Part shown: piece after piece, positions 1 through 64,000 of the stretch
Numbering within the stretch: the first letter of the stretch is position 1
How the letters are laid out: each line of letters opens with the position of its first letter
Origin: Arabidopsis thaliana
Lineage: Eukaryota > Streptophyta > Magnoliopsida > Brassicales > Brassicaceae
Length of the DNA: 64,000 nucleotides
Direction: 5' to 3'
Assembly: GCF_000001735.4 (NCBI RefSeq)
Contig: NC_003075.7
Span: forward strand, 14,261,001-14,325,000
The notes under the pieces: generated by a model
Database searches by the model: none
Told to the model about the DNA's origin: nothing
The model's input: the letters and a program-made list of their open reading frames with translations, nothing else
Position numbers and translations under genes: made by a program

Positions 1-2879
1 TGATCTCATGTCCCTACACTCCTCAACAAAATGGTATTGCTGAAAGAAAACATCGTCACATTACAGAACTTGGTTCGTCAATGATGTTTCAAGGCAAAGT
101 TCCTCAGTTTTTGTGGGTAGAAGCTTTTTACACTTCAAATTTCCTGTGCAACCTTCTTCCATCCTCAGTTCTCAAAGATCAGAAAAGTCCATATGAAGTT
201 CTTATGGGAAAGGCTCCAGTCTACACTTCTCTTCGAGTTTTTGGATGTGCCTGCTATCCTAATCTCAGACCTTATGCAAGTAACAAGTTTGATCCTAAAT
301 CGTTACTATGTGTTTTCACAGGTTATAATGAGAAGTACAAGGGATACAAGTGTTTTCATCCGCCTACAGGGAAGATATATATCAACAGACATGTTCTATT
401 TGATGAATCCAAATTCCTTTTTTCAGATATCTATAGTGACAAAGTTTCAGGTACAAACTCAACTTTAGTCTCAGCTTGGCAAAGCAACTTTCTCCCGAAG
501 AGTATTCCTGCAACTCCAGAAGTCTTGGATATCTCTAATACTGCAGCTTCTTTCAGTGATGAACAAGGTGAATTCTCTGGTGCTGTTGGAGGAGGAGGTT
601 GTGGGTGTACGGCGGACTTAGATTCTGTTCCTATAGGCAACAGTCTCCCTTCTTCTCCAGTTACTCAGCAGAATTCACCACAACCAGAAACTCCTATCTC
701 TTCTGCAGGTTCAGGAAATGATGCAGAAGACTCAGAGTTGAGTGAAAATTCAGAAAATTCAGAAAGTTCAGTGTTCAGTGAAGCTACAACAGAAACAGAA
801 GCTGCTGACAACACTAATGATCAAAGTCATCCTATGATAACAAGGTCTAAATCAGGCATTTTCAAGCCAAATCCCAAATATGCTATGTTTACAGTAAAGA
901 GTAACTACCCTGTACCAAAGACAGTCAAAACAGCTCTTAAAGACCCTGGATGGACTGATGCAATGGGTGAAGAGTATGACTCTTTTGAAGAAACACATAC
1001 TTGGGATTTGGTTCCACCTGACTCGTTCATTACTCCTTTAGGCTGCAGGTGGGTTTTCAAAACGAAGCTAAAGGCTGATGGAACTCTTGATAGATTAAAG
1101 GCTCGTCTTGTTGCTAAGGGCTATGAACAAGAAGAAGGAGTTGATTACATGGAGACTTATAGTCCAGTGGTTCGCACAGCCACAGTGAGAACAATCTTAC
1201 ATGTTGCAACCATTAACAAGTGGGAAATCAAGCAACTTGATGTTAAAAATGCCTTTTTACATGGTGATTTGAAAGAGACTGTGTACATGTACCAACCTCC
1301 AGGTTTTGAAAATCAAGACAGACCTGATTATGTGTGCAAGCTCAACAAAGCCATTTATGGTCTTAAACAAGCTCCGAGAGCTTGGTTTGACAAGTTCAGT
1401 ACTTTTCTCTTGGAGTTTGGTTTCATCTGTACCTATTCAGATCCTTCTCTGTTTGTGTTTCTGAAAGGAAGAGATCTCATGTTCCTCTTGCTCTATATGG
1501 ACGACATGCTTCTCACAGGCAACAATAGTGAACTGTTGGACACACTGCTTGTCTCTCTGAATAAAGAGTCCGCATGAAAGACATGGGAATGCTGCATTAC
1601 TTTCTCGGAATTCAGGCTCATTTTCACTGAGAAGGGTTGTTCTTGCATCAAGAGAAATATGCTATGGATCTCCTTGTTGCAGCAGGAATGGCAGATTGTG
1701 CCCCAATGCCAACCCCTTTGCCTCTTCAATTGGATAAAGTTCCTGGTCAACAAGAAAGCTTTGCTGATCCTACTTATTTTCGGAGCTTGGCTGGTAAGTT
1801 ACAATATCTTACTCTTACTCGTCCTGACATTCAATTTGCAGTCAATCTTGTGTGTCAAAAGATGCATTCCCCCACAGTTGCTGATTTCAATCTCCTCAAA
1901 AGAGTCTTACGCTATCTCAAAGGAAAAGTTCAAATGGGTCTCAACTTACACAACAACACGGATATCACTTTGCGTGCTTATAGTGATAGTGACTGGGCAA
2001 ACTGCAAAGAGACTAGAAGATCTGTTGGTGGTTTCTGCACTTTTCTTGGCACTAACATAATCAGTTGGTCTGCAAAACGTCATCCAACAGTCTCAAGGTC
2101 CTCAACAGAAGCTGAGTATAGGACCCTCTCTATCGCAGCTACAGAAGTGAAGTGGATCTCATCTTTGCTTCGTGAAATAGGCATCTATCAACCTGCACCA
2201 CCGGAGTTGTACTGTGACAACCTCTCTGCTGTCTACCTCACTGCAAATCCAGCAATGCACAACCGGTCTAAGGCCTTTGATGTTGATTTTCACTATGTTC
2301 GAGAACGTGTTGCCTTGGGAGCTTTGGTTGTCAAACATGTCCCTGCTTCTCATCAACTTGCAGACATCTTCACCAAGTCTCTTCCCCAACGTCCATTCTT
2401 TGACTTAAGGTACAAACTTGGCGTTGTTTTACCTCCCACACCAAGTTTGAGGGGGTGTGTGAATCAGAGAGAACCTCCTCTACAATCAGAAGCTTTGCTT
2501 TCTGCGAATGGACCTGCAACACTCAACAATACTTTGGGCCTCAGTCAAAGTGTCAAGCCCATCAACCTCAAGTCTTCTCTACCTTGCAACGGTAACAAGA
2601 TTCCTCAATTTCCAGCGCATCAACGTACGGGATTCACAGCTAATCATTTGTCCCTTCATAACAAATTTGATCCTCTTTGTTCCTCTGTCGTGATGTGCAG
2701 CTAATGACGTGTGACCTAGTGTCTCACCATTTTGGGGTTCATATATAAACCCTTCTCTGTCATTGTAAACCTTAAGCTGAAATATTCAATAAAGAGATTT
2801 CTCTTCATCATCGTTTTATCAATACTTTCACTATTTTAGTCTTTCAATTACTTCTTTGTTATAGAATTTAACCACAACA
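1..2879 (+). mobile_element. Ty1/copia LTR retrotransposon, 3' portion (fossil)
   Basis: The + strand encodes, in order, the end of a copia integrase, a serine-rich linker, reverse transcriptase with the YMDD active-site box (about 1495-1507), and RNase H ending in the ADIFTKS-type motif near 2365-2380. The order integrase-RT-RNase H is diagnostic for Ty1/copia rather than Ty3. A polypurine tract (2448-2455) leads into a putative 3' LTR. The 5' part lies outside the window. The coding region looks broken in about one or two places, so this is a fossil, although codon identity to the family consensus is still easily readable, suggesting moderate age. Corresponds to a locus annotated as a transposable-element gene upstream of NINJA (from memory). 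Confidence 0.93.
2456..2879 (+). repeat. Putative 3' LTR of the copia element
   Basis: The segment follows the polypurine run TTTGAGGGGG, begins TGTGTG and ends near CCACAACA, as expected for TG...CA LTR ends. It contains a TATA-like stretch and an AATAAA signal in the order typical of an LTR. The matching 5' LTR is outside the window, so both ends are estimates and no target-site duplication can be tested here. Confidence 0.5.
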
Positions 2880-3329
2880 TTATCAATTTATTAACTATTA
2901 AGTAAGAGTTTGACATTATTCTTGCAGGTTTTCTGTACAACCAACCGTATCAATGGTATCAGGTTTTGACATGACATTACATAATTGAAGGTTTTGCTGT
3001 CGTTACATAGTAGTCAAAATCAAAGTGAATTATTTTACCAAAATAGTTGTTTAGATTTTAACCAAAGGAACAAAGGACACCGATAATGTTATGGTTATAT
3101 ATAATTTCCTTTCAACCAAAAAACAAAAAGGAAAGAAGAGGATTACATAAGGAATTGTGATGAAGTAGAGAGATTACAACAACATAACAGAAAGCTCAGT
3201 TAAAAAACTTTGGCTTGAGAGTTTGATCCGACTAAACATAATAAAATGTATGTTCCAAAAAGAAACTCATTACAAACCCTTCCATTTGTTTACAAGATTT
3301 CAGACATCTTTTTTTCCGGTGGTGACTTT
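2880..3329. other. Spacer plus NINJA 3' UTR
   Basis: No coding feature is seen. The part next to 3329 is presumably the 3' UTR of NINJA on the minus strand; the part near 2880 is AT-rich flank of the copia LTR. Confidence 0.6.
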
Positions 3330-4680
3330 TCAGGTGTGAGCTGACGCTGCAGTCATTCCCATGGATGATTCTGGGCTAACGTACTCCTCGCTTGCGTGCC
3401 GTACAAACTCCTCCGGTGACATGTGCGAGCCGTGGCAAGCGCATACGATTTTGATCTGGTTTGCGTTGTACCGGTATGTGACACCTGAGATTGTCCGTCC
3501 GTGTGGGCCTGAACCAGTGGTTGAGACCCACGGTAAGTTGGGACGTGCCCCGGATCCTCCAAACTTCACATCTGCTGCCATTCCAGGTTTTATGGCAGAA
3601 AAGTCGAAAGAGAAAGCGGTATTGAGGTTGCTGTTGTCTCCCGTTGGTCGTTCTGATGCATCCTCGGATGAACCTTCTTCTGCAACAGGTTGTTTGCCTT
3701 CGCCTTTTGCAGTAGCTTTTTGGAAGGAAAAGTTACTATTTTTGCTGTAAGAGTACTAAATCGTGTTTTAAGGGAAGGTTTTGCTTACCTGAGTTTGATG
3801 GAACTCTTCCAGCAAATGGAGATTGAGAAAGTGCGACAATCCCTCCTGAACCGTCCTTATCTAGCATAGGGAGCTGGACTGGTGAGTATCCGAACATAAT
3901 CGGGAGATTTCCAGCATTAGCATTAGGCTGCAATAGACTTGTAGCTGCTGCGTGTTGTCCAGACTCTTTTGTCGGTAAAGAGTAAGGCATACTAGTGACG
4001 ACATTTTGCGGATGAACTGTGAAAGGTACGGTGTAACTCATGTTGCGCATTGTAAACTCTTCAGTGCCAGATCCACCATGGTTGCTCCTCCTTTGACCAG
4101 TTAAGTTGTCCACAATGTTTGTATCAGTAGGAGGACGAACCACCTCCTTTGCGTGGTTGGAAGAAGAACCACCACCTACTTCAGACTCTGCTACATCTTC
4201 GTTTTCAGCTGTTGATCCTTCATCTGTCGCAGTTGAAACATGGGATGCTTTTGTCTTCTTCTCATGCATATCAACATGAGACGAGTCCTTCTCTTTTTTC
4301 TTATCATCATTCATCCCCGGGAACCCGAACTTTCTTTTGTTCCCTGCTTCTTTCCGTGACTCATCCTCCACCCACAAAGGTTTCGTAGAAGCTTCAGCCT
4401 CAGTTGTAGGAGCTTTTGAGAGGTCATTGAAGAAATTTTGTGGAGGCTGTTGACCCGAATCACTTCTCTGAGAACCAGAACTCGGCTCTGCAGGTCTTTG
4501 AGAAGTTGGATGCAGGAAGTTCTTAAAGTCATCAATCACTTTAGCACTTCTATCGCCTCCTTCTGCCCTGTAGTTCTCTGAGGAGCTTCCAGCATTATTA
4601 TTATTGTTACCCTTAGCTTTTCCTGTTGATCCTCCACAAGAAAGACCCAAGCTGAGCTCGAGCCCATTATCATCGTCCAT
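3330..4680 (-). CDS. NINJA: NINJA, jasmonate-signalling adaptor (AFP/NINJA family)
   Basis: Two coding exons, complement(join(3330..3715, 3789..4680)), give 425 aa, the length I know for Arabidopsis NINJA. The N-terminus carries the EAR repression motif LELSLGL at residues 7-13. The middle is low complexity with a basic KRK-type segment, and the C-terminal domain (about 340-425, ending in the region with NQIKIVCACHGSHMSPEEFV) is the conserved family C domain. From published work, NINJA links JAZ repressors to the TOPLESS co-repressor through the EAR motif and so keeps jasmonate-response genes off in the nucleus; the C domain contacts JAZ ZIM domains. The 5' UTR appears to have an intron (4758-5535), leaving the ATG at 4680 in the second exon. 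The NINJA identity is firm; the start is the first ATG of the conserved N-terminus. Confidence 0.97.
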
Positions 4681-5640
4681 TTTTTCTCAAACTTTTTAAG
4701 CAAACTCTGAGCAGGTCAACAGATCTTCAGAGCACCGTCAACAATCTTGATTACCATCTGAGAAAAATACATCATGGGCAGAAAAGGACTCATTATCCAA
4801 AGCTAACCAATGGTTTCTAGAAAAAAGAATCAAACGCAAAGCTAAGAACTTTGAGAATCATAGATGGCTGCGGAAGTAAACTTCTTCTAAATTTATAAAA
4901 AGAAACACATCTGCTTGAACTTGCAACAAACATCACATGCTTTGCCAAAATCAATCCTAGTATTCAGTATAACAAATTAACAAGCTACCAGAACTCTCAG
5001 AAACATTGGACTCGGATAGTACCTTAGAAACAAAACCATTGAAAGAAACAATTCAGCAATTCTCCAGAAACTTTCTTCTCGCTCCTACCAAGTACCTTTT
5101 GAGTTCTGTGATAACAAAAAAAGACCATTTCTACAACTTAGGTTCTGAAAACCCCCAATATTCATCATTTCCATTTTGAGAAACTAAACTAAAATGGAAA
5201 CAAAGCAAAGACACACATCACTCACACTTGTATGTCAGCTAACAAAAAAAAAAAAGGAATCAAAATCCAGAAATCAGAGTGAGAGATAGCACAAAGATCT
5301 AGTAACTGATAAGACACTATGCAGATCTGTCAGCTAAACGAGCTACATACGAAGAAACAAATCAATTGACTTTCTAAAGATCGAAATCATCAAAAGAATC
5401 ATAACCTAGACGCGATCAGATTAAAACCCTGACCCCTAACTACACAGCAATAATGCCAAATCAGCTCAAATTAAATCACAATAAGCCGAATAAAGCTAAA
5501 ACAGAAGCCGAAATCAGAATCGAGAAGATGAAAACCTGATGAAACCGAGGAAGAAGACGAACAAACCCTAGAGCTTCTTCGCAGCGTGGCGGCTCCTAGA
5601 CAGTTGCATCAGCGATTGGGGCTTCTTCGGGTTCGGACAA
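4681..5640 (-). other. NINJA 5' UTR with leader intron
   Basis: Minus-strand sequence shows a donor (CATCAG|GT at 5536/5535) and an acceptor (TCTCAG at 4758-4759 edge), so the leader exons are about 5536-5640 and 4681-4757. Position of the transcription start is a guess. A leader intron fits constitutive expression but I cannot show it. Confidence 0.6.
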
Positions 5641-6280
5641 CTAGTACGGACCATTTCCCTTTTCCCTTCGTAATACTAATAATTATTATTTTATTGTACA
5701 ATTAGTTTCGATTTCGTCCATGTGTATCTTGTGCATTTTCTTAACTTTTGAATAAATAACAATCGTATAGTCAGCATATATACTACATGTTTGCAATCAT
5801 GAATATATTTGTACATTGTACATGTCCAATGCATGAATAGAAATACATGGGCCCAATTTTCTTTTTAAAGCCAAACTAGTCCATAACTATTCACATCTAC
5901 CAACAGATTTTTCATTTCTTTAACAAGTTTTAGAGGAAACACATATGACATATCTTATGCGTTTTTATAAAGATATACTAAAAAGTTGGTCACATAGTAT
6001 ATAATCTATATTTTCTAGTCACCACTTTCTTTAGAATAGTTGGATAAGAGAGACAACATTACAAGATATGCTAAAACGATTTAATTACTCCATATGTGTG
6101 TAAATCGTCACTTAATTTAATACTTCAAAATTTCCTTCGAAAAAGACATAGCTAAAGATATGTGGGGATAATATATATATATATATATATAATAGTATCA
6201 AAAGCTGTTTGCCAAAAAAAAAAATTCAAAACGATAGGTTTATATATATATATATTTTAGATTGATTCATGATCAATAAA
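5641..6280. other. AT-rich spacer
   Basis: No coding feature. Contains a (TA)n tract near 6171-6190 and another at 6241-6254 just before the tRNA gene. Confidence 0.7.
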
Positions 6281-6362
6281 GTCGCTTTGGCCGAGTGGTT
6301 AAGGCGTGTGCCTGCTAAGTACATGGGGTTTCCCCGCGAGAGTTCGAATCTCTCAGGCGACG
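6281..6362 (+). tRNA. tRNA-Ser (anticodon GCT)
   Basis: The 82-nt sequence folds as a class II tRNA. The acceptor stem GTCGCTT pairs with AGGCGAC (one G-T wobble). The anticodon loop CTGCTAA carries anticodon GCT, decoding the serine codons AGC and AGT. There is a long variable arm (GGGG/CCCC), expected for serine tRNA, and a T arm GAGAG-TTCGAAT-CTCTC. The A-box TGGCCGAGTGG and B-box GTTCGAATC are both present. No intron. T-runs downstream (from 6369) can serve as the RNA polymerase III terminator. The encoded tRNA looks functional. Confidence 0.97.
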
Positions 6363-6390
6363 TTATCATTTTATTTTTGATATTTCCAGC

Positions 6391-6904
6391 TTTTTTTTCT
6401 TTGTCAGGCTTTTCCAGTTTTTTTTCCTCCTAAATTGACATGGTTTTATTTTTTTTGTACAAAAAATTGACATGTTTTTTTTTTAATACAAAAATTGACA
6501 TGTTAAGACTTAAGACTAAAGAGGAAATTGGAAATTGGAAATTTGAATATTATAAAATAAAATTATCTTATGTTGTAAAATTTTAATGGCATGAAAATAT
6601 GTTACTTATGTAAAAATAAAATAATGAAAACAAACATGGTTAATAATATTGAAAAGCTACAACATGAATAAATATATACTTTGATTGACTCATAAGCAAT
6701 AAAGTTACATGGTTTTTTTTTTATTATTTCTGATGCTATTATTCATAGTTTTATAAGTTTGAAAAATAAATTAAAAAGGATCATTAACAATTCAAAGGAT
6801 AAATAGACTTGTTTCTCTCTTTTTAATCGTCATATTAAATACCATAAGATGTCGAATTTTTCAACCTAATGTCTACGTTGATGATGTTGTGGCTATCCAC
6901 CGTG
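6391..6904 (+). repeat. Left arm of ~0.5 kb inverted repeat
   Basis: This stretch reappears in reverse complement at 11535-12040, roughly 90 percent identical by eye. Shared landmarks in order are CTTTGTCAGGCTTTTCCAG, the GACATGTTAAGACTTAAGACT block, a GACTCATAAGCAATAAAGTTACATG block, and GTTGTGGCTATCCACCGTG at the inner end. I see no open frame. It may be a copy of a non-autonomous DNA element family (MITE or Helitron-like), but I cannot recognise the family. Confidence 0.85.
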
Positions 6905-7414
6905 AGACGGTGAAGAAGACCCCTCACCGTCTCCCACATACAAAATCGCCGCCGCCTATCACATTGTTTCAAAGAAACTCCTCCTCACCGACTTGCTCTC
7001 AATAGAAGTGAACTCCCATCTCCCAACCCTAGTCCCAGGAGCCTCCATCATCGTTACCAACAATTCACGATAATACAACTCTAAATATTATTCTCTCAGC
7101 TTCAACTTCTCATGAAAATCATATATGTTTTGTTACTCTTCAAAAATCCAAGGAATAAAATGATAGAAAAAAATATATTCTTAGAGCTCTTGGTGATTTC
7201 ATACTTGTCTTGATTGATATCACAATATTCAGAACAAGTAATCACAAGTAGAAGACAAGCTTTAAAAAGAGGAAGAAGAAGAGACTTGTAGTTATTGCAT
7301 TGAGAACAAGTAATCACAGATTCACAGTATAGTCGTCATCAAAGGACTTGAAGTCAACCCTACGGTAACTTTTTATTGAGCAGCAGAGGATGAGCATTCC
7401 GGTTCAGGTTTACT
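6905..7414. other. Spacer between inverted-repeat arm and UPF0725 gene
   Basis: No gene called. 6930-7075 is less AT-rich than its surroundings and one + frame stays open for about 45 codons, so it might be a captured gene scrap, but I recognise no family. The remainder overlaps the probable 3' UTR of the UPF0725 gene. Confidence 0.5.
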
Positions 7415-8885
7415 CTAGGGCGGTTCATCCTCCCCAATTAAATCGCTTGGTATGGCTTGCCAAGAGTCAACTTCTAGACGAATGTGTCCCGGTTTTCCAT
7501 CCATGGCTTTCCGTACTATTGTTTGGTACTCGACATGCTTACCACTCGGATGATGATCACCACTGCCCTTGAAACCCATGTAGAAGATAGCGTTGTTGGC
7601 CTTGAGCTTCAAGTGCGGCGACTCTTCACAGCTCTTCCGAGTCTGTACAATTACATACTTGATCTTTAATGGTAGAAAACTCCTCACCAGCGAGCTCTTT
7701 ATATGATACAAAATACATTTCATTTGGTTAGTGAAGAGAAGTGGAGGCAAACATAACATCACGTCTTTCAAGAGAAAAAAGGAAGGTAAAAGAACATATA
7801 CCGCATGCCATTTCCAGTTGGAGTACAATGCAATCTCAGCATACAGATGAAGCCACTCATTTTCTAGAATGTCTGATTCTTGCACCTGTGATGTGTAACA
7901 TGTTGTGAATCATCAATGGAAAACTATCGTATGCTATTCCAAAACCAGATTACGTACGAAAAATTACCACATAGTATTCATCCTTGGCTGCAGCCAACAA
8001 ATCTTTTGTCAACCACTTAGGCAGTTTACCTTTGTAGTAAACATCGATGGCCTCCTCTTCCCATCCCCATATCCACCCACGTCCAATACAAGTATTATGA
8101 GGGCCAGTAGGACCTGAACACCACAACACCCAAACGATAAATAAAAGCTAAACCGAAGGAAGATACATGACATGACAACAACAACAACAACAACAACAAT
8201 GTTGAGATACTACACATACCTTTTAATCTAGCAATATATGTCTCTACCACAAGGTATCCATGTTCTGAAGTTTGATACCATTCACTTACGTACGTTTGAA
8301 AAGTGCATGGAGAGTTGTTGTATGTGTCTATTGCCTCCAACGTTATGTAGTAGTAGTCCCCAGAACTTACCCCAATGTTATTAGTGTTGTACTTGGGAAT
8401 GCACATGAGTTTGAGGTTGGTTCCCTAAAAGTAGAGATAGAATTCAAACATTAAATAAAGGAACTACGTCACGAAGAAATCACTATAAAAACTATTACAA
8501 ACAAAAAATTAAAAAAAATTAGAAACAATGGAAGATATTGTTTGTTTACCTCGTGAAGAAGATTGTAACAGTGAAGTCCCAATCTTCCAAAAAGTTCGAT
8601 ATCATAAGTATAAGCATTCTCATCTTTCAATGGACAGGGCTTTATCCCAGCATATCTAAAGTAATCAACATCAAAACCCTGTCCACGTTCACAATTCCAA
8701 GAATGTATCATCAGACTAATCCCAAATTTTGAGAAAAGCACCGATCAATCTAATTATGACGAAAGCAACTTAGAAAGAGAGAGAGAGAGAGTTATTACAT
8801 CGGACTCTTCAACTTGCCGTCTATACACTTTTTCTTCTTCAGGGTCCATTTCAATATCACTCTCGCTACTATCGTTCTCCGACAT
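7415..8885 (-). CDS. UPF0725 (DUF626) family protein
   Basis: Six coding exons can be read on the minus strand: 8799-8885, 8550-8678, 8220-8424, 7968-8113, 7802-7885 and 7415-about 7696, all with GT/AG borders and matching phases, giving about 310 aa. The protein begins with an acidic segment (MSENDSSESD...EEE) then the DUF626 core with the motif series GFDVDYFRYAG, YTYDIELFGRLGLHCYN, GTNLKL, YYITLEA and a C-terminal PSDLIGEDEPP. This is a plant-specific family expanded in Brassicaceae with no established biochemical function. The last acceptor is uncertain: a site at 7697-7698 is in phase, but another in-phase acceptor about 36 nt further on exists. No signal peptide or membrane segment is seen. 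I think this is At4g28920. Confidence 0.88.
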
Positions 8886-9224
8886 TCTCCCCAAACCCCA
8901 GTATCACCTGAACACTAATTTTCTTGGAAATTCCTCAAATCTATCTGTTCGAACGAGGTAGCAAAATATGTTCTTCGAGACTATATATAAAGGAACTTGA
9001 TGATTTTGGATGGCCACATGGCGTTTTACTATTCACTCCCTCTTATAAATTGAAATTTATTCCCAACAATGATGAGAATGGTAATTATTATTCACTCTTA
9101 AGATAAGAAATCATTTAAAATTTTAATAATGTTTTGGGGATTTATTAAAATTTTGTTTTATTTTTTTATGATCACCACATGGCATAATAAATCTTGGGAA
9201 AATATCCCTAAACAATTAGGACGA
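8886..9224. other. Promoter side of UPF0725 gene
   Basis: AT-rich spacer with no coding feature; it must hold the promoter and leader of the minus-strand UPF0725 gene. Confidence 0.55.
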
Positions 9225-9556
9225 GATATTTTACCATAAAGATATTTAAACAAGAAATTATTGAGATTTCATATAGGTAACTACACTTTGGTAAATTTTA
9301 ATGAAAAACATTATGTAAACTATAGTGATATTGAAACATTTTAATTTATCACAATCTATAAACGTATCTAGTAATATCTCATTTAACAATATTGATGATG
9401 ATGGATGTTTTTTTTTGAAATAACAACTAGTTTTTTAAAGAAATTTAATTTCTTTACTTAATATCAAATTTTACATTTCTATATAAAATTCGTCAAATTT
9501 TAATTGATTTTTAGTAATTAACTTAACGTAGTGATGTAGAAACCTTTATTTGATTT
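9225..9556 (+). repeat. Direct repeat copy 1 (~0.33 kb)
   Basis: Sequence starting GATATTTTACCATAAAG and ending near GTGATGTAGAAAC recurs in the same orientation at 12063-12362, with small indels. AT-rich, no open frame. Possibly a non-autonomous transposon fragment duplicated together with the nearby inverted repeat. Confidence 0.85.
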
Positions 9557-10071
9557 AGCTACGACACAGTAAACTCCTCTTCTGAAGTTTGCAGATTGCC
9601 CTTACATCTGCCAAAATGACCGAGTTTGCGATCCTGACTCCGAAGTTTGGAGATGAACCGCCGCAGCGTGAAGCATCAGCTCATAAGGTTTTGAAGGCCA
9701 AAGGAGAACCATGGATGGATTGTCGGCACACATTTGCTTAGAAGTTGACTCTTTGTCTAGAAGTTTACTGTGAAACAACGAAATCGATTTTTTCTAGCTT
9801 TTTATTTCTTATTTTTGATATAGGTTTTAAATACTAATTCCACATGTGCTTTTTGAGACAATTTCTCTTTTGTTTATGTTTTAATAAATTAGCAAAACAC
9901 TAAAAGGTTAATAAGTACTAAATGAGTTGGCCAACTTGAATTGGTCAAAAGTTGTAAGCCTAATCCCAATTGTAAAAAAAAAGAAAAAAAGTGGAGAAGG
10001 TCTCTGTATATAATAAACACAAACTTCTACCATCATTCACAAACTTAAAAGCCTTAAATTAATCTCCAACT
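9557..10071. other. Spacer upstream of secreted orphan gene
   Basis: 9590-9760 has higher GC than its flanks and looks like a gene scrap without an open frame I can assign. The 3' part carries the TATA box of the next gene. Confidence 0.5.
10007..10016 (+). promoter_or_regulatory. TATA box of secreted orphan gene
   Basis: TATATAATAA lies 56 bases before the ATG at 10072, leaving room for a short leader of about 25-30 bases. Confidence 0.6.
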
Positions 10072-10578
10072 ATGTTTATGGCCATAAAAATTTCCACCCT
10101 TTTCCTCCTCTTCCTTTTGGTTGAACCATGCACCCCAAGATACATACCAGCAGATCTACATGAGGCCAACGAAGAAGGGAGACAAGTACTAAAGGTACCA
10201 GATGAATCAAAGAGGCGCTACCTCCGTTTATTTAAATGGAAGGTGGAAGATTTGCAACGTGAAGCAGATGAGAAATACCCACTCTGGAAATCTACCAATC
10301 ACTTGGACCGATCTTTGTTCCTACTAGAGAAAGCTCAGGATTATGTTCAGCTTTGGGACACGTGGAGGAAGGGCACATCTTTTGCCGGAAACCCATACGG
10401 TGACTTGCGGAACAATGTTCAAGGTGACTTGTGGCCTAAACACTATGATTACTGTCGTCAATCTGAGGGCACAAATCTCTTGACTTACTTGATGTATGAT
10501 TTTTGTCGTCAATCTGAGGGTGCAAATCTCCTCAAGTACATGACCTATGGCCTCAGTCCAGAAGCTGACTTGGTTTAG
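10072..10578 (+). CDS. Small secreted protein of unknown function
   Basis: A single exon encodes 168 aa. Residues 1-22 are a clear signal peptide (basic start then FLLFLLV core, probable cut near CTPRY), so the mature product is likely secreted. The mature chain is rich in charged and aromatic residues (K, R, E, D, W, Y), with a predicted helical stretch around residues 35-75. The C-terminal third contains an imperfect tandem repeat: CRQSEGTNLLTYLMYD followed by CRQSEGANLLKYMTYG. There is no transmembrane segment after the signal and no catalytic motif I know. It sits inside the 4.6 kb interval bracketed by an inverted repeat. I think this is the unannotated-function locus At4g28930. An in-frame alternative start at codon 3 (MAIKIS) would only shorten the signal peptide. 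Confidence 0.8.
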   Translation: MFMAIKISTLFLLFLLVEPCTPRYIPADLHEANEEGRQVLKVPDESKRRYLRLFKWKVEDLQREADEKYPLWKSTNHLDRSLFLLEKAQDYVQLWDTWRKGTSFAGNPYGDLRNNVQGDLWPKHYDYCRQSEGTNLLTYLMYDFCRQSEGANLLKYMTYGLSPEADLV

Positions 10579-11534
10579 TTCCTTAATTTTTTTCTTTTAA
10601 TTCTTTTTTTTCTTTTTTTTAGTAGGCTTTTCGTCTTGGTTTTGAGATTTAATTTGTTTCCAAAAGAGACATTATTATTATAACAATAAAAATAAACAAC
10701 TAATTGTGATCGGAGAATATGAATTGTAATCAGAGATGTGTTCGTTAAACAAGAGCAATTTTCATAACTTATTTTCCTTTATGATGAATATATAAGAAAG
10801 AAATCACAAGCGCACCATAACTTATTTATGCTCCAGCTGCCTTTGATCTTCGAAAGCAATCCTTATTTATGAGCTCGGCTAAGGGTTGGATTGATATTCA
10901 AAAGTGATTTAGGATAACTCTATTAACGATAAGTAGACTTAATCAAAGATTTAATGTTATCAAACAATATTATTATTTATTTGATAATTATATTCTGTTA
11001 AGATATTTTAGTGAGGATACTTTAGTAATTTATAATTGAAAAAAAACTTTAAATAGTTTTTTCAAAGGCAATTTAAAAGACCGTATTGCCTACCAATTTT
11101 TTATTTAAAGACTGTATTTTTCATAAATAAATAAGAATGTAGGGTATTTCCCCCAATTTAATTTTTTAATTAGTCAATGAGTAATATCCGTTAATTATCC
11201 GTTATTATTTCTTTCGTCCCAAACCTCTGGAGACTCTTTTGACTTATGATAACCTTTCTTGCCCTGACTGATGGTACATACATAAGTCAATTTAGCTTTT
11301 GTTATCTTCGGTGAGAATTAAAAGGACAAAAAAAAAACGCTCCAAAACCTATTTACTAGGGTACATTTTTTACCAAATCTTAAATTCAACGCAAGATCAT
11401 GTGTTTACGGTTTACCCACCAAGCAACCGCTGAACACGAGATTGTCACAAACGTAATGATAATCGTCCAACCTCTCCAGCCCATAGAGTCCGTGTGGTTT
11501 TCGCCGTGTGTTGTGAAGTGATACGGTGCCGATA
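10579..11534. other. AT-rich spacer with chimeric scrap
   Basis: No gene seen. The sequence TAAGGGTTGGATTGATATT near 10876-10896 is repeated at 12051-12070, where the right inverted-repeat arm meets the second direct-repeat copy. 11400-11530 is slightly GC-richer without an assignable frame. Confidence 0.6.
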
Positions 11535-12040
11535 CACGGTGGATAGCCACAACATCGTCGACATAGACATTAGGTTGAAAAATTCGACATCTTCTGATAT
11601 TTAATATGACGATTAAAAAAAAAGAAATAAGTCTATTTATCCTTGGAATTATTAATGACGCTTTTTAATTTATTTTTCAAACTAATAAAACTATGAATAA
11701 TAGCATCAGAAATCATAAAAAAAAAAACATGTAACTTTATTGCTTATGAGTCAATCAAAGTATATATTTATTTATGTTGTAGCTTTTCAATATTATTAAT
11801 CATGTTTGTTTTCATTTTTTTATTTTTACATCAGTAACATATTTTCATGCCATTAAAATTTTATAACATAAGATAATTTTATTTTATAATATTCAAATTT
11901 CCAATTTCATCTTTAGTCTTAAGTCTTAACATGTCAATTTTTGTATTAAAAAAAAAACATGTCAATTTTTTGTACAAAAAAAAAACCATGTCAGTTTAGG
12001 AGGAAAAAAAACTGGAAAAGCCTGACAAAGAAAAAAAAAC
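11535..12040 (-). repeat. Right arm of ~0.5 kb inverted repeat
   Basis: Reverse complement of 6391-6904. The inner end is CACGGTGGATAGCCACAAC and the outer end TGGAAAAGCCTGACAAAG. The arms are 4.6 kb apart. See the left arm for shared landmarks. Confidence 0.85.
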
Positions 12041-12062
12041 CATGTCAGTTAAGGGTTGGATT

Positions 12063-12362
12063 GATATTTTACCATAAAGATATTTAAACAAGAAATTATT
12101 GAGATTTCATATAGGTAACTAAACTTTGGTAAATTTTAATGAAAAAGATTATGTAAACTATAGTGATATTGAAACATTTTACTTTATCACAATCTATAAA
12201 CTTATCTAGTAACATCTCATTTAACAATATTGATTATGATGGATGTTTAATTTACATATCTTTAATTAATTTCAAATTTTACATTTCTCTATATAATTCA
12301 TTATATTTTAATTGGTTTTTAGTAATTCACTTAACATAGTGATGTAGAAACAGTTATTTGAT
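12063..12362 (+). repeat. Direct repeat copy 2 (~0.3 kb)
   Basis: Same orientation as 9225-9556. Only about 20 bases separate it from the end of the right inverted-repeat arm, and those bases match a sequence near 10876, so the segment looks like a chimeric join of pieces found separately elsewhere in the window. Confidence 0.85.
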
Positions 12363-13413
12363 TACAATTCAATGGACTTTCAACTCCTACTTTTTTTATA
12401 TTATAATTTTTGTTTTCTTTTTTACCCATCCCCGCATCTTCCTTCGTTATATATATAGATATATATAAAAATCTACTGAAATTTGGAAAACAAATGTGAA
12501 TGGGGGTAAAACACATCAAATATATGTGTTTTATCCAAATTCACAAACATTACTAAGTGCGTTTAATTATATTTTCGGATTTGCTATCTATGGGAGAGGT
12601 GAACATACTCTGGAAATATGATATATGTAGCATTGTAGCAATAAAATTACTTCAAAAAGTTTTAACTACTTTTTGACAAATTAATAGTGAACATACTCGG
12701 ATTTGCTAATTTCTCTTAACTACTTTATCGACAAATTAATAATTAATGTATATATGTTTCCACTTTCCCGCAACTCTATCATAAAGTTTAGTATTATCTC
12801 GCTTGGTAGAGTTTGTCCAACAAACCTATGTTAGTTTATGATGTTTTGATTTTTGTGTCAAGACCAGACTAATTATAAATTATGTACAATTGTGAGTTTG
12901 TGACTATGACTATTTTTTTTGTCCCGTCAACAAACTTTCAATTTCAATTTCTATTTCTATTTTTAGGTTAAACTTGCATGAATATGTAGACATAGTCAAC
13001 ATGGCTGTGTGTTATTGTCTCACAAATGCTCCTCGGCACCCAAAAGACGACGTAAAAAGAACAATGGCCTCGATCAAACGAGAAGTTGATTCTTCAGCGA
13101 TCAAACCGATTACGTTACTATTTGTCTTTTTCATAATAAGATTAGATGAAATAATGATTGACACTTTATTATTTTCAAATAAAAAACAAACTTCCTGCTG
13201 AGTTAACAAAAAAACTTCCTGCCAAAAATTATATTTTAGATAGACTAATTAATATACCCACAAATAAACGGCCATGCTTATCACGTGTGTATTATTGTAT
13301 CGCATTTCCATGGTATATAAATAGAAGGAATTCCTAAGCAGAGATATGAGACTCACGATAAGCATAGTACAAAGGGTAATAATTAAGAGAGAATTAAAGA
13401 GGGATAAGAAGTT
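12363..13413. other. Spacer and promoter of phosphorylase-fold gene
   Basis: No coding feature supported. The proximal part has a CACGTG G-box core (13282-13287) and a TATA box just before 13414. Confidence 0.6.
13314..13323 (+). promoter_or_regulatory. TATA box with upstream G-box
   Basis: TATATAAATA lies about 90 bases before the ATG at 13414. A CACGTG core lies 27 bases upstream of it; G-boxes bind bZIP and bHLH factors, suggesting light, ABA or jasmonate responsiveness, which is inference only. Confidence 0.6.
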
Positions 13414-15920
13414 ATGGGACACTTCTTGATAGGTTTTCTTGTAGTTGTCTTGTCCGTGGGAAATGTTATTGAAGAAGCAAATGGTGAAATACCTAGAACC
13501 ACATTGGAAAAAATAGAGAGGATGAATCAAAAGGGTCCTTATTTGGGAATTGTAGCTCCAAACAACTATGAGCTTAACCCTCTTCTCGGTTCTAAAGCCT
13601 ATTTCCCATCTTCTTCGTTGCCTTTCATCGATTTCGCAGGTTAATATTTTACATTGTCATTCATTTTGATCGGATGAAATCACACAATCATCAAATTCCT
13701 GTATATGAGATATATGAGATTTTTGTGGCGTATAAATAGATTATTGACATGGTCCAGGAGATTACAAAACGGTCATTTCTTAAAGCTATTTATAATCATG
13801 GTTGTTCTATAGCTTAAGTCTGATAATTTCTTTCCTCAATACTTCAAGATAACACGATATCTCAAGCTTCATTTTTTTTTTCTCCCACTCTCTCAAGAAA
13901 GATATTCATGTGAAACCTATATAAATTTATTCATGTGAAACCTATATAAAGTGATTTGCTTTTATTCCCCTCTTTACATCATGTAGGTCGAAAATTTCGA
14001 TTTGGAAAATTATCAAACCAACCAGTGATAATCGTGATGTCGGGATTAGGAATGGTACGTTTTCTATATGTGGAAAGAGTATTATGTCTTATCATCAAAT
14101 ACAAAGTTTTTTCTCATATATGTGTACTTTAATTTAGGGTTTATTAATATAATAATAATGCATAAAAACAGGTGAATGCAGGAGTAACAACACAATTACT
14201 GGTGAGCCTCTTTAGGCTGAAAGGAGTTTTGCATTATGGAATCGCTGGAAACGCAGATGTTAACCTTGAGATTGGCGACGTCACTATTCCTCAATATTGG
14301 GCACACTCTGGCCTTTGGAATTGGCAGGTATAAGTAACGTAGGCTTGGTTATTGACTTTTACCAATTGCAACCAATTATGTTAAGGTTTTTATATTAATA
14401 TAGATTTCTAGAAATCAAAACAATTATGATATTTATATGAGTATATGTTTATATAATTGTTAACGCTTAAACTTGTGGCCAGGATCTTAAGATACTATGA
14501 ACAGGTTTAGTTTTATCATATAGTATCGTGAGATCTGTCCAAATCGATGCTTTGCACATGTTCAAAATATACTATATATGATAATAACAATTTAATGTTA
14601 GTGGTACAACTGGTTATTGACAAACATAATTTTGATAGTTTCACACATATCATTCAATAATTACATTTGAATATTATCTTGAATGTAGAGGTATGGAGAT
14701 GGGATTGACAACGAATTAGCTCTTGAATCCGGCGGAGACTATACTCGGGAAGTTGGTTATCTCCAGTTTTCCAAATATAGTAACCGAACCGATAACTTGC
14801 TTAATCGAGTTTGGTATCAACCGGAAGAAATCTTCCCGGTCACCGGAACTCCTGAAGAGCGGCAACATGTGTTCTGGATTCCCGTTGACAAGTCCTACTT
14901 GAAACTTGCACGCAAACTCGAGGTTTGACCAAACCTGCCCATATCTAGAATTGTTTTGTTGATAGTAATATATTTTTGCATACAAGTTGAATTTAGTTTC
15001 GCCGAATATTCATAACACGTTAATTAGTCCATTACGTATCAATATATTTGACTAAAAAAGTTCAATGATTATTAATTATTAATATTAATATACTAGATTT
15101 TAATCTTAGAACTATACAGGAAAATTATATTCCCTTTGAAAATATTAGTACAAATTGTTGACAAACAAATAGTACAAATTCCAGTATTGATAAAAAATTT
15201 AAAGTCAGTAAACATAAAGTGTATTAAATGACACAAAAAAAAGTAATTTTTTTGTTAAAACTAACAAATTTAATTTCCTCAAGCTTAACAATTTTAAAAA
15301 TTCTACACGAAATCATGCATATAGAAACTCGAAAATGTAGTATACGTACTACACTTATATATCTTATAGCTGATCAAATATTTTGTTTTCTCGGCAGATT
15401 TCTGATATATTATATACTCATGATCAGTATCAAAATAAAGCTCAATTCTTAGAGTCAAAGGCGATTAGAAAAGAAATAAAGTTTAATTATTTGGTTTATG
15501 TTTAATTAATGCAATTATATTGTGTCTTTCGAATGTGGAAACATCCAACCAAAACAGGACACGAAGCTACCGCAGTGTGTTAACACCACATGCCTTCCTC
15601 GACCACCGAAGGTCACCATCGTTAAACGTGGTATGAGTGCAAGTGTTTTCATCGACAACGCAGCTTACCGGACTTTCCTCAACTCCAAGTTTAACGCCAC
15701 CGCCGTTGAAATGGAGAGCGCCGCCGTGGCTCTCATTTCCCACCAGCAAAACCTCCCTTTCATCGTCATCCGTGCCCTCTCCGATCTCGCTGGCGGCGGC
15801 TCCGACGTCTCCAACGAGGCCAGCATATTCAGCAGCCTCGCCGCAGAAAACTCCGTCGATATTCTCGTTAAGTTCGTTGCTTTGTTGCCTCCACACGAAA
15901 GCAAGATTCAATCAGAATGA
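13414..15920 (+). CDS. Secreted PNP/UDP-phosphorylase superfamily protein (nucleosidase-like)
   Basis: Five exons, 13414-13639, 13987-14054, 14172-14327, 14689-14922 and 15558-15920, join in phase to about 348 aa. The first ~24 residues form a signal peptide (GHFLIGFLVVVLSVG, then NGEIPR). The remainder is the PNP_UDP_1 fold: VIIVMSGLGMVNAG, LKGVLHYGIAGNAD (phosphate or ribose-site glycine loop), IGDVTIPQYW, and near the C-terminus AVEMESAAVA followed by IRALSDLAGG. The Glu-Met-Glu pair and the Asp of SDLA correspond to ribose- and purine-binding residues in methylthioadenosine/adenosylhomocysteine nucleosidases, so catalytic ability seems retained. Close relatives include poplar bark-storage and wound-inducible proteins, so a storage role or apoplastic/vacuolar nucleoside hydrolysis are alternatives. 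I think this is At4g28940. Confidence 0.9.
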
Positions 15921-17288
15921 TAAATGTGGATTAAGACTAAAGAGTGTGGATTAAGAGCATGTAACGGGAAAAGTAAGATGTATTATGTGTGTGACACGAT
16001 TAGATATGTGTCTAAACCAAATAATGACGTACGTACTTCAATGTTAAACATATACATCAGTTTTATGATGTGGTAAGGAGTATTCAATAATATATCAGTA
16101 GTACTCCTCTCGAATTTTAGAAAGTCGTTGAAAAAGTCTCTGACGAAAATTAGAAAGCGGTTGCAAGAAGACTTTTAAAACGTTACATGAGCACAATTCT
16201 AAGAAACTGGTTATGATTTTCTAGGAAACCAAAACACTTTTGTGTAGGTTCGAGTACTTTATTCTTCTAATTGTTTTCGTAAAAAGAATACTCGAGTTTA
16301 AAACCGATACAAATGTTACACTACGAGACTTAAAATAGTAAAATACAACTAGTTTTGTTTTCTGAAATACCACACTTAAGAAGACTTCTTGAAGGCAATC
16401 ACCTTCTCAAAATTTCATAATAGCTTACAAAATCAAGTGTACGAGGGTTTATGGATACTTTATATGACTTTCTGAACCTTCGAAAGCTTTTGTTGAACCA
16501 ATAATGGGCCTGTTTTTTGATACTGTATGAAACAAGAATGGGCCTGTTGTTTGATATGGACCCTAGTCATAGCATACGTATAATCCAAATGTATACACTA
16601 TGAATAACTTTCATGTATATAACCCAAAATGTCATTTAAAATTGGCCCACAATAATATATTGACTCTTCATTGTCAACACATTCAAATTTGAATGAAATT
16701 TGCGTATGATATGTATTTAGTTGTTTTTTTTTAAATACCAATGGCTCAAATATAAATTTTCTTGAAGGGCTCAAGATATACATCCAAAGGAAAGGAGAAG
16801 AAACATGAAACTCCCAAGACAAAACACCAAAAACACATAGCTGGACATCAGAAAAGATGACAAAAGTCGAAACGGTGTCGTCTCTAACAACGGTCGATAC
16901 GTGTTTCAACTTAACCGTTGATAAATCCAACTTTTAGATAGAAGAGTGGGTTTTTGTAATTTCATTTTGCTAATAAGTTTTTTGAAATTTATTGAGAGGG
17001 ACAATAAAGTTACCCTTTTTAAGACTTTGACTTGAACGAACCTGAAAATCCGACACATTTAACTCTTTCTCTGTCTCGACTCTCTAGAAAACACACATTT
17101 CAATTTTCTTCTCTTTGGTTTTTGAGAAAATATTTCGAGATTTACACTCTTTTTGTTGTCGCCGCAGTTGATACTCACTGCAAGCGTCTCTTGTAAGCTC
17201 ATTTAGAGTCTTCTTCACCACTCTTCTTCTTCTTCTTCTTTAGTTCCTTAAACTTCTGGGTTTTGAGTTTTGTTCTTGGACTAAGAGA
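15921..17288. other. Spacer and ROP9 promoter/leader
   Basis: No coding feature. Two near-identical ATGGGCCTGTT..TTTGATA segments at about 16503-16523 and 16540-16558 contain TGGGCC (site II type) elements. The leader of ROP9 probably starts near 17060, with a CTTCTT-rich tract at 17212-17240. Confidence 0.55.
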
Positions 17289-18705
17289 ATGAGTGCTTCG
17301 AAGTTCATAAAATGTGTTACTGTTGGAGATGGGGCTGTTGGGAAGACATGTATGCTTATCTGTTACACTAGCAACAAGTTTCCTACTGTGAGTTTTCTTT
17401 AAAAATCGTTCCTTTATGACTCTAAAGCTTTCATTTTTCATTGTAAAGCTTTGATTTTGCTTACTGGGTTTACCTTAAAAGATACATCTGTGTTCTTGGA
17501 GTTCACAAATGGGTTTAGCTTAAAGTTGATTTCGAGTATCTAGGGTTTACTCTGATGTATGATTCATGATTCTTGCTGGTTTTTTCATGTCTGGCAGGAT
17601 TATATACCGACTGTGTTCGACAATTTCAGTGCCAATGTAGCTGTGGATGGACAAATCGTTAATTTAGGGCTATGGGACACTGCCGGTAAATTCAAAATGT
17701 CTAATTTTGAAACCGATAAGCTAAGAACTGAAATTGATGATTCAGAGTCTTCTAGCTTTTGAAGCTCTCATTTCATACATTTATTTGTGGGTTTCTTGTT
17801 CTGTTGGTGTCTTTAGGTCAAGAAGATTACAGTAGGTTAAGACCATTGAGTTATAGAGGAGCTGATATCTTCGTCTTAGCCTTTTCGCTTATTAGCAAGG
17901 CGAGTTACGAAAATGTACTCAAGAAGGTAAAAATGTTTCGAATCTTGTACTGGAACAGATTTGGATAGTGAATGTGGTGGATGTTGAAATGTGTATATGA
18001 GTTCTGATATGATTGTTGTTTTTGACAGTGGATGCCTGAACTTCGTCGGTTTGCGCCAAATGTTCCCATAGTTCTTGTTGGTACAAAGCTAGGTAAGTTT
18101 TGTTTTGCAGATTTTCTGTTTTGAAATTTCTCTTGGCTAATCCATTACGTCTTGGTGTTGTTTAGATCTCCGGGATGACAAGGGATACCTCGCGGATCAC
18201 ACCAATGTCATTACCTCTACTCAGGTATATATGGGTAACCTCGCTATTTGTTCTGTTTTGAAAATGAATCTTTAAGACTTGAAAACTTTTCTCAAGCTTA
18301 TGACTTTGTGGATACAGGGAGAGGAATTGAGGAAGCAAATTGGTGCAGCTGCTTATATTGAGTGTAGTTCCAAGACTCAACAAGTAAGTTCTCTGATTCA
18401 AGAAGTAATGTTTTGGTAAAAGTTTTAGAATCTTATGATGACTTTGCTTTGGATTTGTTGTAGAATGTGAAAGCAGTGTTTGATACAGCGATCAAGGTGG
18501 TTCTTCAGCCTCCAAGGAGGAAAGAGGTCCCGAGGAGGAGGAAGAATCATAGAAGATCCGGTTGCTCCATTGCGTAAGCGTTTTAAAGATTGTACTTATC
18601 TTCATTTTGTACTATGTGAAGAGATTTTACAAACAAGACTCTTACCAATTTCACCTCTCAAAACTCTGCAGGAGTATTGTCTGTGGAGGTTGCACCGCTG
18701 CTTAA
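17289..18705 (+). CDS. ROP9: ROP9 / ARAC7, type II Rho-of-plants GTPase
   Basis: Eight coding exons (17289-17387, 17598-17685, 17817-17926, 18029-18092, 18166-18224, 18318-18383, 18464-18573, 18672-18705) join in phase to 209 aa. Visible GTPase motifs are the P-loop GDGAVGKT (13-20), switch [17 protein letters not shown] (switch II), the guanine-specificity TKLD and ECSSKTQQ. The tail is a polybasic run ([14 protein letters not shown]) followed by [14 protein letters not shown], which lacks a CaaX box. Type II ROPs use these cysteines (GC-CG box) for S-acylation, attaching the protein to the plasma membrane. Members of this group take part in ABA and auxin signalling and polarity. The extra eighth exon, created by an intron near the C-terminus, is the known hallmark of type II ROP genes. 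Matches At4g28950. Confidence 0.97.
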
Positions 18706-19171
18706 GACACAACAAAAGTTTCAACAACAATGTATTCGTGACTCTCTTTCTGTGGTTGTTTTCTAGTTCGTAGGATGAAACTCTCCAACTGTGAAGATAA
18801 GGAAACTGTTGGTTCTCTTATTTGTATGTGAAGAAGCTTCTTTCTCTGTTTATGGTTGTGGATAGATTTGCAGATTCTGTAACATTCTTGTCTTGTTAAC
18901 AAGTTTTGGATCTTTTAGCAAATTTGGAATTCTTATATTGTGTTATTTTTGAATTTTGATCATGCAATAAAATCAGATTAAACCAAAGTGAAACCAAAAA
19001 GTGTTAGGACTGGAATGGTTGCGGCTGTTAGGGCGGACAAATCCGTATGCGCTTTAGACCAACTTTTGTTTACCATTCATAAACTATACTCAGCAATAAT
19101 GCATATTGAGAAAAATAGAACAAATTCGCTCTGGAATCATTGCAGACCGCATTTATGTAGAGAATAAGTTG
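18706..19171. other. ROP9 3' UTR and spacer up to the transposon
   Basis: No gene. ROP9 transcript end is probably near 18960 (AATAAAATC). The rest is host flank ending in the left target-site duplication. Confidence 0.6.
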
Positions 19172-19182
19172 CCCCCTGCGGT
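19172..19182 (+). repeat. Left target-site duplication of MULE
   Basis: CCCCCTGCGGT, exactly repeated at 27307-27317. A 9-11 bp duplication is typical of Mutator-like elements. Confidence 0.85.
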
Positions 19183-19527
19183 GAGAGCTCACCTCTTATG
19201 CCACTATTGGAAAAGAAATAATCACTCGTGCCATTCTTATGTTTAGAATAATATTATTGATTTTTACTAAAATCGAAAAATGAGGAAATGACGAAAAACC
19301 TTTGCGAAACCACGAAAACTTAATTTGTTGGGCTCGGGCCCAAAGAAAAATGTAAATACTCGGCCCAGTTGTATTATTTACCCTACAAACTACAGAAAAA
19401 ACCTAAGTAAAAACCTAATTCTTCCCCCTTTTCACTTCTCGACTTCTTCCTCTTCTCTCCGTCGTCGTCTTCTCTTCTCTCGTCTCCGACGACACCACCA
19501 ATTTCAGTTCGTCTTTGTCTCTTTCAT

Positions 19528-21864
19528 ATGGCTAGAGTAAAAGACTCATCTGGAGAATATGAATCAACAGAAGAGGAAGCCGGAGAAATTCAGCCTACAA
19601 CCGGCGATTGTGACGCCGCCGATTTGGGTAATTCAAACGCCGTCGCATGGGAATCAAATGACGATCTTTCAGACCCAAATGCCGATTCTTGTGCAGAAGA
19701 AGAAGAGGCAACGAATGCAGTTGTTCAACATGATGATGGAGCAAATAAGGTATGATAGAAGACCGTTATTTTTTTGATTAGGCTCGTTTTAGGATATTAT
19801 GCATGCATTGGTAAATGATTGGATTTGTGAATGGTGCTTCAGATAAAACAAGTAGTACAACTAGGTCGTAAATTTGTGAATGGTCATTCAGGAACAAGTA
19901 GTACAACTAGGTAGTTAATGTGAAATTGAAAGTATTTTGAATTGAATATGCAGGATGATGGTGATGATGATAACCTGCCGCAGAATATGCAGGATGGTGA
20001 TGATGATCTTCAGCCGCAGAATATGCAGGATGATGATGATGATGATGATGATAATCAACCATTGCCGCCAGAAGTTATGTACTTTGATCCAACTACCTAC
20101 ACGAAGGTGTGTAAGATAGGAACGAGGTGTCAGTTGGTACAAACAGTGGAATTTATAGAGACTTTGGATGCAGAACTGAAGTGGTTTAAGAATCATGACC
20201 AATTTAAGCACATATTCCACATGCCTAAGGAGCCCAATCACATGATTCAAGGCATGTGGATGCTTATGGTTCGCACGGCTAAGACAGAATTGGCGAGAGA
20301 GTGTTGGTTTGTTGTCAATGGAGTACCTATAAGGTACTCAATTAGAGAGCATGCATTGTTGACCGGTTTGAACTGCCGTGAGTACCCAAAAAACTATAAG
20401 ACTTTAGGCAGTTTGAAGTTTGTTGAGAAGTTGTTTAAGAGGACTGAGGACATCAAGATTAAAGACGTGGAAGAGAAGCTGGAAGAGTTTAAGAGTGAGA
20501 AGTCTACTGCTAGGTTGAAGTTGACAATTCTGTTATTCTTAGCTAAGGTTATGAAAGCTGATTCTAAAGGGGATTCGAAGATAGAGGAGTTGCTTCTTAG
20601 GATTGTGGATAATGTCAGAGCTTGTGAGACATTCCCGTGGGGACGTTTTTCTTTTGAGCAGTGTATGGAAGGGGTGCGGAGAGTAATGAAGAACATGAAA
20701 GGTGTGGTGAAACCCAAGGCACAAACTGCTTTTTATGGATTTATTACTCCACTTGAGGTAAGTAGTCGAGTAAATTATATGAGTGGCTAGATTTTGTTAT
20801 TGTGAACTTGCATTTACTTTTATGTTTTTGTGTCTAGATTCTGGCATTTGAGTGCATTCCGCAGCTTGGGAAGAGATTTAGAGAAGCTGTACCTGCAGAC
20901 AAGGAATGTCCAAGAATGTGCAAGCACAAGTTCAGTGAAAGTTGCATGAAGGGATTTACTTTGGAAGAAATAAATGAAGCACTTGGAGATATAACGGTTA
21001 GCTTTGTTCTCTTGAAATCTATGTTTATAATCTTTGTGGTGTTTGAAATATATGTTTACTTGACAGGATATTTCAAGCATCTTGGAACCTGATATGGATG
21101 AGAGAAAAATGTTGTCACGCGTTGTAGAGAAGCATGTTGATGATGGTATTGGATATATCGATCCGATTGTTGATAGTTGGAGAGAGGCTTATCGTAGAGA
21201 AAAAGAAGATTTTCTGGCGTAGTCTCTACCAAGCGGACATTGATGTAGACGTATTGAAACTGTTGATGATGTTCCAGCTGTACCTGAACCTGAAATCCCT
21301 GGGACATCGATTCTCTCGTTCAAGGAAGCTATGGAGAGAGGATTTGACAAGCTCACGGACAAGCTTGCTGTGATGGATAGCGAAATCAAGCGGATTTGTG
21401 TGAGAGTACAAGGAATAGAGGAATATGTGGCAGATCAGCTTGAGAAAGAGGCAGAAAAAGACAAATATGAAGATATGCGTCCTGGTTCAGCTGCTGATTT
21501 TGTGCCACCGTCTTATCAGCCAAGGGATACTCAGAGCAAGGCCTTGGTTATTCACAGTGGAATCCGTGACCCAGCACCTCCAACTATTGAGTCTCTAAGT
21601 GAGTTTTTGTTGAACTTTTGTGTAGTGATGCTTTCACAATAGTTCTTAGATGTTTGGTTACATATTTTTGTAGGTGATGGCAGCGATGAGTCCGATGAAG
21701 AGGATAAGAAGAAGAAGAAGAAGAAGCAGATATCGAAGAAGAAGAGAAAGCATGTTGGTCCTACTCTGGAATCTGGGGAAAAACGTGGAAGGAAACCTTC
21801 CAAGTATAAGGGGGAAGAGTTTACAACTGAGGGGAAGCAAACGAGAAAGAGACAGAAGAATTAG
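19528..21864 (+). pseudogene. DUF1985-domain gene of the MULE, probably disrupted
   Basis: Exons read as 19528-19749, 19954-20757, 20838-20996, 21067-21598 and 21674-21864. The start is acidic and low complexity (DDGDDD/NLPQNMQD repeats), followed by a DUF1985 domain (about residues 115-260 of the product) with CWFVVNGVPIRYSIREHALLTGLNC-type core, then a module with FECIPQLGKRFREAVP typical of related Arabidopsis transposon genes, and a lysine-rich nuclear-localisation-like tail (KKKKKKKQISKKKRKH). The fourth exon carries in-frame stops at 21220 and 21238, while a neighbouring frame across about 21185-21245 gives a family-like FWRSLYQADI segment, so two nearby compensating indels are likely. 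A truncated product of about 446 aa remains possible. No Ulp1 protease domain is visible. Function unknown; such proteins occur mainly in transposons. Confidence 0.75.
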
Positions 21865-22754
21865 GACTTTGAAAATTCTTTCTTGCTTATGTGTGTGTGT
21901 GGACTCTTAGGTGTCTGTCAAAATAGGACTTTCTTTTTGTGTATTTGGGAATGTTATGCGTAGTTTATGTGTAGAGGACAAACTTATTTTCTGAAATGGT
22001 TTATGTGTGTTAGGATTTTATTAAAATCAAAACGTTTGGCTAAGTTGTCCCGGTTGGCCGGTCAATAATACAAGAGTAGCTAAGTTGTCCCAGTTGGCCG
22101 GTCAATACACATAACTTAAAATACAAGAGTAGCTAAGTTGTCCCAGTTGGCCGGTCAATACACAACTTAAAATACAAGAGTAGCTAAGTTGACCCAGTTA
22201 GCCGGGACACCCAGAGACAGAGTAGCTCGTCAGCTCTTCAAGCTCCTTAGCTCGTCCTCAAGCTCCTCAGTTCGTCCTCAAAGCTCCTCAGCTCGTCTTC
22301 AAGCTCTTCCCATCACAGCGACCATCTCCTCGCCTAGCTGTCAGCTAGTCAGCTCGTCCGACTCCTCGTCTAGCTATCAGCTCATCCCTCAACTACAAAA
22401 CTCATCTACCTCCTCGCCTAGCGGCAGTTCGTCCATTGACTGCATAGTCCACCTATCTCGTCGCCCAGCTCGTCTATACCTTCAGCAGACAACTCGGTTT
22501 GTCCAATTCGCCTCTCTACCACGGTTCATCCAGCTCGTCCGAGCTCACTTATTCTAATATGAACTACGTGTGGCTTGATCCCATTTTTCGTACTTGTGTG
22601 ATTCGTGCATCAACATTTTCGTACACATAACTTAAAATACAAGAGTAGCTAAGTTGTCCCACTTGGCCGGTCAATACACAACTTAAAATACAAGAGTAAC
22701 ATATTTAGGTTCAAATGTCATACACCATCCTCAATAACATAAATCACATCATAA
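21865..22754. repeat. Noncoding repeat region of the MULE with GTTGGCCGG array
   Basis: 22038-22204 has four tandem units of about 40-50 bases, each with TAGCTAAGTTGTCCCAGTTG followed by GCCGGTCAATACAC and CTTAAAATACAAGAG. The unit recurs at 22622-22697. Serine-codon-like TCCTC/AGCTC repeats follow at 22220-22480. Further short GTTGGCC motifs lie at about 23753 and 24174. No gene is supported here; the long + frame across 22189-22557 is low-complexity. Confidence 0.8.
22263..22342 (+). repeat. Left arm of 80-bp inverted repeat in MULE
   Basis: By direct base-by-base comparison this is the reverse complement of 23491-23570 with a single mismatch (79/80). The arms flank the GRF zinc-finger gene with about 1.15 kb between them. 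Confidence 0.92.
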
Positions 22755-23262
22755 TCACCATGTAGAAAGTAATGCCCTAAGCCTATCAATCTCGACTTCT
22801 TTGGCGAGTAACCTTTCTTTAAGGGTTTCAATTTCGCCTTGCATGAGATGAATAGTTTCCCGGATGGACTCCAAAGCATGATTGCATGCTAGTTGTCCAT
22901 GTCTTAGTGCGGAATCAAGTTTGTGATTTACCTTCTCAAGCTCCTCAGTTACCGCCTGATCCCACCACTGAATAAGGTGGTTTCGGGACTCGTACTCTTC
23001 AGCCTGCGAAAGAGAGAAGACTTCATAAATATAATTCACTTGTACTTTGTTGTTCCAATGAAATGAAAACACAATAACTTACTTTAAGCATTGGGCATTT
23101 GTAGACTCTGTCGCCTTGCCTGTAACCAGTTTTGCACACTTCAAGTTTTACAGGCTTACCACAAAAACATTTTTCTGGAACCCCCCAATTTGCATCGGCA
23201 TTCGCCTCTCCACTATTCCAACTAGCTTCGGACGTGGATGGTTGAGAGTAACTATAGGGCAT
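22755..23262 (-). CDS. GRF-type zinc-finger, coiled-coil protein of the MULE
   Basis: Two exons, complement(join(22755..23003, 23083..23262)), join in phase to 142 aa. Residues 32-57 hold the GRF zinc finger (KCFCGKPVKLEVCKTG ... GDRVYKCPM), followed after a short gap by QWWDQAV, the usual Trp-Trp pair of the family. Residues 78-140 form a heptad-like coiled coil (ELEKVNHKL, IHLMQGEIETLKERL). GRF fingers bind single-stranded nucleic acid in DNA-repair proteins such as APE2; small Arabidopsis versions with a coiled coil are common and often transposon-linked. Here the gene lies inside the MULE, antisense to the DUF1985 gene and co-oriented with the transposase, and is bracketed by an 80-bp inverted repeat. 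Coding frame appears intact. Function in transposition or silencing escape is speculation. Confidence 0.8.
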
Positions 23263-23309
23263 CTACAGAACAGAGAAAGAAAGAGATATGAATCATGAAC
23301 GCTATAAAC

Positions 23310-23433
23310 CCTAGATCTACTAATTACGGCGGCTAGAAACCCGTAAGAAAGCCTAGATCTACTAATTACGGCGGCTAGAAACCCGTAAGAAACCCTAGAT
23401 CTACTAATTACGGCGGCTAGAAACCCTTTAGAA
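23310..23433 (-). repeat. Three tandem 42-bp repeats in the leader of the GRF gene
   Basis: The unit CCTAGATCTACTAATTACGG + CGGCTAGAAACCCGTAAGAAA begins at 23310, 23352 and 23394 (42-base period), the third copy diverging at its end. Lies just upstream of the GRF gene start at 23262, so probably in its 5' UTR or promoter. It carries AAACCCTAG-like telo-box sequences. Confidence 0.85.
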
Positions 23434-23490
23434 GAAGAGAGAAGAACGAGAGAGAGGAAGAACTCCAGTGCATGTAATACCTTGGTTGTC

Positions 23491-23570
23491 GACAGCTAGG
23501 CGAGGAGATGGTCGCTGTGATGGGAAGAGCTTGAAGACGAGCTGAGGAGCTTTGAGGACGATCTGAGGAG
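23491..23570 (-). repeat. Right arm of 80-bp inverted repeat in MULE
   Basis: Reverse complement of 22263-22342 with one mismatch. Located upstream of the GRF gene. Confidence 0.92.
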
Positions 23571-24214
23571 AGAAGTGAAGAAGAGAGAAGAACGAGAGAA
23601 GCGAAATAGAAGAGAGAGTGAGAATAAATAGGTAGAAACTTTGTAGTGTGAACGCAATAATCGTAGTGTGAACGCGACTTCGTGGGGTCTATTTTTAAAA
23701 AAATTTATTTATTAGAATATTCAGAATACACATAGTTGTATGTATATGTACAGTTGGCCGGAATCACAAACAGTTGAACTATTCTAAATTTTGTGTTTTT
23801 GAAGTTGAATCTGAAAAACCAACTCATTTTTTTAGTTGGTCCCATAAGTTTTAACATATTAATGGATTTTAATAAGTTTTGATAGAATCATATTTAGTAA
23901 ATATCTGTTTTCATACATAACGTATGTACATTATACAATCATGAACTATATGTTCCTTGTCATACATAGGTGATTTATTAGGAAACCAGTTTATGATCAA
24001 GTTTATTAATAACAATGTTGTAATATCATATTTTGGATTTATTCAATGTTTAGATGTTGATAATAGCTGAAAATATTGAGAATTATAATGCAAATAATAT
24101 AGTACATCAGACTTACAAATAATATAATGCAAATACAAATGAACTTAGTTGTATTGGTTGAACCCTTTCTGCAGTTGGCCAGGTTGTTCCGGTTGAACCC
24201 TTTCTGCATCAGAC
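23571..24214. other. MULE interior spacer
   Basis: No gene. Contains a near-duplicate GGTTGAACCCTTTCTGCA at about 24157-24175 and 24190-24207 and isolated GTTGGCC motifs. The 3' UTRs of the transposase gene are expected at its right edge. Confidence 0.6.
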
Positions 24215-26626
24215 TTAATCTTCCTCAGGCTGCAGCCAAGCCTCCAAGTTTATTCCAGGTTGCGATTTTCTCCTCTTTCGCGCTTCACCAGCTGATGGAA
24301 ACCGCTTCTCTTGATTTCGTCCTGGTCCTTTTGGTGTGTATTCCGGCGGAAAGGCAACTAACTCTTTAATATGGGCAGGAAGAACCCAAACCGACTCATG
24401 TGGGACTACATACAACGTCCGGTAATAGGCCAATGACCAACTATCTATCAAGTAATACACAGAGCAGAGTCCGTAGATGGTTGTATCCGCATTTCTCCCT
24501 TCCTTGCGGGCGAGGTGCCTTGCTGCGGCCATAGCATGGACACACGGGATCTTGTCTATATCAAAACATTTGCATGAACAACTTTTCATTTTCAAATCCA
24601 CCAGAAAACTTACCGAGTTGAGATCAATCACGTTGTATTCTTGGTTGTAACTGTTAAGCTCAAACACAGTTAATTTGGCTGCAACTTGACATCTAATGTG
24701 CAATATGTTCTCCACAGTAGGCACAACTTGTGCTGTGATTGGACAAGAACCTGAAGCTTGCCTATGCTCGTTGAACCATTCAGAAAACTTAGAAATCATC
24801 ACATCAATCATTGGTAACAAGTGGTATTTTCTCGCTTTTTTAAACACACCATTAATGGACTCCGCAGAATTACTAGTGTCAATGTTATACTTGTCTCCTT
24901 TAAAATGGCACCTCGACCATTTCTCAAACCCTACTTTCACAAGAAAGTCAGCAGCTTTAGGCCATAAACTTGTAAAATGACCAAACTCTTTCTCGAACTC
25001 ACTCTCAGTATATGCATGAGCACAATCCCTGAACTTGACAGCAGCTCCATCCTTGTCAATTGTCACACGATCTCTCATGTTTTGACACAAATGCCATATA
25101 CAAGCTGCATGAAGCGCATTCGGGTACACCGTCTTGACAGCCTTCTTTATGCTTTGATGCCTATCACTAATAAAGACCAATCCGGGAACATCCGAATATA
25201 CAGTTTTCAGCTTTTCTAAGAACCAAATCCAACTTACATCCTTCTCGCTATCAATGATTCCAAACGCAAGTGGATAATGATGATGATTAGGATCTTGTGC
25301 TGTTGCAATAACCAACATCCCACCATACACAGTTTTAAGATGAGTTGCATCCACAACTATCACTTTCCGCATTGCCCTAAAACCTTCAATGCAAGCGCCT
25401 AATGCAATGAAGAGGTACTTGAACTTTTTCTCTCCTTCCAACTCCACATAAGTTACTGTCCCTGGATTTACCTTCTCTAACATGTAAAGATAAGAAAATA
25501 ACATCGTGTAGCTTCTTTCCGGAGTCCCTCGCACATCACTAACATGTAGCATTTTGCCTCTTAAGGCAGTGGAGTATGAACAATGCACCCCAAGTCTTCC
25601 TCTTACAATCGACATAATGTTTTTTGGAGTTGGGGTCTCTAAATTTCCGGGATAATCACAATGTAAAACCGATGCTATTAATCTTGGTGTGCCTCGCTGT
25701 ATACTGTTGCTTGTAGTCTCAACACTCCGAGAGCATGTATGCATCTTTCTATGCACTCTAACACTCCAAAAATGAGATTTTTTAGTTCTCGCAACTCTTA
25801 GATACCAAGTACACCCTTTAGAAGCTTGGCGGCATCGTAGCATAAGTCTCAACGGGTCTGACTTAATAGTATAGACTCCAAAAACTTCTTTCTTTGCAGC
25901 TCTGTTAACCAATTCCCACACAGCCTCCCTTGAACAAAATTCTTGACCAATTTCAATACCCGTACCATCATCCCATTCTATAACCTGCGGAGTAACTTCT
26001 ACACTTCGTGGAATATCGTGAATATCATCATAATCAATCCTATCATCCTCATCTTGTTCCTCAACAGAATTCACCGGCCTTTCCATCGGCCTTTCGATAG
26101 CCACGATCTCCGTACCTACTACATTCTCACAATCATTCACATCATTATCATATCCATCATGCACCATCTCACATACTTCATTTAAAACATCATCCTCTAT
26201 TACATTTACACCAACTGAACTTCGACGCTCCGGTACAGAAATTTCCTCTCTCCTCTCAACTCCTATACCATTTAATTCCTCCACATGCAAAACAGGAATC
26301 CGACTCTCTTCATCAGATTCTGTTAAAAATATGAAGACATCCTCATCATTTACAATATATGTCTCTCTCCTAACTTTAGACAGATTGTAACTCAGTTTCA
26401 ACTTGACAGAAGCTTCATCAATCGCAACCTTCTTCATGATCTTGTCAACTAACATCGAATAGCTAATCTTCTCCAAACTACTCGTCTTAAACGATATAAC
26501 ATATAGTGAATTTTTACCAATCCACTCATTCACTTCAGAATAGTATCCTCCAAAGTCAAAATGTACCTTAGTGTGGATCTTCTTCTTCATCGCTCCTGAA
26601 AATACAACCAGTTCAACTCCAATCAA
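24215..26626 (-). CDS. MuDR/MULE transposase, uninterrupted 803 aa
   Basis: One open frame encodes 803 aa. An N-terminal PB1-like region (about 15-105) is followed by an acidic linker, the MuDR N-terminal zinc-binding domain (about 222-300, with LRCRQASKGCTWYLR and a final HTC), and the MULE catalytic core (about 420-600). The DDE triad is visible as D426 (VVDATHLK), D488 (ISDRHQSIK) and E589 (NSAESING), with the C/H motif CIWHLCQNM at 509-517. A SWIM zinc finger CKC...CVH sits at 685-697 and a basic RKRRK segment at 783-787. It would bind the element ends and catalyse cut-and-paste movement in the nucleus. The start is either 26626 or the M at codon 13 (26590); a TTTTCAG acceptor-like sequence just upstream of the latter suggests a leader intron. 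Nothing breaks the frame. Confidence 0.93.
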   Translation of the reverse strand: MIGVELVVFSGAMKKKIHTKVHFDFGGYYSEVNEWIGKNSLYVISFKTSSLEKISYSMLVDKIMKKVAIDEASVKLKLSYNLSKVRRETYIVNDEDVFIFLTESDEESRIPVLHVEELNGIGVERREEISVPERRSSVGVNVIEDDVLNEVCEMVHDGYDNDVNDCENVVGTEIVAIERPMERPVNSVEEQDEDDRIDYDDIHDIPRSVEVTPQVIEWDDGTGIEIGQEFCSREAVWELVNRAAKKEVFGVYTIKSDPLRLMLRCRQASKGCTWYLRVARTKKSHFWSVRVHRKMHTCSRSVETTSNSIQRGTPRLIASVLHCDYPGNLETPTPKNIMSIVRGRLGVHCSYSTALRGKMLHVSDVRGTPERSYTMLFSYLYMLEKVNPGTVTYVELEGEKKFKYLFIALGACIEGFRAMRKVIVVDATHLKTVYGGMLVIATAQDPNHHHYPLAFGIIDSEKDVSWIWFLEKLKTVYSDVPGLVFISDRHQSIKKAVKTVYPNALHAACIWHLCQNMRDRVTIDKDGAAVKFRDCAHAYTESEFEKEFGHFTSLWPKAADFLVKVGFEKWSRCHFKGDKYNIDTSNSAESINGVFKKARKYHLLPMIDVMISKFSEWFNEHRQASGSCPITAQVVPTVENILHIRCQVAAKLTVFELNSYNQEYNVIDLNSVSFLVDLKMKSCSCKCFDIDKIPCVHAMAAARHLARKEGRNADTTIYGLCSVYYLIDSWSLAYYRTLYVVPHESVWVLPAHIKELVAFPPEYTPKGPGRNQEKRFPSAGEARKRRKSQPGINLEAWLQPEED

Positions 26627-27306
26627 ACATTTTAATAGTTATACCACATGTACTCTTATCATACGTTGAAATCAATCTCTCGTCGCACTCGTCTCTACTG
26701 AACCTAATTCGTTACCTTTCAATTGATTTCCAATGTTAATACATACCTATTCGTTAAACTAATTGGTTAATCTAAACTTTGCAAACACAAACCCCCCAAA
26801 TCTTTAATATGAAATCTCGGAATTCAAATTCAACTCACATTCAACCTACATTCCTTTGCTCATCACCTCAAATAACGTTTCGGCAACCTCTAATCGATTA
26901 CTCTTTACTTTGCAAACCAATCATCAAACTATCAAATTGAATCGAGCTGGGAATTATATAGAATTCAAAATCCCAATCTAAAATCACAATGCACCAATGT
27001 CAAAGGAAATATGAGAAGAAACTGACCTAATTCGTGGCTTTTACGCCGGATTTCAAGTCGGCGGCATGAGGAAATCGATGGTGGCCGACGAAGAAGATGA
27101 ACGTCGACCAAAGAAGAAGAACACGACGACGAAGAGGAGAATCTCCGAACTCGATTTTCTTTATTTAGCTTTTGAATTTCTTTTTCATTTTTTTAATCAA
27201 CTCATTAAGGGTACAACTGGTATATCACATTTTCGGTGGCATTCAGATTAACTTATGGCAGTCCAGATCAGTTTTTTCAAAAAAGTGGCATAAGTGATAA
27301 AAGTCC

Positions 27307-27317
27307 CCCCCTGCGGT
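27307..27317 (+). repeat. Right target-site duplication of MULE
   Basis: CCCCCTGCGGT, identical to 19172-19182. Two more C residues precede it, so the exact border may shift by one or two bases. Confidence 0.85.
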
Positions 27318-27470
27318 TTGGTTTCTTGTCCGCTCCAAAACTTGTGAGGGCATTTTAGTCATTACAACATGGGAACTGGATTTTTAAACTGGTGAATTCG
27401 TTAGCGTTTATGTGAATAATCATCCATCATCAGGAAAGATCCGAAGAAAAGCGACGCCGTTTTAAAGGAG

Positions 27471-29102
27471 ATGGATAAACAACCGGCGACCAGTTGGAGT
27501 ATCCATACCCGGCCGGAGATAATCGCCAAGTACGAGATCTTCGAGCGAGTCGGATCCGGAGCTTACGCCGACGTTTACAGAGCTCGCCGTCTCTCCGACG
27601 GTCTAATCGTCGCGCTCAAGGAGATTTTCGATTACCAATCTGCGTTCCGGGAGATTGACGCGCTCACCATCCTCAATGGATCTCCTAATGTAGTTGTTAT
27701 GCACGAATACTTCTGGCGTGAGGAAGAGAACGCTGTGCTTGTGCTTGAGTTTCTTAGGTCGGATCTCGCTGCGGTGATCCGAGATGGTAAGAGGAAGAAG
27801 AAGGTAGAAGGAGGGGATGGATTCTCGGTTGGGGAGATTAAGAGATGGATGATTCAGATTTTAACCGGTGTTGATGCTTGTCATCGGAATTTGATTGTAC
27901 ATAGAGATTTGAAGCCTGGGAATATGTTGATTTCTGATGATGGAGTTCTTAAGCTTGCTGATTTTGGTCAGGTGAGATTATGATTGTTACTGATTGTGTT
28001 AGTTATTTCATTGTTTGATGCACAAATATGAGAAACCTCTGAATGAAAAATGCTTGGTTTGCTTGAAATTTGGAAGAGTTAGTGTAATCAAGTGGCTAGA
28101 CCTTATCATTTAGTGTAATCTATGAGTTTCTAAATGTGTGTTGGCTTCTTGGTTCATATACAGGCTAGGATACTCATGGAGCATGATATTGTAGCTTCAG
28201 ATGAAAACCAACAAGCTTACAAACTGGAAGACAAAGATGGAGAAACCAGCGAACCACCAGAAGTTATTCCTGATTATGAGAACTCACCTAGGCAAGGGTC
28301 TGATGGTCAGGAACGGGAAGCGATGAGTAAAGACGAGTACTTCCGACAGGTGGAAGAGCTCAAGGCTAAACAGGTTGTTAGAGATGATACTGATAAGGAC
28401 TCGAATGTGCATGATGGAGACATATCTTGCCTTGCAACGTGCACTGTTAGTGAAATGGATGATGATCTCGGTAGGAACTCGTTTTCTTACGATGCTGACG
28501 AAGCAGTGGATGATACACAGGGTTTGATGACATCTTGTGTGGGAACCCGATGGTTTAGGCCACCAGAACTGCTCTATGGATCTACGATGTATGGGTTAGA
28601 GGTCGATCTATGGTCGCTTGGTTGTGTGTTTGCAGAACTCTTGTCTCTTGAGCCTTTGTTCCCAGGAATTTCAGATATTGATCAGATCAGCAGAGTGACC
28701 AATGTGCTGGGAAATTTAAATGAAGAGGTCTGGCCTGGTTGTGTTGATCTTCCAGACTACAAGTCAATCTCATTTGCTAAAGTAGAATCTCCTCTTGGTA
28801 TTGAAGGATGCCTTCCCAACCATTCAGGGGATGTGATATCGCTGCTCAAGAAGCTTATCTGTTATGATCCAGCTAGTAGAGCTACTACTATGGAGATGCT
28901 GAATGACAAATATTTAAGTGAAGAGCCTCTTCCAGTTCCAGTTTCAGAGCTCTATGTGCCTCCGACAATGAGTGGACCAGATGAGGATTCTCCGAGAAAG
29001 TGGAATGATTACAGAGAAATGGATTCAGATTCAGATTTTGATGGCTTTGGACCCATGAATGTAAAGCCTACCAGTAGTGGATTTACAATAGAATTCCCCT
29101 GA
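27471..29102 (+). CDS. CDKF-1: CDKF;1 (CAK1AT), CDK-activating kinase-activating kinase
   Basis: Two exons (27471-27971, 28164-29102) encode 479 aa, the length of CDKF;1. Kinase motifs are the glycine loop VGSGAYADVY, VALKE (ATP lysine), HRDLKPGN and DFGQ (164-167). Between DFG and the T-loop lies an acidic insert of about 115 aa (residues 172-286), a hallmark of this plant-specific kinase. The T-loop TSCVGTRWFRPPE follows; its first Thr is residue 290, the phosphorylation site known from published work. CDKF;1 phosphorylates and activates CDKD kinases (and CDKs), linking cell-cycle control and RNA polymerase II phosphorylation; mutants have defective postembryonic cell division and expansion. 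The gene starts 153 bases beyond the transposon target-site duplication, so that insertion sits in its promoter. Matches At4g28980. Confidence 0.97.
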
Positions 29103-30204
29103 CCTTGGCATTTAAGGTACGCAGTCAAAAGCTCTGGCTCGCTTAAACACATAAATCAGTCTCTTCTCTCTCTCTCTTTCTTCTTCAAAGAGAATGGGTA
29201 TATACCAAAACCTGACATGTGTTTCTTTAGGTCTTGATTGATGCAACACTCTTTGTTGTTTGAAGATCTTGTTACAGAATACCGCTTAGAAAATTGTTAA
29301 CTTTTCGTTAGGACATTGTTTAGGTATCAATGGCGGCAAAAACTTTTGAAATTCGTTTGCTCATTGATCTCACAACTTTTTTTTGCGCTTTGTTTCTCTC
29401 ATCGATCTCAGTTTTATGTGTTTATCTCTCCTTGGCAGAGTCCATGGTTGAGCATCTTGATCATCCCGACTTCCCCTGAATTCGCCTACTTTGTCAAAAA
29501 TGTGTTGTGTGTGTGTGTGTGTTGTTCCTCTCTCTCTGCCTCCCTCGTATGAAAATGGTAACATTTACAATTGGAAAGTCGGTGTTAGCCTTTAGCTATT
29601 AGCTGAAGAGCTAGTTTTCTTGTTGCCCAGGCCATTCTTTACCCTATTTTTCATCTGAAGTAACAATGAAACAAAATCTATATATACTCGAGTTTTGCTT
29701 TCTAGGATCTGTATTTCTTAATTGTTTCTATATTTTGATCAATTTTGAACTTTTCATATCAAGTTATCAACATGTGTAGTAGCAACCCTTCAATAATGAG
29801 ACCATGGAATAAAAGCCTATCCTATATGTCATCCAGTTTTTGCTAAGATAAATTATTTTCAGTTACCCAAATTACATAATCAAAACTGATATCATAAACA
29901 ACAAAAATAGCACACACAAAAATCATAACTGAATCTGATTCTTCCAGAAATGTGAACTGTTGTTTACTATAAAAAGAAGAAAACCAGAACCACAATACAT
30001 TTGACTCCATGAATCAGTCATACTAGTCCAACATACTAAATATAAAACTTAAGGGGCAATATTGAAAATTAGACAAAAGTTGATAGACCAAAAGATAAAT
30101 TAATAACAGTTACCAGTATCTATCGCCAAGTCTCCCCTAGGGTTTTTTTTCTCTGAAACGGACATCGAGAAATTCCAGGAGTGAGTTTTGACAATCGGAG
30201 AGAA
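29103..30204. other. CDKF;1 3' UTR and spacer
   Basis: No gene seen. Contains CT and TG microsatellites (29160-29180, 29508-29522), presumably in the 3' UTR or just beyond. The leader of the next gene starts near 30120. Confidence 0.6.
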
Positions 30205-32018
30205 ATGGGGTCGACAGAAAAAGAGCAGACGACGCAACATCACCCGCCTCACATCAGCAGTCTCGTCGTACGTCCCTCCGGAAGCAACGACAGAGAAGAC
30301 GGCCGCAACGCCGCCGGAGACTATGAGCCCGGAGAAGTCTCTCGTGACCGGCCTTCGTTTAATCGCTCGGATCGGTATAAGGGTGACAATGGTGGTTCGT
30401 ATCTCTTCTAAACATTCCAGTCCTCTTTTCTCCTGAGTTTCTCTTCTCGTTATTGGTTTCGATTTCTGAAATTGGGGGAATGAAGAACAGAACTAAGTAG
30501 GCATCACTTGTTTCTTTCACTACAAATGCTTGTGATTGTCTACGTCTTAGTCAATGTTTTATCTCCTTTGACTTGTGATTCCGATGAGGGGAATTGTGTG
30601 TAGTTATCTCGTGAGCATTTGGTGCTATCTTAAAGGTTTTTGATAATGCTCTCATAACTATAACAATGCTGTGTAAATTGCAAATGAGCATTGTTCTTGC
30701 CTTGAAGTACTTAGGTCTTGATGTTTACATAATGCATTGTTTTCGTAAAAGATGCATTATGTAATGTATCTAAAGAGTATAGTGACTCTTAGTGCGATTA
30801 TACATTGCTACAGATGCATATCAACATTCCCTGTTCAGTTCTTAGTGAATTGTTTGGTATATGCTCTGAGAATGCTGACACCAACGGACTTGTAATTTCA
30901 CAGTGTCAGTGCTCCATTTTATTGGTCTGCAAAGAAAATGATTTTTTGAACTTTGCTGTCTGCTGATGTATATTTGTATTATACTGTAGTTGACTTAGTC
31001 TTGTTCTACTGGCTACTTTTTGTGTGTGTGTTAGGACATAGAACTCGGGCAAGTTCTAGCTCACCAGGCCGTCGTGGATATGAAGATCACAAGCATGGCT
31101 CTGATCTTAATCATTCAGGCGTTCCACCTCGTGGCCGTGAGTTAAGCAGCAGAAGGGAAGCACCTGGGAGACACAGAGACTATTCCCCACCCTTAGCTAG
31201 AGGTGGAGCTGGTGCTCGTCCTTATCGAAGAGGTTTAGATGGGCCTGAACCTCCACATGGAAGGGATGGCATGAGCAGAAATAATATATCAAAGGTGCAA
31301 CCAAGAGAAGGAGATTGGTACTGTCTTGATCCATTGTAAGTATCCCTGCTATTCTAAATTTCTACAATCTCAGGTTATTCTATATGAACTCTATAGAATA
31401 TTGGTATCTCAGAACCTAGAGAAGTTTCTAAATCCCATATTATGTTTGTTTTGTCATGAATACAGATGCAGAAACTTGAACTTTGCGAGACGCGAGTCCT
31501 GCTACAAATGCAAGAGGCATCGTTATGCACCGGCTAATAGTCCTCCACTGCCTCGCCTTCTTCCTCCTCCCATGAATCATTCCCCAAGAAGAGACTTTAA
31601 TGGCTACAGATCTCCTCCGCGTGGCTGGCCCAGAGACTACCCGCCGCCAAGGCATGACCATCCCACATGGAGAGACAGAGAACGAGACCGTCCGCATTAC
31701 TCAGACCATGAGTACCCTCCTAGCAGAAGGATAGCATCTGACTGGGCCCATACAGAGCCGCTCCCAAAACCTCATTATGACAGACGACCACCTCTCAGTC
31801 CACCTCGTGGTGGCAGATGGGGACGAGTTTTGAGAGAGAGGAGCAGATCCCCGCCATTGAGAGATGTTCCACCACCGCCATTGAGAGATGGTCCACCACC
31901 GTCATTGAGAGGAGGCGGTCCACCGCTGCACAGAGATTACCGCCGTGACAGTCACTTTGACAGAGAAAGACGAGACGATGGGCGTGGCGGCAGAGGCAGA
32001 ATGGGAAACTCTTACTGA
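30205..32018 (+). CDS. RanBP2-type zinc-finger RNA-binding protein
   Basis: Three coding exons, 30205-about 30394, 31035-31335 and 31466-32018, give 346-347 aa. The first donor is ambiguous by one codon (after 30391 or 30394). A single RanBP2 zinc finger spans the exon 2/3 junction: GDWYCLDPL then CRNLNFARRESCYKCK, matching W-x-C-x4-C-x10-C-x2-C with the conserved Asn/Phe that read GGU in single-stranded RNA. The rest is arginine/serine/proline-rich and disordered: RRxRDY-like and PPPPLRDG-type repeats at about 285-320 and a final RGGRGRMG, resembling splicing-factor or RNP proteins. Likely nuclear RNA binding; no direct target is known to me. The start is the ATG at 30205; no upstream in-frame ATG. 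I think this is At4g28990. Confidence 0.9.
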
Positions 32019-32956
32019 TGCAAAAACTGTGTATGTCTTGGGATTTTGGTTTAGACAGTTCAAATTTTCGCGGAATGTGACCTTGTATTACACCTTAGAT
32101 TCTTTGTTCTTGTTAGCAAAACTCTTGTGCCATTAGTGCAAAAACCAAACAAATGAGAAGCAATTTTGGTGCTCTTTCGTAATTAAAGAAACATTTAGGG
32201 CCGAAACAAAAAATATACTTCTTCTTAATATTCCCCTTCCGTTTCGGCTTCCGCTTGAGAAGGTGCGTACTATGAGTTCACGAGTGGTCTATCTACGTGT
32301 CAGTTTTTTATTGGGTGATAGCTAAATACACGCATATTAAAAGGGCTTTTTGGATATTTGCTTCACCGTAGATCGGACGGTGGAAAGAGACAAAACCTAA
32401 AGCATTTATGAATTGACATCGTTGGATCATCGTATTTAACAAGAACCGTACGATGAGATTGCCACGCAAATCTAACCGTCGAATATAATCCAGAAAATTG
32501 AAATTTCAAAACATGTTAGAGAGAGGGAGGAGGAGAGATGGTGTGAGAGAAGAAGAAGAACAAAACCGAAAGTATTTTTTTGTGCTTTTAATTTTTGTTT
32601 TTAATTTTACCAAATTCCTCTGAGGGCTTCTTCTTCTTCTTCTCCGTCTTCTTCTTCTTCTTCTTCTTCGTTTAGAGCTAAAACCCAATAGAACCCTAAT
32701 TCTCATCTCCCTTAAAGCTTATCCCTTTTCTCTCTCTATATATATACGCGGATCAAATTCAAAGTCTCAGTTTTTGAGCTTTCTTAACAGCCGCCGAATC
32801 GATTTGTGATTTTCCCGCTCCGGAGAGATTCGGATCTGGATTTTTCGAGCTGATTTGTAGGAATTTCTCGTTTTCTCGCGGTGAATTATATCAACTGTGG
32901 AAAAAAGGAAAATTTCTGGGTTTTTTTGGTTTTGGAGATTGGAAAATCTTTGAGAG
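32019..32956. other. Spacer and TCX5 leader
   Basis: No coding feature. A CTT/TTC microsatellite lies at about 32627-32672, and TATATATATA at 32738-32748 probably serves as the TATA region with a leader of roughly 180 bases. Confidence 0.55.
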
Positions 32957-35602
32957 ATGGGTGAAGACGGCGGAGGAGGCGAATTCCCGCCAAAAAAGGA
33001 CGGTGTTGAAGAGGGTTTTCCGACGAAGAAGCCAGCAAGGCAGCTCGACTTCACTGGTGGCTCCGATGAACATTCACTGTCTAAACCAGCGGCTCCTACC
33101 GTCGTAGCTACGTCGGTGAAACCCATCATTAGTAGCTCTGTCCCTTCGACGATACGGCCGGGTATGACCATAGCAATCGGTCAGGTTACTCAGGTACGAC
33201 CGACGTTACCAATGGCGACGACGATGTCAAATCCGCCGTCACAGTCACAAATCGTTAACGCGCCAATTAGGCATCCGTAAGTTTTTATCTATCGATTGAA
33301 AAATTCAAACTTTTTGTGTTATCTTAACTCAATTGAGTTTGTACAAATTTGATTGGGGATGATGAAATTGGTTTAAAGTTTAATCCTTTTAGACTAATTG
33401 GTGAAACTAATTTAAAATGGATGATGAAAATTTCAAAATTTTCTTCTCTCTTTTTATACAGGATACCGGAATCTCCAAAAGCTAGAGGTCCAAGGCCTAA
33501 TGTGGAAGGTAGAGATGGAACCCCTCAAAAGAAGAAGCAGTGTAACTGTAAACACTCACGCTGCTTGAAATTGTAAGTCTTCCCATTCTTGTGTTAGAAA
33601 TTGACACTCATCAAATTTTGTTATGTTGTAGTTTATTTAGTTTCCTGGTGACTTGTTTGTATGATTGCATGTTCATATCTTTTCCTTTTCTTCTGCTGCA
33701 TGTCTAAGAAACTCAAAAGTCTGATTTTTTAAGTTTACCAATTTTTGTTGTTAATTGTGGATTTCTGCACTATCTTGTCAGGTACTGTGAATGCTTTGCA
33801 TCCGGAACATATTGTGACGGTTGTAACTGTGTAAATTGTTTCAACAATGTTGATAATGAACCTGCTAGACGAGAAGCTGTGGAAGCAACTCTGGAGCGGA
33901 ATCCATTTGCGTTCAGGCCTAAAATTGCTAGCAGTCCACATGGTGGGCGGGATAAAAGGGTACGTGGTCCTGAGGAACTTGTTCTAGATCGTGGGAGAGT
34001 TCTTTAAGCTTCTAAGTTATTGTTGATTTGCCTTTGTAGGAGGATATCGGTGAAGTTGTGTTGTTAGGGAAACATAACAAAGGATGCCACTGCAAAAAAT
34101 CAGGATGCCTTAAGAAGTATTGCGAGTGCTTTCAAGCAAATATTCTTTGTTCCGAGAACTGCAAATGCTTGGATTGCAAGAACTTTGAAGGAAGTGAAGA
34201 GAGACAAGCTTTGTTTCACGGTGAACATTCCAACCACATGGCTTATCTTCAACAAGCAGCAAATGCAGCCATTACTGGAGCTGTTGGTTCCTCCGGCTTT
34301 GCTCCTTCTCCAGCACCTAAGAGAAGGAAAGGTCAAGAGATTTTGTTCAACCAAGCAATTAAAGATTCATCTAGGCTTAGCCACTTTCCACAGGTTCCAA
34401 TTTACCATTTTAGCATATATATGCTTTTTGGTAACCATTTATAGAACTGAAAAATATATTTTTCTCTTGCTGTTGGCTTAGTGAAGTGAAATCTTATTAT
34501 TTGTATTTAGGTAAATAATGGAAGAACTGGTGGACCAACCTCAGGCACATCTCCATCACCTGTTTCTCGTGCTGGTGGCAATGCATCGTCAGTTCCATCA
34601 AAGTTTGTATACAGGTGAAATTTCTGGTGTTCACAAGTTATTTAGTTTGATCCAAGAGCTGTCTAAAACTGACTTGTACGTTGTAATTTTTTGAAGGTCC
34701 CTTTTAGCAGATATAATCCAACCACATGATGTGAGAGCACTTTGCTCTGTTTTAGTCACTGTAGCCGGAGAAGCAGCAAAGACATCAACAGGTGAGACTT
34801 TGGTTAAAACTCTGTATTGATGAGGTTTTAGCTCTATATGTACAATTCACTGATCTTCCTTTAAAATCTTCTCAGATAAAAGAAATGAAATAGAAAATCG
34901 GGTGGACGATCAAACAGAAACTTCTTTAGCTTCTTCTGCACAAGATCAGCCTCAAGGCAATAACAATGCAGCTGATGTGGAGATGGTTGCAACTGATCAT
35001 AATCAAGCTGATAAGTCTGGACCAGAGGAATCCAATTCAGATGGTGTTGATGCCTCTAAAGTGACCCCGCTATCTCCAGCAACTTTGGCTTTGATGTGCG
35101 ATGAACAAGACACTATCTTCATGGTGGCTGCACCTTCACCTAATGGCTCAGTCGATCCCAATGGCTGCAGACCAAACTCACAGGGCCAGTCAGAAATTTA
35201 CGCAGAGCAGGAGAGACTGGTGTTAACCAAATTCAGAGACTGCCTTAATCGACTTATCTCTTACGCAGAAATAAAAGGTAAAAATTCCGTGTTTCACACA
35301 CATTTCATCAAAAGTCTTTCGTCTCTAAAGTTAGTTAAGTTCGTTGGATTGCAGAATCAAAGTGTTTATCTTTAGCAAGAATGCACATACAGCCACCTGC
35401 AATCGCGACTGTAAAAACCGAGAATGGGATTCAACAGCAAGTACCAATTGTGAATGGAGCTTCGCGAACCAATTGTCAACCTACACTCAACAAACCGCAG
35501 CCTATGCAGCTGATGAACACAACATCAGCAGCACCAGCAACAGCAACAAACACTCAACATCTTCAAAAACCTCCAGCTTTATCAGAGAAGAAAGACCCCT
35601 GA
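32957..35602 (+). CDS. TCX5: TCX5, CXC-domain (tesmin/TSO1-like) DREAM-complex protein
   Basis: Eight exons (32957-33276, 33462-33572, 33782-33959, 34040-34393, 34511-34614, 34697-34791, 34876-35277, 35355-35602) join in phase to 603 aa. Two cysteine-rich CXC repeats are split by introns: [20 protein letters not shown] with CDGCNCVNC (about 130-165) and [18 protein letters not shown] with [10 protein letters not shown] (about 215-252), joined by the conserved RNPFAFRPK linker. CXC domains bind the CHR element (TTYGAA) in DNA. From the literature, TCX5 with TCX6 acts in plant DREAM complexes and represses DNA-methylation genes such as CMT3, MET1 and DDM1. The N-terminus is Pro/Ser rich and the C-terminus is Gln/Ala/Pro rich and disordered. 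Matches At4g29000. Confidence 0.96.
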
Positions 35603-36311
35603 ATCAGATAGATTATTATACTCTACTTAGGACAGAAAATAACTTACCAGAGAGAGCACGCTGAAATCTGCCTCACCACCGCCCTATATTATCAGGTAAT
35701 CCCACCGTAATTTTTCTTTCTCAGTGGCGGTTGTTGCGGCTTCAACGCATTGGCAGGTGATTAGAGAGAGTAATAGACACAAGCTTTTATTGTGTCGTTA
35801 AGCTTTCTTCTCACTTTTCTCTTTCTTTTCTTATAAAGTCTCCTCTTTAAAGCCCCTTGTGGCTGGTGTAGATTTTGGTGAGCTTTGTTTCTTTACTACA
35901 CGAATTTTTTGTTAGTTTTTTTTTTGTGTTCAGTATCACTTTTTATGTTGATGGTTTAGCTGTGGAACACCCTTGTTTACTGTGTCGGATTATGATCTGA
36001 GATGTTTCTCAATCAGCTTCTGTAGGATTTGAAAGTAATATATAATAAATCCTTAATTTGATTATAAAAAAAAAGATGTAAATTTCTTCATATTTTTCTC
36101 TCTGGCTAGAACAAATCATAACTTTATGAAACTGACGTCACTACAAACATTTATTAAGAGCAGAAAATTGTTTATTTTAAGAGTGTTAACAACAACCACA
36201 CCTTAATAGCATTTTAACTTTGAACTTTGAAACAACAAGAGAGACTGATTTATTTTCATTTAGTGACTAACACCTTCAGCCTCTCCTTCTGCATATACTT
36301 AATTAAACGCT
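35603..36311. other. Convergent 3' UTRs of TCX5 and AIM1
   Basis: No gene. A possible 3'-UTR donor (CAG|GTAATCC) lies at about 35695. The two genes are tail to tail here. Confidence 0.55.
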
Positions 36312-41016
<4,705 letters not shown>

Positions 41017-44000
41017 AGCTTAATTTCTCTCTGATGAGATTGAAAAATGAAAGCTTTATTATTCGGTGAGTGACAAAATTGGATAAAGATCTGGTTTTGT
41101 GATAAAAATGGGGCCTTTGATAAATCAGGAGTTTACATTTGTAACGTGATCGATATTTCTTTCCTAACTTGTTGTTTCGTCATTTTCGTCATAAGCAACC
41201 AAATCTTCTGGTCAACAAGGCCGCATTCATATTTGTTTGGGGCCTGTCCAGCTAGTTAATATTCAACTATATGAATCCCGATTGATAAACATAGAGCGGT
41301 AACAAAATAATTTAGAAGATAACATCACAAGTTGAGAGTTCCTTTTTAGATATTGGTTTAGTAGTTACCAAATTCAAAATCGTTAACTCTCAACTTATAC
41401 CGGTTCAGTTTAAACTTCGAACCCACAAATATTGGGCTTCTTAATACATTTTTGTGATTTGCAGGCCAATAGTGGACTACAACGACAAGTATATTGAGCC
41501 ATGTACGGGCCCATCTTCTTAATTCAATTATTACAACAACAACAAAAAATAAATAAAAAAACTCACTTTATTAAAGTAAAAGATAAATCACAAAATACGA
41601 CAAAAAAAATAAAAAAAAAATCACAAAATATTATAATGATTTATAATTTTTCTTTAAAAAAATAAGTTTGTGCTATAAAATAATAATTAAACATTATATT
41701 GACAAGTAAGTGTTAAGAAAAAAAAAACATTATATTGACAAGTAATTAAAATAAAATATTCGCAGCCAATAAGAACCAAACCTAACATTATAGTTAATGG
41801 AGTAATTTTTATTCAGACGATTAAGATCGTATACAATAGTTAATGTACCCTTACTTTCAGCAAATCTAAGCCCGAACAAAACCAAGGATGTGAACAAATA
41901 TATCTATAAGCGTTTGTGGTTTTCTCCGAATAATGCTATATAATGTACCATGACAAATATAATTATATGAAAATGTCCACTAACATTTGTTGGTTTGAAA
42001 ATTTATAGTTTTGTATATTCAGTACTTAGTATATATAAGATCCACAATCTTTTGTTTTCTGTTAAACGATTTCAGCCTAATGATTTGACAAATGACTAAA
42101 ATAGTTTCAAATAATTTGAATCGATAGCAAATTATTGTAGATTAAATTCGGTTTTAGTCCGATACCATTTGCTGCCAACACATCAAAGACTAAACTATCA
42201 AGATCAAATGATCAACCATTAAGTATGCTATTCTCTTAGCTGTACCACAGTAGAAATGTAAAGTCATTTTAAATTGAAGCTTCATACTTATAACTTACGA
42301 GTATTAATCACAAGAGAAGAGAGAGAGACTATATAGTCTATAGTATATGATTTTTTTTTTTACACAGTCTATAGTATATTAATATGTTTTGATATGAAGA
42401 CAAAACAGCATTGAAGAGGTGAAATAACTGAACTACAAGAAAGGCCCAACGAACAACTTATTTTCACTGGCTTCAGCTGTCATTCTTAATATCTCAGAGA
42501 GATACATAATGCCTTGGATAGAATAATATTGCTTCTGTTCGAAATCTCGTGATCATTTAATTTTCAGTGACAATTTATTTTCCAGGTTTTAGGGTGTTTA
42601 TAGTTCAGTATCGTCAATAAATGACTAAAAACTCTAATCTTTGAACTAGCTAGTACCATTTAAAGTTGCAATGTTTAATATGAATTCGCGATTTGTAAAA
42701 ATTATATGGGTCTTAGTTGTTTCTTATTTTGCTTAGAAGTTAAAACTGTGTATTTCAAAACCGACACTATATATAAACTCTAAACAAGATTGTAATTGTT
42801 TGATCTCTTATGTATCAAAGAACAAATTTGACATAGATCAATTTTTACTTAATACATCTACTCGACTATTGTATAACTCAAATAAAAATATCATTACTCT
42901 TGCCTCCTACCCAAAACACATCTGATTTGTCATCCTCACCTTCTTCCTGAGTAAACAATTTCCTTAAGAAACGCAACTAATCACCAATTAACTTACGAGC
43001 TTCGAGTTTTGTATTAATATTACTTATTACATCATCATTTCTCGAGAAATACTGTTTACTTTATGGATTTGAAAGATTTTTTTAATCTTCCATATTAATC
43101 TTTTTGTCTCCCAACCTGTCAATTTAATGCATTTACATGTTCTACTAACTTTGGCCTTTGGGCGCAGCCACATGCTCTGCATGCTCTCATTTATTGCACT
43201 TGTAGTGTATACATATATGTACATTAATAAGGTGCTATTTATACTTAACATTTTCGGTTTATTTCTTTACTTTTTGTCAAAAAGTTTATAGAGTTTTGGA
43301 TTATGAGAACTGATTTTAAGCATTTTAATTTGAGGTATACTCTGCGTACGTAAACTGACGGAAAATACGTTTGTATATCAATATGGAGAAACAAAATGTG
43401 AGTCGAGTCTTTTGGTGTGTAAATTCCCATGAGCGCCATTTTTTTACTTCACCAAAAATAGTGAGGCAAGAAAATGAACTTTACACTTGAACTTTACATC
43501 TCTTAACTCTAATTTTTTTATTTGACAAGAAAAAACATACGATCAAAATTGCATGGAAAAACGTTAATTAATCTCATTATAATCTCCAGTCCATTTTATA
43601 ACCCTCCTACCTACCACAAAGAATCCATCGACGAAATAGAGTATCCGATGAATTAATCCATATCTATGCCAGGAAATTACCGAAACAATTATAGACATAT
43701 AGAAGAAGATAGAACATTACAACATGCATATATCATGTCAAAAGTAACTTCTAACTAATATCAGTGATTTACAAGAGAACAAAATGGATTTTTTTTTATG
43801 TATACATAAGAGAAGTAAATTGTAACTCTTGACGTGGAGGGATCTGCATCGAACATATAGGTGATGAGATGGTCCAACATTCATTTATAACTTATCCATC
43901 TGTCACTCTATAACCCTAATTTTAACCCTTCACTCTTCTATATAAATCTCCCCCAAGTACTTAACACTCTTCACTACTCTCTCCACTAAACAAAAACACT

Positions 44001-44031
44001 AGAGTTAAGTTACATATAGAGTAAGGAAGAG
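41017..44031. other. 3 kb AT-rich spacer
   Basis: No supported gene on either strand. TGGGCC/GGGCCC-type motifs occur at 41237-41243 and 41508-41513. The right edge holds the promoter of the glycine-rich protein gene. No transposon ends recognised. Confidence 0.65.
43939..43946 (+). promoter_or_regulatory. TATA box of glycine-rich protein gene 1
   Basis: TATATAAA lies 93 bases before the ATG at 44032, in a context (TCTATATAAATCTCCCCC) typical of strong plant promoters. Confidence 0.7.
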
Positions 44032-44508
44032 ATGGCAGTTAGGTGTTTAGCCGTGTTCCTCGTTGCTCTCATGGTGTCTCAAGCAGTCACCGCAACAAGA
44101 CCGGCTCCAACCAAGAATGTCGGAGCTGGTCTTGACGACCAAAAGAACTTTGTAGCGTTCGCTGGTGTCGGTGGAGCTGCTGGAATTGGTGGAGCCGGTG
44201 GTGTTGGAGCTGGTCTTGGTGGTGTCGCCGGTGGAGTTGGTGGTGTTGCCGGAGTTTTGCCTGTTGGCGGTGTAGGCGGCGGAATTGGTGGTCTAGGCGG
44301 TGGTGTAGGTGGTCTTGGCGGTCTAGGTGGTCTAGGTGGTGGTTCAGGTCTTGGTCATGGAGTAGGTGGAATTGGTGGTGACCCTGGTATTGGTAGTGGT
44401 ATCGGTGGACTCGGCGGTGCAGGTGGTCTAGGCGGTATAGGCGGTGTTGGTGGTTTGGGTGGAATTGGCGGTGGAAGCGATTGCGGTGGCGTAATTCCTC
44501 ACCATTGA
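44032..44508 (+). CDS. Glycine-rich secreted protein 1
   Basis: A single exon of 158 aa. Residues 1-21 form a signal peptide (CLAVFLVALMVSQAVTA, cut before TRPAP). A short conserved linker with GLDDQKNFVAFAGVGG precedes a glycine-rich body of GGVGG, GGLGG and GGIGG repeats up to the tail DCGGVIPHH. Such proteins are usually cell-wall structural proteins of class I GRP type; no RNA-binding or cysteine-rich domain is present. The xDQKN motif is shared with the protein at 46328, so the two are tandem paralogues. Expression pattern unknown from sequence. I think this is At4g29020. Confidence 0.93.
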   Translation: MAVRCLAVFLVALMVSQAVTATRPAPTKNVGAGLDDQKNFVAFAGVGGAAGIGGAGGVGAGLGGVAGGVGGVAGVLPVGGVGGGIGGLGGGVGGLGGLGGLGGGSGLGHGVGGIGGDPGIGSGIGGLGGAGGLGGIGGVGGLGGIGGGSDCGGVIPHH

Positions 44509-46327
44509 TGTTAAACGTTTTTTTTTTTGTTTTTTTGCTCTCTATAAACCAAAGATCGGTCGAAAGGTTCATAATTATTATGTTTTAAGTTCTTTTATCG
44601 ATGTTTATGTTTTAAGTCGTTTGTTTTCTATATATGTTTCTTGTTTTGTTTGTTATGCTGTTTGTTATTAATTACTTGTGAGAAACTTGTGTTATCAATA
44701 AATAGTGTTTTTTTTTGTTTCATGTTACTTGCTTGTGTTCCAAGATATTCAATTAGTTGAAATTTGCATGCAGCAATGTATACGTCAAACTTAATCCCAT
44801 TTGTAAAAGTTGTCAGAAAAACAAAATCTTCTTTCGTCGTGATTGTTATAATGTAGAGAAAAACAGAAATATTAGCTTTGTAGATTAACCAAGCACCATT
44901 ATGAACGATTTTCTTTTGCCGACCATTATAAACGAAATTAGGTTAACAAAACTAATCCTATACGTCAAAGTGTTATATTTAAGCAGTTTAATACATGTTG
45001 ACAGTGCACCACAAATATTGTTAAAGTTTCGACTTTCAATACTGAATTTTATTTAAACAGTTTCAAAGAAAGATAAAATAAAAACTGCAATACTGTTTCA
45101 GTATCACATTCTCGAAAATCGTCGGTGTAGTATTCTATAATGTATTGTTTATGAGTTTATCTGTTTTGTAAAAGGGTCTATACGGTGGAAGTTCAAACTA
45201 TACATGCATGGCCCATGAAACATGGATTACAATTATTACATGAATGCAGTATAAATATATTACTATATTCGTATAATCGTATCGGTGTATATTGATATAT
45301 TGTATATTTTTATTTAGTCGACATGTTGACAAAGAAAACTTTATTGACATATATATAATGTAAGAAATACTGGTCTAGTACTGTCTGTTTTTGAAAAAAC
45401 AAATAAGGGCCTAGCTATCTTAAATTGTAAATTTGCCACTTTCACGTTGGGAAACCATTTCCAATATTGTAAAAGCTTATAATTAATGTTTTCTTTTTAG
45501 TTCTAACAAAAGTCTCCAAGGTTTTCTTCAAAGGTATAAATTAATAAAAGTAAAATGAAATATTAAAACAAAATTAAGATAAAATAATATTTCCGCTGAA
45601 CATTGTTTGTAACTGAATTTATCTTTTTCGGGATTTATTAAAAATCACCTAAAGACTATCTTAAAGTAGTAGGCACGGTTCTGTATGTAACCATTGGATT
45701 TTATTTCCATGACTGATAGAAATTTAGTTACAACTACCAACAGTAATAGCCAATAGGTAAATGTGTAGTTCCAAAAGAGAAGCCTCTTTGGAAGCTTAAT
45801 TTAGATCTCAACGAACGAATTACACTTACTAACATCATAATGGAAGTGTCACAGTATTTAGAAAGTTCAACAATTTCTTTGTAAGAAAGGATTTTTGTTT
45901 TTAATTATTATAAACAACAAAAAGCCTGTGAAATTTTTGTGAATCATCAAACTCTATTATGCACCAACAAAATTAGAACTATTACCATTCTAATATATCG
46001 TTTAACGTTTTAACAACATAAATTGTTTTGTTTGACCAGCTCAACAACTTGTTATACTCCAGCAGGAGCGGAACGTTAGTTACCGTGTCACAACCATTTA
46101 TTTTTCTGAAAGTAAATAGAAACTTAAAGTTGATATCAGAGCGTTTGGTTATAGCATTTACAATTGGCATTAACTATCTACACCGGTCGATTTTATTGTA
46201 TGTGGCCTTTCTTGGCCTTTAAAAGGACCCAACATATCTCCCAGATTTTGGGCAAGGCAACAAACATAATCAACTTAAATCTTATCTACTTTCTATTTCT
46301 TTTTAATCAAAATTACCGTTCTTAACT
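44509..46327. other. AT-rich spacer
   Basis: No coding feature; contains the 3' UTR of the first glycine-rich gene (poly-T tract at 44520-44536, AATAAATAG at 44697) and the promoter of the second. Confidence 0.65.
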
Positions 46328-46675
46328 ATGGCGAAGTGGTTTTTCACTATCTTCTTGGTTTTTGCCCTAGCCTCAGCTTTAGCTTGTGGCGCAAGAAACG
46401 TCCCAGTAGGCCTCTCTGACCAAAAGAACTACCTCGGATATGGTGGCGGATATTCCGGCGTTGGAGACAATGGTTTACCCTTTGGTGGCGTCGGTGGAGG
46501 TGTGTCTGGTCCCGGAGGTAATCTTGGTTATGGGGGATTTGGTGGTGCTGGTGGCGGCTTAGGCGGTGGTTTGGGCGGTGGAGCAGGCAGTGGATTAGGC
46601 GGTGGCTTAGGTGGTGGAAGTGGAATTGGTGCCGGAACCAGTGGAGGAAGTACCGGAGGAGTTCATTTCCCTTGA
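46328..46675 (+). CDS. Glycine-rich secreted protein 2
   Basis: A single exon of 115 aa. Residues 1-20 are a signal peptide (WFFTIFLVFALASALAC), cut before GARNVPV or at the adjacent Cys. The mature chain opens with VGLSDQKNYLGYGGG, matching the GLDDQKNF segment of the upstream paralogue, then tyrosine-containing glycine repeats GGLGGGLGGGAGSGLGGG, ending in GGVHFP. Likely a cell-wall or extracellular glycine-rich protein; older annotation calls it a putative membrane lipoprotein because of the Cys near the cut site, which I consider unlikely in a plant. Corresponds to At4g29030 as I remember it. Confidence 0.92.
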   Translation: MAKWFFTIFLVFALASALACGARNVPVGLSDQKNYLGYGGGYSGVGDNGLPFGGVGGGVSGPGGNLGYGGFGGAGGGLGGGLGGGAGSGLGGGLGGGSGIGAGTSGGSTGGVHFP

Positions 46676-48019
46676 GTTGTTACTTTGGTTTTTAAGGCGT
46701 CATACGGTCCTTATTAAGCTAGGTCTAGCTTAAGATGATGTCATAATAATAATTTATCATATCTCTTTAGGGTTTTAAACTTTGGTATTATGAATTATCA
46801 TTAGCTGTTTAACGTGCGTCTTAAGTTACTATTTTAACGTATGTTTGAATCAGTCTAGTGGCTTGTCGTGTCATGGCTTGGTCCATTTTCAAATTCTACT
46901 TTGACCTTTTCGAGTGTTTCACTAAATGAGTTAATGCAACATCTATGAACTTTTCAATATTATTATAAGCTCTATTTATAGACTTTATAGTATATATAAG
47001 CTCTCTACATAAATGTGTTTCGAACCTACCTCGAAGCTTGAGTTAATTAAAAGTTCGACTAAAATACAAAGGAAATAAGTTTAAGAAACAAATGATTGAC
47101 GGGAAAAATAAAAAAGAAGCAAATGACTAAACTAATTAAAAACAAATTAATTAAACTGTTTCAACCCATTAAGAAATTGAGGTTTGTCGTAATACATATG
47201 ACATTTGATAGATGTAAGTAAGAAGTAATAAAATTAACAAGAAATGAAACTAATAAGAAACAAAACAAACAAAAACAATATAGTATACTATTTATCAGAC
47301 TGTTAACTTACTTACATAGCATTTTTTACTTGAAAATTTTACGATTGTGTAATTATAATAAAATTTTCGAGAAAATTAATCCAAAGGTGTTGAGGGTGGT
47401 TAGGTGAAAATAGTAAAGTCGAAATAAGTGAGTTCCAATTTAAAAGGAAACAAACAGTCAAACTTTATATTTATTGCAGAACATAGCAATTCAAAATACT
47501 GTTCGTGAGGTAGGTTTTGTGCATTTACTTCTCTCTTGAATACAAATGTGTGGTCTGGGAGTACATAACAAACCCTGGGTCAGGTGAAAACTATTCCTGC
47601 GATATATAAATTCGACTAATCAATTTCATAGAGAATTACGATTTTATATGGTTTCACATAGATTTAACAAAAATATTTATCAGAAAACATTTTAAAGTGT
47701 ACGATTATATCCATATACATTCAAACATTTTAAAGTTTGTGATTATATATACAAACATGATTTCATCAATTCCATTTGTTAATATGTTCTTATAATGGTC
47801 TACATTGCGTTTAAACTATATATCAAAATGCATTTGCTATCGGATCAAGTTTTTTGTTTTTGTTTTGCATTCATAAAGTTCTCATAATTTACTAATATAT
47901 TATAGAAAAACATATTTGCTACATTTTAATTTGTTGAATATAGTCTAACACCCATAAATTTATATCTTAAACATGTGTTATAGAAGGTTTTACCAAACAA
48001 GCACATGTTTCTTTTATGG

Positions 48020-48379
48020 AGTCTGGATACCATTTGATGCATTTCCCCCCTAGAAATTGTGATTCAATGCATGTTTGGTTGCAGTTCGCAATCTTCGAAC
48101 AAGGACCTATCGGAATTAGTTTACTCCTATCTTCAGCTTCCGCAAGATCTGTGTTTATATTTTGGAAAACAAATTAGTATATGATATAAAAACATACATT
48201 AAAACATAAGTCTCTTTTGGTTTGTAAAAATACAATATTCCAATGTCTTGTAACAAAAATCCGTATATCACATGTTCAACTATATCAATGGAGAATTTAT
48301 TTAATATTTGCATACATGGAGTCAAGAGAGCAGCCAAACACAAGAACACAAAGAAAAGACATTTGCTTGATGAAGTCAT
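48020..48379 (-). pseudogene. Possible cysteine-rich small secreted peptide gene or relic
   Basis: Reading the minus strand from 48379, MTSSSKCLFFVFLCLAALLTPCMQ is a convincing secretory signal; an intron-like GT-rich AT stretch follows, and a second segment near 48040-48150 encodes ADLAEAEDRS..NRSLFEDCELQPNMH-like residues with Cys (reading is approximate). Defensin-like and LCR peptides have this two-exon layout with the signal in exon 1. I cannot place the splice sites with confidence and do not see a full cysteine pattern, so it may be a relic. Confidence 0.35.
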
Positions 48380-48392
48380 TTTGATTTATTTT

Positions 48393-48424
<32 letters not shown>

Positions 48425-49256
48425 TTTCCTGCTTATGAAATAGAATAGTTCAAAACCTTGCACTATATAAATATAGAGTAGTTTACTATATATCGTTTCT
48501 CAGAAATTCAGAATATATGGATTAATGTTTATTTATATGCTATATATGATAGGATATGTTATTGACTGAGAGTCATTATATTCTATAACTTTGATTATTT
48601 GTTATGGTTATTTTTTTCCTGGTCAACTTCTCTTTTGTTTTAAAATTTAATTTAATTGATAATTTTGTTTAGGTAAGTAGTTTATGAAGAGACAAACTGA
48701 ATACAATATATTTTGGAAAAAAATACTGCAAATAAAGAGCATTAATTTCGTTACAGTTTGTTACTATTGCATTTCAACGAATCCAATATATTGTTATTAA
48801 TTTCAATAACGTAACGTAAAACTCTGAATACTTTACCAGCTACTTTTATATAGTTAACAAAAAAGTATGCCAATACTGTATATATAACTTTAGTTTAAGT
48901 AAAACTAGGTTAATGAAAGAAACAGTTACTTTAACATATTTATTACTTTATACATTAAATTTATTCGATTATAGATTTCAAATTATAGTACTGTTCATAA
49001 TCACAATCTAAACCACAATATTAAAAAAAAAAAAAATCACATAATAAACTCAAAACTAATACTAGCTTACACCACAGTATAAATTAGAATTTTTTTATTT
49101 TTAATATATTATCACACAACCATCTAGTTTCATCATTTAATGTGACCAACCTTTCAGCTTCAATTCTAATTAACCTATGATCACGTAAATGATTTGCAGC
49201 ATGACTCTTCATTAATGCGATGTAATAATATCAAAATTACCGTTTCACTTTCCCAC

Positions 49257-49263
49257 TATAAAA
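49257..49263 (+). promoter_or_regulatory. TATA box of S-protein homologue 1
   Basis: TATAAAA lies 58 bases before the ATG at 49315. Confidence 0.55.
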
Positions 49264-49314
49264 AGAAGTAACAATAAAAATTCTTCCTAAAGTTTTTGCT
49301 TGCCCGGAAAAAAA

Positions 49315-49770
49315 ATGAATTACATCAAACAATTTATCTTGGCAATTTGCTTTTATCTAGTCTTAACATGTCAAGATCATGTTTTAGCCCGCGACACCAC
49401 CACGAGAGACATCGTAGTCCCGAAGATTTCCGAGTGGCAAGTTACGGTTGCTAACGGTTTGACCACTGGTGAAACTCTTTTCATCCATTGTAAGTCTAAG
49501 GAAAACGATCTAGGTGATATTAACCTGAAGTTCTTAGATAGATTTTCTTGGAATTTTGGAGAAAATATGCTTCACTCAACTTTGTTTTGGTGCTATATGA
49601 GCAAAGATGATGGTCATATGAATGTAAAAGTGTTTTGGGATGATGTTATTCTATTTCATAGATGTGATTGGAAGAATTGTGTTTGGACCGCAAAGAATGA
49701 TGGCCTTTATCTTTGGAATTCTGCAATCGGTGAAGATGTACTGTCGGAGAAATGGAAATCTGGATGGTGA
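49315..49770 (+). CDS. S-protein homologue (plant self-incompatibility S1 family) 1
   Basis: One exon from ATG 49315 gives 151 aa. A signal peptide (residues 1-24, FILAICFYLVLTC) precedes the S1 fold. The family pattern is visible: VTVANGL..GETLFIHCKSKENDLG, FSWNFGEN, TLFWCYM, FHRCDWKNCVWTAKNDGLYL, with four cysteines in the usual order (HC, WC, RC, NC) that make two disulphides. Papaver S1 relatives act as secreted ligands in self-incompatibility; Arabidopsis SPH functions are mostly unknown. Usually intronless, as here. It is followed by a relic and a second member. Confidence 0.93.
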   Translation: MNYIKQFILAICFYLVLTCQDHVLARDTTTRDIVVPKISEWQVTVANGLTTGETLFIHCKSKENDLGDINLKFLDRFSWNFGENMLHSTLFWCYMSKDDGHMNVKVFWDDVILFHRCDWKNCVWTAKNDGLYLWNSAIGEDVLSEKWKSGW

Positions 49771-49899
49771 AAACATATTTTTGATTTGTTGGTAATTTTT
49801 TAACTATTATATGTATCTGTTAATTTTGGCAGGCAAAAAAAACTGAAGTAATACTTTACTTTTGTCATAAATTCTCTCTTATTTTTTTGTATTTTTCAT

Positions 49900-50032
49900 C
49901 GAAGATTTTTGTTTTCTTCGATCGTGTCTTGGATTCAATTGTTTTTGGACTGTTCAAGACAATGGTTTGCTGCTTTATAATCCACCTCATCATAGAGGTT
50001 TTAGATTGATATATAAAGGGGATTCACCATGA
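49900..50032 (+). pseudogene. S-protein-homologue relic (C-terminal fragment)
   Basis: One frame ending at the stop 50030-50032 reads C.GFNCFWTVQDNGLLLYNPPHHRG, which matches the CxxxxCxWxxxxxGLYL end of S1-family proteins. The first cysteines, signal peptide and core are missing upstream. It lies between the two intact members in the same orientation, so it is best explained as a tandem copy that lost its 5' part. Confidence 0.7.
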
Positions 50033-50497
50033 TTCAATTCATTGTTGAAGTCGAGAGATCTTTGAAAGTTTATTCGAGTATAATCCATATTAAAGAAAAT
50101 TCAACCATGTATTTTGATCACGATATACTAATAATTAATTATCAGTATGAGATTTTATGTATTTGTTATTTATGGGGGACTCATGGGTCAATCATTTCTA
50201 AGAAAGTATGGATCATGGATTCGTTTTCGTTCAACTTATTTATGACCATATATACAAGTACTAATGGTGACACTAGAATACATTGTATGACAATAGTCTC
50301 TTGAAAACAAAGTCAAAGCATTAAATATAGAGATCGGAGTCAACAATTTAGAGTTTATAGAATTAAAAGGAAAGGAGGATAAGAAGAAGAAGAAGAAGAA
50401 AAACTTAGCAAATATATGAACAAATATATAAAGACATTGTAACACATTTACCTCTGACATAAGTTTTTTTACATTTGACAAGAAAGATTTTAGAAAA

Positions 50498-51128
50498 ATG
50501 GGAAAATCTTTGCTAAGTTTATTTGTTATCCTCCTTTCGTTTGATTCTATAAACTCTTATTTGATGCCTCCTCTCTTCAGAAAATTCAATGTCCAAATAG
50601 TAAATCAACTTGAGTTTCACAAGATACTGAAAGTTCATTGCAAGAGCAAATCTCACAATTTCCCAATCACATATCTTAAAATTGGTGAAAGTTTTCAGTT
50701 TAAATTTAAAATTTATCCAAAAACTCAGTATTGGTGTAATTTATGGCAGGTGAGAAAACACATTTTTAACTTTTTTATACATTTCTTTACATATTGTCAT
50801 GTATAAAAATTAAGATGAGTATCAGTGATTGTACTATAAATTTTTGACCAACTTTTTATTTCATCTTTGTTTGTTATAGGGACCAAATTACAAACACCAT
50901 GTGGTTTTTGATGCGTTTCGTCCAGACAAAGATTTTATAGATGGTACATGTACTGGTATGCATCCTAATGTATGTAGATGGACTGCAAAAGAAGAAGGAG
51001 TCTATGTCCGCAACAAAAAGTTCGAAGGAGAATATTTCATGTATACATGGGATGGTCCATCAAAACTTGGAAACATCTCTCCAGTGTCTGCACCTACAAG
51101 TGAATCAGAATTGGACTCATCAGTCTAA
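50498..51128 (+). CDS. S-protein homologue (S1 family) 2, intron-containing
   Basis: Two exons, 50498-50749 and 50880-51128, joined in phase 0, give 166 aa. Signal peptide 1-20 (LLSLFVILLSFDSINS). The S1 pattern is present: VQIVNQLEFHKILKVHCKSKSHNF, FQFKF, QYWCNLW, then, after the intron, HVVFDAF, GTCTGMHPNVCRWTAKEEGVYV. Four cysteines align with the family. Two odd points: most family members lack introns, yet here a clean GT/AG intron sits between the central WC motif and the last strands; and there is a Ser/Thr/Pro-rich tail of about 25 residues after YTWDG. If the intron were retained the reading frame would stop soon after 50749. Confidence 0.85.
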
Positions 51129-51221
51129 CCCCACATAGATCTAAAAAAAATTATATCATGATGTATAATCTTTGGTATCAATAATTGTATGTTGGTTTCA
51201 ATTACAAGCCCAACTATTGTT

Positions 51222-51246
51222 TGGGCCTAATATTTATATATGGGCC
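51222..51246 (+). promoter_or_regulatory. Site II (TGGGCC) elements of RPT2a promoter
   Basis: TGGGCC at 51222-51227 and 51241-51246, with AGCCCA (reverse orientation) at 51207-51212. Such TGGGCY clusters are the usual promoter code of proteasome, ribosomal and cell-proliferation genes, bound by TCP factors. Confidence 0.6.
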
Positions 51247-51368
51247 TTAGTCAAAGATTAAAAAAAAAACATTTCTTCTTCCCAAAGCCAGAAAATATCA
51301 GTACAAGAGTACAAGAGAGAAAGAAAGGAACCTCGAACTCAGAGAAATTGAGAGAAGAGAGAAGAATC

Positions 51369-53386
<2,018 letters not shown>

Positions 53387-53869
53387 AATTATAATCATAT
53401 CGTCATCATCGGCTTTCCTCCTCCACACTTTGTTATAATACTTTTGCTTCTGCTTAGGATCTTTCTGGTCATATAAATTGATCATGTTTTCTGATCTCCT
53501 CCGGTAAAACAATTCCTCATTTCCATTTAGGATGTCTATTTCGCATTAAACTTAACCAACTGAAACCAAGCCCAAATAAAAAAACTGATCTTGTCACAGA
53601 ATGTGAGGACAAAAAAAAAACAAAAAAAAATTCTCTCTTCCTTGGCATAACCAACTCTTCAAACTCTCTCTATCCTGGATGCTTCACACAAATTTGTGGA
53701 GCGCTTGAAAAATTGTTTCATAAAAATAGTTGTCTATATTTAATTTCGGTAATCTATTGTGCAAACATCGGCTAAATAGTAATTACACAGGTTCTTTTAA
53801 GTTTTAACAAATCGAAACTTACTTCATAATGTGAAGAGAGGAGATAATTCAAAAGTTACTAAGTGTCGC
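53387..53869. other. Convergent 3' UTRs of RPT2a and lectin kinase
   Basis: No gene; the two stop codons are 484 bases apart and the genes converge, so transcripts may overlap. Confidence 0.6.
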
Positions 53870-55921
53870 TTAGCGCCCATGCGAGACAAATGGTTCTGTA
53901 AACGTCAATGTAGCCACCGAACAGGGCTCTGCAAGGGACTCAGCTGCTTCACCGAAGCCTTCAATGGCTCCAACGTTCTCCCTAGCTTTCACAATGTCAA
54001 ACAAGTTGTTTGGTAGCTGAGCCACACCGTCCAAGAACTGGATGACGCTCGACATGCTTGGTCTGACGGCTGCAACCGGATGCGAACAGAACAAGCCGAG
54101 CTTCAGAACCAGTGCTACTTGCTCCTCAAGGTACTTATCATCCTGCTTTACCCTCTCATCAACCACTTGCAATATGTCATCTTCCCAACAATCTAGCACC
54201 CAATCCGTAAGAACCATCTCGCTCGGCGAAGATGCTCGTGGCAAGACGGGTCTTCGCCCGCAAGTAATCTCTAACATTAGTATTCCAAACGCGAATACAT
54301 CAGAACTTGTGCTTGCCTTCCCTGTTCTTGAAAGCTCTGGTGAGATGTATCCAAACGTACCAGCCACGTTAGAGGTTTGAGGATCAAACCCGTGTTCACA
54401 GAGCTTTGCGAGACCAAAATCACCGAGCTTTCCGTTCATAGAATCATCAAGAAGAACGTTTGCTGGCTTAATGTCTCTGTGAATAATGACTTGAACCCAC
54501 TGGTGGTGTAAATAGCAGAGACCAGAAGCAACATCTTTGATGATCTTGAATCTTTGTGACCAATCAAGACTCTGTTCTGGTTGGTGGTAGAGAAACTTAT
54601 CAAGACTGCCTTTTGGCATACAGTCGTAAACCAAATAGAGTTCTCCTTTGCGCCTACAGTAGCCAAGAAGCCGAACTAGATTAGGATGTCTGAGACGCCC
54701 AATGGTCGCGATCTCTGCCACAAACTCTCTCATTCCTTGTCTTGAATCATGAGAAACTTTCTTCACCGCGATGTCCATGTTAGACGTCGATAATGTACCT
54801 TTATATACTTTTCCAAACCCTCCTTTACCAAGAAGCTCGCTGTTCCTGAAACCCTTTGTGGCAATGTAAAGATCCTTGTAAGCAAACCTATGTGGACCAA
54901 ACTGAACCTCCCAGTCTTCAAGAACTTCCATTAACTTCTTCCTTTTCAAGAAAAGCATATAGCTTATGGTCAAGAAGACGAGGATGGCGAGGCTGGTTAA
55001 ACTCAAACTAATAGCCAAGATCTTTTTCACACTTGTACTCCGAGAGTCTCTAGGAAGTTTTGGAAGACGAGAAATATCTATATTTGAAGCTGTCCCATTG
55101 AGCTTGAAGGTCCAACCAAGAATATAGTGAGATGAACGAAGACGGCCTGTGGCTGAAGTGAAGCCAACATACATAGAGTCGAAAAGATATGGAGATAAAT
55201 CTTTGGTTAGAGAAAGCAATGGAATCTTTGGCTTAGGGAGATGAATAGGATGGATTGTGACGTTAAGTTGTCTCCTTGAGGAATCATATTCAATCCAGGC
55301 TTGTATAGGTTTTTGATTTATGAGGCGGATGTTTTTGAAAGTACCATCATCGTCTTCGTAATAACCTGCTGTAGAAGCTTTCTCTGAGCTCAAGCTATTG
55401 ATGTCAATACCAACATGGTTATTATCCATGTCATCAAATTCTTGATTTTGAAATGTATCAAACTCAACTGCTACAATATGATTAGAGGGATCTCCATTGT
55501 TTGTCAAATTAAAGAGCCCTAGATATTGTGAGGATGAACTATAGGGCAAGCCTTTGGTGGGAGAGATGACAAATGCAAGTCCATGGCCATCAAGTGCATT
55601 AACATTAGAGACTATAGCGAAAACAAAGGTAGTGGAGAAAGACGAAACGGTACCGTTTGGTGAGTTCTTGAATCTAACTGGAGAGTTGTAGAAAACGTGA
55701 CCATATGAGAATTCAGACGAATTTGTGAGCTTCATCAAGCCTTTGGAGTTAGTAATTGCAATTCCAGAGTTGTCGTACAAGTAACCATTAAAACCAAACT
55801 CTCCTTCTTCACTCTGAGAAAGTGCTTTGTTGGAGAAGAATTGCAGCACCAGAAGAAGCACTAGTACAAAAAATTTCATCGTTTTGCAATTCTTTTTTCC
55901 TCTCATGAATGATCTTACCAT
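53870..55921 (-). CDS. LECRK59: L-type lectin-domain receptor kinase (LecRK-V.9 type)
   Basis: One exon, up to 683 aa. The signal peptide is FFVLVLLLVLQFFSNKALS; translation may start at the M at codon 15 (MKFFVL, position 55879), giving 669 aa and a better secretion signal, so I favour that start although the frame opens 14 codons earlier. The legume-lectin domain spans about 37-280 (FGFNGYLY, VAVEFDTFQNQEFDDMDNNHVGIDIN, LRSSHYILGWTF). A transmembrane helix is at 301-323. The kinase domain (about 359-640) has GKGGFGKVYKG, the ATP lysine in IAVKK (K387), HRDIKPANVLLDD (481) and DFGLAK (501), so it is an RD, probably active kinase. Such receptors act at the plasma membrane, some in defence and extracellular-ATP or glycan sensing; the ligand here is unknown. 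Matches At4g29050. Confidence 0.94.
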   Translation of the reverse strand: MVRSFMRGKKNCKTMKFFVLVLLLVLQFFSNKALSQSEEGEFGFNGYLYDNSGIAITNSKGLMKLTNSSEFSYGHVFYNSPVRFKNSPNGTVSSFSTTFVFAIVSNVNALDGHGLAFVISPTKGLPYSSSSQYLGLFNLTNNGDPSNHIVAVEFDTFQNQEFDDMDNNHVGIDINSLSSEKASTAGYYEDDDGTFKNIRLINQKPIQAWIEYDSSRRQLNVTIHPIHLPKPKIPLLSLTKDLSPYLFDSMYVGFTSATGRLRSSHYILGWTFKLNGTASNIDISRLPKLPRDSRSTSVKKILAISLSLTSLAILVFLTISYMLFLKRKKLMEVLEDWEVQFGPHRFAYKDLYIATKGFRNSELLGKGGFGKVYKGTLSTSNMDIAVKKVSHDSRQGMREFVAEIATIGRLRHPNLVRLLGYCRRKGELYLVYDCMPKGSLDKFLYHQPEQSLDWSQRFKIIKDVASGLCYLHHQWVQVIIHRDIKPANVLLDDSMNGKLGDFGLAKLCEHGFDPQTSNVAGTFGYISPELSRTGKASTSSDVFAFGILMLEITCGRRPVLPRASSPSEMVLTDWVLDCWEDDILQVVDERVKQDDKYLEEQVALVLKLGLFCSHPVAAVRPSMSSVIQFLDGVAQLPNNLFDIVKARENVGAIEGFGEAAESLAEPCSVATLTFTEPFVSHGR

Positions 55922-56743
55922 AAGTTTTTCTTTTTTTGGTCAAAACCATATGATTATAATATGAAAAAGATCTAAATAGGCTTTATCTGTATGACTTGGA
56001 GGGTCAAAAACTAAAGTCTTTTAGACTCTTAGTAATAAAATGTTGAATAAGTCTTGTTCGACGCCTCTTATTGATTTATTAAGAAATTGACCAGCATGAA
56101 AAGGAGGCATTGCTACTATGTAATGTCTGGGGGGGAGTTTCACATCGATATAGGCTATTGATGGGCCTTAGTATGAAGCCCGTAAGCCCATATTGAAGCT
56201 CGAGTCTTGATGGCGCAGGAGAGAGAGAAAAAGACAATCACCTGTAGTAATCTTTGAAGACTCTTATCTCCTCTATCCACCAAGAGAGGGAAAACGAAAT
56301 AAAAATAGCACAGGGGAGAGACAAAATGAGATAAGGATTTGAAGCCTCTCACCACTCTCCTCGTTTTCGCTTCGTGCTTATTTGTCAAACGCGAACATTT
56401 CACCGAAACTTAGCGACTTTTCTCGCTTTACTCTTTCTGGGAGCAATTTCTCAGAGCATAGGCGAGCTTAAAGGTAGCTCCTTTTCTTAGCTTTGCTCAA
56501 ATGGGTTTCTTAGTTACTCTTCTTATGTTTCCGTGATAAGATGGTTCGAAATTTACTAGCTTTCTTAATGGAAATTTTTGAGTTTTTCTAGTTAGACTAC
56601 AATGAAATTTCAATTCGAAATTGAGAAAAAGAGTGGTCCTTTTCTTCATATGCTTTCAGATTAGTCTGTGTTGTTGTCTGAGGAAAGCTTGTAATTTTGA
56701 CAGTGTGTAATGGTTTTCTATGTGTAGGTGACAGTTCTTAGCT
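55922..56743. other. Divergent promoter region of lectin kinase and EF-Ts gene
   Basis: TGGGCC at 56162-56167 and CCCGTAAGCCCAT nearby suit a housekeeping plastid-protein promoter. The EF-Ts leader has an intron, 56474-56727 (AAAG|GTAGC ... TGTAG|GTGAC), ending 16 bases before the ATG at 56744. Confidence 0.65.
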
Positions 56744-59700
56744 ATGGCTACGATTACACCTTCTTCTATTAGCAATGCCTGGCTCATTCCTGGAGCTTCT
56801 TTTACTGTAAAGAAGAGTGATTGTTCCATCAAATGTAGCTTTTCGCGTAAAGCTGGGAAACAGATTCTATCATCAACGCAGAGACTTGTGTTACCTTTGT
56901 CGACTTCACTTAGATTGTTTCCTACACATGGAAGGCAGTTTGTGTTGCATCCTCATCGTAGAGCTACTGGGACTGATGTTGTGGCGGCTGTAGAGGAACA
57001 AGATTCTACTCCTGTTGTTGCGGAGGATAAAGAAACCGTGGCTAGTGAGAAGTCAGATGCTCCTGCTCCAACATCTCAGTCAAGGGGAACAGCAAGACCT
57101 GGAAGGAAGAGTGAGATGCCTGCGGTTAAGAACGAGGAGCTGGTTCCTGGAGCTACTTTCACTGGGAAAGTACGAGCTATTCAGCCTTTTGGAGCTTTTG
57201 TTGATTTTGGTGCTTTTACTGATGGATTAGTCCATGTTTCTCAATTGAGTGACAACTTTGTTAAGGATGTTTCGAGTGTTGTCACTATTGGACAAGAGGT
57301 GAAGGTAAGGCTAGTGGAAGCTGACATTGAGTCAAAACGTATTTCTTTAACTATGCGTGAGAATGATGATCCTCCTAAGCGTCAGTCTGGTGGTAGTGAT
57401 AAGCCGAGATCAGGAGGGAAAAGGGATGGTTCTAAAGGAGGAGGACAGAGGAAGGGAGAAGGGTTTAACTCAAAGTTTGCCAAAGGGCAGATGTTGGATG
57501 GAGTGGTCAAGAATTTAACGAGGTCAGGAGCGTTTATAACTATAGGAGAAGGCGAAGAAGGGTTTTTACCGACGGCTGAGGAAGCAGATGATGGTATTGG
57601 AAGCATGATGATGGGTGGCTCTTCGTTGCAAGCTGGACAAGAGGTGAAGGTTCGTGTGTTGAGGATAGCAAGGGGACGTGTTACTTTAACAATGAAAGAG
57701 GAAGATGATGGTAAGTTTGATGAAACAACCACTCAGGGAGTTGTGCATACAGCCACAAATCCGTTTATGCTTGCTTTCCGTAAGAACGAAGAGATTGCTG
57801 CGTTTCTTGACAAGAGGGAGGAAGAGGCAGAGAAGCCACCTGTTGAGACACCAGTAGAGCCTGAAGCTGAAGCCTCTGTCACCTCAGCTGAAGTCGAGGA
57901 ATCGGTATGTGTCCCAGCTGAAGTAACAAGTGAAGAGGTTCCCTCGTCAGAAACTCCCAAGGTAGTAGAAGAAGAAGTGATAGCTACCAAAGCTGAAGAT
58001 GATTCGCCGGAAAAAGAAGAGCAAACGGAAACACTTGCTGCAGCAGCTGAAGCTGAAGAGGTGGTTCCTCCAATTCCAGAAACCAAAAGTAAGTTGACTA
58101 AAAATCACTAGATTGTAATTTTTTTTGTGTGCTACTTCTCATATTGGTTTATTATGATCAGTATCAGTTTATCAGAATCATTTAAAAAGATTATACAATG
58201 TTTGTATCTTAGAACTCTATCCAAGGTAACATATACAGCTAAAGCGTTGGGGATACTCCAAATTATAGTAGAGACCTTAACCACATAAATAGTCACATGA
58301 ACTACGTGTTCTAAAAAAATCCAGAATAATCAAATTCATGAAGTTTTGTTTGATGGAGCAAAAGGTGATAAGAAACATATAAGACCACAAAGATAAAGAC
58401 ATTTTAGTTCATTGTGTAATGATTACTAGCATTGACCCTTTTCTTCTACCGGTGACCAGGTGAAGAGGAAATTGTTGAGAACTCTATTCCTCCAAACTCA
58501 GCCACTGATGAAGTTTCATCTCCAGAAGCTTTAGCAAGTGAAGAGGTTGAGAAGGAGCAAGTGGTTGCCGAAACACCTGTTGATGAAGTCAAGACTCCTG
58601 CACCTGTAGTCACAGAAGCTTCTTCTGAGGAAAGTGGCAACACCGCTACTGCTGAAAGCATCAAAGGTCCTTCTTTTGTCCATCCTTTACCTGTTTTACT
58701 TCCTGACTCATGACCTAATGGTTTATGTGAGATTCCATCTCCTAACACAAAAATGTAACAGGCATTTCACCAGCTCTAGTGAAGCAGCTGAGAGAAGAAA
58801 CAGGGGCAGGAATGATGGACTGCAAGAATGCTCTTTCAGAGAGTGAGGGCGATATGGTCAAAGCTCAAGAGTACCTCCGCAAGAAGGGACTAGCGAGCGC
58901 AGATAAGAAAGCAAGCAGAGCCACATCCGAGGGAAGAATTGGTGCTTATATCCACGACAGCAGAATCGGTGTCCTCTTGGAGGTTAATTGTGAGACTGAT
59001 TTTGTCTCACGTGGCGACATTTTCAAGGAACTTGTTGATGATCTGGCGATGCAGGTAACTCCAAGTTTCTAGCTGAAACATTTTCTTCGTTTTGCTATAA
59101 CTGAGAATATAATTTGACCTGACATGTAGGTGGCTGCGTGTCCTCAAGTAGAGTATCTTGTAACAGAAGATGTTTCAGAAGAAATTGTGAAGAAAGAAAA
59201 AGAGATAGAGATGCAAAAGGAAGATCTTTTGTCGAAACCGGAACAAATAAGGGAGAAGATAGTGGACGGTCGGATAAAGAAAAGGCTAGATTCACTTGCA
59301 TTGCTTGAGCAACCATACATTAAAGACGATAAGGTGATAGTTAAGGATCTTGTAAAGCAGAGGATTGCAACCATTGGAGAAAACATCAAAGTGAAGAGAT
59401 TTGTGAGGTACACTCTCGGAGAAGGCCTTGAGAAGAAAAGCCAGGACTTTGCTGCTGAGGTTGCTGCCCAAACTGCAGCTAAACCGAAAGCTAAAGAAGA
59501 GCCAAAAGCTGAAGAGGCCAAGGAAGCTGTTGCAAGGTGAGAAATTTTTTATAGTCTTTGCTCTTCTTGACATGAATTCTTATAATGTTGGCTATAGAAA
59601 GATTCAAACTTTTTGCAATACGGCACTGCAGCCCACCAACTACAGTGGTTTCAGCTGCTCTTGTAAAGCAACTGCGTGAAGAGACAGGAGCTGGAATGAT

Positions 59701-60315
59701 GGATTGCAAGAAGGCATTGGCGGCGACAGGAGGAGATCTTGAGAAAGCACAAGAATTCCTCAGAAAGAAGGGTCTCTCATCAGCTGATAAAAAATCAAGC
59801 CGGCTTGCATCAGAAGGGAGAATCGGTTCGTACATCCACGATTCTCGGATTGGAGTTCTGATAGAAGTGAACTGTGAGACTGACTTTGTCGGAAGAAGCG
59901 AAAAATTCAAGGAATTGGTTGATGATCTTGCAATGCAAGCAGTGGCTAATCCACAGGTAAGAAAATGTCCTCAGCTGAAACAATGGCATAAATTGGTTGT
60001 TGGTCTCTGACCTGAAATGTCTACGTGCAGGTGCAATATGTTTCAATAGAGGACATTCCAGAGGAGATAAAGCAGAAAGAAAAAGAGATTGAGATGCAAA
60101 GAGAGGATCTTTTGTCGAAACCAGAGAACATAAGGGAGAAGATTGTGGAAGGAAGAATCTCAAAGAGGCTTGGAGAATGGGCATTGCTTGAGCAGCCTTA
60201 CATCAAAGACGACAGTGTTCTGGTGAAGGATCTGGTGAAGCAAACAGTGGCTACTCTTGGGGAAAACATCAAAGTCAGAAGGTTTGTGAAGTTTACTCTT
60301 GGAGAAGATAACTGA
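56744..60315 (+). CDS. PETs: Chloroplast elongation factor Ts polyprotein (PETs/EMB2726)
   Basis: Six coding exons (56744-58088, 58460-58666, 58762-59054, 59130-59536, 59632-59956, 60031-60315) give 953 aa. A Ser-rich transit peptide leads (about 1-80). Two S1 RNA-binding domains follow, at about 131-205 ([23 protein letters not shown]) and 244-320 ([21 protein letters not shown]), then an acidic Glu/Ala-rich linker (about 350-515), and two complete EF-Ts modules at 518-735 and 757-953, each beginning [18 protein letters not shown] and containing [27 protein letters not shown]-Ts recycles GDP from EF-Tu in plastid translation. In Chlamydomonas the S1 part is processed into ribosomal protein PSRP-7, so a polyprotein with ribosome-linked and soluble forms is known. 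Loss is embryo-lethal. Matches At4g29060. Confidence 0.96.
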
Positions 60316-61108
60316 TGAGACAGACGAAGTAAAGTTTTCAAATAAGGGAGCTCTGTTTTGTGTCATGGAGTTTAAAGTAAAAGTCTTCCTTTTTGTTTTG
60401 TAGACAAAATCTTCAGTATTCACATTTTGATTAGTTTTTAATCAAAACCTGTAATTTTTTGTTCATGAAAATATGAGATTTGCATTATATAAATGTGCAT
60501 TTAGTGACAATGTGACATTATACACTAAATTCGGAGAAAGATTGGTTATAATGAAATTTTAAACCTTATTTTAAATAGAAGTTTCAAATGAATTTCCCTG
60601 AAGAAGTGAAACTAAATAAAATAATTTTTTGTTTCCTTTTGGATATTATATCTAAATATAAAAATCAAACCGACCGAATTACTACATACACTACAATAAT
60701 GTTTTTTTCCTTTTATAATTTGTGGGCTAAAAAAGGTCGGTCGGCCCATTTTGAGCCCAATAAAATTTAGGGATAGATAAAGACATAAAGTAACGAACGA
60801 TATTCCGAGGTTGTCATTTGCTAAGGAAAAAAAAAACGAAAACGTGTGTCTGTCTCTTCTCGTAGCGTCTCTCAAGCTCAGGTTCGTGAACATTCCAATC
60901 TCTCAATGCAAAAGCTCATTCGAATTATCCTTCTCTGTTATTTTCGAGATCCGATTTACTCTTCTTTACTAGTCAATTCTAGGGTTTTGAGTATTGATCT
61001 TTCGCAATTTCGAAATTTTCCCAATTTGAAAAGATAAAAATCTTCCCTTTTTGTCTGGATCACACTTGATTGCTGAAGTCATTGCATGCACTGTTTTGTT
61101 GTTTACAG
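60316..61108. other. EF-Ts 3' UTR, spacer, and phospholipase leader
   Basis: GGCCCA and AGCCCA motifs at about 60743-60758 precede a first untranslated exon around 60810-60881 (CTCAG|GTTCG) whose intron ends at 61108, immediately before the ATG. No gene otherwise. Confidence 0.6.
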
Positions 61109-62035
61109 ATGAATTTTGGGTTGCCAAGTATATCTTGGTTTGGTAGCATCAGCACAAAGAAAGATGTAGCTATGATTGATTCCGTGACACCAACAACAAC
61201 TTCTCTATTGGAACAGCCAGAGCAAGAGAAAGCAACAACCTTTCTTCTCAAACAGCCAGAGAAAGAGAAAGGCTTATTTGATATAAAGATATGGACTTGG
61301 TCCTCCTTCAGTTCAGTTCTTCCTTGGTCTGCAAATGCCTCTGATGGTAAGCAGAAACCCACTACTATCAACAGAGGGTTAAAAAGGCATGCTCTTTCTC
61401 GGAGGTCATCAAGATCAAATGGTGTGAATACTGTTTATCGGTTTAGACCTTATGTGTCTAAGGTTCCGTGGCATACAGGGACGAGGGCGTTTCTGTCACA
61501 GCTTTTCCCGAGATATGGACATTATTGTGGACCTAACTGGTCTAGTGGGAAAGATGGAGGTTCGATGGTTTGGGATCAGAGACCTATTGATTGGTTAGAT
61601 CATTGCTGTTATTGCCATGATATTGGTTATGATACTCATGACCAGGCAGAGTTGCTTAAAGCTGACATGGCGTTTCTTGAGTGTTTGGAATCAAACAAGC
61701 GTGTAGTTACTAGGGGAGATGCTCAAGTTGCTCACTTTTACAAAACAATGTGCATTACAGGTAACTACAATCTCCTTATGCTTTTATATCAATGTGGGAT
61801 TATTTCATAATTTACCTTATTATTCAGGTAGTAATATTTGATAATGGCCGTTTCCATTTGGTGATGTACTGATGTATCTTGAAACCATCTATCTCGAATG
61901 CTTTCAGGTCTCAAGAGCATACTAATACCCTACAGAAGTTACCTTGTGAAGATACAATACGGGCAAAATCTACTCGACTTTGGCTGGATAGTGAGCAACC
62001 TCAGCAAGAGAAGCTGGAGTTTTCAGAAAAACTGA
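61109..62035 (+). CDS. Phospholipase A2 family protein
   Basis: Two coding exons (61109-61760, 61908-62035) give 259 aa. The ATG is the first codon after a leader-intron acceptor (TTTACAG|ATG). The N-terminal ~110 residues are low complexity with EQPEQEKA and LKQPEKEKG repeats and a basic RHALSRRSSRSN segment; no clear secretory signal. The PLA2-like core contains RYGHYCGPNWSSGKDGG (calcium-loop-like YCG.NWS.G) and WLDHCCYCHDIGYDTHD with the catalytic pair His170/Asp171. The usual CCxxHDxCxD has G in place of the second Cys. This matches a large, atypical plant PLA2-like family distinct from the short secreted sPLA2s, probably organellar or endomembrane, activity unproven. Corresponds to At4g29070 (from memory). 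Confidence 0.88.
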
Positions 62036-62664
62036 GACATAAGGAAGTATATCGGAGGTACTCTGTCATCCCGGTAAGCCTTTGTGGGTGTCTTCACTTT
62101 CGTTTTGTACATAGAAGTCATAAAGAAAGGAATCTGAGGATTAGGTTCTTTAGTAGTATAGATATATATGTTTAGTATGAAGATGTGAAAACGCTAGTAA
62201 GTGTTGTGCGTCTTGTAAACCCGTTGTACATGTCTAGTAATAAACCCTTGTTTTTGAAGTCTTTTGTTTGAATGATATAAGCTCTATCAAAGGATCATTA
62301 TAACTTCATTTCATGGAAACTCATGAACTAGAAAAACTATTTTCTATAGTAAAGTTTGCATCCAAAACATATATAACAATGAAAACCACATCCGGTTTAC
62401 ACACTACCAAAACTTTTATACATATGAATTATGAAGTCTTCCTTGGCAAACACACATACACAAACCCATATGTTTCATTAGATTGATTAGAGAAAGAAGT
62501 AAGAGGAAGAGGCCTTATTAGAGCTTAGTAGAGGCTGGTTTAAGAAAGATCAAACATCACTCCTAGCACACAAACACACAAGAATACTTCAAAACAAAAT
62601 GGCTATTCAATTTCTTAAAAACATATTTTTTCAAATCATATATTATCACATAAAAGGGCTTTTC
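62036..62664. other. Convergent 3' UTRs of phospholipase and IAA27
   Basis: No gene; the phospholipase and IAA27 transcripts converge here. Confidence 0.6.
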
Positions 62665-64000
62665 CTAGTTCCTGCTTCTGCACTTCTCCATCACCCTTGG
62701 AGCTGCAAAAAAAGAAAAAGCAAGATTTGTGTATGAATCATTGTGTATTCTTCATTTGTACAGTAGTGTGCAGTAAGTTCCTAGTGTTTAAGAGGCTTGG
62801 AAAGGACTAAATTGCATCGTTTTAGTTTCTCCAGTAATATATTTCTTTAGCTTCAGAATGTTTATAGAATCCAGCGAGAAGCTTAAGAACCATGAAAGTA
62901 TTAGAAGGGTGTCTTAGTTCAAAATGGACCACCTTTCTAATACATCTTAAAATCGAGCACATGGGTGTGGAACATTAAACTAGGGTTTAGTAAAGAAATA
63001 CTAACCTAAGCCGATAGCCTCAGAGCTCTTCATGATTCTCAGCTTCTTGCAGGAGCATATAAACATTCTGCAGAGGAAAAAACAGTAAGAGAGCTTCACT
63101 GATCTATATTCTTCTGTTAAGCTAAAACTGTGCTAAGATCATTAGATATGATCTAATACTTGATGTTAATTTACATTGTTGAGATTGATCTTTTAAAAAT
63201 CAAAGACTTACTCCCAAGGGACATCTCCGACCAGCATCCAGTCACTGTCTTTATCTTCATAGGTTACAACATACTCAGAACCACGCAAGAGATCAGTCAA
63301 GCGACTCTCGTTTAACCCATCTCTGCCACACCCTCCATGAGAACCAAACTGACCTGAAAAAAGGAACCAAAAGAAAACAGTTAACTCAATCACTGGTATT
63401 GATCTCAAAGAAGGAGAGACTAGAAAACGTTACCAATGGTGAAGCAACTGAACATCTTCTCAAGAGCAGAAGAGAGCTCAAGGTAGCTTTTGTAAGTCTT
63501 GAGATCGATTTTCCTCAAGTAAGGAGCACCTTCCATACTCACTTTGACATACAAGCAAGGTTGTTCTGGTCCAGACTTAGCTTCTGCTTCTTCAGTCTCT
63601 GAGTTATTACCAGGTTTCTGAGATTGAGAAGAAGCCATTGAGTTCTTCCTGAATGATCTTATTGGTGGCCATCCCACCACTTGTGCTCTGCTCAATCAAA
63701 AAAAAAAAACATCAAGAATCCCTCTTCACAGAAATCATAAAACAGAGCAAAAAAGCTGAGAAAAATCTAAAACAGAGCAAAAAAAGCTTACTTTGAAGCT
63801 GGAGCTGTAGCAGAGCTCTTCTTCTCCTTAACCGGAACAGCCGGTTTAGTGAAAGTTGTCGACTTTCCATCTTTAACGACGGAGGTACGGGGACCAGAAC
63901 CCGAGCCGACATCACCAGTAGCAGTAGTGGATCCAGGAGAGAAGACCCATTTGTTAGAGTCGTTAATAGCGTCGGAGAACACCCTTTTGGCACCTGACAC
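62665..64000 (-). CDS. IAA27: IAA27 (PAP2), Aux/IAA repressor, 5' end beyond window
   Basis: Exons seen on the minus strand are 63792-64000 (partial at the window edge), 63434-63687, 63212-63353, 63006-63067 and 62665-62702, all in phase. The first visible part reads [14 protein letters not shown], the region just after domain I (the EAR domain itself lies outside the window). Domain II, the auxin degron, is [12 protein letters not shown] at the start of exon 2, with intact VGWPP. The PB1 domain (III/IV) spans [43 protein letters not shown] and [13 protein letters not shown], ending [12 protein letters not shown]. Aux/IAA proteins bind ARF factors and TOPLESS and are destroyed after auxin brings TIR1/AFB. 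Matches At4g29080. Confidence 0.95.

Follow-up and report, generated by a model that had tools for sequence, protein, structure and literature searches.

A probable VANDAL-type MULE with VANC6-type motifs and a frameshifted VANC-type gene, inserted upstream of a CDK-type kinase gene of Arabidopsis thaliana

The segment at nt 19172–27317 of this Arabidopsis thaliana DNA raises two questions: what kind of transposon it is, and whether such a copy may still be released from silencing. The window, as the term is used here, is the whole 64-kb stretch that was analysed. A sequence-only reading had described the segment as a complete-looking Mutator-like element (MULE). That description stands: the ends, the target duplication and an open transposase frame were confirmed, and a VANDAL-type architecture was recognised as well. 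We consider, with a probability of roughly 0.85, that the element is a VANDAL-type MULE of the VANC6-motif group that inserted upstream of a CDK-type kinase gene, has lost self-release, and may be releasable in trans. The gain over the plain MULE label lies in the VANDAL/VANC identity, the frameshift in DUF287, the VANC6-type arrays and the site before a CDK-type kinase. The element is presumably annotated already in the reference genome. We take its locus number to be AT4G28970, under which no literature was found.

The borders are defined by two identical copies of CCCCCTGCGGT, at nt 19172–19182 on the left and nt 27307–27317 on the right. This 11-bp sequence occurs exactly twice within the 64 kb, against a mean of 0.00 in 100 shuffles, and the exact target duplication claimed from the letters is thereby confirmed. 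Since the pair sits at 19172 and 27307, the element proper is taken as nt 19183–27306, a length of 8,124 bp. A duplication of 9 or 10 bp is also possible because two further Cs precede the right copy; the 11-bp reading is preferred because no other length puts both end motifs in register. Target duplications of MULEs range from 8 to 11 bp (PMC6446971, in excerpt), and the exact 11-bp pair at both edges falls within this range.

Inside the duplications, the left end (nt 19183–19234, plus strand) and the right end (nt 27255–27306, minus strand) each carry CTTATGCCACT 12 bp from the edge. Each also has TGCCA at positions 17 and 47, the copy at position 17 being part of CTTATGCCACT, and a third TGCCA at position 66 is found at the right end only. 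The arms share an ungapped 40-nt stretch identical at 28/40 (70% complementary), an identity that was reached by none of 2,000,000 random pairs of 40-mer windows. Local alignment of the 150-bp ends gave a score that was equalled or beaten in 86 of 2000 first-order resamplings (225 of 2000 when the scoring was looser). Of random window pairs, about 2000 once a few close ones had been left out, 16 reached it. Because this alignment alone is unimpressive and the two ends agree at only 4/12 positions over their outer 12 bp, the case for terminal inverted repeats (TIRs) rests on register; register and duplication together carry it, and the TIR is degenerate. MULEs possess either TIRs or ends of a recognised non-TIR or degenerate type, and this element, with 28/40 in register, is of the degenerate type.

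The window also contains a second, different element-like structure with long inverted repeats, at nt 6391–12054. The repeats comprise 395 nt at 93%, 107 nt at 92% and 63 nt at 97%; a distance of 4,630 nt separates the longest pair. They enclose a minus-strand open stretch (nt 7415–7909) matching Pfam protein_MS5 (E 7.6e-28). A 9-bp match, TTGATATTT, at nt 6377 and 12061 may be the target duplication of this structure or could be due to chance. The structure is possibly a gene-carrying element of the long-TIR kind. Separately, a frame at nt 1631–2704 resembles by eye the last part of the polyprotein of a Copia retrotransposon, with no Pfam match at E 0.001.

Within the 8,124-bp element, the transposase frame on the minus strand (nt 24215–26626) is open throughout. 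The uninterrupted 803-aa transposase of the earlier reading is thus upheld, with the qualification that 803 aa are counted from a TTG; from the first ATG (nt 26590) the VANA-type product has 791 aa, encoded by nt 24215–26590. Domains were called at the curated Pfam cut-offs, which Plant_all_beta (E 2.6e-36), MULE (PF10551, E 8.7e-22) and SWIM (PF04434, E 5.2e-9) all pass, so that the transposase domain characteristic of MULEs is present. The MuDR DNA-binding model scored 19.1 on the transposase, below its cut-off of 25. The motifs VVDATH, FISDRHQ, CIWHLC and AESINGVF occur in this order along the protein, and we take them to be the catalytic D-D-E and the C/H motif. A weak alignment (E 0.005, 159 query residues) relates the catalytic region to a solved bacterial Mutator-family transposase, 6xg8, a very distant relative that is presumably IS256-like. 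This alignment pairs like residues at the second D, at the C/H motif and at the E, and the first D lies outside the aligned stretch. Single-sequence structure prediction of the transposase (mean pLDDT 32.2) was too poor for use. Relatives were sought in viral contigs (0 of 1 pattern match confirmed) and in prokaryote genome contigs (0 of 17); since the collections searched were viral and prokaryote, these misses carry no information.

The VANC-type gene lies on the plus strand at nt 19528–21864. Our splice model, with GT..AG borders, has exons at nt 19528–19749, 19954–20757, 20838–20996, 21067–21598 and 21674–21864. Both DUF1985 (E 5.1e-27) and DUF287 (E 1e-15) were found on a single spliced piece of 446 aa that extends to the first stop. 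The same pair is shown for VANC anti-silencing proteins in the legend to Fig. 5 of PMC5735166 (in excerpt). The gene thus has the domain pair expected of a VANDAL, though a frameshift shortens DUF287. In the lesion zone (nt 21182–21243, plus strand), DUF287 changes frame, and the gene's own frame meets the stops TAG at 21220 and TGA at 21241. Positions 1–42 of the 55-position DUF287 profile match in the gene's frame, and positions 40–55 match in the neighbouring frame. Since the domain crosses from one frame into another, the lesion would be a frameshift and not an intron, and we regard the evidence for a frameshift within DUF287 as good. Beyond 21241 the gene's frame reopens, through to the spliced end at 21864; a second shift is therefore likely. 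If translation halted at the first stop, the protein would be deprived of its lysine-rich tail and of the last part of DUF287.

The open frame beyond the stops could instead be taken to mean that the gene is unbroken, the stop-bearing stretch being either an assembly error or an intron that our splice model missed. At E 0.0015 and 19.3 bits (cut-off 21), the second frame matches DUF287 weakly, and a single sequence is compatible with an assembly error. Yet the profile continues in the neighbouring frame where the match in the gene's own frame gives out, which argues for a coding stretch, and introns as short as about 50 nt would be unusual. We consider an unbroken gene very unlikely and retain the frameshift, which agrees with the earlier observation that one accessory gene is damaged. 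An autonomous, self-releasing VANDAL has an intact VANC, and the frameshift in DUF287 with its two stops deprives this copy of one. Structure prediction of the DUF1985 exon (mean pLDDT 39.5) was too poor for use, and none of 8 pattern matches to this exon in viral contigs was confirmed, a result made uninformative by the viral nature of the collection. Literature joining DUF1985, MULE and Arabidopsis was not found.

Between the two larger genes lies a small intact gene on the minus strand (nt 22755–23262), with exons at nt 23262–23083 and 23003–22755 and one intron. Its 142-aa product contains a coiled coil and shows weak similarity to a GRF zinc finger and to DUF730, both below cut-off. By position, the gene is possibly VANB. 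It is flanked by the arms of an 80-bp inverted repeat (nt 22263–22342, plus strand; nt 23491–23570, minus strand), which are 99% complementary, lie 1,148 nt apart, and are paired in the predicted minus-strand fold, the dot-bracket string being read by eye. A read-through transcript over both arms would form a long hairpin, and we conjecture that it might be a source of small RNAs against the element. No target duplication that would make the inverted repeat a nested element was seen by eye around it. Upstream of the small gene, nt 23306–23433 hold three tandem copies of 42 bp (95% matches), with no exact VANC6 motif.

The repeats elsewhere in the element bear on the group to which it belongs. 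In VANDAL6 and its relatives, VANC6 targets are described by AGTTGTCC and AGTTGTAC, which occur in tandem repeats of non-coding DNA (PMC5735166, in excerpt), and the target groups are VANDAL6, 7, 8, 17 and AT9TSD1 (PMC5735166 and PMC10398659, both in excerpt). Exact copies of the two motifs number 8 in the element, compared with 5 in the other 55.9 kb of the window. They occupy five separate places, and 7 of the 8 are non-coding. Two minus-strand copies of AGTTGTAC (19855 and 19901) lie in a 46-bp tandem repeat in intron 1 of the VANC-type gene (nt 19823–19919). Three copies of AGTTGTCC (22043, 22083 and 22136) lie in a tandem repeat of about 53 bp where the 3′ end of the VANC-type gene faces that of the small gene (nt 22039–22205). 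A fourth (22652) is in an outlying repeat unit (nt 22622–22698) with 99% identity to its reference copy, and a fifth (nt 22891–22898, plus strand) is in the coding exon of the small gene, the sole exact copy in coding DNA. The remaining copy, an exact AGTTGTAC on the minus strand, is upstream of the transposase gene (nt 27211–27218). In the intergenic array, AGTTGGCC, a copy with one mismatch, follows two of the exact motifs by 9 bp (22092 and 22145). The element thus shows the enrichment of AGTTGTCC/AGTTGTAC in non-coding tandem repeats that is typical of the VANC6 group.

As a control, 3,359 letter rearrangements of the motif were counted in the same element. None had 8 copies (the best had 6), none occupied five places, and 3 occupied four. 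A first-order Markov model, which leaves tandem duplication outside, gave a mean of 0.53 and a maximum of 4 in 2000 simulations. The AGTTGT(A/C)C copies might still have arisen through tandem duplication alone and not serve VANC6 as docking sites, as 6 of the 8 are within the two arrays or the outlying unit, and copies inside tandem arrays are not mutually independent. Against this, the five places include intron 1 of the VANC-type gene, the array between genes and the region upstream of the transposase, a spread that no rearrangement equals. They also resemble the published locations of VANC21 and VANC6 motifs: the VANC6 motifs reside in non-coding tandem repeats, and those of VANC21 in the introns of VANC21 and VANB21 and upstream of VANA21 (PMC5735166, in excerpt). 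A mere by-product is consequently quite unlikely in our estimation, and the copies are read as candidate VANC6 docking sites. The VANC21 motif YAGTATTAY is absent from the element and occurs twice elsewhere in the window, so the arrays expected of VANDAL21 are missing.

Three genes make up the plan: the transposase with Plant_all_beta, MULE and SWIM, the small gene with its coiled coil, and the VANC-type gene with DUF1985 and DUF287. Together with the domains and the motifs, this plan supports the narrowing of a complete MULE to the VANDAL type, with families 6, 7, 8 or 17 as candidates. VANDAL6, 7, 8 and 17 likewise have a VANC with DUF1985 and DUF287 and motifs in non-coding tandem repeats (PMC5735166, in excerpt). 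The element differs from them in its frameshifted DUF287; VANDAL7 and 8 commonly have pseudogene copies (PMC5735166, in excerpt). TIRs of VANDALs in general are absent or short and degenerate, as here (PMC6446971, in excerpt). Nevertheless, the tabulated VANDALs have target duplications of 9 bp (or not indicated) and TIRs of 46–174 bp (PMC6446971, in excerpt), whereas this element has an 11-bp duplication and a degenerate TIR, which counts against the VANDAL placement. The three-gene plan of VANA, VANB and VANC is shared with VANDAL21/Hiun, the third gene being matched by position only. Unlike this element, Hiun is mobile and has a working VANC, according to literature available in excerpt, and the element is without the YAGTATTAY of that family. 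Classical long-TIR Mutators (MuDR, AtMu) also have a MULE transposase with a SWIM finger and a duplication within 8–11 bp. A place among them was rejected, the TIR here being about 40 degenerate bp that start 12 bp inside the edge.

A long open transposase frame next to host genes may also suggest a domesticated MULE gene, retained by the host amid transposon remnants, and MULE-derived host genes such as FHY3 and FAR1 are known (PMC7385966, in excerpt). In this element, however, both ends, the target duplication, the small gene, the VANC-type gene and the motif arrays all remain. Domesticated transposase genes usually lose their ends. With the full architecture still in place, we rejected domestication as extremely improbable, and the VANDAL-type element is kept as the preferred reading.

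The age of the insertion was estimated from assumed substitution and indel rates and under assumed neutrality, both of which are weak points. At these rates, the probability that the 11-bp pair is still unchanged would be 0.83 after 1 Myr, falling to 0.40 after 5 Myr. Identity of the duplications therefore says little about youth. The open frames appear to be a better clock: the neutral half-life of the transposase frame would be near 0.18 Myr, and the 95% upper bound for the transposase and the small gene both being intact is about 0.65 Myr, if neutral. The recent insertion proposed earlier thus receives weak support from the open frames under this model, and little from the duplication; the VANC frame is already lost. 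CpG observed/expected is 0.71 in the element (0.61–0.67 in its genes), 0.82 in the left flank and 0.76 in the right, and ranges from 0.52 to 1.24 in three host frames. TpG/CpA is 1.15–1.28 in the element genes compared with 1.02–1.13 in the flanks, and is not clearly above the host frames measured. Since the host frames span the values of the element, base composition does not decide its age.

An old, fixed insertion common to A. lyrata, with a transposase open by chance, would accord with the survival of identical duplications for millions of years, the frameshift and stops in the VANC-type gene, and the mismatched outermost 12 bp of the ends. The short half-life of the transposase frame under neutral decay and the open frame of the small gene speak against it, and we hold it to be unlikely. 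Some residual mobility is possible for the element. As its own anti-silencing gene is broken, movement would need outside help, either a loss of methylation or a VANC6-type protein from another copy.

The host gene to the right starts with an ATG at 27471, 154 bp past the right duplication, and its first open stretch (nt 27471–27983, plus strand) encodes a CDK-type protein kinase (Pkinase, E 1.3e-29). Against sequences of solved structures, 59 matches had E <=1e-18; KIN28 takes the first two places, and CDKs make up most of the others listed. We take the gene to be CDKF;1, At4g28980. The locus of CDKF;1 is given as At4g28980 in PMC6852550 (in excerpt), and the excerpt of this CDKF paper contains no word beginning with "transpos". 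Among the titles and abstracts listed for VANDAL, MULE and CDKF, none describes the insertion. Its site just upstream of the kinase start agrees with the preference of VANDALs, VANDAL21/Hiun among them, for promoters and 5′ UTRs, which VANDALs in met1 plants also follow (PMC12312487, in excerpt). The element might contribute to, or govern, the promoter of this important cell-cycle kinase, so that VANC6, a selfish anti-silencing protein acting in trans on the motifs, or RNA-directed DNA methylation (RdDM) directed against them would alter kinase expression; this is very doubtful.

We propose that the transposase would bind the ends and move the element, leaving the 11-bp duplication. In the plant, the element is expected from the literature to be methylated and silent, with the non-coding repeats as the target. 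VANDALs are silenced in their non-coding parts by RdDM, this silencing is lifted where VANC binds, and the regions targeted by VANC6 are enriched 3.96-fold for RdDM targets (PMC10398659, in excerpt). In a normal VANDAL, the element's own VANC binds such repeats and lifts silencing. With VANC broken in DUF287, this copy would become a potential passenger, in which the transposase is present and self-release is lost. Its docking motifs could be used in trans by the VANC6 of a sister element, or release might come through loss of methylation.

As a transposon the element is ordinary, yet it may be useful as a natural test piece that separates cis sites from the trans factor. With its transposase and VANC6-type motifs but a broken VANC, such a copy would be expected to remain silent by itself and to be reactivated only if given VANC6. 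The host start codon is close enough to the right border that the locus would also test the spill-over of anti-silencing onto a host gene.
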